Source: Alphaproteobacteria bacterium
Lineage (GTDB): Bacteria; Pseudomonadota; Alphaproteobacteria; VGDZ01
DNA: 50,586 nt
NCBI GenBank assembly: GCA_016869515.1
Contig: VGDZ01000015.1
Location: forward strand, 1-50,586
Direction: 5' to 3'
Shown: positions 1-50,586 of the stretch, one piece after another
Layout of the letters: each line of letters begins with the position of its first letter
Position numbering within the stretch: position 1 is the first letter of the stretch
The notes under the pieces: model-generated
What the model saw: only the letters and a program-made list of their open reading frames with translations
Database searches by the model: none
Told to the model about the DNA's origin: nothing
Program-made: the position numbers and the translations under genes

Positions 1-15
1 CCGGCCTGCCCCGGT

Positions 16-1593
16 TCAGTCGTACTTGACCCATTTGGCGACGACGAAATTGTCGGCGCGGTGATGTGCCGTTACCTTGGCGTTCATCGCCCAGGGGATG
101 ACGATGTGATAGAGCGGGACGTGGCCGTATTCGGCATTGTGAATCCGCAATGCTTCGCGGATCTGGCCGCGACGGGCCTCGGCGTTGGGTTCGGACCCGA
201 CCTTCTCGATCAGCGAGTCGACCTGGGCGTTGGCGTAGCCGCCGGCGTTCCACGAACCCGCGCCGACCTTGCCCTTTGACATGACGATGCCGCGCAGAGT
301 GTAGAGCGCATCCAGCGTCGGCACGCCCCAGGACAGGCCGAAGAAGCTGGTGTCCTGGGCGGCGAATTTCTGGAAGGTGATGGTGGGCGGCATCAGGTTG
401 ACGTCGACCGCGATGCCGATCTGGGCCAGCTGCGGGGCAATGGCGACGCAGGCCTCGGCATAGTTGCCCTGCGGGCAGTCGAGCGTGACCTTGAAGCCGT
501 TGGGATAGCCGGCCTCGGTCAACAGCTGCTTGGCGCGCGCGCGGTCGAGCGGCGGGCGGACGTCGAGATCCTTGGCGTAGCCGTTGACGAAATGCGTCCA
601 CATCGAACCGGTCGGCACCGCCTGATTGCGCAGCACGCGGCTCTTGATCGCCTCGACGTCGATCGACAGCGCCACCGCCTCGCGCACCCGGCGGTCCTTG
701 AACGGGTTCTTGCCCTTGACGTCGGAATATTTGAGTTCGTCGCGAAACTGATCGAAGCCCAGGAACACGGTGCGGTTTTCCATGCCCTCGACCACCTTGA
801 TGCGCGCATCGCGCTTGAGGCGCTCAAGGTCCTGGTAGGGCACGAAATTGGTGATGTCGACATCGCCCGCCACCAGCGCCGAGATGCGCGTCGCGTCGTT
901 GGTGATCGGGATCTGCACCAAGAGGTCGATATTGCCCTCGCGCTTGCCCCACCAGCCGGGATGGACCTCCATCTCGGTGCGTACGTCGGCCTGGCGCAGC
1001 CGCAGCTTGTAGGGCCCGGTGCCCATGGCGTTGCGGGTGGCGAAGTTCTCTTCCTTGGCGGCGTAGTTGTGCGGCTTCTCGACCTTGTTGGCCTCGGACC
1101 AGCGCTTCTGCATGACGAAGATGCGGGTCAGCTTGTCGGGCAGGATGGCGTCGGTGACCTTGGTGACGATGTCGACCGTCCGATCGTCGACCCGCACCGC
1201 CTCGGCGATCGAGTCCATGTAGATGGTGTAGTTCGAGGTCGGCGCCAAGGCCCGGCCGATGGTGAAGACCACGTCGTCGGCGGTGAAGGGCGAGCCGTCA
1301 TGCCATTTCACGCCGTCCCGCAAATGAAAACGCCAGCGATTGGGCTGCACCATCTCCCAGCGCGTCGCTAGGGCCGGTTCGACTTCCAGGTTCTTGCCGC
1401 GCGTGGTCAGGCATTCGTAGACCTGCTCCAGCGTCATGTTGTTGAGGAAGGCGTTGTTGGCGTGCGGATCGAAAGTGGTGGTCTCGTTGTTGATCGCGAG
1501 CCGCAGGGTCTTGCCCTGGGCCAACGCGTCGCCCGCGCCGATCGCCAGCGCCGCGACCGCGGCGCCCGCGGCCAGCCATTTCGTTGCGCTCAT
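16..1593 (-). CDS. ABC transporter substrate-binding protein, peptide/opine/nickel family 5
   Basis: This 525-residue protein is a periplasmic solute-binding protein of the SBP_bac_5 type that delivers a small peptide or similar ligand to an inner-membrane ABC transporter. Residues 1-25 are a Sec signal peptide (basic start, Ala/Val/Leu core, ALA-Q cleavage site). The mature part opens with the family pattern [17 protein letters not shown] and continues with LEQVYECLT and [17 protein letters not shown], all typical of DppA/OppA-like proteins, and its length is normal. No permease or ATPase partner is visible; they would lie beyond the left window edge, since the gene reads leftward. The ligand cannot be told from the sequence. 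It is divergent from cysS with a 108-base gap that should hold both promoters. Confidence 0.9.
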
Positions 1594-1701
1594 GTCGTCC
1601 CCCGAAATTGCGAGATGCCGGCAGTATGGGACGCTCGGACCCCGTGGCGCAATGGCAAGGGTTTCGTGCTACAAGGGCGCCCTTTTCGCGAGCCGAAACC
1701 G

Positions 1702-3105
1702 ATGGCCTTGGTCCTCTACAACACCGCCACGCGCCGCAAGGAGGCGTTCGAACCGCTCGAGCCGGGTCTGGTCCGGCTTTATGTCTGCGGCCCGACCCCC
1801 TACGACTACGCCCATATCGGCAATGCCCGCGCCTTTGTCGCTTTCGATGTGCTGTATCGGCTGCTGCGAGCGCGCTACGGCAAGGTGATCTACGTCCGCA
1901 ACATCACCGACGTCGACGACAAGATCAACGCGGCCGCGCGCGAAGAGGGCGTGGGGATCGACGTCGTCACCGCGCGCACCATCGCCGCGTTCCATGCCGA
2001 CATGGCGGCGCTGAACGTGCTGCCGCCGACGGTCGAGCCGCGCGTCACCGCGCATATCGCCCAGATCGTCGCCATGATCGCAACGCTGATCGCCAAAGGC
2101 CATGCCTACCTGGCCGAGGGTCATGTGCTGTTCCACGTGCCTTCGATGGTCGATTACGGGTCGCTGTCGGGCCATTCGCGCGACGAACTGATCGCCGGCG
2201 CACGCATCGATGTCGCGCCCTATAAGCGCGATCCCGGCGACTTCGTGCTGTGGAAGCCCTCGACCCCCGACCTGCCGGGTTGGGACAGCCCCTGGGGCCG
2301 CGGCCGGCCGGGCTGGCATATCGAATGCAGCGCCATGGCCGAGACCCATCTCGGACTCACCATCGACATCCACGGCGGCGGGCGCGACCTGGTCTTTCCC
2401 CATCACGAAAACGAACGCGCGCAGTCGCTGTGCGCCCATGGCGGCGTGCCGTTCGTGCGCTATTGGGTGCATAACGGTTTCGTCACCGTCGAGGGCGAGA
2501 AGATGTCCAAGTCCTTGGGCAATTTCCGGACCCCCAACGAGGTGCTGCGGCAGGCGCCGGGCGAGGCCATCCGCTTGGCGCTGTTGGCGGCGCATTATCG
2601 CCAGCCGCTGGATTGGACCGATGACGGGCTGAAGGCGGCCAAGGCACGGCTCGACAACTGGTACACGGCCTTGCGCCTGGCCGAGGGCGTGCCGGCCGAG
2701 GCCGCCGAGCCGGGCGCCTTCGCCGCCGTGCTGTCGGATTTCGCCCGCGCCATGGACGACGATCTCAACACGCCGATGGCGCTGGGCGCGCTCGATCTTC
2801 TCGCCGGCGCGCTCAACAAGGCGACCGACCGCGCGCAGAAGGCGGCGTTCAAGGCGGCGCTGGTGTTCGGCGCCGGCATGATCGGGCTGCTGAACCACGC
2901 CCCCGAGGACTGGTTCAAGTGGCAGCCGCCAGGCGTCGAGGGGCTGGACGAGCGTGCCATTCTCGATCTGATCGAGCAGCGGCTGGCGGCGCGCAAGGCC
3001 AAGGATTTCGCCCGCGCCGACGCCATCCGCAAGCAGTTGGCCGATGGCGGCGTCTTGCTGGAGGACAAACCCGGCGGCCGCACCGAATGGAAGCGCGCCT
3101 CGTGA
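1702..3105 (+). CDS. cysS: Cysteinyl-tRNA synthetase
   Basis: This cytoplasmic class I aminoacyl-tRNA synthetase charges tRNA-Cys. The 467-residue product shows the zinc-site cysteine in [10 protein letters not shown], the HIGH-type motif as HIGN near residue 32, further zinc ligands in HIECSAM and HHENE, and a clean KMSKS loop (KMSKSLGN) near residue 270. The C-terminal anticodon-binding region is complete, so the length is normal for the family. An open frame extends upstream to about 1462, but homology begins with [19 protein letters not shown] at 1702, which is the chosen start. The stop overlaps the GTG start of the citramalate synthase gene by four bases, so the two are probably translationally coupled. 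Confidence 0.96.
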
Positions 3106-4709
3106 GCCGCGAGCGGGTCTACCTGTTCGACACCACGTTGCGCGACGGCGCGCAGACCCAGGGCGTCGATTTCTCGGTCCACGACAAGACCACCATGGCG
3201 CGGGCGCTGGACGCGCTCGGCATCGACTATGTCGAGGGCGGCTGGCCGGGCGCCAACCCGACCGACAGCGCCTTCTTCGCCGAGGCGCCCAGGTTGGAGC
3301 GCGCGCGGCTGACCGCCTTCGGCATGACCAGGCGGCCCGGGCGCTCGGCCGAAAACGATCCCGGCCTGACGGCGGTGCTGGCCGCCGGCACCAAGGCGAT
3401 CTGCCTGGTGGGCAAGACCTGGGATTTCCACGTCGCTACGGCGCTGGGGGTCAGCCGCGAGGAAAATCTCGACTTGATCGGGAGTTCGCTGGCGGCCGTG
3501 GTCAAGCGCGGCGCCGAGGCGCTGTTCGATGCCGAGCATTTCTTCGACGGCTACAAGGCCGATCCGGGATATGCGCTGGCCTGTCTCGATGCGGCGGTGG
3601 CGGGCGGGGCGCGTTGGGTGGTGCTGTGCGACACCAATGGCGGCACGCTGCCCGAGGAAGTCGAGCGCATCGTCGGCGAGGCGATGCGGCGCGTGCCTGC
3701 CGGGCGGCTGGCGATCCACGCCCATGACGACACCGGCAACGCCGTCGCCAATGCCTTGGCGGCGCTGCGCGCCGGTTGCCGGCAGATCCAGGGTTCGCTC
3801 AACGGCCTGGGCGAGCGCTGCGGCAACACCAATCTGGTGACTGTGATTCCGACCCTGATGCTGAAGGCCGGCTATCGCGATCGCTACGAGATCGGCGTCA
3901 CGCCCGAAGCGCTCAAGGGGCTGACCCGCGCCTCGCGGCTGTTGGACGAGCTTCTGACCCGCAGCCCGAATCGGCACGCGCCCTATGTCGGCGCTTCGGC
4001 CTTTGCCCACAAGGGCGGGCTGCATGCCTCGGCCGTGGCCAAGGACCCGACCACCTACGAGCACGTTCCGCCCGAAAGCGTCGGCAATGTCCGCCAGATC
4101 CTGGTCTCGGACCAGGCCGGGCGGTCCAACATCTTGGCGCAGCTTGCCGGCGTCGGCATCGACCTCGCGCCCGACGACGCGCGCATCGGCCGGCTGCTGT
4201 CGGAAGTGAAGGAGCGCGAATTCCGCGGCTACACCTATGACGGCGCCGATGCCAGCTTCGAGCTTTTGGCCCGGCGCGCGCTGGGGCAGGTGCCCGAATA
4301 CTTCCGGGTCAATTCCTATCGCGCCTTGGTCGAGCGCCGCATCAACGCCAAGGGCGAAGAGATCACCCTGGCCGAGGCGACGGTCAAGGTGACGGTCGAC
4401 GGCCAATTGCTGATGTCGGTGGCCGAGGGCAACGGTCCGGTCAGCGCGCTGGACGCCGCCTTGCGCAAGGACCTCGGCAAGTTTTCGCGTTTTCTCGAGG
4501 ATCTGCGGCTGGTGGATTTCCGCGTCCGCATCCTCAATCAGGGCACCGGCGCGGTGACTCGGGTCATGGTCGAAAGCATGGACGGCCGGGATCGCTCCTG
4601 GTTCACGGTCGGGGTCTCGACCAACATCGTCGATGCCTCGTTCCAGGCGCTGTACGACGCCATCGTCTACAAGCTCTATCGCGACGGCGCCCCGGCCGGG
4701 GAGGGCTAG
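3102..4709 (+). CDS. cimA: (R)-citramalate synthase
   Basis: The 535-residue enzyme condenses pyruvate with acetyl-CoA to (R)-citramalate, a threonine-independent route to 2-oxobutanoate for isoleucine synthesis. It begins with [14 protein letters not shown], the DRE-TIM metallolyase entry motif, has the metal-binding HxH in [16 protein letters not shown], the [11 protein letters not shown] cluster, and a C-terminal LeuA-type regulatory dimer domain from about residue 400. The overall pattern ([10 protein letters not shown] near the N-terminus) fits the citramalate synthase branch rather than LeuA. The start is GTG at 3102, overlapping the cysS stop as GTGA. The next gene begins two bases after its stop, so cysS, cimA and the methyltransferase gene form one operon. 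LeuA-type specificity is the main alternative but less likely. Confidence 0.9.
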
Positions 4710-4711
4710 GG

Positions 4712-5461
4712 GTGCTCGCGCCGGCGGTGGTGCTGGTCCGCCCGCAGCTGGCCGAGAACATCGGCGCCGCCGCCCGCGCCATGGCCAATTTCGGATTGTC
4801 GGATCTGAGATTGGTGGCGCCGCGCCATGGCTGGCCGCAGGCACGGGCGATCGAGGTCGCGGCAGGCGGCGAGACGGTCGCCAAGGGCGCGCGCGTTTTC
4901 GACGGCTTGGCGGCGGCGGTGGGCGATCTGCAGCGGCTCTATGCCACCACCGCCCGCCGCCGGCAGCTGGTCAAGCCGATCCTCGCCCCGCGCGCGGCCG
5001 CGGTCGAAATGACCGCCCACGCCGCGAGCGGCATGCGCCTTGGCTTGATCTTCGGTCAAGAGCGCACCGGGCTCGACACCGAGGACGTCGCCATCGCCCA
5101 GGCCATTGTCGAAATCCCGACCGATCCGGCCTGTTTTTCGCTCAACCTCGCCCAGGCGGTCCTGCTCTTGGCCTATGAATGGCGGCTGGCGGCGTTGGCG
5201 CCGGTTCCGTCGCAGCCCGCTTCCGAGCCACCGGCCAAACAGGCGGATGTGCTCAGGCTTTATGAGCATTTGGAAGGCGAGTTGGAACGCGGGGGGTTCT
5301 TCGCGACTCAGGAACAGAAGCCGACCATGGTGCGCAATCTGCGCGCCCTCCTGGCGCGGGCCGAGATGACCGACCAGGAGGTCCGCACCCTGCGGGGGGC
5401 GATCAAGGCCCTGGTCGAGCCCCGGATCCGGCGCCCGCGGCCGCCCCGGAACAGGCGTTGA
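4712..5461 (+). CDS. TrmJ/SpoU-family tRNA (or rRNA) 2'-O-methyltransferase
   Basis: This 249-residue SPOUT-superfamily enzyme methylates ribose 2'-O positions in RNA using S-adenosylmethionine; TrmJ modifies position 32 of tRNAs. The N-terminal motif [20 protein letters not shown], the trefoil-knot elements [11 protein letters not shown] and [16 protein letters not shown], and a C-terminal helical extension after about residue 170 match the TrmJ architecture. Translation starts at a GTG at 4712, two bases after the cimA stop, which indicates operon membership. The rpsD start lies 52 bases downstream of its stop. Family assignment is firm; the exact target nucleotide is inferred. Confidence 0.9.
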
Positions 5462-5513
5462 CAGAGGCCCGCCAGTCCTTTATCTCCCGCGCCTTCGAGA
5501 CCGACGGACCGCC

Positions 5514-6134
5514 ATGACCAAGCGCATTCAATCCAAGTACAAGATCGACCGCCGCATGGGCGAAAACCTGTGGGGCCGCTCGCGTTCGCCGCTGGCGCGC
5601 AAGAGCGAGATCGGCGGCCCCGGCCAGCACGGCCTGCGGCGCAAGAAGCCCACCGATTACGGCATCCAGTTGATGGCCAAGCAGAAGCTCAAGGGCTATT
5701 ACGGCAACATCACCGAAAAGCAGTTCCGCCGCATCTTCGGCGAGGCGGTGCGCCGCAAGGGCGACACCTCGGAGAACCTGATCGGGCTTTTGGAGGCGCG
5801 GCTCGACATCACGGTCTATCGCATGAAGTTCGTGCCGACCGTGTTCGCCGCCCGCCAGTTCGTCAACCACGGCCATGTCCGCGTCAACGGCAAGCGCGTC
5901 ACTGTGCCCTCGATCACGCTCAAGGTCGGCGACATCCTGATGCTGACCGAGAAGGGCAAGTCGATGGCCGCCACCATCGCCGCCGGCGAATCCACCGACC
6001 GCGAAGTGCCGGACTATCTCGAGGCCGACCACAAGAACGGCGCCGGCAAGGTGCTGCGCGTGCCCAAGCTGGCCGACGTGCCCTATCCGGTGAAGATGGA
6101 GCCGGCGCAGGTCATCGGCTTCTACTCGCGCTGA
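5514..6134 (+). CDS. rpsD: 30S ribosomal protein S4
   Basis: S4 is a primary 16S rRNA binding protein that starts assembly of the 30S body and can act in antitermination. The 206-residue product starts [22 protein letters not shown], has the conserved GPGQHG segment, and carries an S4 RNA-binding domain around residues 94-155 ([27 protein letters not shown]). Length and sequence are typical of alphaproteobacteria. It stands apart from the alpha ribosomal operon, as in many alphaproteobacteria. It converges with the membrane-protein gene on the other strand with a single base between the two stop codons and no obvious intrinsic terminator. Confidence 0.97.
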
Positions 6135-6135
6135 G

Positions 6136-6534
6136 TCAGCCGAGACCCAACGCCCGTTTGGCCTCGGCGACGATTTCGGGGCTGTCGTCGAATTCGAAGC
6201 CGCGATTGAGCAGATCGCGGGTGTAGTGCTTGTTGTAGATCCAGGCCCAGGCCAGGATCGCCATCACCGACAGCATCGGCTGGCCGAGGCCGCCCAGCAC
6301 CAGGCCGAAAGCGATCGCCGCCACCCCCATGGCGATGTCGCCGCGCAACAGCGCGGGAATGCCGCCGAACAGCAGCGAGGTCCAGGAAAAGCCGTAAAAG
6401 CCGGTCTTGATCTCGCCGCTGTCGGGATGGCGCAGGCGGACCGGCTTGGCCAAGGCGCGGGCGCGGCTTGCGCCGCTATTCGGGCCGTGCCTGCTCGTTG
6501 AAAGCGACGCCCTTGGTCTTGAACAGCTGGCCAA
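6136..6534 (-). CDS. Small membrane protein of unknown function (HPDSGEIKTGFYGFSWT family)
   Basis: I do not recognise a function. The recognisable part begins with RHPDSGEIKTGFYGFSWTSL, a pattern I associate with small membrane proteins of unknown role, and continues with two hydrophobic helices (roughly residues 55-75 and 79-99 of the 132-codon frame) and a charged C-terminal tail. The ATG at 6534 would overlap grxD by 59 bases on the same strand, and the first 27 residues look unlike the family; a TTG at 6453 just before AKPVRLRHPD is a plausible alternative start, but no clear ribosome site supports it. It follows bolA and grxD and is probably cotranscribed with them. Confidence 0.65.
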   Translation of the reverse strand: MASCSRPRASLSTSRHGPNSGASRARALAKPVRLRHPDSGEIKTGFYGFSWTSLLFGGIPALLRGDIAMGVAAIAFGLVLGGLGQPMLSVMAILAWAWIYNKHYTRDLLNRGFEFDDSPEIVAEAKRALGLG

Positions 6535-6829
6535 GCTCGCCGGTCTGGAACATCTCCCGGACGATATCGCAGCCGCCGACGAACTCGCCGTCGACGTAGA
6601 GCTGCGGGATGGTCGGCCACTCGGAAAAGGCCTTGATGCCGTCGCGCAGCTGCGAGTCCTGCAGCACGTCGGCGCTCTTGAACTTGACGCCCATATGGCT
6701 CAGCACCTGCACCACCGCGGCCGAGAAGCCGCATTGCGGGAACACCGGCGAGCCCTTCATGTAGAGCATCACCTTGTTGGCGCTGACGTCCTGCTTGATG
6801 CGATCGAAGACGGGGTTGGTCGCGGTCAT
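6476..6829 (-). CDS. grxD: Monothiol glutaredoxin, Grx4/GrxD type
   Basis: The 117-residue protein binds a [2Fe-2S] cluster with glutathione and passes it to partners such as BolA proteins. The monothiol active site CGFS is at residues 33-36, followed by the family motifs WPTIPQLYVDGEFVGG and CDIVREM. Length and pattern match GrxD. The bolA gene lies directly upstream on the same strand (25-base gap). BolA and monothiol glutaredoxins form cluster-bridged heterodimers, so the pairing here supports joint function in iron-sulfur trafficking. The gene ends within the possible 5' end of the small membrane-protein gene. Confidence 0.96.
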   Translation of the reverse strand: MTATNPVFDRIKQDVSANKVMLYMKGSPVFPQCGFSAAVVQVLSHMGVKFKSADVLQDSQLRDGIKAFSEWPTIPQLYVDGEFVGGCDIVREMFQTGELGQLFKTKGVAFNEQARPE

Positions 6830-6854
6830 GGCGGCGGCCTCCTTGGGGCCTGGG

Positions 6855-7085
6855 TCAGGGTGCCGAGGTGGTCAGCATGAGGGCGTGCAACTCGCCGCCC
6901 ATGCGGCCCTTCAGCGCCTTGTAGATCATCTGGTGCTGCTGGACGCGGCTTTTGCCGGCAAAGGCGGCCGAGACGACATGCGCGGCATAATGGTCGCCGT
7001 CGCCGCGCAGGTCGTCGATCTTGATCTGGGCGTCGGGCAACGCCTCCTTGATCATGCGTTCGATCTCTGCGGCTTGCATCGCCAT
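6855..7085 (-). CDS. bolA: BolA/IbaG-family protein
   Basis: This 76-residue cytoplasmic protein is a BolA-fold partner of the monothiol glutaredoxin encoded next to it. The sequence has the class II KH-like fold pattern: an N-terminal helix (AAEIERMIKEALPDAQIKI), a central loop with DHYAAHVVSAAF that supplies the conserved histidine region, and the signature RVQQHQMIYKAL followed by GELHALML. It sits two bases after the purL stop and just before grxD, an arrangement common in alphaproteobacteria. The short form is closer to IbaG/BolA2 than to the longer E. coli BolA. The gene symbol is used in the broad family sense. Confidence 0.92.
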   Translation of the reverse strand: MAMQAAEIERMIKEALPDAQIKIDDLRGDGDHYAAHVVSAAFAGKSRVQQHQMIYKALKGRMGGELHALMLTTSAP

Positions 7086-7087
7086 GG

Positions 7088-9283
<2,196 letters not shown>

Positions 9284-9286
9284 GGC

Positions 9287-9970
9287 TTATTTCAGGGCCG
9301 CCGCCAGACTGTCGAACAGGCCCTTGCCGTCGATGCTTCCCACCGCGGGATCGCTGGCGTTTTCGGGATGGGGCATCATGCCCAGCACGGTCTTGGAGCG
9401 GTTGAACACGCCGGCGATGTCGCGTGCCGAGCCGTTGGGATTGTCGCCCGTGCCGCCATCCGCCCGGCAATAGCGGAATGCGACCAGGCCTTCGCCCTCA
9501 AGCCGGTCGAGCTCGTCGCCGTCGGCGACGTAATTGCCCTCGTTGTGCGCCATCGGCACGCTCAGCACCTGGTCGCGCTCGTAGCGGTTGGTGAACAGGC
9601 TCTGGCTGGTTTCGACCCGCAGATTGACGTTGCGGCAGATGAATTTCCGGCCGGCGTTGACCAAGAGCGCGCCGGGAAGCAGCCCGGCCTCGGTCAGGAT
9701 CTGAAAGCCGTTGCAGACCCCCAGCACCGCCACGCCCTGCTCGGCGCGCGTCTTGACCGCGCGCATCACCGGCGAATGCGCCGCCATGGCGCCGCAGCGC
9801 AAGTAATCGCCATGCGAGAAACCGCCCGGCAGCACGATCAGGTCGACCGGCGGGATTTCGGCCTCGCCGTGCCAGACGAAGACGGGCTTGCGTCCGGACG
9901 AGGCCTCGAGCGCGGCCGCGATGTCGTGCTCCCGGTTCGAGCCGGGAAAAATCACCACCGCAGCCTTCAC
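9287..9970 (-). CDS. purQ: Phosphoribosylformylglycinamidine synthase I, glutaminase subunit PurQ
   Basis: PurQ is the class I glutamine amidotransferase subunit that releases ammonia for PurL. The 227-residue protein has the opening pattern [16 protein letters not shown], the glycine-rich [18 protein letters not shown], and the nucleophile cysteine in [11 protein letters not shown]. The catalytic histidine and acid appear in [11 protein letters not shown] close to the C-terminus. It abuts purS without a gap and lies three bases ahead of purL, so the PurS-PurQ-PurL complex is encoded in order within one transcript. Confidence 0.97.
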
Positions 9971-10213
9971 TCAACCCTCGATGTCGATGGCATAGCGCTC
10001 CATCACCGGATTGGCCAGCAGCTTGCGGCACATCTCCTCGACCTGGGCGCGGGCCTTGGCCGGATCGCGCTCGGCCAGATCGATCTCGATCAGCTTGCCT
10101 TGGCGGATTTCGCCCAGGCCGGCGAAGCCCATGCCTTCGAGGGCGTGGCCGATGGCCTTGCCCTGGGGATCGAGCACGCCGGTCTTGAGCGTGACGCGGA
10201 CCCGCGCCTTCAC
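9971..10213 (-). CDS. purS: Phosphoribosylformylglycinamidine synthase subunit PurS
   Basis: This 80-residue subunit forms the dimeric bridge between PurQ and small PurL. The sequence [20 protein letters not shown], then [18 protein letters not shown], and the closing [17 protein letters not shown] are typical of PurS. A longer open frame runs upstream to 10363, but it overlaps purC deeply and has no homology. The GTG at 10213 overlaps the purC stop as GTGA, which fixes the start and predicts translational coupling. Presence of PurS agrees with the small PurL in this operon. Confidence 0.95.
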
Positions 10214-10977
10214 TGCATCACCGTCGGACCCTTGAAGTCGCGCGGGCCGGCCTCGGGCAGGATGCCCAGCCGCCGCGCCACCTCTTGATAGGCCTCGGCC
10301 ACGCCGCCGAGATCGCGCCGGAAGCGGTCCTTGTCCATCTTCTCGTTGGTGGCCGAGTCCCACAGCCGGCAGGAATCGGGCGTGATCTCGTCGGCCAGGA
10401 TGATGCGCATCTCGTCGTTGTTTTCCCAGTAGCGGCCGAATTCCAGCTTGAAGTCGATCAGCCGGATGCCGATGCCGAGGAACAGGCCGATGAGGAAGTC
10501 GTTGATGCGCAGCGCCAACGCCATGACGTCGTCGATCTCCTGGGTCGAGGCCCAGCCGAAGGCGGTGATGTGCTCCTCCGACACCATCGGATCGCCCAGC
10601 TTGTCGTTCTTGTAATAGAATTCGAGGATCGAGCGCGGCAGGGCGGTGCCTTCCTCGATGCCAAGCCGGGTCGACAGCGAGCCGGCGGCGACGTTGCGCA
10701 CCACCACTTCGAGCGGGATGATCTCGACCTCGCGCACCAGCTGTTCGCGCATGTTGAGGCGGCGGACGAAATGGGTCGGGATGCCGATCTCGTTCAGCCG
10801 CATCATGATGTACTCGCTGATGCGGTTGTTGATCACGCCCTTGCCGACGATGACGCCCTTTTTCTGGTTGTTGAAGGCGGTGGCGTCGTCCTTGAAGTAC
10901 TGCACCAGGGTGCCGGGCTCGGGGCCTTCGAACAGCACCTTGGCCTTGCCTTCGTAGACCTGTCTGCGGCGGGCCAT
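10210..10977 (-). CDS. purC: Phosphoribosylaminoimidazole-succinocarboxamide (SAICAR) synthase
   Basis: This enzyme ligates aspartate to CAIR using ATP in the purine pathway. The 255-residue product starts with [20 protein letters not shown] and has the nucleotide and substrate motifs [41 protein letters not shown], and the late signature [10 protein letters not shown]. Length is typical of bacterial SAICAR synthases. It is the first gene of the purC-purS-purQ-purL operon, and its start lies 108 bases from the divergent DUF1476 gene, so the purine promoter should sit within 10978-11085. Confidence 0.96.
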
Positions 10978-11085
10978 GGTCGAAAATCCCTCGTTCGTCG
11001 GGCTGCGGATGAGCGAGGTTGATTCCGCCCTCCGCTCCGGCTAGTTAGACGCGCCCAACCGCCCTGTCCAGAGGAACTTGTCCCC

Positions 11086-11409
11086 ATGAGCGGCTTCGAC
11101 GAACGCGAGAAGACCCACGAGAAGCAATTCGCCGTCGACGAGGCGACCAAGTTCAAGATCGAAGTCCGCCGCAACAAGCTTTTGGGGCTGTGGGCGGCCG
11201 AACATCTCGGGCTGAAAGGGGCCGATGCCGAGGCCTATGCCAAGAGCGTGGTCGAGGCCGATTTCGAACATGCCGGCGACGACGACGTCTTCCGCAAGCT
11301 GCGCAAGGATTTCGACGACCGGAAGCTGGACATGTCGGACCACCGCATCCGCCGCACCATGGACGAGCTCAAGGCCGAAGCCGCCCAGCAGATCAAGGCC
11401 GGGAAGTGA
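11086..11409 (+). CDS. DUF1476 protein, ATP synthase zeta (inhibitor) subunit type
   Basis: The 107-residue protein matches the alphaproteobacterial zeta subunit family, a natural inhibitor that binds F1-ATPase and stops ATP hydrolysis; this function is known from Paracoccus denitrificans. The recognisable patterns are SGFDEREKTHEKQFAVDEAT, FKIEVRRNKLLGLWAAEHLGL and DVFRKLRKDFDDRKL, largely charged helices. It is divergent from purC. Its last 17 bases overlap the 3' end of purB on the other strand. The family assignment is strong; inhibitory activity in this organism is inferred from the family. Confidence 0.92.
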   Translation: MSGFDEREKTHEKQFAVDEATKFKIEVRRNKLLGLWAAEHLGLKGADAEAYAKSVVEADFEHAGDDDVFRKLRKDFDDRKLDMSDHRIRRTMDELKAEAAQQIKAGK

Positions 11410-12694
11410 ACACCCGCCGGAAGATGGTGTCGACGTGCTTGAGGTGATAGCCGAGGTCGAATAGCGCCGCCAGCTGGCGCGGTTTGAGCACCTTGGCCAC
11501 GGCCGAATCGGCCGCCAGCATTTGGTGCAGATTTCCCCCCGACCGCCACGCCGCCATGGCGTGGCGCTGGACGGTCTCGTAGGCGCGCTCGCGGCTCATC
11601 CCGGCCTGGGTCAGCGCCAGCAGCACGCGCTGGGAATGCACCAGCCCGCCCAGCCGGTCGAGATTGCGCCGCATGTTGTCGGGATAGACCACCAAGTTCG
11701 CGATCAACCCGGTCAGCCGCCCGAGCGCGAAGTCGAGCGCGATGGTGGCATCGGGGCCGATGACGCGCTCGACCGAGGAATGCGAGATGTCGCGCTCGTG
11801 CCACAGCGCCACGTTCTCCAAGGCCGGCACGACCATGCCGCGCACCAGCCGGGCCAGGCCGGTGAGATTCTCGGACAGCACCGGATTGCGCTTGTGGGGC
11901 ATGGCCGAAGAGCCCTTCTGGCCCTTGGCGAAAGGCTCCTCGGCCTCCAGCACTTCGGTGCGCTGGAGATGCCGAACCTCGGTCGCCAGGCGCTCGACCG
12001 AAGAGGCGATCACGCCCAGCGTGGCGAAGAAGGCGGCGTGACGATCGCGCGGAATCACCTGGGTCGAGATCGGCTCGACGGCGAGGCCCAGCTTGCGCGC
12101 GACGTGGGCTTCGACCCGGGGGTCGATGTTGGCGAAGGTGCCGACCGCGCCCGAGATGGCGCAGGTGGCGATCTCGCGCCGCGCTGCCTTCAGGCGCTGG
12201 CGGGCGCGGGCGAATTCGGCATAGGCCTGGGCCAGCTTGAGGCCGAAGGTGGTGGGTTCGGCATGGATGGCATGGCTGCGGCCAATGCAGGGCGTGCGGC
12301 GGTGCTCGAAGGCACGGCGCTTGAGCGCCTTGAGCAACCCGTCGAGATCGGCCAGCAACAGGTCGGCCGCCTGGGTCAACTGCACCGCCAGGCAAGTGTC
12401 GAGCACGTCCGAGGAGGTCATGCCCTGGTGGACGAAGCGCGCCGCCGGCCCGACATGCTCGGCAAGGTTGGTCAGGAAGGCGATGACGTCGTGGCGGGTC
12501 TCGCGCTCGATGGCATCGATGCGCGCGATCTGCCACTTGCCGCGGCGCCACACCGCGCGCGCGGCCGAACGCGGGATCACGCCCAGCTTGGCCTGGGCGT
12601 CGCAAGCATGGGCCTCGATCTCGAACCAGATGCGGAAGCGGTTTTCGGGCTCCCAGATCGCCGCCATCGCCGGGCGGGAATAGCGCTGAATCAT
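11393..12694 (-). CDS. purB: Adenylosuccinate lyase
   Basis: PurB removes fumarate from SAICAR and from adenylosuccinate, acting twice in purine synthesis. The 433-residue product has the opening MIQRYSRPAMAAIWEPENR, the substrate segments HQGMTSSDVLDT and GRSHAIHAEPTTFG, and the superfamily signature as GSSAMPHKRNP near residue 270. The preferred start is ATG at 12694; longer frames upstream overlap the TetR-like gene and have no homology. The start overlaps the stop of that gene as ATGA. It is the last gene of the coupled minus-strand chain that includes radC, and it converges with the DUF1476 gene. Confidence 0.96.
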   Translation of the reverse strand: MIQRYSRPAMAAIWEPENRFRIWFEIEAHACDAQAKLGVIPRSAARAVWRRGKWQIARIDAIERETRHDVIAFLTNLAEHVGPAARFVHQGMTSSDVLDTCLAVQLTQAADLLLADLDGLLKALKRRAFEHRRTPCIGRSHAIHAEPTTFGLKLAQAYAEFARARQRLKAARREIATCAISGAVGTFANIDPRVEAHVARKLGLAVEPISTQVIPRDRHAAFFATLGVIASSVERLATEVRHLQRTEVLEAEEPFAKGQKGSSAMPHKRNPVLSENLTGLARLVRGMVVPALENVALWHERDISHSSVERVIGPDATIALDFALGRLTGLIANLVVYPDNMRRNLDRLGGLVHSQRVLLALTQAGMSRERAYETVQRHAMAAWRSGGNLHQMLAADSAVAKVLKPRQLAALFDLGYHLKHVDTIFRRVFTSRP

Positions 12695-13248
12695 GGAAAC
12701 ACCCTGGCATAGGCGGCCAGCAAACGCACGCGCAGCGCCTCGGCATTGCCGCCCTCGGGCGTGGCGTCGGCCAGCCATGCGGCCAGCACGGCCAGGAAGA
12801 CGCCGGTGGCGGCGGCTTCGGCGGCGGCACGGCGGATGCCGGTCTCGCCGCAGCCCGCGACCTCACGCCACCACTGCACCGTGCGCGACAGATCGAACAG
12901 CATCGGCACCCAGTGATGCGGATGCGGCGGATGCATCTTGGCCAGCAGCATCTGGCGGGTGACGGCGCGATAGGGCGCCAGCGCTTTCTGCCAGGCGATC
13001 AGGGCTTGGCCGAGGCGGGCTTCGACCGGGGCGCGGGGGTCGATCTTGGCCGCCAGCATGGCGTCGAGCGCGCGGCCGAACCAGGCATTGGCGATGGCGT
13101 CCTTGTCGCGATAGCAGGCATGGATCTCGCGCAAGGAAATCCGCAGCCGCCGGGCGAGGGCGTGCAGGGTCACGGCCTCCCAGCCTTGGTCATCGGCCTC
13201 GCGCAAGGCCGCCATCAGGATGCGTTCGGCGGTGGCGGCCCGGGTCAT
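12691..13248 (-). CDS. TetR/AcrR-family transcriptional regulator-like protein
   Basis: The 185-residue protein has an N-terminal TetR-like helix-turn-helix at about residues 8-52 (ERILMAALREADDQGWEAVT, then LARRLRISLREIHACYRDKD) and a helical C-terminal ligand-type domain. The helix-turn-helix is somewhat divergent, with RISLREIHACYRDKDAI in place of the usual VSxxTlYxHFxxK pattern. It overlaps purB by four bases downstream and the YkgJ-like gene by four bases upstream, so it is part of a tightly coupled chain rather than a divergent local regulator. Its targets are unknown. I am confident of the fold class, less so that it still binds DNA. Confidence 0.75.
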   Translation of the reverse strand: MTRAATAERILMAALREADDQGWEAVTLHALARRLRISLREIHACYRDKDAIANAWFGRALDAMLAAKIDPRAPVEARLGQALIAWQKALAPYRAVTRQMLLAKMHPPHPHHWVPMLFDLSRTVQWWREVAGCGETGIRRAAAEAAATGVFLAVLAAWLADATPEGGNAEALRVRLLAAYARVFP

Positions 13249-14105
13249 CGCGCCCGCGCCTCGGCCAGGGCGTCGATATCGCCCGCCAGCCAGCGGTCCA
13301 GCAGCTCGGGCCGCTCCAGCGCCAGCTCGATCGCCAGCACCAAGTTGAGATGGTCGTAGGCGAAGCCGCCGGCCTGCAGCGCCTCGGCCATGCCAAACTG
13401 GGCGTCGTCGTAGATCGCCACCGATTCGCCGCTGAACGCTTCGGGCAGGCGGTTGCTTTCGCGCGCCTGGATCGAGGCCTCGACATCCTCGACGATCCAG
13501 CGGCAGACCTGGGCGTCGAAGGAATAGTAGCCGCGGCATTTCATCGGCCGCGCCGGATAGACCCCGCAATTGCCGTTCTCGTCGAACGGGCAGATCACCT
13601 TGAGCCGGCGATAGTCGTCGACCGAGAGCGCCCGGATCTGCGCCGCGCGTTCCTTCAGCCGCGCCAGCATCCGTTCCCACCGCTCGCCCTGATAGCTCTC
13701 GCGGATGTAGGCGATCAGGCCGGGCAGTTCGTAGGACGACATCGACACCTGCTGGTAGCAGCACCACGAGCAGCCGGCCTTGCAGGCCAGCGACTTGCCG
13801 CCCGGCGCCTCGGTGCGGTCGCGCGCCGCCCTCCAGGCGGTGTCGGCGAAGCGCATCGCCGCTTCGACCGTGCGAATCAGGGCGGCGCGATCGCGGCGTC
13901 CGCCCAGGCCCTTGGAAACGCGGTCGCGCACGGTATCGCGGACATAGTTCGGAATCGGCGCGTCCGCCGGCTGGCCGCGGCCGGCAAAGCGCCCCAGCAT
14001 GTCGGATAGCGCATCGCCCGCCGTCACCGGCGCCAGCGTGACCGGCGCCGTGCTGCCCGCGGCGGCGCGGTCCTTGGCGGCCTGGCGGCGCTGTTTGCGG
14101 TTCAC
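13245..14105 (-). CDS. YkgJ-family cysteine cluster protein
   Basis: This 286-residue protein has the zinc- or iron-chelating YkgJ domain. The cysteine cluster is visible as CKAGCSWCC near residue 109, then [24 protein letters not shown] in two pieces around residues 172-195. The N-terminal 60 residues are basic and Ala-rich, start [14 protein letters not shown], and look disordered. The GTG start at 14105 overlaps the radC stop as GTGA; frames further upstream lie inside radC in another phase. The biochemical role of the family is not established. The last codon overlaps the TetR-like start. Confidence 0.85.
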
Positions 14106-14797
14106 AGCAGCCCCGCGGTCTTGAAGCTGAGATGACGACCGCGACCGATCACCAGGTGATCGTGGACCGTGACGTTGAGCTTCTGGCCGGCGGCGACGAT
14201 GTCCTTGGTCACGGCAATGTCGGCCTTGGAGGGCGTGGGATCGCCGCTGGGATGGTTGTGCACCAGGATCAGCGCGGTCGCGCCCAGCTCGAGCGCGCGC
14301 TTGATCACCTCGCGCGGATAGACCGGGGTGTGGTCGACCGTTCCGGCCTCCTGCACTTCGTCGGCGATCAGCCCATTCTTGCGATCGAGAAACAGGATGC
14401 GGAACTGCTCGGTCTTGGCGAGCTCCATCGACAGCCGGCAATAGTCGACCAGCGAATCCCACGACGACAGCACGGTGCGCGCCTTGACCTGGGCCTTGAG
14501 CATGCGCGCGGCGGCGATCCTGACCAGGCGCAGTTGCGCTGCACCGGCCTCGCCCAAGCCCTTGACCGTGGCCAGCGCCGCGGGTTCGGCTGCGAACACG
14601 CCGGCCAGATCGCCGAACTTGGCCAGCAGCGCCTTGGCCAGCGGCTTGGTGTCGGCGCGCGGCTGGGCCGCCCACAGCAGCATCTCCAGCACCTCGTAAT
14701 CGGCCAGGGCGTCGTCGCCGCCGGCGGTCAGCCGCGCGCGCAACCGCCCGCGATGGCCGGCGTAATGCGGCTTTTGTTCAGGCTCGCTCTTGGACAT
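14102..14797 (-). CDS. radC: RadC/JAB-domain protein
   Basis: The 231-residue protein has the RadC layout: an N-terminal helix-hairpin-helix segment ([32 protein letters not shown]) and a C-terminal JAB/MPN metal site seen as the [14 protein letters not shown] motif near residue 175, with the upstream catalytic glutamate in DEVQEAGT. Despite its name the family is not proven to act in recombination repair. The start at 14797 is preceded by only 22 bases before the truncated oxygenase remnant. The same start codon and upstream bases are repeated at 16649, at the other side of the island, which shows that radC once followed the oxygenase gene directly. Confidence 0.93.
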
Positions 14798-15047
14798 GGA
14801 GCCGCGAGTCTAGGCGGCGTCAGGCGTAAAGAAAAGTCCCCAGCAGCAGCCAGCGCCGCGCTGCCTGCTCTTGGCCGGGCCGGGCCTGCAAGGGCGTGGT
14901 GTAATGCCATAGCGGCAGGCGATAGGCGGTGATGCCGCCCAATGTCGCCAACTCGATCTGCTGGCAGAAATGGCCGCCGGATTCGTAGACCAGCGATTGG
15001 CCGGCGACGGCGGGCGTGCTGAGGCTTACATGCACGTCGAGATAGCC
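14794..15047. repeat. Left copy of 254-base direct repeat bracketing the island
   Basis: Bases 14794-15047 match 16649-16902 at a constant offset of 1855 with no indel. By eye I count about 12 mismatches. The repeat covers the radC start codon, the 22-base spacer and the 3' end of the 2OG oxygenase gene. Identity stops abruptly after the shared CGAGATAGCC. Confidence 0.93.
14820..15047 (-). pseudogene. Truncated 3' remnant of a 2OG-Fe(II) oxygenase gene
   Basis: The frame encodes only the last 75 or so residues of the oxygenase found intact at 16675-17397, including the stretch LWHYTTPLQARPGQEQAARR that carries the distal iron histidine and the 2-oxoglutarate arginine. The N-terminal two thirds, with the HxD motif, are absent; upstream of 15047 the frame runs into unrelated island DNA. 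Differences from the intact copy are mostly synonymous or conservative (DVHVSLS versus DIHISLT), so this piece diverged while its parent was under selection. It is probably an allele fragment from a related donor. It should not make an active enzyme. Confidence 0.85.
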
Positions 15048-15150
15048 TGAATACGAAGTGGCAGGCAGTACAAGTAGGAAATCTTCTTCGGCGGGTAGCC
15101 TAGGCCGCGTGCATATGCTAGAGGTTGTGCCCTTCAATGGGAAGGCGGAC

Positions 15151-15639
15151 ATGGCGGCAAAGCTACGGATTCGCTACGGCGACTTGGAAATCGAATGCGA
15201 GGGTGAGCCCTCGTTCATTAAAGGCGAAGTTCCTCAGATCGTAGAAGCGATTACAAAGCTTTTACATGCTGCTCCTAATGCGCCCGCAGGGGTGAAAGGT
15301 GCGAGCGGCGCGGGCGCTGGTAAGTCGGCCTCAACTGGCAAGTTGACGACGACTACCAAGGCTATTGCGCTCGCAAAGGGCTATAAGGAAGGCCCAGACC
15401 TAGTTAAAGCTGCCTTAGCTTGTCTTCATGCGGTCCATGGCAAAGAGTGTGCTACTCAGGCTGAAATCATCGCTGAGATGAAGACGGTTTCGACGTTGTA
15501 CAAACTATCAATGCAAAATAATATGGGTCGAACGGTTAGAACGCTTATGACTAAGGGAGATGTTAATGAGCCTGAGATCGGCAAATATGTTTTATCAGAT
15601 AAAGCTAAGGCGGACGTGCTTGATGGGATAACAAAATGA
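15151..15639 (+). CDS. Unknown small protein, first gene of the island HEPN module
   Basis: I do not recognise a named family. The 162-residue product has an N-terminal beta-rich motif (KLRIRYGDLEIECEGEPSFI) followed by an amphipathic helix (EVPQIVEAITKLLHAA). A Gly/Ala/Ser/Thr/Lys-rich linker at about residues 45-75 leads to a C-terminal helical domain that could be a winged helix (ATQAEIIAEMK ... MGRTVRTLMTKGDV ... KYVLSDKAKADVL). The ATG at 15151 has a good ribosome site (GGGAAGG at 15139-15145); the open frame extends to 15058 but that part crosses the island junction. Its stop overlaps the next start as ATGA, so the two genes are coupled. A partner or antitoxin-like role is an inference. 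Confidence 0.75.
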   Translation: MAAKLRIRYGDLEIECEGEPSFIKGEVPQIVEAITKLLHAAPNAPAGVKGASGAGAGKSASTGKLTTTTKAIALAKGYKEGPDLVKAALACLHAVHGKECATQAEIIAEMKTVSTLYKLSMQNNMGRTVRTLMTKGDVNEPEIGKYVLSDKAKADVLDGITK

Positions 15640-16361
15640 CTAGGGAAATAAAGAATATTCTAGCTAGTAAGAACTATAGCAAGACTGACAAGATTTTGCT
15701 AATTTTATCTACACAAAATATCCCGATGAAGATTAAGGAGATAAGAGACGCAGGTGTAAAGTTAGGTTTTCGTGAGATTCAGACAATCAACGTCAATTCA
15801 CATTTAAATGGAACGAGGGGAAAGGCTACGCTTCTGCCAGATGGATGGGAACTTACAGAGAGTGGTAGAGAGTATCTACTAGGTAAAGGATGTCTAAAAA
15901 GTGTTACTGCTTTAACGCCGTTATTGAGAAAGGTAGAACAATATGTTACTGGAATAACTTTAAAGGAAACTAAGGAATTTATCAATGAATCTATTGAGTG
16001 TGCTAACAGACAATTGTATCGAGCGGCAGTGGTTCTTAGTTGGATTGGGGCTGTTTCTATTTTGCACCACTATGTTTTAAAAAATTATCTGACTGAGTTT
16101 AATAAAGAGGCAATTGAAAAGAAACTAATTAAGAAGCCTATTAAAAATCAGGACGGCCTAACTAAGATCGGCGAGAACGATTTTCTACAGGTGATCCAGG
16201 CAATTTAGATAATCACGAATGACGTGAAGAAAGAGCTTATAAGCTGCTTGGACAGAAGGAATAGCTGCGGCCATCCCAATAACATCAAAATGCAAGAGCC
16301 AGCGGTGGCGGCCCATTTGGATAATCTAGTACTTTACGTTTTCAGCAAATTTGCCGGCTAA
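15636..16361 (+). pseudogene. Winged-helix plus HEPN-type protein split by an in-frame TAG stop
   Basis: Translation from ATG at 15636 gives 190 residues and halts at TAG 16206-16208. The same frame then stays open for 50 more codons to TAA at 16359-16361 and reads as clear protein, including the R-x4-H motif RNSCGH (residues 208-213) followed by PN, the hallmark of HEPN ribonuclease-type domains. Residues 16-85 look like a winged helix (SKTDKILLILS, LTESGREYLL). Residues 90-241 would form the HEPN helices (LYRAAVVLSWIGAVSILHHY). The stop removes the presumed catalytic motif, so the present product is probably inactive. Whether the stop is a mutation, a base-call error or a site of readthrough cannot be told here. 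Confidence 0.72.
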
Positions 16362-16648
16362 GTGTCACAAAGTTGACGCATCGCTTGGTGGCGTAAACCG
16401 CCACGGGATTGCCGGAGGCTCCAACTCCTGAGAAGGTGGAGCCATGATGAACAAGACAACGAACAAGTTCTCGCCTGTGGTGCGTAGCCGGGCGGTGCGG
16501 CTGGTGCTCGATCACGAACACGAGCATCGGTCGCGCTGGGCGGCGATCTCGTCGGTGGCCGGCAAGATCGGCTGCACGGCGCAGACGCTGAACGAGTGAA
16601 CCAGGAAGAGAGAGATCGACAGCGGCATGCGGGCCGGCGTGCCGACGT
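16362..16648 (+). mobile_element. Fragment of an IS3-type insertion sequence with truncated orfA
   Basis: An ORF starting [20 protein letters not shown] at 16444 matches the N-terminal helix-turn-helix region of IS3-family OrfA ([10 protein letters not shown]). A TGA at 16597-16599 stands where relatives have a Trp codon. The frame continues as the family-like [11 protein letters not shown] until 16648, where it ends abruptly at the direct-repeat junction. Two perfect stems precede the ORF: GTGGCG/CGCCAC (16388-16404) and GGCTCCA/TGGAGCC (16417-16443), a common feature ahead of transposase genes. orfB, the catalytic part and the right end are missing. The element cannot move on its own; it may mark how the island or its deletion junction arose. 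Confidence 0.8.
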
Positions 16649-16902
16649 ACATGGAGCGGCGAGTCTAGGCGGCGTCAGGCGTAAAGAAAAGTCCCCAGCA
16701 GCAGCCAGCGCCGCGCTGCCTGCTCTTGGCCGGGCCGGGCCTGCAAGGGCGTGGTGTAATGCCACAGCGGCAGGCGATAGGCGGTGATGCCGCCCAGCGT
16801 CGCCAACTCGATCTGCTGGCAGAAATGGCCGCCGGATTCGTAAACCAGCGATTGGCCGGCGACGGCGGGCGTGGTGAGGCTGATGTGGATATCGAGATAG
16901 CC
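16649..16902. repeat. Right copy of 254-base direct repeat bracketing the island
   Basis: This copy is the native 3' end of the intact oxygenase gene plus the 22-base spacer and a lone radC start codon at its left end. It matches 14794-15047 without gaps. It keeps the intact gene's own stop codon at 16675. Confidence 0.93.
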
Positions 16903-17397
16903 CGCCCGTGCCGCCGGCAGGTCGGGAAAATCGTCGGTATGCGGGCCGGCATAATCGCCCGCGCCATAGCACGAGACTTGGATGCCCCAGGCCGGCCGCA
17001 AGCGCCGCCCAGCCAGGGCTTGAGCGAATTCCCGAAAGCTGTCGGAGCGCAGGAGACGCACCAGCCCGATGCGCTGGGCCCGGCGATAGGATTTGGAATC
17101 CCGCCGCGCCAGCAGCGCGGTGGCGAAACGCATGGTCTTGCCCAGGCGCTCGGCGGTGGCGCGGCGCGGGCGGCGGGCCTCGATCGGATGCGACACCGGC
17201 ACCAGCGCCGGCCGCATCTCGGCCTCGAGTCGCGCCAGCCAGGCGCGCGCCGGCTCCGCCGCGATGGCGCCGTCGATCGACAGCACGCGCTGATCGGGAT
17301 CGGCCAGGATCCCGGTCAGGGTGCGATCGCGGCCTTCGAGAACGCGCCGGCCGGCGGGCGACAGCAGATCGGCAAAGTCGCGGGGCGGCGCGCTCAT
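16675..17397 (-). CDS. 2-oxoglutarate/Fe(II)-dependent oxygenase, intact copy
   Basis: The 240-residue protein has the double-stranded beta-helix signature: the HxD iron site in GPHTDDFPD near residue 151, the third ligand histidine in LPLWHYTTPL, and the 2-oxoglutarate-binding arginine in QAARRWLLLG. Such enzymes hydroxylate proteins or small molecules using oxygen and 2-oxoglutarate; the substrate is unknown. The ATG at 17397 overlaps the MFS stop as ATGA, so it was chosen over a longer open frame. The last 75 codons are duplicated at 14820 on the other side of the island. In the ancestral order radC would have followed 22 bases after its stop. Confidence 0.88.
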   Translation of the reverse strand: MSAPPRDFADLLSPAGRRVLEGRDRTLTGILADPDQRVLSIDGAIAAEPARAWLARLEAEMRPALVPVSHPIEARRPRRATAERLGKTMRFATALLARRDSKSYRRAQRIGLVRLLRSDSFREFAQALAGRRLRPAWGIQVSCYGAGDYAGPHTDDFPDLPAARAGYLDIHISLTTPAVAGQSLVYESGGHFCQQIELATLGGITAYRLPLWHYTTPLQARPGQEQAARRWLLLGTFLYA

Positions 17398-18626
17398 GGC
17401 CGCGGCCTGATGTCCTTGACCGGCAAATAGATCAAGAGCCCGAGCAGCAGGCATCCGCCGACCGCGCCGAAGGCGGCGCGATAGGCGATTTCGGGAATGG
17501 CCTGGCCGGCCGGGGTCATGGCGCCGACCACCAGCCCGGTGAGGAACTGGACGAAGGCGGCGCCGCCCATGGTGGCGACGTTGAGCGTAGTGACGCCGCG
17601 CCCGACCAGCTCGGGCGGAAAGATCGCCCGTCCATGGGCCAGCACGGCGACGACATAGCTGGAGACGAAGCAGATCGCGACCAGCAGGCTGACCGCGGCG
17701 ACCAAAGACAGGCCCGGGATCGCCGCCAGGATCAGGAACAAGGCCACCGTCGCGGCGGCGCCCGGGACGACGATGAACTTACGGGTGTTGAAGATACGGT
17801 CCAGGGGCCCCATCGCCAGATAGCCCAGGATCGAGGCGCCGACCATGGCCAGCAAAAGATTGCCGCGCGTCACCGCATCGACCCGATGCACATCGTTGAG
17901 ATAAGGCCCGCCCCACAGCCCGAGCACGGCGATGGTCGAGGCGTAGGAGAAGAAATTGACCGCGAAGACGTGATGCAACTGGCGCTCGCGCAGCACCTTG
18001 CCGACGCCGGCCAGGACCTCGGCCAGGGACTCGGAACCGCCGCCAGGGGCCGCCGCGCCGGGCGGGGAATCGCGAACCATCAGACCCAGGAGCGCGGCCG
18101 CCGCGACCGCCGCTCCGGCCATGCCGATGAACGCCTCGCGCCAGCCCCATTGCGCCGCCACCCAGGCCAGCGGCGTGGTCGACAGCGCGTTGCCGGCGGT
18201 GCCGATGGCGATCAGCAGCGAAACCATGGTGGCGAAACGCTCGGGCGGCATCCAGCGCGAGAACACCACCATCGATCCGACCAGCGAGCACGAACAGCCC
18301 AGCCCCAGCACCACCCGCGCCAGAGTGAGCTCGGTCAGGCCTTGGCCGAGCGCGAACCACATGGCGCCGACGGCGTTGAGCAGCATCACCGCCGCCATCA
18401 CCCGCCGCGGCCCGAAGCGATCCAGCAGCATCCCGGCCGGGATCTGCGACACGGCGAAGGTGATGAAGAAGGCGCTGGTCAGCGTCGCCAGCGCCTCGGC
18501 GCCGAGGCCGAGATCGCGCATCAGCTCGGGCCCGATGGTGCCGTTGGCCGAGCGGAAGAACATGCTGAGGGTGTAGCCGGCGACCAGCGCGCCGAAGATC
18601 GTCCAGGCTTGGCGCGCGCGGCTCAC
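17394..18626 (-). CDS. Major facilitator superfamily transporter
   Basis: The 410-residue protein has about 12 hydrophobic segments and the MFS loop pattern between helices 2 and 3 (GMLLDRFGPRRVMA) repeated in weaker form in the second half (GPLDRIFNTRKFIV). The N-terminus starts SRARQAWTIFGALVAGYTLS from a GTG at 18626, which overlaps the map stop as GTGA; the open frame runs much further upstream but that part is the antisense of map. The substrate is not evident. It lies between map and the oxygenase gene with four-base overlaps on both sides, so the three are translationally coupled. Confidence 0.9.
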   Translation of the reverse strand: MSRARQAWTIFGALVAGYTLSMFFRSANGTIGPELMRDLGLGAEALATLTSAFFITFAVSQIPAGMLLDRFGPRRVMAAVMLLNAVGAMWFALGQGLTELTLARVVLGLGCSCSLVGSMVVFSRWMPPERFATMVSLLIAIGTAGNALSTTPLAWVAAQWGWREAFIGMAGAAVAAAALLGLMVRDSPPGAAAPGGGSESLAEVLAGVGKVLRERQLHHVFAVNFFSYASTIAVLGLWGGPYLNDVHRVDAVTRGNLLLAMVGASILGYLAMGPLDRIFNTRKFIVVPGAAATVALFLILAAIPGLSLVAAVSLLVAICFVSSYVVAVLAHGRAIFPPELVGRGVTTLNVATMGGAAFVQFLTGLVVGAMTPAGQAIPEIAYRAAFGAVGGCLLLGLLIYLPVKDIRPRP

Positions 18627-19447
18627 GCCGCGTAGGGCGGCGCGTGCAACCCGGCCGGCGAGGTGGTGAAGATCTCGACCCCGCTTTCGGTGACGCCGAG
18701 GCTGTGCTCGAACTGCGCCGACAGCGAGCGGTCCTTGGTCACCGCCGTCCAGCCGTCGCCCAGCACCTTCACCTCGGGCCGGCCGAGATTGATCATCGGC
18801 TCGATGGTGAAGAACATGCCGGGCTTGAGTTCGATGCCGCTGCCCGGCTTGCCGTAATGCAGCACGTTGGGCGCGTCGTGGAACAGGCGGCCGACGCCGT
18901 GGCCGCAGAAATCGCGCACCACCGAGCAGCGCTGGGACTCGGCATGGGCCTGGATGGCGTGACCGACATCGCCCAGCCGCGCCCCCGGCCGCACCGCCTC
19001 GATCCCCTTCATCATCGCGGCGTAGGTGGTCTCGCACAGCCGCCGCGCCTTCACCCCGATCGCGCCGACCGGGAACATGCGGCTGGTGTCGCCATGCCAG
19101 CCCTCGAGGATGACGGTGACGTCGATGTTGACGACATCGCCTTCGACCAGCGGCTTGTCGCCGGGAATGCCGTGACAGACGACGTGGTTGACCGAAGTGC
19201 AGATCGAACGCGGATAGCCGCGATAGTGCAGCGGCGCCGGCACCGCGCCGCGATCGCAGATGAACTCGCGCGCGCGGTCGTCGAGATCGCCGGTCAGCAC
19301 GCCCGGCCGCACCAGCGGCGTCAGCATGTCGAGGGTCTCGGCCGCCAGCCGGCCGGCCCGGCGCATGCCGTCGAAATCCTCCGGCCGATGCAGGCGGATC
19401 AGGCCGACATTGCGGGGTGGGGCGTCGGTGATGCCGATATAGGTCAT
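18623..19447 (-). CDS. map: Type I methionine aminopeptidase
   Basis: The 274-residue cytoplasmic metalloprotease removes the initiator methionine from nascent proteins. The metal ligands are visible: the aspartates in NIDVTVILEGWHGDTSRMF, the histidine in FCGHGVGRLFHDAP, and the glutamates in FFTIEPMINLGRP and VTESGVEIF. The CGHGVG context is characteristic of type I enzymes, and there is no N-terminal zinc-finger extension. It is divergent from the CinA-like gene with a 37-base gap and heads the coupled chain that once ran through to purB. Confidence 0.96.
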   Translation of the reverse strand: MTYIGITDAPPRNVGLIRLHRPEDFDGMRRAGRLAAETLDMLTPLVRPGVLTGDLDDRAREFICDRGAVPAPLHYRGYPRSICTSVNHVVCHGIPGDKPLVEGDVVNIDVTVILEGWHGDTSRMFPVGAIGVKARRLCETTYAAMMKGIEAVRPGARLGDVGHAIQAHAESQRCSVVRDFCGHGVGRLFHDAPNVLHYGKPGSGIELKPGMFFTIEPMINLGRPEVKVLGDGWTAVTKDRSLSAQFEHSLGVTESGVEIFTTSPAGLHAPPYAA

Positions 19448-19484
19448 GGCGCGGCGCGGTCCGGCGCGTGTATAACACTAATCC

Positions 19485-20231
19485 ATGAGCGAGCGCATCA
19501 TCACCGCCGCGGTGCTGATCATCGGCAACGAAATCCTCTCCGGTCGCACCCAGGACGTGAACCTCAACTATCTGGCCAAGCGGCTGGGCGAGTTGGGGGT
19601 GCGCCTGATGGAAGCCCGCATCGTGCCCGATGTCGATCATCGCATCGTCAAGGCGGTCAACGAGTTGCGCGCGGCCTACGACTACGTCTTCACCACCGGC
19701 GGCATCGGCCCGACGCACGACGACATCACCAGCGAGAGCCTGGCCAAGGCCTTCGGCGTGCCGCATATCCTGCATCCCGAGGCACATGCGCTGATGGCGG
19801 CGCATTACGCGCCGGGCCAGCTCAACGCCGCGCGGCTGCGCATGGCGATGACGCCCGAGGGCGCCGAGCTGGTGACCAATCCGATCTCGAAGGCGCCGGG
19901 CTATCGCATCGGCAACGTCCACGTCCTGGCCGGCGTACCCAAGATCATGCAGGCGATGTTCGAAGGCATGGCGCACCAGATCAAGGGCGGCAAGCCGGTC
20001 AAGAGCCGCAGCATTTCTTCGGGCGTGTTCGAAGGCGCGCTGGCGGCCGATCTCAAGGCGCTGCAGGAGAAGTACGCCGAGCTCGATCTCGGCTCCTATC
20101 CCAGCTACTCGATGGGCCAGGTGCGGGTGGCGATCGTCATGCGCGGCACCGACGAAGCGCGGCTGGCCGCCTGCGCCGAGGAGTGGAAGGCGACCATCGT
20201 CCGATTAGGCGGCACGCCGGTCGAGGACTGA
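19485..20231 (+). CDS. CinA/MoaB-type molybdopterin-binding domain protein
   Basis: The 248-residue protein has the molybdopterin-binding (MoCF) domain of CinA proteins: LIIGNEILSGRTQDVN near the N-terminus, FTTGGIGPTHDDITSE near residue 77 and NVHVLAGVPKIMQAMF near residue 145. It lacks the C-terminal nicotinamide-nucleotide deamidase domain of full-length CinA, so it is a single-domain member, common in alphaproteobacteria and often annotated as competence/damage-inducible protein A. The function of the single-domain form is unsettled. The start at 19485 follows a short divergent region shared with map; the tRNA-Leu gene lies 26 bases downstream of its stop. Confidence 0.88.
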   Translation: MSERIITAAVLIIGNEILSGRTQDVNLNYLAKRLGELGVRLMEARIVPDVDHRIVKAVNELRAAYDYVFTTGGIGPTHDDITSESLAKAFGVPHILHPEAHALMAAHYAPGQLNAARLRMAMTPEGAELVTNPISKAPGYRIGNVHVLAGVPKIMQAMFEGMAHQIKGGKPVKSRSISSGVFEGALAADLKALQEKYAELDLGSYPSYSMGQVRVAIVMRGTDEARLAACAEEWKATIVRLGGTPVED

Positions 20232-20257
20232 CCGGCGCAATCCTGCCCCGCGCGCAT

Positions 20258-20346
20258 GCCCGCTTGGCGAAACTGGTAGACGCATGGGACTTAAAATCCC
20301 TGGGCCGGAAACGGCCATGCCGGTTCGAGTCCGGCAGCGGGCACCA
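20258..20346 (+). tRNA. tRNA-Leu (anticodon UAA)
   Basis: The 89-base gene folds as a class II tRNA. The acceptor stem GCCCGCT (20258-20264) pairs with AGCGGGC (20336-20342), followed by discriminator A and an encoded CCA (20344-20346). The D-loop has GGCGAAACTGGTAGACGC, the anticodon loop is CTTAAAA with anticodon TAA, there is a long variable arm (TGGGCCGGAAACGGCCA), and the T arm has GGTTCGAGTCC. Long variable arm plus TAA gives leucine. Confidence 0.96.
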
Positions 20347-20599
20347 CGCGCAGCGCGCGCCGCAATCGTCGCGATCGACAAAATCCCCGTCCGAGTCGCG
20401 GCGTGGCGTTTTCTCAACGCAATCGAAAAAAAACCGGCTAGGCCGGAAAAACTATTGCGACTCGCGCGCAACCTTGTATCTAGTGCCGACTCAAGACGTC
20501 CAACGCACGTGCCTATGGCCCGATGTGGTTATGCAACGACGGTAAACGTCCTTTTTGGTCAAGCCGGCTAGAACGCCGGGTCCGAGGAGGAGGTAACTG
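20347..20599 (+). promoter_or_regulatory. Structured 5' leader of the ornithine decarboxylase gene (speF-type candidate)
   Basis: The 253 bases contain two hairpins built from the same arms: CCGGC-TAG-GCCGG at 20434-20446 and CCGGC-TAGAAC-GCCGG at 20564-20579. Because the arms are identical, the 5' arm of one can pair with the 3' arm of the other, giving mutually exclusive folds. The second hairpin ends five bases before the strong ribosome site AGGAGGAGGT (20585-20594), as expected for translational control. A conserved speF RNA leader is known upstream of alphaproteobacterial ornithine decarboxylase genes; that this is a member is inferred. An 18-codon ORF lies inside it. I did not identify the promoter. 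Confidence 0.55.
20515..20571 (+). CDS. Possible 18-residue upstream peptide in the decarboxylase leader
   Basis: ATG at 20515 opens an 18-codon frame that reads MARCGYATTVNVLFGQAG and stops at TAG 20569-20571. The stop lies in the loop of the second leader hairpin, so a ribosome finishing this frame would cover the hairpin's 5' arm. No strong ribosome site is visible before it and the peptide does not resemble E. coli SpeFL. It may be chance; the placement of the stop is the only argument for function. Confidence 0.3.
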   Translation: MARCGYATTVNVLFGQAG

Positions 20600-21988
20600 A
20601 TGATTGCAGCCGGCCAAGGCCGAGCCCAGCGAGCGCGCAAACCCCGACTGGCAAGCGTCAATCCCGATCCGACATCCCGCGCAGAAGCGCCGAGCGAGAT
20701 CCAAGCCGCCAAGACCGCGGCCGAAAATCCGAAGCCGAGCCCGAACGCGTCCGCGCAGCCTGCGCCGGCCGTGCCGGCGGTCAAGTCCAAGAGGCGCTCC
20801 TATCTGTCGCTGGTCAAGCCGGTCCGGCCGCGCCGCGATCTGGTGCCGCAGGGCGAAGTCAGCCCGCGGCAGATCGCCTGGCTGGCGCAGTACCGTCATT
20901 CCGAGCCGGTGCTGGTGGTCGATCTCGAACTGGTGGAACAAGCCTATGTGCGCATGGCGCGCGCGCTGCCGGCGATCCGCATCTACTACGCCGTCAAAGC
21001 CAATCCGGCACCCGAGATCATCCGTCTCTTGTCGCGCCTCGGCGCTTATTTCGATACCGCCAGCCCGATCGAGATCGGTCAGGTGATGGCCCAGGGCGTC
21101 TCGCCCGAGCGCATCTCCTACGGCAATACCATCAAGAAGCAGGCCGACATCCAGCACGCCTTCACCTTGGGCGTGCGCGATTTCGCCTTCGATTCCGAGG
21201 CCGAGCTGCGCAAGCTGGCGGCGGCCGCGCCGGGCGCGCGGGCGCATGTCCGGGTACTGATGGACTCGGCCGGCGCCGAGTGGCCGTTGTCGCGCAAATT
21301 CGGCTGCTCCTACGCCATGGCCGAAGATCTGATGCTCAAGGCCAAGGCGGCAGGGCTCGATCCGGCCGGGATCTGTTTCCATGTCGGTTCGCAGCAGACC
21401 GACCTGACGCGCTGGCCGGCGGCGATCGCCGACATGGCCGGGCTGATCCGCCGGCTGGCCGAGCGCGGCATCGCCGTGCGCGTGCTCAATCTCGGCGGCG
21501 GCTTCCCCTCGCGCTATCGCAAGGACGTGCCTTCGATCGACGCCTATGCCCAGGCCATCCACGACGCGGTCAAGCGCGAATTCGGCGACAAGGCGCCCCA
21601 GATCGTGGTCGAACCCGGCCGCGCCATCGTCGGCGATGCCGGCGTGGTCCAAAGCGAAGTCGTGCTGGTCTCGCGCAAGGATGCGACCGACGACAAGCGC
21701 TGGGTCTATCTCGACATCGGCAAGTTCTCGGGCCTGGCCGAGACCATGGACGAGGCCATCAAGTACCGTTTGCGCACCGACAAGGACGGCGGGCCGCTGG
21801 GCGCGGTGTGCTTGGCGGGTCCAAGCTGCGATTCGGCCGATATCCTTTATGAGAAGGCCGATGTGCAGATGCCGCTCGATTTGGCCGAGGGCGACAAGGT
21901 GCTGATCCTTTCGACCGGTGCTTACACCACCACCTATTCCTCGGTCGGCTTCAACGGCTTCCCGCCGCTCAAGACGGTGTGCATTTAG
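20600..21988 (+). CDS. Ornithine (or lysine/ornithine) decarboxylase, fold III, with N-terminal extension
   Basis: This PLP enzyme of the alanine-racemase-fold decarboxylases makes putrescine from ornithine; some relatives also accept lysine. The core begins near residue 91. The PLP lysine is K133 in YYAVKANP, phosphate and substrate contacts appear in CFHVGSQQTD, LNLGGGFPSRY and VVEPGRAIVG, and the active-site cysteine lies in GPSCDSAD near residue 410. The 462-residue length is about 80 more than usual; residues 1-80 are rich in Ala, Pro, Lys and Arg and look disordered. The start is supported by AGGAGGAGGT five bases before ATG 20600, with no other start before residue 116. A structured leader precedes it. 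Confidence 0.9.
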   Translation: MIAAGQGRAQRARKPRLASVNPDPTSRAEAPSEIQAAKTAAENPKPSPNASAQPAPAVPAVKSKRRSYLSLVKPVRPRRDLVPQGEVSPRQIAWLAQYRHSEPVLVVDLELVEQAYVRMARALPAIRIYYAVKANPAPEIIRLLSRLGAYFDTASPIEIGQVMAQGVSPERISYGNTIKKQADIQHAFTLGVRDFAFDSEAELRKLAAAAPGARAHVRVLMDSAGAEWPLSRKFGCSYAMAEDLMLKAKAAGLDPAGICFHVGSQQTDLTRWPAAIADMAGLIRRLAERGIAVRVLNLGGGFPSRYRKDVPSIDAYAQAIHDAVKREFGDKAPQIVVEPGRAIVGDAGVVQSEVVLVSRKDATDDKRWVYLDIGKFSGLAETMDEAIKYRLRTDKDGGPLGAVCLAGPSCDSADILYEKADVQMPLDLAEGDKVLILSTGAYTTTYSSVGFNGFPPLKTVCI

Positions 21989-22316
21989 CGGATTCGGCGG
22001 TTTCGGTCTGGACTGGTTGACGCAGTTCCGGTTGCGGCAGCATGGTTTAATCGTTCGACATGGTTGCCAATGCGGGTCCTGCGACACGTTAATTTGAACA
22101 ACTCAACGCAGCTTTGAGACATAAAACTTCCCGTAATTCGAGTTTCTTTGTTGCGATTTTCGCTATCCGGAAATTTGAGGTAAATTTTTTCGACTCATGA
22201 AGAACTACATCGGTGACGCAGTGCCGCGATGTGCTATAATTCGAATTAATACTTAGCTGCTTACACGTAACGGCCGTCACTGTGAGCAAACGGCAGGTCA
22301 TTTTGGGGGGACCAAA
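21989..22316 (+). promoter_or_regulatory. Intergenic region with extended -10 promoter candidate for the hybrid kinase
   Basis: This 328-base stretch is AT-richer than the coding DNA around it and holds no convincing gene. A TATAAT at 22235-22240 with an upstream TG (TGCTATAAT) is a good extended -10 element for the kinase gene; the -35 region (GGTGAC at a 17-base spacing) is weak. Transcription would leave a leader of roughly 70 bases. The GTG start of the kinase at 22317 is preceded by GGGGGG at 22305-22310 as ribosome site. No terminator for the decarboxylase gene is evident. Confidence 0.5.
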
Positions 22317-24798
<2,482 letters not shown>

Positions 24799-24818
<20 letters not shown>

Positions 24819-25788
24819 GCCCGGCCATCGCCTCTGCCGCCTGGTCGATCAACCGATCGAAGATCGCTTCGACCGGTTCGATGCGGTCGGCGAAGGCTAC
24901 CGCCGGGCCGATCGACAGGATACCGCGTTCGAAATCGCCGCTGTCGTAGGCCGCCTTGGCCTCGGTGCCCTTGATCAGCGGCATCAGCGCGGCGTAGTCG
25001 CGCACGCCCTGGGTCTCGAGTTCGGCCACTTTGCGCGCGGTGGCGTTGTCGAGCACGCGATAGGTGTTCTTCACCGCCTGCAGGACGACGCGGCTGGCGT
25101 TTTCGTCGCGGGTCAGAAGATGCTGCTTGTAGGCCGGATGCGCCGGGATCTCGCTTGCCACCACCAGGCGCGAGCCCATCAGCACCCCGTCGCAGCCCGA
25201 AGCCAGCGCCGCCACGATCTGGCGACCGCTGCCGATGCCGCCGGCGGTGAGCACCGGAACCCTCAGCCGACCGGCGCCGATCGCCGCCAGCACCGAGGCC
25301 GGCACGGTGTTGAGCCCGGGATGGCCGCCGCACTCCATGCCGACGATGGTGATGGCATCGACGCCGGCGCGCTCGGCCGCCAGCGCGTGCCGCAACTGGG
25401 TCACCTTGTGGATGACGATCGCACCTGCCGCCTTCAGCTTAGGCAGGATGGCTTCGGGCAGGAAGCCGGCGGTCTCGAAATGCCGCACGCCTTCCTCCAG
25501 CGCGATGTCGGCGAAGCGCGCCAGCGCCGCGTTCTCCTCCGGCCGGGCCGAGATGTAGAGATTGACCCCGAACGGCTTGCCGCCGGTGATGGCGCGGCAT
25601 TTGCGGAGCTGCTCGCGATAGGCCTCGTCCGAGCCGAAGGAACGCGGCGTGATGAAGCCGAAGCCGCCGGCGTTGACCAGGGCGCCGACGAAATTGGCGT
25701 CGGCCAGCCACATCAGCCCGCCGCCCAGGATGGGATGGCGGATGCCCAGCAGTTCGGTGATGCGGGTCTTGAACAGGGCAGGACGCAT
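24799..25788 (-). CDS. Nitronate monooxygenase / 2-nitropropane dioxygenase-like flavoprotein
   Basis: The 329-residue FMN TIM-barrel enzyme oxidises alkyl nitronates in characterised relatives. It begins with TRITELLGIRHPILGGGLMW, has the FMN phosphate-binding pattern in VPVLTAGGIGSGRQIVAALA with DGVLMGSRLV, and the conserved MECGGHPG in the substrate loop. Length is normal. Many members of this family have unknown substrates, so the exact reaction is inferred. It is divergent from the acyl-CoA ligase gene with an 84-base gap, and its last 20 bases overlap the end of the hybrid kinase gene. Confidence 0.88.
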
Positions 25789-25872
25789 GCGGACCTCGGA
25801 TTTCGCTCGACCGGGGGCGCATCTTGCCGCTTAATGGCCGAAACGCAATCTCGCCATGGGGATCGGGGGATC

Positions 25873-27726
25873 ATGAATTCTGCCATGCGCGCGCCGTTTC
25901 GGCCGATCGACTTCGCCAAGCCCGAGGTGGCGGTCGAGCGCCGGCCCGACGGCACCATCGTCTTGCGCCATCCGCGGCCGCTGGATGCCGGCGTGCGGCA
26001 TATCCTGGACTATCTGCGCGATTGGGCGGAGCGCGAGCCGGCGCGGCCCTTCCTGCATCAGCGCGATCTCAAGGATCGCTGGCGGACCCTCGGCTACGGC
26101 GAGGCCTGGCGCGGCGCGCGCGCCGTGGCGCAGGCGCTGATCGATCGCGGGCTGGCGGCATCGGGCCGGGCGGTTTCGATCCTGTCCTCGAACTCGCTCG
26201 AGCATGCGCTGATGACCTTCGGCGCCATGGCAGCGGGCGTGCCGCTGGCGCCGGTCTCGCCGGCCTATTCGGTGATGAGCCGCGATCACGCCAAGCTCAA
26301 ATACGTCATCGGCCTGATCGACCCGGCGCTGGTGTTCGTGCAGGATGCGCGGCTTTACCGCAAGGCGCTGGCGGCGATCGACATGGGCGGGCGCGAATTG
26401 GTGGCGGCCGAGGACCTGACGCCGGGCGCGACCGACTTCGCCAGCCTGCTGGCGACCGCGCCCGGGCCGGCGGTCGACCAAGCCTACGCCAAGGTCGGGC
26501 CGGACAGCGTCGCCAAGTATCTCTTCACCTCGGGCTCGACCGGCATGCCCAAGGCGGTGATCAACACCATGCGCATGCTGACCGCCAATCAGCAGATGGC
26601 GGCGCAGCTGGCGCCGCCCAAGCCCGAGGACCGCGCGCTGGTGCTGGACTGGCTGCCCTGGCATCACACTTTCGGCGGCAACTTCAATATTCACGCCATC
26701 ATGCGCCTGGGCGGCGAGATGTATATCGACGCCGGTCGGCCGATCCCGGGCCTGTTCGACGTCACCGTCAAGAACCTGCGCGAACTCTCGCCGACGGGTT
26801 TTTCCAACGTGCCGGTAGGCTACGCCATGCTGGCGCCGGTGCTGGAGGGCGACGCCGAATTGCGCGCGCGCTTCTTCCGCGATCTCAAGCTGCTGAGCTA
26901 TGGCGGCGCCAGCCTGCCGCGCGAACTGTGGCAGCGCTACCAGGACATGGCGGTGGCGACCATCGGCCAGCGCATCATGTTCGTCACCGGTTGGGGTTCG
27001 ACCGAGACCGCGCCCACCGCCACCACGCTGCATTGGGCGATCGAGGGCACCGGCAATATCGGCCTGCCTTACCCGGGGGTCGAGATCAAGATGGTGCCGG
27101 TCGGCGACAAGCACGAGCTGCGGGTGCGCGGACCGATCGTCACGCCCGGCTACTACAAGCAACCCGATCTGACCCAAAAGGCGTTCGACGAGGAGGGGTT
27201 CTATCGTATCGGCGATGCCGGCCGGCTGATCGACCCGGCCGATCCGATCAAGGGGTTGGCCTTTGCCGGCCGCGTGGCCGAGGACTTCAAGCTGCAAAGC
27301 GGGACGTGGGTGTCGACCGGGGGCACGCGTCTCGCAACGCTCGAAGCTGCCGCGCCGGCATTGCAGGACGCGGTGGTGACCGGACATGACCGGCCTTACG
27401 TCGGGCTGATGGCTTGGCCGAATGTCGCCGCCTGCCAGAAGCTGCTGACCGATCCGGCCAACGGCGCCAGCATGGCCAAGCTGGCGCGCGATCCCGGCGT
27501 GATCGCGCACGTCAAGCGCGGCCTGGCAGCTCTCAACGCCAGGGCTGGAGGGTCGTCCAACGTGATCCGGCGCTTCCTCTTGCTCGATACGCCGGCCTCG
27601 CTCGATGCCGGCGAGTTGACCGACAAAGGCTACATCAACCAAGCGGCGGCTTTGGCGGCGCGCAAGGAACGGGTCGAGGCGCTCTATGCCGATCCGCCGG
27701 GCGAGGGCGTGATCGCGGTCGATTGA
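25873..27726 (+). CDS. Feruloyl-CoA synthase-like acyl/aryl-CoA ligase
   Basis: The 617-residue ANL-superfamily enzyme activates a carboxylic acid to its CoA thioester through an acyl-AMP. The phosphate-binding loop is [12 protein letters not shown] at about residues 217-228, with later core motifs [13 protein letters not shown] and, after [20 protein letters not shown], the hinge region. Length and the pattern of the opening ([15 protein letters not shown]) fit feruloyl-CoA synthases that feed lignin-derived aromatics into catabolism. No enoyl-CoA hydratase or vanillin dehydrogenase gene is adjacent, so the substrate is uncertain. The start is the ATG at 25873; the open frame upstream is antisense to the monooxygenase gene. 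Confidence 0.85.
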
Positions 27727-27729
27727 TCG

Positions 27730-27848
27730 GGGCATGATCGTTTGGTCATGAACCTGACGTCTCATGGCGAGACGCGAATCTTGCCCTAGGAATGCGATTC
27801 CCGGCTCGAGAGGAATCGCGTCGAGGCCATTCGGGCCGATCGCGGTCA
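27730..27848. repeat. Diverged copy of a structured dispersed repeat
   Basis: It begins GGGCATGATCG and ends GATCGCGGTC, as do the copies at 29058, 44314 and 45163. A perfect stem GCGATTCC/GGAATCGC lies inside, where the other copies have a stem of different sequence. The end reaches into the stop codon of the pentapeptide gene at 27846. Confidence 0.65.
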
Positions 27849-28955
27849 GGGCGGCGTGCCGATGCAGTCGACGAATTTGAGATTGTCCTTGGTCAGATCC
27901 TTGTAGGTGCAGGCCAGCGAGCGCATCTCGCCGTTGCTGCCCTTGCCCAGCGGCAGCGGCGCGAAATCGGATTCGCGGAACTCGCAGGCAGACAGCGCCA
28001 CGCTCTCCAAGGTCGCGCCCGACAGCTTGACCTTCTCGAAGCGGCACTCGGCGAATTTGCAGCCCTTGAGCTGCGCTGCCAGCAGGAAGGAATCGCGGAA
28101 GGCGCAGGCGGTGAAGGCGCAGTCGCTGAGCTTGGCGTAGGACAGGTTGATGCGTTCGAAACGCGCACCTTCGAACGATTGGCCCGACAGGCTGGCCTGG
28201 GCGCCGGCCTTGCCGCCCGAGAGCACCCATTGGTGGTGGTCCTTGAGCACGCTCTGCAGCTCGGGTTTGACCCCGGCCAGCTCGAGCGGCATGACCACGT
28301 CGCGCATGTCGGCATTGGCCAGGTTGGCGCCGTCAAGCTTGGCGCCCGACAGATCGCAGCGCCGCAGATCGGCGCCGCTCAGATCGGCGTTGCTGAAATC
28401 GGTGCCGACCACGCGCGCGCCGCTCAATTTCGTGCCTTTCAGGCTGGCGCCGTTGAGGATGGCGATGGTCAGATCGGCGCTCTGCAGATCGGCATTGGTC
28501 AGGTTGGCGCCCTTGAGATTGCTTTTGGTCAGGTCGGCGCCTTGCAGGTTGGCGCCGACCAGGCTGGCCGCTTGCATGCGCGCCCCGGCCAGGTCGGTCG
28601 CCTTGGCGTGAGTCTGCAGCGTGCCCGGCCGCATGTCGGCTTCGTCGAGGATGGCGCGGGTCAGGTCGGCGGCGCGCAGATTGATGCCGCGCATGTCGGC
28701 GCGGCGGAAATTGGCCTCGCGCAGGATGGCCCGGGCCAGGCTGGCGCCGAACATGTCGGCCGAACCGAAATTGGCGCGGGTCAAGGTGGCGTCGTCCAGC
28801 ACCGTGCCCGACATGGTGATCTCGGACAGGTTGACGCCCGGCGCCATCAGCCCGGTCAGCACTTTCATGCGCAGATCGCCGCGCACGCCGCCTTGCTGGC
28901 GCGCCAGATAGCGCCGATGCTTGTCCAGCAATTCCTTGAGTTCGATGGCTTTCAT
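27846..28955 (-). CDS. Pentapeptide-repeat protein, first of a tandem pair
   Basis: The 369-residue protein is built of A(D/N)LxX pentapeptides (SLVGANLQGADLTKSNLKGA, NADLSGADLRRCDLSGAKLD) that fold as a right-handed quadrilateral beta-helix. A separate motif occurs twice: LDKHRRYLARQQGGVRGDL near residue 10 and LKDHHQWVLSGGKAGAQASL near residue 240, each before a run of pentapeptides, which points to an internal duplication. The C-terminal third is more irregular and Cys/Phe-rich, ending with FAPLPLGKGSNGE. No signal peptide is present, so it should be cytoplasmic. Its function is unknown. A paralogue follows at 29207 on the same strand with similar ends, the product of tandem duplication. 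Confidence 0.88.
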   Translation of the reverse strand: MKAIELKELLDKHRRYLARQQGGVRGDLRMKVLTGLMAPGVNLSEITMSGTVLDDATLTRANFGSADMFGASLARAILREANFRRADMRGINLRAADLTRAILDEADMRPGTLQTHAKATDLAGARMQAASLVGANLQGADLTKSNLKGANLTNADLQSADLTIAILNGASLKGTKLSGARVVGTDFSNADLSGADLRRCDLSGAKLDGANLANADMRDVVMPLELAGVKPELQSVLKDHHQWVLSGGKAGAQASLSGQSFEGARFERINLSYAKLSDCAFTACAFRDSFLLAAQLKGCKFAECRFEKVKLSGATLESVALSACEFRESDFAPLPLGKGSNGEMRSLACTYKDLTKDNLKFVDCIGTPP

Positions 28956-29057
28956 GCCGTCGTCTTGGGCTCTTTGCGGTTGCGTCCGGACCGTGACCGG
29001 AGATTTCCTTTTAGACGCTCGTACTCGGGCGCGCCAGCGCAGCGTTGTCGCGCCGAT

Positions 29058-29196
29058 CTAGGGCATGATCGATCTGCCTTGAACCATGTGGTTCAAGACA
29101 GATCGTGAATCATGCCCTCGCATCCCGCTCTGGACCGGGATTCACGGTTTGCATGGAATAGCGTCTGCGATTCCATGCAAACCGATCGCGGTCTAG
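29058..29196. repeat. Structured dispersed repeat between the two pentapeptide genes
   Basis: The 139-base element starts and ends with CTAG (CTAGGGCATGATCGATC ... GATCGCGGTCTAG), giving imperfect terminal inverted repeats. It contains two perfect hairpins: CTTGAACCA-TG-TGGTTCAAG, and TTTGCATGGAAT paired with ATTCCATGCAAA. It resembles copies at 44314 and 45163 in sequence, but with a different second stem. Confidence 0.8.
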
Positions 29197-29206
29197 TCGG
29201 CTTGGA

Positions 29207-30361
29207 CTAGGCGGGTGGCGCACCCTGGCAATCCTCGAATCGGCACTGATTCTGTCCGACCGCGACATAGGTGCAGGCGACGCTGCGCGGCTGGCCGTCG
29301 GTTCCTTTGCCCAGCGGCAGCGGCGAGAAGTCGCACGTCCGGAAGCGGCAATTGGTCAGGCCGACGCGATCGAACGAGGCGCCCGAGAACTTGACCCGGT
29401 CGAGGCGGCAATCGGCGAATTCGCAACCGACGATCTGCACCGCGAGAAGGTAGGAATCCTTGATCAGGGTCTCCGAAAAGCGGCAATTCTCCAGCTTGGC
29501 GTAGGACAGGTTGATGCGCTCGAACCGGGCGCCGGAAAAATTCTGCCCTCTCAATGCGGCCTGTGCGCCGGCCTTGCCGCCCGACAGCACCCATTGATGA
29601 TGGCTCTTGAGCACGGCCTGGAGTTCGGGCGCGACCCCGGCCAATTCGAGCGGGTGGACGGCGTCGCGCATGTCGACGTTGACCAGCGTGGCCCCATCCA
29701 GCGTCGCGCCCGACAGATCGCAGCGCCGCAGGTCGGCGCCGGTCAGGTCGCAATTCGTGAAATCCGTCCCGGCGACCTTGGCGCCCGCCAGCCTGGCGCC
29801 TTTGAGGCTGGCGCCCGACAGGATGGCGATGGTCAGATCGGCACCCTGCAGGTCGGCATTGTTGAGATTGGTGCCGCGCATCTGCGCCTTGGTCAGATCG
29901 GCACCCTGCAGGTTGGCGCCGGCCAGGCTGGCCGAATTGAGCTTGGTGTCGGTGAGGTCGGTGGCGCGCGGGCTTTTCTGGTTCTGAAGCGCGCCCGGCC
30001 GCAAGTCGCAATCGTCCAGCACCGCCTTGGTCAAATCGGCGCCCTTGAGAACGGTCCCGCGCAGATCGGAACGGCGGAAATTGACTTCGCGCAGATTGGC
30101 ACCGGCTAGATTGGCGCCGAACAAATCGGCCATCGAAAAATTGGCCTTGGTGAAGGTGCCGTTCTCGAAATTCGCGCCCGAGGCGATGATTTCGGACAGA
30201 TTGATTCCCGGCGCCATCATCCCAGCCATGTTCTGAAAACGCAGATCGCCGCGCACGCCGCCGGATTGGCGCGCGAGATAGCGCCGATGCTTCTCCAGCG
30301 CCGTACGCAGATCGAAGGTGGGTGTCGCCTTAGCCATCGCTTTACGTGATTCTTCTGACAA
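29207..30361 (-). CDS. Pentapeptide-repeat protein, second of a tandem pair
   Basis: The 384-residue paralogue of the 27846 gene has the same plan: an N-terminal segment LEKHRRYLARQSGGVRGDL, a first pentapeptide run (ANFSMADLFGANLAGANL), a second HxxW-type segment LKSHHQWVLSGGKAGAQAAL near residue 255, and a Cys-rich C-terminal part with FSPLPLGKGTDGQ. It starts with a 15-residue extension over its neighbour. It is cytoplasmic by sequence and of unknown function. Pentapeptide proteins include DNA-gyrase protectors, but nothing here supports that role directly. The short-chain dehydrogenase gene is divergent from it with 82 bases between, and a structured repeat separates it from its paralogue. 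Confidence 0.88.
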   Translation of the reverse strand: MSEESRKAMAKATPTFDLRTALEKHRRYLARQSGGVRGDLRFQNMAGMMAPGINLSEIIASGANFENGTFTKANFSMADLFGANLAGANLREVNFRRSDLRGTVLKGADLTKAVLDDCDLRPGALQNQKSPRATDLTDTKLNSASLAGANLQGADLTKAQMRGTNLNNADLQGADLTIAILSGASLKGARLAGAKVAGTDFTNCDLTGADLRRCDLSGATLDGATLVNVDMRDAVHPLELAGVAPELQAVLKSHHQWVLSGGKAGAQAALRGQNFSGARFERINLSYAKLENCRFSETLIKDSYLLAVQIVGCEFADCRLDRVKFSGASFDRVGLTNCRFRTCDFSPLPLGKGTDGQPRSVACTYVAVGQNQCRFEDCQGAPPA

Positions 30362-30443
30362 TATACGGGGATTCTATGGTTATTCAGAACCCCCAAACGC
30401 GTCCAAGCTGTTAGATACTAGTTATGCAAGAAAGGATATCCGC

Positions 30444-31190
30444 ATGAATCGCTACGATTTCACCGGCCGGACGGCGGTTGTCACCGGCGGCGCGACCGGC
30501 ATCGGCTTGGCTTGCGCCAATCGCATTGTCAGCGGCGGCGGCGTGGTGGCGATTTGGGACCGCGATCAGAAGCGGGCGGAGGAAGCGCTCAAGGTGTTGG
30601 GCGGGCAGGGTATCACGGTGACGTGCGACGTCGCCGACGAGGAGTCGGTGCATGGCGCTGCCCAAGGCACCGAGCGCGCATTCGGCCAGATCGACATCTT
30701 GATCGCTTCGGCCGGCATCACCGGCCCCAATCGCAAGACCTGGGAATACGATCTGCGCGATTGGAACCAGGTGATGGCGATCGATCTGACCGGCGTCTTC
30801 CTGTGCTGCAAGGCGATCGTGCCCGGCATGATGGCGCGCGGGTACGGCCGGATAGTCAATATTGCCTCCGTCGCAGGCAAGGAGGGCAACCCCAACGCAC
30901 CGGCCTACAGCGCCGCCAAGGCCGGGCTGATCGGCTTGACCAAGTCGCTGGGCAAGGAACTGGCGGGTACCGGCGTGACCTGCAATTGCGTCACCCCGGC
31001 CGCGGTCAAGACCGAGATGTTCAGCCAGATGACCGACCAGCATATCCAATTCATGCTGTCCAAGATCCCGATGAACCGCTTCGGCACGGTCGAAGAGATC
31101 GCCGCCCTGGTCGCCTGGCTGGCCAGCGCCGAATGCAGCTTTTCGACCGGGGCTGTGTTCGACTGCTCGGGCGGCCGGGCGACCTATTGA
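30444..31190 (+). CDS. Short-chain dehydrogenase/reductase, 3-oxoacyl-ACP reductase-like
   Basis: The 248-residue NAD(P)-dependent oxidoreductase has the SDR glycine motif TGGATGIG at about residues 13-20, the NAG-equivalent ASAG, the catalytic serine in VNIASVAG and the YxxxK in YSAAKAG. The family covers sugar, alcohol and acyl reductases; the substrate is not evident, though a sugar ABC transporter follows. The start is ATG at 30444 with AAAGGA ten bases upstream; a longer frame to 30318 is antisense to the pentapeptide gene. The stop overlaps the next start by one base (TGATG). Confidence 0.88.
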   Translation: MNRYDFTGRTAVVTGGATGIGLACANRIVSGGGVVAIWDRDQKRAEEALKVLGGQGITVTCDVADEESVHGAAQGTERAFGQIDILIASAGITGPNRKTWEYDLRDWNQVMAIDLTGVFLCCKAIVPGMMARGYGRIVNIASVAGKEGNPNAPAYSAAKAGLIGLTKSLGKELAGTGVTCNCVTPAAVKTEMFSQMTDQHIQFMLSKIPMNRFGTVEEIAALVAWLASAECSFSTGAVFDCSGGRATY

Positions 31191-31627
31191 TGCGCGGCAT
31201 CGCCTGGATCCTGCTGCCGCTGTTCTTGGCCGGATGCCCCTGGCCGCAGTTCGGACCCAACCCGCCCGATCCGACGCCGCTGCCGGGCGTGCTGGGCTAC
31301 GGTCAGGCGCGCGCGCGTTTGGTCGACACGACCCAGGACGGCACCCTGGCCGATGGCCGGCGCTATCGGCTCTATCTTTGGGACAACGGCCTGGCCGAGC
31401 GCCGCATCGGCCAAGGCGAGGTCGAATTGGCGCGCTGGGAAATCGTCCAGGCCTCGCGCGAATACGGCTTTCATCTGTGCTTGAACTGGACGGTGGTAGC
31501 GAGCGGCGACCGGCGCACGTGTCTCTTCGCCCATCAATTGCCCGAGGGCGTGCGCTGGCACCGCGCCGAGGACCGCGCCGAGTTCGCGCTGGTACGCACA
31601 TATCTCAGGGGCCGGCGGCTGGAGTAA
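31190..31627 (+). CDS. Small lipoprotein of unknown function
   Basis: The 145-residue product starts with a lipoprotein signal, MRGIAWILLPLFLAGCPWPQ, with the lipobox LAGC giving a lipidated Cys16. The mature part begins with a Pro-rich linker (PNPPDPTPLPG) and continues with a charged domain containing GRRYRLYLWDNGLAERRIGQ. I do not recognise the family. It should be anchored on the periplasmic side of a membrane. The ATG overlaps the SDR stop as TGATG, so the two are likely coupled, and the ABC transporter genes begin 66 bases downstream. Confidence 0.75.
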   Translation: MRGIAWILLPLFLAGCPWPQFGPNPPDPTPLPGVLGYGQARARLVDTTQDGTLADGRRYRLYLWDNGLAERRIGQGEVELARWEIVQASREYGFHLCLNWTVVASGDRRTCLFAHQLPEGVRWHRAEDRAEFALVRTYLRGRRLE

Positions 31628-31693
31628 TCCTTGTCGTCCCGTCCGCGACCCGATAGGGTCTGGGCCGGGTGAGTTCTGGGGGTCGCTTCTCGT

Positions 31694-32752
31694 ATGGCAA
31701 CGGTGGAAGTAAAGGCGGCGCGCAAGTCCTTCGGCGCGACCGAAGTCCTGCATGGCGTGGACATCGACATAGCCGACGGGGCGTTTTGTGTCCTGGTCGG
31801 CCCTTCGGGCTGCGGCAAATCCACGCTGCTGCGCATGATCGCCGGCCTGGAGCACGTCACCGGCGGCGAGATCAGGATCGGCGGCAAGGTGGTCAACGAC
31901 GTTCCGCCCAAGGAACGCGACATCGCCATGGTGTTCCAGAACTACGCGCTCTATCCGCACATGACGGTGCGCGAGAACCTGGCGTTCTCGCTCAAGCTGC
32001 GCGGCGCCGATCGGGCCACCATCGCCGAACGGGTCAAGACCGCGGCCGACATCCTTGGCCTCAGCCAACTGCTCGAACGCTTTCCGCGCCAGCTTTCGGG
32101 CGGCCAACGCCAGCGCGTCGCCATGGGCCGCGCCATTGTCCGCAATCCCCAGGTCTTCCTGTTCGACGAGCCCTTGAGCAATCTCGACGCCAAACTGCGG
32201 GTGCAGATGCGGACCGAGATCAAGGCTCTGCACCAGCGCCTCAAGACCACCTCGATCTACGTCACCCACGACCAGATCGAGGCCATGACCATGGCCGACA
32301 TGATCGTGGTCATGCATGACGGCCGGGTCGAGCAGATCGGCGCGCCGCTCGAGCTCTACGACCGGCCGGCCAACCTGTTCGTCGCCGGCTTCATCGGCTC
32401 GCCGGCGATGAACTTCATATCCGGCCAGCAGAAGAACGGCGCCGTGATCGCGGCCGACGGCACCGCCTTGCCGCTGCCCGGCGCGGTGGCGCGCCAGGAC
32501 GGACGATCGGTGATCTACGGCGTGCGTCCCGAGCACCTGGTGCTGGCCGGCCCGAGCGAGGGCGTCCCCGCCACGGTCGATGTGGTCGAGCCGACCGGAG
32601 CCGATACCCAAGTCTTCACCACCATGGCCGGGCAGGCGGTGGCAGCGGTGTTCACCGAGCGCCACGAATTCAAGCCGGGGGACCGCATCGCCCTCAGGCC
32701 GCGGCTGGAGGCGGTGCATGTCTTCGACGCCGCCAGCGGCCAGCGCATCTAG
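31694..32752 (+). CDS. Sugar ABC transporter ATP-binding protein, CUT1 (UgpC/MalK-like)
   Basis: The 352-residue ATPase energises a carbohydrate uptake system. It has Walker [10 protein letters not shown] near residue 37, the Q-loop [13 protein letters not shown], the signature [14 protein letters not shown], Walker [13 protein letters not shown] and the switch histidine in [16 protein letters not shown]-terminal TOBE regulatory domain follows from about residue 235 ([22 protein letters not shown]), as in MalK/UgpC. It begins an operon with the binding protein and two permeases; this order, with the ATPase first, is common in alphaproteobacteria. Confidence 0.94.
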
Positions 32753-32792
32753 TTTTCTACGCGAACAACCGACAACCGAGGAGGAAACACGC

Positions 32793-34109
32793 ATGACCAA
32801 GATCACCCGTCGCGACGCCATCAGGACCGGTGCCACGCTGCTGGCGGCACCCGCGATCCTGACCTATTCGCTGCGCAGCGAAGCGCAGGAATTGGCGCTC
32901 GAAGCCGAGAAGGGCGCGACGTTGCGCGTGCTGCGGCCGTCCAAGTTCGTCCAAGGCGACGAGAACCTTTGGCTGGCCAACACCGAGAAGTTCAGCAAGC
33001 AGTTCGGCATCCCGGTCAAGGTCGAAAGCGAGGGCTGGGAAGATCTGCGGCCCAAGTCGGCGGTGGCGGCCAATGTCGGCCGCGGCCCCGACATCGTCTA
33101 CGGCTGGCACGACGACGCCCATCAATACCCCGAGAAGCTGGCCAATCTCAGCGACGTCGCCACCTATCTCGACAAGAAATACGGTGGCTTCTACGACGTC
33201 TGCAAGAAATACGGCATGCGCCGCGGCCAATGGATCTCGGTGCCGCTGGGCGCCGCCGGCTCGAAGATGGTCTATCGCGCGTCGTGGCTGAAGGAAGCCG
33301 GCCACACCGCCTTCCCCAAGGATTTGCCGGGCTTCCTCAAGGTCTGCCAGGACCTCAAGCGCATCAACAAACCGGCCGGCATGGCGCTGGGCAACGCCGT
33401 CGGCGATGCCAATGGCTGGTGCCATTGGATCGTGTGGGCGCATGGCGGCCGCATGGTCGACGACAAGGATCGCGTCGTCATCAACAGCGCCGAGACCATC
33501 AAGGCGCTGGACTACGTGCGCGAGCTTTACCAGACCTTCGTCCCCGGCACGCTGTCCTGGCTGGATCCGTCGAACAACAAGGCCTTCCTCGACGGCCAGC
33601 TCTCGCTGACCAACAACGGCATCTCGGTCTACTACGCCGCCAAGAACTCGACCGACGCCACCGTCAAGGCGATGGCCGAGGACATCCAGCACGCCGACTA
33701 TCCGGTCGGGCCGGTCGGCAAGCCGACCGAGCTCAACCTGATCGTCAACGCCATGTTGTTCCGCTACTCGAAGTTCCCGAAGGCGGCCAAGAAATACATC
33801 GCCTTCATGATGGAGAAGGAGCAGTACGAGCCCTGGCAGGAGGCCTCGATCGGCTATTTCAGCCAACCCTTGCGCGAGTACGAGAAGAGCAAGATCTGGA
33901 CCTCCGATCCCAAGCACACGCCCTATCGCGGCACGCTGTCGAACATGCTGTGGTCGGGCTACGGCGGTTCGCCGGGATACGCCTCGGCCGCGGTGCTGGC
34001 CGATTTCATCATGGTCAACATGGTGGCGGCGGCGGCGTCGGGCGCCAAGTCCTCGCGCGACGCGGCGGCCGAGGCCCAGAAGCGGGCCGAGCGCTACTAC
34101 AAGATCTGA
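32793..34109 (+). CDS. Sugar ABC transporter substrate-binding protein, family 1, with twin-arginine signal
   Basis: The 438-residue periplasmic protein binds the ligand for the adjacent CUT1 transporter. The N-terminus TKITRRDAIRTGATLLAAPA has a twin-arginine pair before a hydrophobic stretch, suggesting Tat export of a folded protein, with cleavage near residue 30. The SBP_bac_1 features are visible in RGPDIVYGWHDD, VPLGAAGSKMVYR and the C-terminal PLREYEKSKIW. The start at 32793 has a clear GAGGAGGA ribosome site at 32778; the open frame upstream overlaps the ATPase gene. The ligand is not evident. Confidence 0.92.
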   Translation: MTKITRRDAIRTGATLLAAPAILTYSLRSEAQELALEAEKGATLRVLRPSKFVQGDENLWLANTEKFSKQFGIPVKVESEGWEDLRPKSAVAANVGRGPDIVYGWHDDAHQYPEKLANLSDVATYLDKKYGGFYDVCKKYGMRRGQWISVPLGAAGSKMVYRASWLKEAGHTAFPKDLPGFLKVCQDLKRINKPAGMALGNAVGDANGWCHWIVWAHGGRMVDDKDRVVINSAETIKALDYVRELYQTFVPGTLSWLDPSNNKAFLDGQLSLTNNGISVYYAAKNSTDATVKAMAEDIQHADYPVGPVGKPTELNLIVNAMLFRYSKFPKAAKKYIAFMMEKEQYEPWQEASIGYFSQPLREYEKSKIWTSDPKHTPYRGTLSNMLWSGYGGSPGYASAAVLADFIMVNMVAAAASGAKSSRDAAAEAQKRAERYYKI

Positions 34110-34165
34110 GCGGCGGGATGGCGGGGATCGTTGCGGTCCCCGCCACCCGTCTTTCCTAGGCAGTC

Positions 34166-35116
34166 ATGTCCCAAGGCGTGATCGACGGCGGCCTCAAGCC
34201 GCCAGCTTTTCCGGCGCTGGCGCGAGCGCTGGACAATCGACTCGTGCTCTCGGCGATTTTCATGTTCCCGGCGCTGTCGATCCTACTCGTCTTTCTGACC
34301 TATCCGCTCGGGCTGGGCGTATGGATGGGATTCACCGACGCGCGGGTCGGCCGGCCGGGCGAGTTCATCGGGCTTGAGAATTACGTTTCCCTGTTCCAGG
34401 ACAGCGTGTTCCTGCTGTCAGTGTTCAACACCCTGGTCTACACCGCCATCGCCACGGTGCTGAAGTTCGGCCTCGGTCTGTGGCTGGCCTTGCTGCTCAA
34501 CAACGCCCTGCCGTTCAAGGCCATCATCCGCGCCGTGGTGTTGTTGCCCTACATCGTGCCGACGGTGCTGTCGGCGATCGCGTTCTGGTGGATCTACGAT
34601 CCCCAGTTCTCGATCGTCTCCTGGGCGCTGAAGCAGTTCGGCCTGATCGACCGCTATATCGACTTCCTGGGCGAGCCTTGGAACGCGCGCTGGTCGGTGA
34701 TCGTCGCCAATGTCTGGCGCGGCATTCCCTTCGTCGCCATCTGCCTCTTGGCCGGGCTGCAGACGATTTCGCCCTCGCTTTACGAGGCGGCGGCGCTGGA
34801 CGGCGCCAATGCCTGGCAACGCTTCCGTCACGTCACGGTGCCGATGCTGATGCCGATCCTGTCGGTGGTGCTGACCTTTTCGGTGTTGTTCACCTTCACC
34901 GATTTCCAGCTGATCTACGCCATCACCCGCGGCGGGCCGCTCAATTCGACCCATCTGATGGCGACGCTGGCCTTTCAGCGCGCCATTCCCGGGGGACAGA
35001 TGGGCGAAGGGGCGGCGATCGCCGTCGCCATGATCCCGTTCCTGGTCGCGGCCACTCTGTTCAGCTATTACGGGCTGCAGCGCCGCAAATGGCAGCAGGG
35101 CGAGAGCAATGACTGA
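34166..35116 (+). CDS. Sugar ABC transporter permease, MalF/UgpA type
   Basis: The 316-residue inner-membrane protein has about six hydrophobic segments and the EAA loop that docks the ATPase (LYEAAALDGANAWQRFRHVT near residue 205, followed by PMLMPIL). The first helix is preceded by a cytoplasmic segment of about 30 residues. It pairs with the second permease, whose start overlaps its last eight bases, to form the heteromeric channel. The pattern fits the CUT1 family. Confidence 0.93.
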   Translation: MSQGVIDGGLKPPAFPALARALDNRLVLSAIFMFPALSILLVFLTYPLGLGVWMGFTDARVGRPGEFIGLENYVSLFQDSVFLLSVFNTLVYTAIATVLKFGLGLWLALLLNNALPFKAIIRAVVLLPYIVPTVLSAIAFWWIYDPQFSIVSWALKQFGLIDRYIDFLGEPWNARWSVIVANVWRGIPFVAICLLAGLQTISPSLYEAAALDGANAWQRFRHVTVPMLMPILSVVLTFSVLFTFTDFQLIYAITRGGPLNSTHLMATLAFQRAIPGGQMGEGAAIAVAMIPFLVAATLFSYYGLQRRKWQQGESND

Positions 35117-36005
35117 CGTCGCGCGCGATGCTGCTCCGGCGGCGGTCGATTCGACCGGCATGTCCTATCTGCAGACCCTGCCGCGGCGGGTGGTGACGCT
35201 CTATCTGCCGCTGGCGATTTTCGTCTTCGTGCTGCTGTTCCCGTTCTATTGGATGGGCATCACCACCTTCAAGCCGAACGACGAGATCTACAATTTCTCG
35301 GCCAACAATCCGTTCTGGATCAGGAATCCGACCCTGGCCAACGTCGAGAAGCTTCTGTTCCGCACCGAATACCCGGAGTGGCTGTTGAACACCATGGTGG
35401 TGGCGATTTCGGCCACCTGTCTTTCGATCTTCGCCAGCGTTCTCGCCGCCTATGCCATCACGCGCTTGCGCTTCCGTGGCGCCGAGACCACGGGACTCTT
35501 GATCTTCTTGGCTTATCTGGTGCCGCCCTCGATCCTGTTCATTCCTCTGGCGACGATCGTCTATGGCATGGGGATCTACGACACCAACTGGGCCTTGATC
35601 CTGACCTACCCGACTTTCCTGATTCCGTTCTGCACCTGGCTGATGATGGGTTATTTCAAGACCATCCCCTACGAACTCGAGGAATGCGCTCTGATCGACG
35701 GCGCCACGCGCCTCCAGATTCTCTGGAAAATCACCTTGCCGCTTTCGGTGCCGGGGTTGATCTCGGCCGGAATATTCGCCTTCACCCTGTCCTGGAACGA
35801 GTTCATCTACGCGCTGGCTTTCATCTCGTCCTCGGAAAACAAGACCGTGCCGGTCGGTGTGCTGACCCAGTTGGTCGAGGGCGACGTCTATCACTGGGGC
35901 GCGTTGATGGCAGGCGCCTTGTTCGGCTCGCTCCCGGTTGCCGTATTCTATTCGTTCTTTGTCGACTATTACGTTGCCAGCATGACGGGTGCCGTCAAGG
36001 AGTGA
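35109..36005 (+). CDS. Sugar ABC transporter permease, MalG/UgpE type
   Basis: The 298-residue second permease subunit has six hydrophobic segments and the EAA-type loop seen as LEECALIDGATRLQILWKIT near residue 200. The family pattern FPFYWMGITTFKPNDEIY follows the first helix, and SWNEFIYALAFI is typical of MalG-like proteins. The start at 35109 overlaps the upstream permease by eight bases. It is the last gene of the transporter operon; the hemA regulatory region begins right after it. Confidence 0.93.
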   Translation: MTDVARDAAPAAVDSTGMSYLQTLPRRVVTLYLPLAIFVFVLLFPFYWMGITTFKPNDEIYNFSANNPFWIRNPTLANVEKLLFRTEYPEWLLNTMVVAISATCLSIFASVLAAYAITRLRFRGAETTGLLIFLAYLVPPSILFIPLATIVYGMGIYDTNWALILTYPTFLIPFCTWLMMGYFKTIPYELEECALIDGATRLQILWKITLPLSVPGLISAGIFAFTLSWNEFIYALAFISSSENKTVPVGVLTQLVEGDVYHWGALMAGALFGSLPVAVFYSFFVDYYVASMTGAVKE

Positions 36006-36024
36006 CGGAACCGGGAATCCGAGT

Positions 36025-36066
36025 TTGACCCAAATCAATACCTGTTAGGCCGAAAGGCCATATTGG
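36025..36066 (+). promoter_or_regulatory. FNR/FixK-type box and promoter candidate for hemA
   Basis: TTGAC-CCAA-ATCAA at 36025-36038 matches the FNR/FixK consensus TTGAT-N4-ATCAA at nine of ten positions. Its centre lies so that a class II promoter (site at -41.5) would start near 36073 and place the -10 element at 36061-36066, where TATTGG is found. The hairpin GGCC-GAAA-GGCC (36048-36059) lies between. FnrL control of hemA is known in Rhodobacter. The leader would be about 47 bases. Confidence 0.65.
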
Positions 36067-36119
36067 GGAATGGAATTAGGGCTGCTAATGTGGTGTTAAC
36101 CCTTAACCAGGGGGAAGGT

Positions 36120-37361
36120 ATGGATTACGAAAAAGTCTTTCGCGATGCCGTGGCCAAGGTTCGGGGCGAAGGCCGTTACCGCATCTTCCACGACATCGAG
36201 CGCCGCGCCGGCCAGTTCCCGCGCGCGGTGCGCCATGCCCCCGACGGCACGGTCAAGGACATCGTGGTGTGGTGCTCGAACGACTATTTGGGAATGGGCC
36301 AGAATCCGCAGGTGATCGCGGCGATGGAAAAGGCGCTGGAGAGCGTCGGCGCCGGCTCGGGCGGAACCCGCAACATCTCCGGCACCAACCACTATCACGT
36401 GCTGCTCGAGCGCGAACTCTCCGAACTGCACGGCAAGGAAGCCGCGCTCTTGTTCACCTCGGGCTACATCTCGAACCAGGCGACGCTTTCGACCCTGGCC
36501 AATCTGCTGCCCGGCTGCGTGATTTTTTCCGATGCGCTCAACCACGCCTCGATGATCGAGGGCATGCGCCAGTCCAAGGCCCAGCGCCGCGTGTTTCGTC
36601 ACAACGACGTCAAACATCTCGATAGCCTGCTGGCGGCCGAGGATCCCAGGGCGCCCAAGCTGGTGGCGTTCGAATCGGTCTATTCGATGGACGGCGACAT
36701 CGCGCCGATCCACGACCTGTGCGACGTGGCCGACAAGCACAACGCCATGACCTATCTCGACGAAGTGCATGCGGTCGGAATGTACGGCGCGCATGGCGGC
36801 GGCGTGTCCGAACGCGAAGCGGCGGCGCATCGCCTGACGGTGATCGAAGGCACGCTGGCCAAGGCCTTCGGCGTCATGGGCGGCTACATCGCCGCCTCGG
36901 CCGCGCTGTGCGATGCGGTGCGGTCCTATGCCTCGGGCTTCATCTTCACCACCTCGCTGGCGCCGGTGCTGGCGGCGGGCGCGCTGGAAAGCGTGCGCCA
37001 TCTGCGCCGTTCGACGCTCGAACGCGAGCGCCATCAGGAACGCGCGGCCACTCTCAAGCGACTCCTGACCGAGGCCGGGCTGCCGGTAATGGATTCGGTC
37101 TCGCACATCGTGCCGGTGATGGTGGGCGATGCCGCTTTGGTCAAGCAGGCCTCGGACGAGCTGCTCGAGCGCCACGGCATCTATGTCCAGCCGATCAATT
37201 ATCCGACCGTGCCGCGCGGCACCGAACGGCTGCGCTTCACGCCCTCGCCGCTGCACGACGATGCCATGATGATGCATCTGGTGCGGGCGTTGGACGAAGT
37301 CTGGTCGCGGCTGGAATTGCCGCGCGCCAACAGCGTCGCTGCCGCCCGCGCCGTGGCCTGA
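36120..37361 (+). CDS. hemA: 5-aminolevulinate synthase
   Basis: This PLP enzyme condenses glycine and succinyl-CoA to 5-aminolevulinate, the first step of heme synthesis in alphaproteobacteria (Shemin route). The 413-residue product starts [18 protein letters not shown] and has [14 protein letters not shown], the glycine-rich [29 protein letters not shown], and the PLP lysine K248 in [14 protein letters not shown]. Length is typical. ATG 36120 follows a GGGGGAAGG ribosome site; an open frame extends to 36063 but lacks similarity. An FNR/FixK-like box lies upstream, suggesting oxygen control. Confidence 0.97.
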
Positions 37362-37371
37362 CCCCGGCGGC

Positions 37372-37575
37372 ATGGCCGGGGCGAGGGACGACGGGTACAT
37401 CATCGAGTTCCATCGCGTCGGCGCGTTCGTGCGGGTCTCGGCCATGGACCCGGCGACCCTGACCGAAGTTTCGATCGTCGGCTCGCCGCGCGCCACCGAA
37501 GTCGAACTGACCCGCACTGCGGTCAACAAACTCAAATACATGCTGGCCAAGAAGGCCGGCCCGCCGGCCGCGTGA
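37372..37575 (+). CDS. Small conserved protein downstream of hemA (DUF6898-like)
   Basis: The 67-residue product contains DGYIIEFHRVGAFVRVSAMD and TEVSIVGSPRA, a compact mixed alpha/beta pattern I associate with short proteins encoded beside hemA in Rhodospirillales. Its function is unknown. It begins ten bases after the hemA stop, and its own stop overlaps the GTG start of the next small gene, so the three are likely cotranscribed. The DUF name is from memory and should be treated as tentative. Confidence 0.7.
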   Translation: MAGARDDGYIIEFHRVGAFVRVSAMDPATLTEVSIVGSPRATEVELTRTAVNKLKYMLAKKAGPPAA

Positions 37576-37877
37576 GCGATCCGCCGGTGCCTCCGCCGCG
37601 GCCGTCGGGCGCGGCGCGGTTGACGGTGGTGCGAGTCACCGGCCTCAGCCCGGTTGCCAAGCTTTACCTCGGCATCGGCATCCCGCTCGGGCTGGCGTTC
37701 TGGATCTCAAGCCTGGCGCAGGCTTTGATGCGAGGCGAGATCCTCACCGCGATCGTGATCCTGGTTCTGGGCGTGCTCTATGTCGCCTGGCGGGCGCTAT
37801 TATGGGGCCCGTCGCTGATCTGGCATTTTGCGTTCGGACAGGGCGGATTCTGGGACTGGGTGTTCAATCTGGGATGA
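37572..37877 (+). CDS. Small inner-membrane protein of unknown function (DUF6460-like)
   Basis: The 101-residue product has a Pro-rich cytoplasmic N-terminus (SDPPVPPPRPSGAARLTVVR) and two hydrophobic helices at about residues 33-50 and 57-77, ending with an aromatic tail WHFAFGQGGFWDWVFNLG. I do not know its role. It starts at a GTG at 37572 overlapping the stop of the preceding small gene as GTGA. The enzyme gene of the FAH family starts eight bases after its stop. The DUF name is tentative. Confidence 0.72.
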   Translation: MSDPPVPPPRPSGAARLTVVRVTGLSPVAKLYLGIGIPLGLAFWISSLAQALMRGEILTAIVILVLGVLYVAWRALLWGPSLIWHFAFGQGGFWDWVFNLG

Positions 37878-37884
37878 GGCGGGA

Positions 37885-39051
37885 ATGATCGGAACGCGAA
37901 GCGCGGCGCCAGGGGACGGAAATGCGGTGCTGCTGGGGCGGGCTTGGCGGCCCGATGTCGGAGGTCCGAGCATCGTCACCTTGCGTGGCGGCGAGGTAAT
38001 CGACATCACCGCCAAGGGCTCCGCCACCGCGCGCGATGTCTGCGAATTGGAAGATCCGGCCGGCTACGTCAGCGCCGCTTCGGGTCCAGTGCTTGGAACC
38101 GTCGCCGCGCTCTTGGCCAATTCCGACGAGCGCAAGCGCGATCACGCGCGGCCCTGGTTCCTGGCGCCGATCGACCTGCAGGCGATCAAGGCGGCGGGAG
38201 TGACTTTCGTCGACAGCCTGCTCGAGCGCGTGATCGAGGAGCAGGCGCGCGGCGCGCCCGAAAAGGCCGCCGACATCCGTCGCGAAGTCATGGCGCTGCT
38301 TGGCGGCGACCTGCGGTCGGTCAAGCCCGGCTCGGAGGCGGCGGCGCGGGTCAAGGCGGCGCTGGTCGCGCGCGGCGCCTGGTCGCAATACCTCGAAGTC
38401 GGCATCGGCCCCGATGCCGAGATCTTCACCAAGGCCCAGCCGCTGTCGGCGGTCGGGGCGGGAGCGTCGATCGGCATCCTGGCCGATTCGCGCTGGAACA
38501 ACCCCGAGCCCGAGCTGGTGCTGGCGATCGACAGTCGCCAGCGCATCAAGGGCGTGACGCTGGGCAACGACGTCAACCTGCGCGACTGGGAGGGACGTTC
38601 GGCTCTGCTGCTCGGCCGTGCCAAGGACAACAATGCCTCCTGCGCCATCGGTCCCTTCATCCGTTTGTTCGACCCCGGCTTCGGGCTGGATCGGGCCCGC
38701 CGCATCGACGTCGCGGTCGAGGTCGAAGGCGAGGACCGGTTTCGCCTAACCGGCACCAGCCCGATGCCGCGCATCAGCCGCGACTTCCTCGAACTCGCCG
38801 CCGCGGCGATGGGCGAGGCGCATCGCTATCCCGACGGCCTGGTGCTTTTCGTCGGCACCATGTTCGCGCCGATCCAGGACCGCGACCGTCCGGGCGAGGG
38901 CTTCACCCACAAGCCGGGCGACGTGGTCTCGATCGCCGCGTCCGAGCTCGGCTGTCTCTCCAACCGCGTCGCCCTGGTCGGCGAGACCGAGCCGTGGAGC
39001 TTCGGCTTGGCCGCGCTGATGCGCAACCTCGCCGCCCGCGGCCTGCTCTGA
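37885..39051 (+). CDS. Fumarylacetoacetate hydrolase-family enzyme, sugar-acid dehydratase-like
   Basis: The 388-residue protein has the FAH fold signatures: the metal-binding glutamate in NNPEPELVLAIDSRQ, the segment GNDVNLRDWEGRSALLLGRA, and the C-terminal GEGFTHKPGDVVSIAA. A long N-terminal domain of about 170 residues precedes the catalytic part, which is the plan of the XylX-type 2-keto-3-deoxy-pentonate dehydratases rather than of plain FAH hydrolases. The start is ATG at 37885 after a GAGGCGGG ribosome site. Dehydration of a keto-deoxy sugar acid is inferred from this likeness. It ends one base before the parE stop on the other strand. Confidence 0.8.
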   Translation: MIGTRSAAPGDGNAVLLGRAWRPDVGGPSIVTLRGGEVIDITAKGSATARDVCELEDPAGYVSAASGPVLGTVAALLANSDERKRDHARPWFLAPIDLQAIKAAGVTFVDSLLERVIEEQARGAPEKAADIRREVMALLGGDLRSVKPGSEAAARVKAALVARGAWSQYLEVGIGPDAEIFTKAQPLSAVGAGASIGILADSRWNNPEPELVLAIDSRQRIKGVTLGNDVNLRDWEGRSALLLGRAKDNNASCAIGPFIRLFDPGFGLDRARRIDVAVEVEGEDRFRLTGTSPMPRISRDFLELAAAAMGEAHRYPDGLVLFVGTMFAPIQDRDRPGEGFTHKPGDVVSIAASELGCLSNRVALVGETEPWSFGLAALMRNLAARGLL

Positions 39052-41028
39052 TCACACGTCCAGCGCCGCGGCCTTGTCGGCGTTCTCCTGGATGAAGGCG
39101 AAGCGCAGCTCGGGCTTGCGGCCCATCAGCCGCTCGACCAGGTCGCGCGTCGCCGCCTGCGCCGCCATCGGCACCGTCACCCGCAGCAGCGCGCGGCGCT
39201 TGGGGTTCATGGTGGTCTCCTTGAGCTGCGCCGGCATCATCTCGCCCAGCCCCTTGAAGCGGCTGATCTCGACCTTGCGGCCGGCGAACTCGCCCTTGAG
39301 CAGGCGGTCCTTGTCGGCGTCGTCGCGGGCATAAAGCGACTTGGCGCCCGCGCTCAGCCGATAGAGCGGCGGCTGCGCCAGATAGAGATGCCCGTTCTCG
39401 ATCAGCTTGGGCATCTCGCGATAGAAGAAGGTCATCAACAGCGAGGCGATGTGGGCGCCGTCGACATCGGCGTCGGTCATGATGACGACGCGCTCGTAGC
39501 GCAGCGCGCCGTCGTCGTAGCGCTCGCCCGGCGCGCAGCCCAGCGCCTGGATCAGATCGGCCAGCTCCTGGTTGCCGCGCAGCTTGTCGGTCGAGGCCGA
39601 GGCGACGTTGAGGATCTTGCCGCGCAAGGGCAGCACCGCCTGGGTGTCGCGGTCGCGCGCCTGCTTGGCCGAGCCGCCGGCGGAATCGCCCTCGACCAGG
39701 AAAATCTCGGTGCCGGCGGCGGCCTCGCGCGCGCAATCGGCCAGCTTGCCCGGCAGGCGCTGGCGGCGGGTCGCGGTCTTGCGGCCGATCTCCTTTTCTT
39801 CCTTGCGGCGGATGCGGTCCTCGGCGCGCGCGATCACCGCGCCCAGCAGCGCGTTCGCCATCTCCGGCGCGCCCGACAGCCAGTGATCGAAATGGTCCTT
39901 GATCGCCGCCTCGACCAGCCGCGCCGCCTCGGGCGAGGCCAGCTTCTCCTTGGTCTGGCCCTGGAACAGCGGCTCGCGGATGAACAGCGACACCAGCACG
40001 GCCGCGCCGCCGAGCGCGTCCTCGGCCGTGACCTGCGCCGCCTTGCGGTTGCCGACCAGCTCGCCATAGCCCTTGAGCCCGCGCACCAGCGCCGCGCGCA
40101 AGCCGGCCTCGTGGGTGCCGCCCTCGGGCGTCGGGATGGTGTTGCAGAAGCTTTCGGTCACGCCCTCGGCGTCGGGATCGCGCGCCCAGCCGATCGCCCA
40201 TTCCAGCCGGCCCTGGCCGTTGAGCTTGGTCTCGCCGGCGAAGGGCGCGATCGTCGCCATGGCATCGGCCGGCAGCAGCGAGGGCAGGTAGTCCGCCAGC
40301 CCGCCCGGGAAATGCAGCACCGCATCCTTGGGCGTGTCGTCTCCGCCCTTGAGCAGATCGGGATCGCAGGCCCAACGGATTTCGACGCCGCGATAGAGAT
40401 AGGCCTTGGCGCGCGCCATGCGGAACAGCCGCGCCGGCTTGAAGGCCGTGGTCTTGCCGAACACCTGCGGATCGGGATGGCAGACGACGGTGGTGCCGCG
40501 GCGGTTCGAGGCCGCGCCGAGTTTCTTCAGCTTGGTGGTCGGCTTGCCGCGGGCGTAGTGCTGCGACCACAGCACGCGATCGCGCGCCACCTGGACTTCC
40601 AGCCGGTCGGACAGCGCGTTCACCACCGAAATGCCGACGCCGTGCAATCCGCCGGAAGTGTCGTAGACCTTGCCGCCGAATTTGCCGCCCGAATGCAACA
40701 TGGTGAGGATGACTTCCAGCGCCGACTTGTCCTTGAACTTGGGATGGCGGTCGATCGGGATGCCGCGGCCGTTGTCGCGCACCGTCAGCGTGCCGTCGGC
40801 CGCAAGCTGCAGTTCGATGCGGTCGGCATGGCCCGCCACCGCCTCGTCCATGGCGTTGTCCAGCACCTCGGCGGCAAGGTGATGCAGGCCGCGCTCGTCG
40901 GTGCTGCCGATATACATGCCAGGGCGGCGCCGGACCGGCTCCAGCCCCTCCAGCACCTCGATGTCGCGGGCGGTGTAGCTGTTGTCGCGCCCGCCGCCGT
41001 TCTTGCGATCGCCGAATAAGTCGTCCAT
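39052..41028 (-). CDS. parE: DNA topoisomerase IV subunit B
   Basis: ParE is the ATPase subunit of topoisomerase IV, which separates daughter chromosomes. The 658-residue protein has the GHKL ATPase motifs (EVLDNAMDEAVAGHAD, VRDNGRGIPIDRH, GGLHGVGISVVNAL), the TOPRIM acidic motifs (IFLVEGDSAGGSAKQARDR and MTDADVDGAHI), and the C-terminal FKGLGEMMPAQLKETTM. The EGDSAGGSAKQ wording and the absence of the GyrB insert support ParE over GyrB. The open frame runs far upstream on this strand, but homology begins at MDDLFGDRKNGG, ATG 41028. parC is not in the window. Confidence 0.96.
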   Translation of the reverse strand: MDDLFGDRKNGGGRDNSYTARDIEVLEGLEPVRRRPGMYIGSTDERGLHHLAAEVLDNAMDEAVAGHADRIELQLAADGTLTVRDNGRGIPIDRHPKFKDKSALEVILTMLHSGGKFGGKVYDTSGGLHGVGISVVNALSDRLEVQVARDRVLWSQHYARGKPTTKLKKLGAASNRRGTTVVCHPDPQVFGKTTAFKPARLFRMARAKAYLYRGVEIRWACDPDLLKGGDDTPKDAVLHFPGGLADYLPSLLPADAMATIAPFAGETKLNGQGRLEWAIGWARDPDAEGVTESFCNTIPTPEGGTHEAGLRAALVRGLKGYGELVGNRKAAQVTAEDALGGAAVLVSLFIREPLFQGQTKEKLASPEAARLVEAAIKDHFDHWLSGAPEMANALLGAVIARAEDRIRRKEEKEIGRKTATRRQRLPGKLADCAREAAAGTEIFLVEGDSAGGSAKQARDRDTQAVLPLRGKILNVASASTDKLRGNQELADLIQALGCAPGERYDDGALRYERVVIMTDADVDGAHIASLLMTFFYREMPKLIENGHLYLAQPPLYRLSAGAKSLYARDDADKDRLLKGEFAGRKVEISRFKGLGEMMPAQLKETTMNPKRRALLRVTVPMAAQAATRDLVERLMGRKPELRFAFIQENADKAAALDV

Positions 41029-41106
41029 GGTTCGTACCGGTTGCCCGAAACGGCGCGCAGTATATGGTGTTTCGCCGGATTGCCACAACAATATCTGGGG
41101 AAAGCC

Positions 41107-41481
41107 ATGGAACAGCGCGGCGAGCCAGTGATTCGAGCGGTTCCGATGTTCTCCGACCTCAACGCCAATGGCGACGTCTTCGGCGGCTGGGTGCTGTCGC
41201 AGATGGACGTGGCGGGAGGCGTGGTCGCCTCGCGCCGTGCCCAGGGCCGCGTCGTCACCGTGGCGGTGGCGGCGATGAAGTTCCATCGCCCGATCCGGCT
41301 GGGCGATGTGGTGTCGATCTACGCCACGATCGAACGCGTCGGCCGAACCTCGATCAGCGTGCGCATGGACACCATCGTCCGCCGCCGGCTTGAACTGGAC
41401 GAGATCCAGGTCACCGAGGGCACCTATGTCTATGTCGCCATCGACGACAAGGGCCAGCCGCGTCCGGTGGCGCCGGGCTAG
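41107..41481 (+). CDS. Acyl-CoA thioesterase, YciA hotdog family
   Basis: The 124-residue enzyme hydrolyses acyl-CoA thioesters. The hotdog-fold signature DLNANGDVFGGWVLSQMDVA includes the catalytic aspartate region, followed by VAAMKFHRPIRLGDVVSIYA and the closing EGTYVYVAIDDKGQPRPV, all typical of YciA-type thioesterases. ATG 41107 is preferred; the frame is open further upstream without similarity. It is divergent from parE with 78 bases between, and its last four bases overlap the stop of the MFS gene on the other strand. Confidence 0.9.
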   Translation: MEQRGEPVIRAVPMFSDLNANGDVFGGWVLSQMDVAGGVVASRRAQGRVVTVAVAAMKFHRPIRLGDVVSIYATIERVGRTSISVRMDTIVRRRLELDEIQVTEGTYVYVAIDDKGQPRPVAPG

Positions 41482-42686
41482 GTCGGGGCGCGCGTCACCC
41501 GCCAGGCCAGCACCGCCCCGCCCACCAGCAAGAGCGAAGAGACGTAATGCGCCGCGCCCGGCATGACCAGCGGCGCATCCGCCGCGGCGAAATTCGCGAA
41601 AGTCAAAGTGAACAGGAACGGCCCGATCAGGTCGGTGATGCTGCGCACGCAGGCCAGGGCGCCCTGCAGCCGGCCCTGTTCCTGCGGTCCGACATGGCGC
41701 GTCAGAAGACCTTGGCTGGAAGCGCTGGCCAAGCCCCATAGCGCCACGAACGGAATGCCGCAAAACAAGACCGGCGGAATCGCCGCCGAACCGTAGATCG
41801 CGAAGCCGATGGCGCCGCAGCCGAGCCCGAACATCAGCATGGTGCGTTCGCCGAAGCGCTTGACCAACGGCCGCACCAACCCGCCCTGAACCAAGACCGC
41901 GGCCAGGCCCGACACCGCCATCAGATAGCCGATCGCCTCGCTGGTCCAGCCGAAGCGGAAGTTGACGTAAATGACCATGACGTTGGGCAGCACGCCATGC
42001 GCCAGGAAATGCAGGAAGGCGACGCAAGCCAAGCCGAACAGTTCGGGATGCGAGCGCAAGAGCTTGAGCGAACCCAGCGGATTGGCCCGCGCCCAGGAAA
42101 AGGCCGCGCGCTTCTCGACCGCCAGAGATTCCGGCAGCACGAAATAGCCATAGACCACGTTTGCCAGGCTGATGGCGGCGCAGAACCAGAACGGCAGGCG
42201 CGGATCGAAGCTGCTGAGAAACCCGCCCAGCGCCGGCCCGACCGAAAAGCCGATTCCGAACGAGGCCCCGATCAGGCCGAAAGCCGCGGCCCGCTTTTCG
42301 GGCGGCGCCACGTCGGCGATATAGGCGCCGGCGCTGGGGATGGTGGCGCTGGTGAAGCCCGACAGCATCCGGCCCATGAACAGCCAACCGACCGAGGGCG
42401 CCAGCGCCATGGCGGCGTAGTCGATCGCGCGCCCGAGGCTGGACAGCAAGAGGATCGGCCGCCGGCCGAAGCGATCCGACAGCGCGCCCATGATCGGCGA
42501 GCCGATGAACTGCATCAGCGCCCAGCAGGTGCCGATGACGCCGTAGATGCGGGCGGCGGTGGGTGGATCGCCGCCGGTCAGGCCGATGATCAGGATCGGC
42601 AAAGTGGCGACCATCATGCCCAGCGCGATCATGTCGACGATCACGGTGACCAGGACGAAGGCGACGGCGGCGCGGGGGGCGAACAT
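41478..42686 (-). CDS. MFS transporter, TetA/TCR1-like drug efflux type
   Basis: The 402-residue inner-membrane protein has 12 predicted helices. The motif A loop between helices 2 and 3 is GALSDRFGRRPILL, and the helix 5 motif C region shows GASFGIGFSVGPALGG, both typical of the proton-coupled DHA1 efflux family that includes class TetA proteins. The N-terminus FVLVTVIVDMIALGMMVATL fits the same family. Whether it exports tetracycline or anything else cannot be told. It is convergent with the thioesterase gene and divergent from the DapA-family gene across 97 bases. Confidence 0.9.
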   Translation of the reverse strand: MFAPRAAVAFVLVTVIVDMIALGMMVATLPILIIGLTGGDPPTAARIYGVIGTCWALMQFIGSPIMGALSDRFGRRPILLLSSLGRAIDYAAMALAPSVGWLFMGRMLSGFTSATIPSAGAYIADVAPPEKRAAAFGLIGASFGIGFSVGPALGGFLSSFDPRLPFWFCAAISLANVVYGYFVLPESLAVEKRAAFSWARANPLGSLKLLRSHPELFGLACVAFLHFLAHGVLPNVMVIYVNFRFGWTSEAIGYLMAVSGLAAVLVQGGLVRPLVKRFGERTMLMFGLGCGAIGFAIYGSAAIPPVLFCGIPFVALWGLASASSQGLLTRHVGPQEQGRLQGALACVRSITDLIGPFLFTLTFANFAAADAPLVMPGAAHYVSSLLLVGGAVLAWRVTRAPT

Positions 42687-42783
42687 GGGGGGCCCCGCTT
42701 GATAGGCGCCCCGAGGCTTGCGCGCAAGCCGCCGACGGCGCTAGTTTCGCATCCTTCCCGTTCGAATCCGTCGGAGCCGCGCC

Positions 42784-43695
42784 ATGTCCCAGAGCCAACC
42801 CCAGGGCGTCTATTGCGCCTCGCTGACGCCGATGGACGCGGAGCTGGCGCCCGACCTGCCGCGGCTGATCCGCCACTCCAAATGGCTCTTGGCCAGCGGT
42901 TGCGACGGGCTGGGCATTCTCGGCACCACCGGCGAGGCCAATTCGCTCAGCCTTTCGCAGCGCCGGACCGTCATCGAGACCGCCTGCCGCGAATTGCCGC
43001 GCGACAAGCTGATGCCGGGCGTCGGCTCCTGCGCCGTGGCCGATGCGATCGAACTGACCAGGACGGCGATCGCCGGCGGGGTCAAGACCGTGCTGTGCCT
43101 GCCGCCGTTCTACTACAAGGGCATTGCCGATGCCGGCGTCGAGGCCTTCTTCGACCGCATCGTCCAGCGCATCGCCGATCCGGGTCTGCGGATCTATCTC
43201 TACAATTTCCCGCAGCTGACCGGTTACGCCTTCCAGCTCGACTCGGTGGCGCGGATGCGCGACCGCCACGGCCCGATCGTCGCCGGCATGAAGGACAGCT
43301 CGGGCGATTTCGCCAACATGAAGAAATTCGCCGAAGGCCTGCCGGGCTTCCGCGTCTTCGCCGGCACCGAACAGTATCTGGCCGACATCCTGGCGGTGGG
43401 CGGCGTCGGCTGCATCACCGCCACCGCCAACGTCACCGCGCCCTGGTGCGCCAAGGTCTATGCCGCCAAGGGCGAGGCGCGCACCCAGGCCCAGGCGGTC
43501 TTGACCGCGCTGCGGCTGGCGCTGCAGGCCAAGCCGCTGGTGCCCTGCCTCAAGGGCGTGATCGGCCGCTTCACCGGCGATCCGATCTGGAACCACATGG
43601 CGCCGCCGATGATGAAGCTGGCGGCGGCCGACATCGACGCGGTCACGGCCAATCTGGCCAAGCACGGCCTGACCGAGATGAAGCTGGCGGCCTGA
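42784..43695 (+). CDS. DapA/NAL-family lyase or dehydratase
   Basis: The 303-residue TIM-barrel enzyme belongs to the Schiff-base-forming dihydrodipicolinate synthase / N-acetylneuraminate lyase family. Visible features are the phosphate/carboxylate loop GILGTTGEANSLSLSQR, the tyrosine in IYLYNFPQLTG and the Schiff-base lysine in IVAGMKDSSGDF. The protein differs from true DapA in several active-site contexts, so a keto acid aldolase or a keto-deoxy sugar-acid dehydratase is more likely than lysine synthesis. It stands alone after a divergent promoter region; a hairpin follows the stop. Confidence 0.88.
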   Translation: MSQSQPQGVYCASLTPMDAELAPDLPRLIRHSKWLLASGCDGLGILGTTGEANSLSLSQRRTVIETACRELPRDKLMPGVGSCAVADAIELTRTAIAGGVKTVLCLPPFYYKGIADAGVEAFFDRIVQRIADPGLRIYLYNFPQLTGYAFQLDSVARMRDRHGPIVAGMKDSSGDFANMKKFAEGLPGFRVFAGTEQYLADILAVGGVGCITATANVTAPWCAKVYAAKGEARTQAQAVLTALRLALQAKPLVPCLKGVIGRFTGDPIWNHMAPPMMKLAAADIDAVTANLAKHGLTEMKLAA

Positions 43696-44313
43696 GGGGG
43701 TCACTCTAACCCATTGACGCGCAAAGCGGCGGAACCGGTCCGGTTCCGGCCAGCCAGGCGCGGGTCGAGTCGCCAAATGCGCGGAGCCGAGCCGCAAATG
43801 CGCGCAAATGCGCGCAAATGGCCAATTTTTAACCAGTGATGTCTTTGATTTTATTGAGCAATCGAGATATGTCGGGTGCAAGAGTCGAAAATGGCCGTTA
43901 ACCTCTGCCTCCGGCCCGGACTTGGATGCGGGGCGGGAGGCGGGAGAGGCCATAGGGTAGGGTGGTCCTCGAATTTGTGTTGTATTGGAACAGGTACATA
44001 TAGCGAAACATAGAGAACTTGTCAAGGCCATGAATTGCGACGACCGGCCGGGTCCGGCTTGTGCTGGGGCAACACGGCAACGGGCGGACAGAGATTTTCG
44101 GCCGGCTGCCAAAGGCCGGCCGCCGGCCATTTCGAACGCGATTTCAAGGCCACGCTCGACCGGGCTCGAACCGCATGGTTGAAGCCAAATTGTGAGCCAT
44201 GCCCGCGCACGCCGCCGTCGCCCGCGAGTAGCGATCCGGATCGGATGGGGTGACCGATTCCGCCGCCGGTAGGCGCAGATTGGCCACCCTGACCTTCGAC
44301 AACGGGCCGGTGC
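43696..44313. other. Gene-poor stretch with a hairpin and short tandem repeats
   Basis: I find no convincing gene in these 618 bases; the short open frames lack ribosome sites and protein-like composition. A stem GGAACCG-GTC-CGGTTCC at 43731-43747 follows the DapA-family gene by 36 bases and may be a terminator lacking a T tract. At 43791-43820 there are three ten-base units (GCCGCAAATG then CGCGCAAATG twice). Bases 43821-44030 are AT-rich compared with the surroundings. A promoter-like TTGTGT with TATAGC 18 bases away near 43976-44005 has no recognisable gene after it. It may be the decayed flank of an older insertion. Confidence 0.5.
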
Positions 44314-44539
44314 TTAGGGCGTGATCGATCTGTCCTGGACCATAGAGTTCAAGACAGATCGCGGATCATGCCCGCGTATCCTGCTCTGGACTGCGATCGG
44401 TTCCAAGGGAATCGCGGCCGCGATCCCCAATGAACCGATCGCGGTCTAGCGTGACCGAGCGCGTGCTGGACCTGCCGGCGGCGAGGCAGGCGCCGGCGAC
44501 GTTCTTCGTCATCGGCCGGCGGCTGCTGGCCCCGGCGGC
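44314..44539. repeat. Left copy of 226-base direct repeat flanking the toxin-antitoxin pair
   Basis: Matches 45163-45388 at a constant offset of 849 without gaps; I count about 12 mismatches. The first 136 bases (to 44449) are a copy of the structured dispersed repeat, with a long hairpin whose outer arms are GCGATCGGTTC and GAACCGATCGC. The rest duplicates sequence that lies just after the cyclase stop codon at 45388. Confidence 0.9.
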
Positions 44540-44557
44540 GCGCGTAAAGTGGTGCCA

Positions 44558-44586
44558 TTGCCATTGTTCCCCAAATGGGGCACAGT
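44558..44586 (+). promoter_or_regulatory. Promoter and palindromic operator of the toxin-antitoxin operon
   Basis: TTGCCA (44558-44563) and CACAGT (44581-44586) are a weak -35/-10 pair with a 17-base spacer. Between and over them is the imperfect palindrome TGTTCCCC-AAAT-GGGGCACA (44565-44584), with one mismatch between its arms. This is where an autorepressing antitoxin would bind. Binding is inferred. Confidence 0.55.
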
Positions 44587-44604
44587 AGCGACAGGGAGCC
44601 AGCC

Positions 44605-44862
44605 ATGTCCAAGACCGAGACCATCCGCGCCCGGGTCGAACCGGACCTCAAGCACGACGCCGAAGCCGTGTTCGACGCCTTGGGCATGACGCCGACCGAG
44701 GCCATCACCCTGTTCTACAAGCAGGTCTCGCTTCGCCATGGCCTGCCGTTCGCGGTGCGGATTCCCAACCGCGCCACTCGCACGGCTATGCGCGACGCCG
44801 CCCGGCGGCGCGGCCTCAAGCGCTGGAAGTCCCTGGCGGCGCTCAAGGCGGCCCATTCCTGA
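44605..44862 (+). CDS. DinJ/RelB-family antitoxin
   Basis: The 85-residue protein begins with a ribbon-helix-helix DNA-binding segment (KTETIRARVEPDLKHDAEAV) that runs into FDALGMTPTEAITLFYKQV, the standard RelB/DinJ pattern, and then a basic toxin-binding tail (RTAMRDAARRRGLKRWKSLA). It should neutralise the toxin encoded next and repress the operon with it. ATG 44605 follows GGGAG; the frame is open 30 bases further up. The stop overlaps the toxin start by one base (TGATG), which couples their synthesis. Confidence 0.92.
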   Translation: MSKTETIRARVEPDLKHDAEAVFDALGMTPTEAITLFYKQVSLRHGLPFAVRIPNRATRTAMRDAARRRGLKRWKSLAALKAAHS

Positions 44863-45143
44863 TGCCGGGCCGGTCGCTGGTTCTATGCACGACCGGCCGC
44901 TTCGAGCGCGATCTGAAGCGGAGCAAAAAGCGAGGCAAGGACCTCGACCGGCTTTGGGCGGTGGTCGAACGGCTGTTGCGCGGCGCGGCGCTCGAACCGC
45001 GACATCGCCGCCATCGCTTGAGCGGCCAATGGCGGTCGCATTGGGAATGCCATGTCGAGCCGGACTGGCTGCTGATCTGGCTGGAAAGCGACGGCGAACT
45101 GATCCTGGCGCGCACCGGAACTCATTCGGATTTGTTCGAATAG
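44862..45143 (+). CDS. YafQ-type mRNA interferase toxin (RelE superfamily)
   Basis: The 93-residue basic protein is a ribosome-dependent endoribonuclease of the YafQ group. The catalytic pattern of E. coli YafQ is conserved with a one-residue shift: H51, H64, D68, W69, H88 and F92, within HRLSGQW, CHVEPDWLLIW and ARTGTHSDLF. The N-terminal helices (FERDLKRSKKRGKDLDRL) are typical. With all key residues present it should be active when released from the antitoxin. The pair sits between two copies of a 226-base repeat, consistent with recent acquisition. Confidence 0.92.
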   Translation: MPGRSLVLCTTGRFERDLKRSKKRGKDLDRLWAVVERLLRGAALEPRHRRHRLSGQWRSHWECHVEPDWLLIWLESDGELILARTGTHSDLFE

Positions 45144-45162
45144 AGATCGCGGTCTTTCGGTC

Positions 45163-45388
45163 TTAGGGCGTGATCGATCTGTCTTGAACCATAGAGTTCA
45201 AGACAGATCGCGAATCATGCCCTCGCAATCTGCTCTGGACCGCGATCGGTTCCAAGGGAATCGCGGCCGCGATCCCCAATGAAGCAATCGCGGTCTAGCG
45301 TGACCGAGCGCGTGCTGGACCTGCCGGCGGCGAGGCAGGCGCCGGCGACGTTCTTCGTCATCGGCCGGCGGCTGCTGGATCCGGCGGC
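45163..45388. repeat. Right copy of 226-base direct repeat flanking the toxin-antitoxin pair
   Basis: The native copy abuts the stop codon of the adenylate cyclase gene. Its first part, to 45298, is a structured dispersed repeat with CTTGAAC/GTTCAAG and GGGAATCGC/GCGATCCCC stems. It matches 44314-44539 without gaps. Confidence 0.9.
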
Positions 45389-46662
45389 TACTCGCGCAGC
45401 AGGGCCTGGAACTCGTCCTGGATGCGCTTCAGCTCCTCGATCGCCTCGCGGATGCGGCGGTCGTCGGGCACGTTGACGGCGACATGCCGGCCGATGCGCG
45501 ACAGCGGCCGGGCGCCGTCGTCGGCGGCGCCGGAGGCCAAGCCTTCCAGCCGGTAGGTCGCCACCGGTCGCGCCAGGCCCTTGGCCTCGATCTCCCCGGC
45601 CGGAGCGCCGCGCGCGGCGTCCTTGAGCAGCAGCCGCGTGGTCTCGCCCAGCAGGATCGATCCCGGCTCGGCCGCGGCCTGCAGCCGCGCCGCCAGGTTC
45701 ACCGGGCCGCCCAGCGCGGTGTAATCGAGCCGCTGCTCGGAGCCGAAATTGCCCACCGTGCAATAGCCGGTGTTGATGCCCATGCGCGCCCGCAGCGGCC
45801 GGCCGATGCCGCGCGCGCGCCACAGCGAGTCGAGTTCGACCAGGCGGTCGCGCATCGCCAGCGCCATGCGCGCGCAGCGCAGCGCGTCGCCGGCCTCGCC
45901 CTGGGTCTCGGGATCGCCGAAGAACACCAGCATGGCGTCGCCGATGAACTTGTCGATGGTGCCGCCGTGTTCGAGCGCGATGCGCGCCATCTCGGTCAGG
46001 TAGGTGTTGACGACGAAGGCCAGGCGTTCGGGTTCGAGCCGTTCGCTCAGTTCGGTGAATCCCGCCAGGTCGGAAAAGAACACCGTCAGCGTCTTGCGGG
46101 CGAAGCCCTGGCGGGTGTCGGTGGTGCCCGAGAAGATCGAGCCGTAGATCTGGGGCGAGAGGTACTTGGCCAGCTTGTTGGCCAGGGCCTCGAGCTGGCG
46201 GGTCTTGGCCTCGATCGCCTCGCGGTCGCGCAGGCGCTCTTCCAGCAGCCGCTCGCGCTCGTGGCGCAGTTCGAATTCGGCGGTGCGGTCGACCAGCTGG
46301 CCCTGCACGCCGTTGAGGAAGGAAAAGCTGTCGTCGCGGGTGCGGGTCGAAAGCAGGGCGAAGGCGCGCTCGCGGCCCTCGATGCGGATCGGCAGATGCG
46401 GGATCAGGACCTGGCCCTTGGCCTCGAGGGTCTCGGCGAAGGAGCGGATGGTGGCGGCATCCACGCCCAATTGCGCCAGCACGTCGGGAAAATAGGCGTC
46501 GCTGACGTTGCCCAGCACCGGGAAGAAGGCGCGGAAATTGGCGTTGACCCGCTTCACCCGCAGCTCGGCGTCGGCGAAATAGCCGGCGGTGACGGCGTTG
46601 CGGAAATTGAAGAAGCTGAGGTCGATCACGGCCTCGCGGTTGAACAGCGCCTCGAGATTCAT
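45388..46662 (-). CDS. Class III adenylate cyclase with N-terminal PAS-like domain
   Basis: The 424-residue protein makes cyclic AMP from ATP. The catalytic domain at about residues 190-375 has both metal aspartates (D198 in FFSDLAGFTEL and D242 in DKFIGDAMLVFFGDP), the adenine-specifying K238 and D313 (RLDYTALGGP), and the transition-state N322 and R326 (PVNLAARLQ). Residues 1-130 resemble a PAS-like sensor, joined by a charged coiled coil (about 131-165). There is no membrane segment, so it should be cytoplasmic. The last three bases of the gene fall in the direct repeat whose other copy lies beyond the toxin-antitoxin pair. Confidence 0.92.
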   Translation of the reverse strand: MNLEALFNREAVIDLSFFNFRNAVTAGYFADAELRVKRVNANFRAFFPVLGNVSDAYFPDVLAQLGVDAATIRSFAETLEAKGQVLIPHLPIRIEGRERAFALLSTRTRDDSFSFLNGVQGQLVDRTAEFELRHERERLLEERLRDREAIEAKTRQLEALANKLAKYLSPQIYGSIFSGTTDTRQGFARKTLTVFFSDLAGFTELSERLEPERLAFVVNTYLTEMARIALEHGGTIDKFIGDAMLVFFGDPETQGEAGDALRCARMALAMRDRLVELDSLWRARGIGRPLRARMGINTGYCTVGNFGSEQRLDYTALGGPVNLAARLQAAAEPGSILLGETTRLLLKDAARGAPAGEIEAKGLARPVATYRLEGLASGAADDGARPLSRIGRHVAVNVPDDRRIREAIEELKRIQDEFQALLRE

Positions 46663-46758
46663 GGCCGGCGGTTCCTTCCCTCGCCCGCGACCAGGATAGG
46701 CGAGGGCGGCCGGCTCCGCCAGACGCTGACGGCCTCGGAATCGCCCGCCCCAAACGCA

Positions 46759-46785
46759 ACGGCCGGCGGGGGGGCCGCCGGCCGT
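46759..46785 (-). terminator. Strong hairpin downstream of glnA
   Basis: An 11-base perfect stem (ACGGCCGGCGG with CCGCCGGCCGT) closes a five-base loop, 28 bases after the glnA stop. On the minus strand it is followed by TGCGTTT, a poor T tract, so termination may be incomplete or Rho-assisted. Confidence 0.55.
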
Positions 46786-46812
46786 CGGTAACCGCGAAGC
46801 GAAACCCGCCGC

Positions 46813-48243
46813 TCAGGCCGAGTAGTACATCTGGAACTCGATCGGATGCGGGGTGTGCTCGAAGGCGTAGACCTCTTCCATCTTGAGTTCGATGTAGGCG
46901 TCGATCTGGTCGTCGGTGAACACGCCGCCTTTCTTGAGGAAGGCGCGGTCCTGGTCGAGATGACCCAGCGCCTCGCGCAAGGACCCGCACACCGTCGGCA
47001 CCGCCTTCAGCTCCGCCGGCGGCAGGTCGTAGAGGTTCTTGTCCATCGGCTCGCCGGGATGGATCTTGTTCTTGATGCCGTCGATCCCCGCCATCAGCAT
47101 GGCCGAGAACGCCAGATAGGGGTTCGACAGCGGATCGGGGAAGCGCACCTCGACCCGCTTGCCTTTGGGGCTGTGGGCGATCGGGATGCGGCACGAGGCC
47201 GAGCGGTTGCGGGCCGAATAGGCCAGCAGCACCGGCGCCTCGAATCCCGGGATCAGCCGCTTGTAGCTGTTGGTGGTCGAGTTGGTGAAGGCGTTGACCG
47301 CCTTGGCGTGCTTGATGATGCCGCCGATGTAGTAGAGGCAGGTGTCCGACAGCCCGGCATAGCCCGAGCCGGCGAAGATCGGCTTGCCGGCCTTCCAGAT
47401 CGACTGGTGGACATGCATGCCCGAGCCGTTGTCGCCCTTGAGCGGCTTGGGCATGAAGGTGGCGGTCTTGCCGTAGGACTGCGCCACCATGTGGGTGACG
47501 TATTTGTAGATCTGCATCTGGTCGGCCATCTTGACCATGCTGTCGCCGCGCATGCCCAGCTCGTGCTGGCTGGTGCCGACCTCGTGATGGTGCTTCTCGA
47601 TCCGCAGCCCCATCTCCTTCATCACCGACAGCATCTCCGAGCGCAGATCCTGGCAGCTGTCGACCGGCGGCACCGGGAAATAGCCGCCCTTGACCGGCGG
47701 GCGGTGGCCGGTGTTGCCCTCCTCGTAGGCGCGATCCGAATTGTGCGGCGCCTCGACGTCGTCGAGCGCGTACATGCCCGAATGCATCGACACCTTGTAG
47801 CGCACGTCGTCGAACACGAAGAACTCGGCCTCGGGCCCGAACATGGTGGCGTCGCCCACGCCCGAGGCCTTGACGTAGGCCTCGGCGCGCTTGGCGATCG
47901 AGCGCGGATCGCGCGCATAGGCCTCGCCCGACAGCGGCTCCAGCACGTCGCAGAACACGATCAGCGTCGGCTGGGCGGCGAAGTGGTCCATCACCGCGGT
48001 CGAGGCATCCGGCATCAGCGTCATGTCGGATTCGTTGATCACCTTCCAGCCGGCGATCGACGAGCCGTCGAACATCACGCCCTCGGTGAAGGTGCCCTCG
48101 TCGACGAAATCGGTCGCCAGCGACAGATGCTGCCACTTGCCGCGCGGATCGGTGAAACGGACATCGACGTATTTGACGTCGTGCTCCTTGATCAGGTCGA
48201 AGACCCGCTTGATGTCCTTGGGGGAGTTGATGCTCGACGCCAT
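46813..48243 (-). CDS. glnA: Glutamine synthetase type I
   Basis: GlnA makes glutamine from glutamate, ammonia and ATP and is the main ammonia-assimilation enzyme. The 476-residue protein shows [11 protein letters not shown] near residue 57, [12 protein letters not shown] near 138, the ATP-binding [16 protein letters not shown] near 266, the glutamate loop NRSASCRIP, and the adenylylation tyrosine Y405 in [10 protein letters not shown], so it is a GSI-beta enzyme regulated by GlnE. It is preceded by glnB with 42 bases between, and the pair is probably expressed from the sigma-54 type promoter upstream of glnB. Length and end (MYYSA) are typical. Confidence 0.97.
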
Positions 48244-48285
48244 GACGATGTCCTTCTTGGCTTGCGGTTGGCGGTTGAAAGGGGG

Positions 48286-48753
<468 letters not shown>

Positions 48754-48763
48754 CAAAAAACCG

Positions 48764-49951
48764 TCAGGCACGATTGTCGCCCAGAAGCTTGGCCATGCGG
48801 TCCATGGCCTTTTCGATATTGGGCAGGCTGTTGGCGTAGGAGAAGCGGATGAAGCCCTCGCCGGCGGCGCCGAAACTGGTGCCGGCGACCGTCGCCACCC
48901 CGGCCTCTTCCAGCAGGCGGTTCTGCATGGCGCGCGCGGTTTGGCCGGTCTTGGAGATGTTGGGAAAGGCGTAGAACGCGCCCTTGGGCAGGACGCAGGA
49001 GATGCCGGGCAGAGCGTTCAGCCGGCGGTGGATATATCCGCGGCGTTCGTCGAACGCCTTGGCCATGACGCCGACCGAGTCCTGCGGACCCTGCAGCGCG
49101 GCGATGCCGGCCCATTGGGTCGCGGCGTTGACGCAGGAATGACAATTCACCGCCAGCTTGTCGACCTGGCCGATCAGGGCGCGCGGCCAGACGCCATAGC
49201 CCAGCCGCCAGCCGGTCATGGCATATGTCTTGGACCAGCCGTCCAGCAGGATCAGCCGGTCGCGGATGGCGGGATAGGCGGTCAGGCTGGCATGGGCCTC
49301 GCCGTCGTAGCAAAGCCGGGCATAGATCTCGTCCGACAGCACGGCGACTTGGGGGTGGCGTTCCAGCCCGGCGACGAACTTGTCGAGTTCGGCCTTGGGT
49401 ACGACGCCGCCGGTCGGGTTGGCCGGGCTGTTGACGACGATCAGCCGCGTGCGCGGCGTGATCTGGCGCAGCACCTCCTCGGCCGAGAACGAGAAACCGG
49501 TGCGCTCGTGCAGCACGATCGGCACCGGCTTGGCGCCGGTCCATTCGATCGCCGAGCGATAGATCGGAAAGCCCGGATCGGGATACATGATCTCGGCGCC
49601 CGGCTCGCCGAACATGACGATGGCGAAGAACATGGTGACCTTGCCGCCGGGCACGATCGCCACCAGATCGGGATCGATCTCGACCCCGCGGAGCTTGCGG
49701 ATGTCTGCCGCCACCGCCTCGCGCAAGGGCTTGATGCCCAAGGCCGGGGTATAGCCGTGATGGCCGTCGCGCAGCGCCTTGACCGCCGCCTCGACGATGT
49801 GCGGCGGGGTCGGGAAATCGGGCTGGCCGATGCCGAGGTTGACGATGTCCTTGCCCTCCGCCGCCAGCTTGGTGGCGCGGGCGAGGACTTCGAACGCGGT
49901 CTCGGTCCCGAGCCGGGACATGGCGGCGGCGAGTTGCATCGGGCGCTCCAA
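48764..49951 (-). CDS. Class I PLP-dependent aminotransferase (AspC/AAT-like)
   Basis: The 395-residue enzyme transfers amino groups between an amino acid and 2-oxoglutarate or pyruvate. It has the fold type I pattern: NLGIGQPDFPTPPHIVEA near residue 37, GYTPALGIKPLREAVA, the cofactor-contact SPANPTGGV, DEIYARLCYDG, the PLP lysine in LLDGWSKTYAMTGWRLGY near residue 240, and the carboxylate arginine in GFIRFSYAN. The substrate (aspartate, alanine or aromatic) is not certain. ATG 49951 is chosen; MQLAAAMSRLG twelve bases later is an alternative start. It lies 33 bases after the protease gene stop on the same strand. Confidence 0.9.
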   Translation of the reverse strand: MERPMQLAAAMSRLGTETAFEVLARATKLAAEGKDIVNLGIGQPDFPTPPHIVEAAVKALRDGHHGYTPALGIKPLREAVAADIRKLRGVEIDPDLVAIVPGGKVTMFFAIVMFGEPGAEIMYPDPGFPIYRSAIEWTGAKPVPIVLHERTGFSFSAEEVLRQITPRTRLIVVNSPANPTGGVVPKAELDKFVAGLERHPQVAVLSDEIYARLCYDGEAHASLTAYPAIRDRLILLDGWSKTYAMTGWRLGYGVWPRALIGQVDKLAVNCHSCVNAATQWAGIAALQGPQDSVGVMAKAFDERRGYIHRRLNALPGISCVLPKGAFYAFPNISKTGQTARAMQNRLLEEAGVATVAGTSFGAAGEGFIRFSYANSLPNIEKAMDRMAKLLGDNRA

Positions 49952-49984
49952 GGAACGGGCTGCCCGACTTATACCCTCATAGCC

Positions 49985-50586
49985 TTAGCGCTTGAAAAAG
50001 AAATCCTCGCGGATGCCGGTGGCGCTGATCCAGGGCACTTGCTGGCCGGACGAACGCTCGCCGACCGTCACCGCCACGGCGTTGAACATCTCCTGCGCCT
50101 TCAGCCCCGGGCGTTCGATGTGCTGCAACAGGGCCTCGGTGAAGACCGAGTTGGCGCCGCTGCCGTCGGCCGCGACCTGGCCCGGGCCGGTGGCATAGAC
50201 CACCAGCGAGCCGGGCGGCGCCGTGCCCACCACCGCCAGACCGCGGTTCATCGACCGGAAGCTTGCCGGCAGCGGATTGTCGCGGCAGGAATCGAGGATG
50301 GTCACGCCCAGCCGGGCGGGGGCCTTGTCGAACTGGGCCAAGGCCAAGCCGGCATTGACCGCCAGGTAATCGACCTCGGCCTCGGCGCGAATGCGGGCAT
50401 CGACCGGGATCAGGTAATTGCCGCCGCGCACCTGCACGGCGTGGCCGGCGTAATAGAACAGGCCGACGCCGCCCGCGCCGATGCGGTCGCCGAATTCGGC
50501 GATGGCCCGCATCATGGCGCGGTGGCTGCCGTTCTCGACGGTGGCGACGTCGAAATCCAGCCGCCGCAGCGCCGCGGTCACGGCGC
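49985..50586 (-). CDS. Caspase-like (peptidase C14) protein, 3' part cut by the window edge
   Basis: About 200 C-terminal residues of a caspase-family (metacaspase/p20) protein are visible; the 5' end lies beyond the right edge, and the GTG at 50581 is unlikely to be the true start because the frame stays open. The catalytic dyad is present: the histidine in GLFYYAGHAVQVRGGNYLIP and the cysteine in VTILDSCRDNPLP. The tail SSGQQVPWISATGIREDFFF is typical of bacterial C14 proteins, which often carry an exported C-terminal repeat domain, here absent. Its substrate is unknown. It is upstream of the aminotransferase gene on the same strand. Confidence 0.88.
   Translation of the reverse strand, partial: AVTAALRRLDFDVATVENGSHRAMMRAIAEFGDRIGAGGVGLFYYAGHAVQVRGGNYLIPVDARIRAEAEVDYLAVNAGLALAQFDKAPARLGVTILDSCRDNPLPASFRSMNRGLAVVGTAPPGSLVVYATGPGQVAADGSGANSVFTEALLQHIERPGLKAQEMFNAVAVTVGERSSGQQVPWISATGIREDFFFKR

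What the first reader, a model, noticed from the sequence alone, without database searches (positions are those of the whole stretch)
15151..16361. Two-gene module with a winged-helix/HEPN protein in an AT-rich island, possible undescribed defence or toxin system
Two plus-strand genes overlap as ATGA inside a compositionally foreign island. The second has a winged-helix-like N-terminus and, when read past one TAG, a C-terminal helical domain with R-x4-H (RNSCGHPN), the signature of HEPN ribonucleases found in toxins, abortive-infection and anti-phage systems. The first gene encodes a small protein with a distinctive RIRYGDLEIECEG strand motif, a low-complexity linker and a C-terminal helical domain. 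I do not recognise this pair as a named system. The domain reading is from motifs and predicted helices; the defence role is inference from island context and coupling.
Basis: partly seen in the sequence, partly recalled or inferred. Interest (0 to 1): 0.78.

Follow-up and report, generated by a model that had tools for sequence, protein, structure and literature searches.

The report
Broken copy of undescribed HEPN cassette
This is a probably recently broken copy of a widespread but apparently unnamed two-gene bacterial cassette, in which one gene encodes a predicted RNA-cutting (HEPN) effector and the gene just upstream encodes its variable DNA-binding-like partner; it is likely a toxin or phage-defence pair, but no activity has been shown.

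Summary
Two plus-strand genes (15151-15639, 15636-16208, overlapping as ATGA) lie in a 37-49% G+C insert in a 65-70% G+C genome. Gene 2 has an in-frame TAG at codon 191; past it the frame stays open to a conserved HEPN tail. AlphaFold2 gives gene 2 a winged helix (2-83) plus a HEPN bundle (93-239; mean pLDDT 94). R208, N209, H213 and P214 are invariant in 79 aligned sequences. Gene 1 is a beta-hairpin/helix head, a disordered linker and a winged helix.

The pair is a conserved cassette. Of 89 non-redundant loci with gene-2-like frames, 61 have gene 1 immediately upstream and 19 another winged-helix partner; no other neighbour recurs in more than five. Hosts include Proteobacteria, Planctomycetota, Chloroflexota and Bacteroidota; some copies lie in prophages. 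None of 78 aligned homologues has the stop, so the window copy is truncated and probably disarmed. Pfam and NCBIfam do not recognise the family; its HEPN domain is distantly related to the PD-T7-3 and Dandelion proteins.

Best reading: a HEPN ribonuclease effector restrained by a variable winged-helix partner. RNA cleavage, restraint and anti-phage action are inferences, not shown.

The parts
14794..15047 (.). left copy of a 254-bp direct repeat: duplicated 3' end (about the last 83 codons plus downstream bases) of the gene at 16675-17454, read on the minus strand
   Evidence: 95% identical to 16649-16902 (12 mismatches in 254); protein match 90% over residues 177-259
15048..15150 (+). upstream region of the cassette (54% G+C); presumed leader or promoter, untested
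   Evidence: composition; no Rfam match
15151..15639 (+). gene 1: partner protein, 162 aa. Beta-hairpin plus helix (3-40), disordered linker (48-61), winged helix (69-157)
   Evidence: model mean pLDDT 86; winged-helix structural matches; homologue in G122 at E 1e-17 from the window protein alone
15636..16208 (+). gene 2 up to its TAG stop: 190 aa, winged helix (2-83) and the first HEPN helices; lacks the R-x4-H motif
16206..16208 (+). in-frame TAG at codon 191; Ser or Gly in 76 of 78 aligned homologues
16209..16361 (+). remainder of gene 2, still in frame: last HEPN helices with RNSCGHP (R208 to P214), and its stop
   Evidence: conservation of the tail
16441..16640 (+). possible remnant of an IS3-type transposase orfA with an in-frame stop; by eye only, not matched by PF01527 in the own-genome search
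   Evidence: sequence
16649..16902 (.). right copy of the 254-bp direct repeat, part of the intact gene at 16675-17454 (minus strand; by eye a 2OG-Fe(II) oxygenase)

Best explanation
A mobile, self-contained two-gene cassette. In intact relatives gene 2 is most likely a homodimeric HEPN ribonuclease whose active site is built from R208 and H213 and which stops growth by cutting RNA when released. Gene 1, encoded just upstream and probably made from the same transcript, is the fast-evolving partner: a winged-helix protein with a hairpin-helix head that binds gene 2 or nucleic acid, keeps the ribonuclease off and senses the trigger. In this window the cassette arrived as a foreign insert beside radC, and gene 2 now carries a stop codon, so the effector is probably dead here while gene 1 is intact. 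Shown here: domain architecture (by prediction), conservation of the pair, motif conservation, the stop, the insert. Inferred: RNA cleavage, restraint by gene 1, the trigger, the anti-phage role.
For: HEPN fold and R-N-x3-H-P motif. Of 89 non-redundant loci with a gene-2-like frame over 200 aa, 61 have gene 1 adjacent upstream on the same strand, 17 another winged-helix partner type on the same strand and 2 have that type divergent. The model-estimated start of gene 2 overlaps the gene 1 stop by about 8-17 nt in most pairs. No other neighbour family recurs in more than 5 of 88 loci. Gene 1 and gene 2 distances correlate (Mantel r 0.54, 0 of 5000 permutations), as expected if they are inherited together. 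The effector is well conserved and the partner poorly (mean column identity 51% vs 32%). 62 of 80 members match the PADLOC profile PD-T7-3 (best 1.4e-8); the profile matches Dandelion-hepn in the PDB (E 1e-4). Copies lie in phage or prophage contigs. A solved precedent for a winged-helix protein and a HEPN ribonuclease under one control is retron-Kva2 (PMC13405049).
Against: No activity data. Foldseek gave no PDB hit below E 0.001, and the HEPN Z scores are in the range where helical bundles can match by fold alone (note). Some HEPN proteins are catalytically inactive. Neighbourhoods show only scattered restriction or defence genes. Two class genomes carry a gene-1 relative with no HEPN gene found next to it, and L095 and L096 carry gene 2 without a recognisable partner.
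Confidence: 0.6

Rival explanations
1. A type II toxin-antitoxin addiction module: gene 1 is a DNA-binding antitoxin that neutralises the HEPN toxin and represses the operon; its benefit is plasmid or prophage maintenance, not defence.
For: Small upstream partner with a winged helix and disordered linker, overlapping genes; presence on a plasmid and in prophages; MNT-HEPN toxins among the structural matches.
Against: Gene 2 carries its own winged helix, unusual for a simple toxin; the partner is exchanged between two or more types, which fits a sensor as well as an antitoxin. It differs from the main reading mainly in purpose.
Confidence: 0.25
2. A transcription-regulator pair: both proteins bind DNA through winged helices and the HEPN part is a non-catalytic dimerisation domain.
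For: Winged helices in both proteins; a HEPN-like regulator, MtlR, is among the weaker structural matches.
Against: R208, N209, H213 and P214 are invariant across 79 divergent proteins, as expected of a catalytic motif rather than of a dimer interface alone; no regulated neighbour recurs.
Confidence: 0.12
3. The stop is an assembly or sequencing error, or is read through, and the window copy is functional.
For: The tail is still in frame and conserved (56% match to consensus, at a similar rank among homologues as the rest of the protein).
Against: None of 78 aligned homologues has a stop here (they were chosen as open frames), and the full-length matches in the class survey have none. No reads were available and TAG recoding was not tested.
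Confidence: 0.2

Closest known systems
PD-T7-3 (PMC9519451; PADLOC PDLC04108) and its structural relative BxaP (PMC10799925)
   Same: related HEPN domain, matched by 62 of 80 members including the window protein; defence function shown for those proteins
   Different: PD-T7-3 is a single protein (profile of 432 positions, the window protein matches only positions 5-121); here the HEPN follows a winged helix in a 241-residue frame paired with a separate partner gene
Dandelion (PDB 9wx2, 9wxf)
   Same: HEPN domain related by sequence profile (E 1e-4), with its R-x4-H (RHLSAH) aligned to ours
   Different: 460-residue single chain with HEPN at its N-terminus; no paper on it was found in the library
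Type IX retron Kva2 (PMC13405049)
   Same: operon with a winged-helix protein and a HEPN ribonuclease; HEPN held inactive in a complex until triggered; tRNA depletion
   Different: needs a reverse transcriptase and msDNA; its HEPN lacks the contiguous R-x4-H motif; no third gene recurs beside the present pair
MNT-HEPN toxin-antitoxin pairs (SO_3166/SO_3165, PMC4621449)
   Same: two-gene module with a HEPN toxin; HEPN structures match
   Different: partner is a nucleotidyltransferase, not a winged-helix protein; the HEPN toxin has no winged helix
EC042_2821 family of the HEPN survey (PMC3710099)
   Same: HEPN fused to a winged helix
   Different: also carries a restriction-endonuclease domain and occurs in restriction operons

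Membership tests
HEPN superfamily | all-helical bundle of the HEPN fold | tested here: met
   model mean pLDDT 94; the eleven top structural rows are HEPN-fold chains, some by title and the rest by my knowledge (2hsb Z 11.3, rmsd 2.6, 112 aligned); sequence profile matches Dandelion-hepn
HEPN superfamily | R-x4-H motif | tested here: met
   R208 and H213 invariant in 79 sequences; in the window the motif lies beyond the stop
HEPN superfamily | ribonuclease activity as a dimer | not testable with these tools
   needs biochemistry
PD-T7-3 | homologous HEPN domain | tested here: met
   62 of 80 members, best E 1.4e-8
PD-T7-3 | full-length single-protein architecture of about 430 residues | tested here: not met
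   match limited to profile positions 5-121 of 432; window frame 241 residues with a winged helix in front
Type IX retron | reverse transcriptase gene beside the winged-helix and HEPN genes | tested here: not met
   the insert holds only the two genes; no neighbour family recurs beyond 5 of 88 loci; no Rfam match in the insert
Type IX retron | HEPN without contiguous R-x4-H | tested here: not met
   the motif is contiguous and invariant
MNT-HEPN toxin-antitoxin | nucleotidyltransferase partner | tested here: not met
   partner is hairpin-helix plus winged helix; no Pfam nucleotidyltransferase match in 62 partners

The most novel reading that the evidence does not exclude
An undescribed, widespread class of two-component immune cassette: an exchangeable winged-helix sensor with an unfamiliar hairpin-helix head (possibly reading aberrant nucleic acid or a phage DNA-binding protein) that gates a winged-helix HEPN ribonuclease.
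Probability: 0.35. Interest if true: 0.75.

Novelty: new variant of a known kind. Interest (0 to 1): 0.55.

Why it matters
HEPN ribonucleases are among the commonest effectors in bacterial immunity. This family appears in many phyla, has no entry in Pfam or NCBIfam, and nearly always comes with a variable partner, so it offers a compact system in which to ask how a winged-helix protein gates a ribonuclease. The window adds a natural case of an effector lost while its partner stays intact.

Tried and rejected
Pfam, NCBIfam, PADLOC and PHROGs on the window proteins alone gave only a weak PADLOC hit and one PHROG of unknown function. Searches of annotated phages found nothing, and of plasmids one distant relative. 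My first gene-2 HMM was contaminated, because a protein file held several records, so it also hit gene 1; I discarded it and rebuilt clean profiles from A7 and A8 (superseded by 99). Sequence homology between the winged helices of genes 1 and 2 is not supported (hhalign probability 4.5%). Membership in type IX retrons, MNT-HEPN and PD-T7-3 was tested and rejected by architecture. No paper naming the pair was found, but the library omits most subscription journals, so a published name cannot be excluded. Rfam found nothing in the insert.

Full report
What is there. Gene 1 (15151-15639) and gene 2 (15636-16208) overlap as ATGA in a low-G+C insert. Gene 2 stops at a TAG, codon 191, and the frame continues to 16361 with RNSCGHPN. 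The own genome holds a single copy of gene 2.

The insert. It is bracketed by a 254-bp direct repeat, 95% identical (14794-15047 and 16649-16902). The right copy is part of an intact gene (16675-17454, minus strand; by eye a 2OG-Fe(II) oxygenase); the left copy is the detached last 83 codons of that gene, next to the start of radC (14102-14797, minus strand; named by eye). Seven of the 12 mismatches lie in the last 31 bases of the left copy, towards the insert. This fits entry by recombination at a homologous gene end, or integration of an element that brought its own gene end; no integrase remains. The one clear relative of the oxygenase in 40 class genomes sits in another context, so the empty site was not seen.

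Relatives. A class search found a full-length homologue with the same gene order. A scan of one genome per species gave 80 loci in Alpha-, Beta- and Gammaproteobacteria, Planctomycetota, Chloroflexota, Bacteroidota, Nitrospira, Verrucomicrobia and others (the archaeal bin may be misassigned). That scan keyed partly on RN[GSA]CGHPN, so its motif conservation is biased. A profile search of whole genomes, which is not, found a match in 10 of 385 class genomes including the window's own, about six of them full length; the ones I read keep RNxx(A/G)HP.

The pair. In 89 non-redundant loci with gene-2-like frames above 200 aa, 61 have gene 1 just upstream, 17 a second winged-helix partner type on the same strand, 2 that type divergent, 8 none, and 1 lies at a contig edge. 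Of the 8, L014, L015 and L017 are about 450-aa single proteins, L008 has a different winged-helix-like neighbour, L098 has a gene-1-like head in a broken frame, and L095 and L096 lack a partner; L113 was not read. About eight loci hold both partner types. Model-estimated starts overlap stops by about 8-17 nt. Distances of the two proteins agree by Mantel test (r 0.54); this shows joint inheritance and does not by itself show coevolution of an interface. No other family recurs in more than 5 of 88 loci. In the class survey two gene-1 relatives had no HEPN gene beside them.

Structure. Gene 2, with the TAG read as Q for the model: winged helix 2-83 and helices 93-239, mean pLDDT 94. HEPN chains lead the structural list with Z about 9-11 over some 112 residues, and PadR/MarR-type winged helices match the N-terminus. 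Gene 1: hairpin-helix 3-40, disorder 48-61, winged helix 69-157. The head gave no fold match of its own, but it was barely tested.

The stop. Residue 191 is Ser or Gly in 76 of 78 aligned relatives, and the tail after it is still conserved. The 190-residue product lacks R208, H213 and the last helices, so it should be inactive. Assembly error cannot be excluded. The aligned relatives were picked as open frames, but the full-length matches of the class survey also have no internal stop.

Context. Copies occur in phage contigs: beside structural genes in a Methylobacterium prophage (L009/L089), beside a replication gene (L010), and beside a DNA methyltransferase and tail genes (L008). Of 128 flanking genes a few are restriction, Dpd or candidate defence genes and four are integrases; there was no control, so enrichment is not established.

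Known systems. Related HEPN domains occur in PD-T7-3 and Dandelion. Retron-Kva2 shows a winged-helix protein and a HEPN ribonuclease under one control, but with a reverse transcriptase. The present pair plausibly works like these and, by architecture, belongs to none of them.

Verdict. A new two-gene variant of HEPN effector systems, real and widespread, represented in this window by a copy whose effector is broken. The ribonuclease and restraint model is the best-supported reading (0.6); an anti-phage role is plausible and untested.

Noticed in passing
14794-15047 and 16649-16902: 254-bp direct repeat duplicating the 3' end of a 2OG-oxygenase-like gene on both sides of the insert, with mismatches concentrated towards the insert; possible trace of how the cassette entered.
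   Followed up: partly
16441-16640: Possible IS3-type transposase orfA remnant with an in-frame stop; not matched by PF01527 in the own-genome search.
   Followed up: partly
L111:1480-2746 and L112:760-2031: A related split arrangement: a 247-249 aa gene followed by a HEPN-only gene of 172 aa with RNQCAHP; the first gene ends in a strand-helix element (INIQLHLPE...).
   Followed up: partly
L003, L028, L035, L051, L055, L071, L077: Three-gene versions in which a second winged-helix-type partner precedes gene 1.
   Followed up: partly
L118 and L119: Gene-1 relatives without a HEPN gene next to them; in L119 a short winged-helix-like gene follows.
   Followed up: partly
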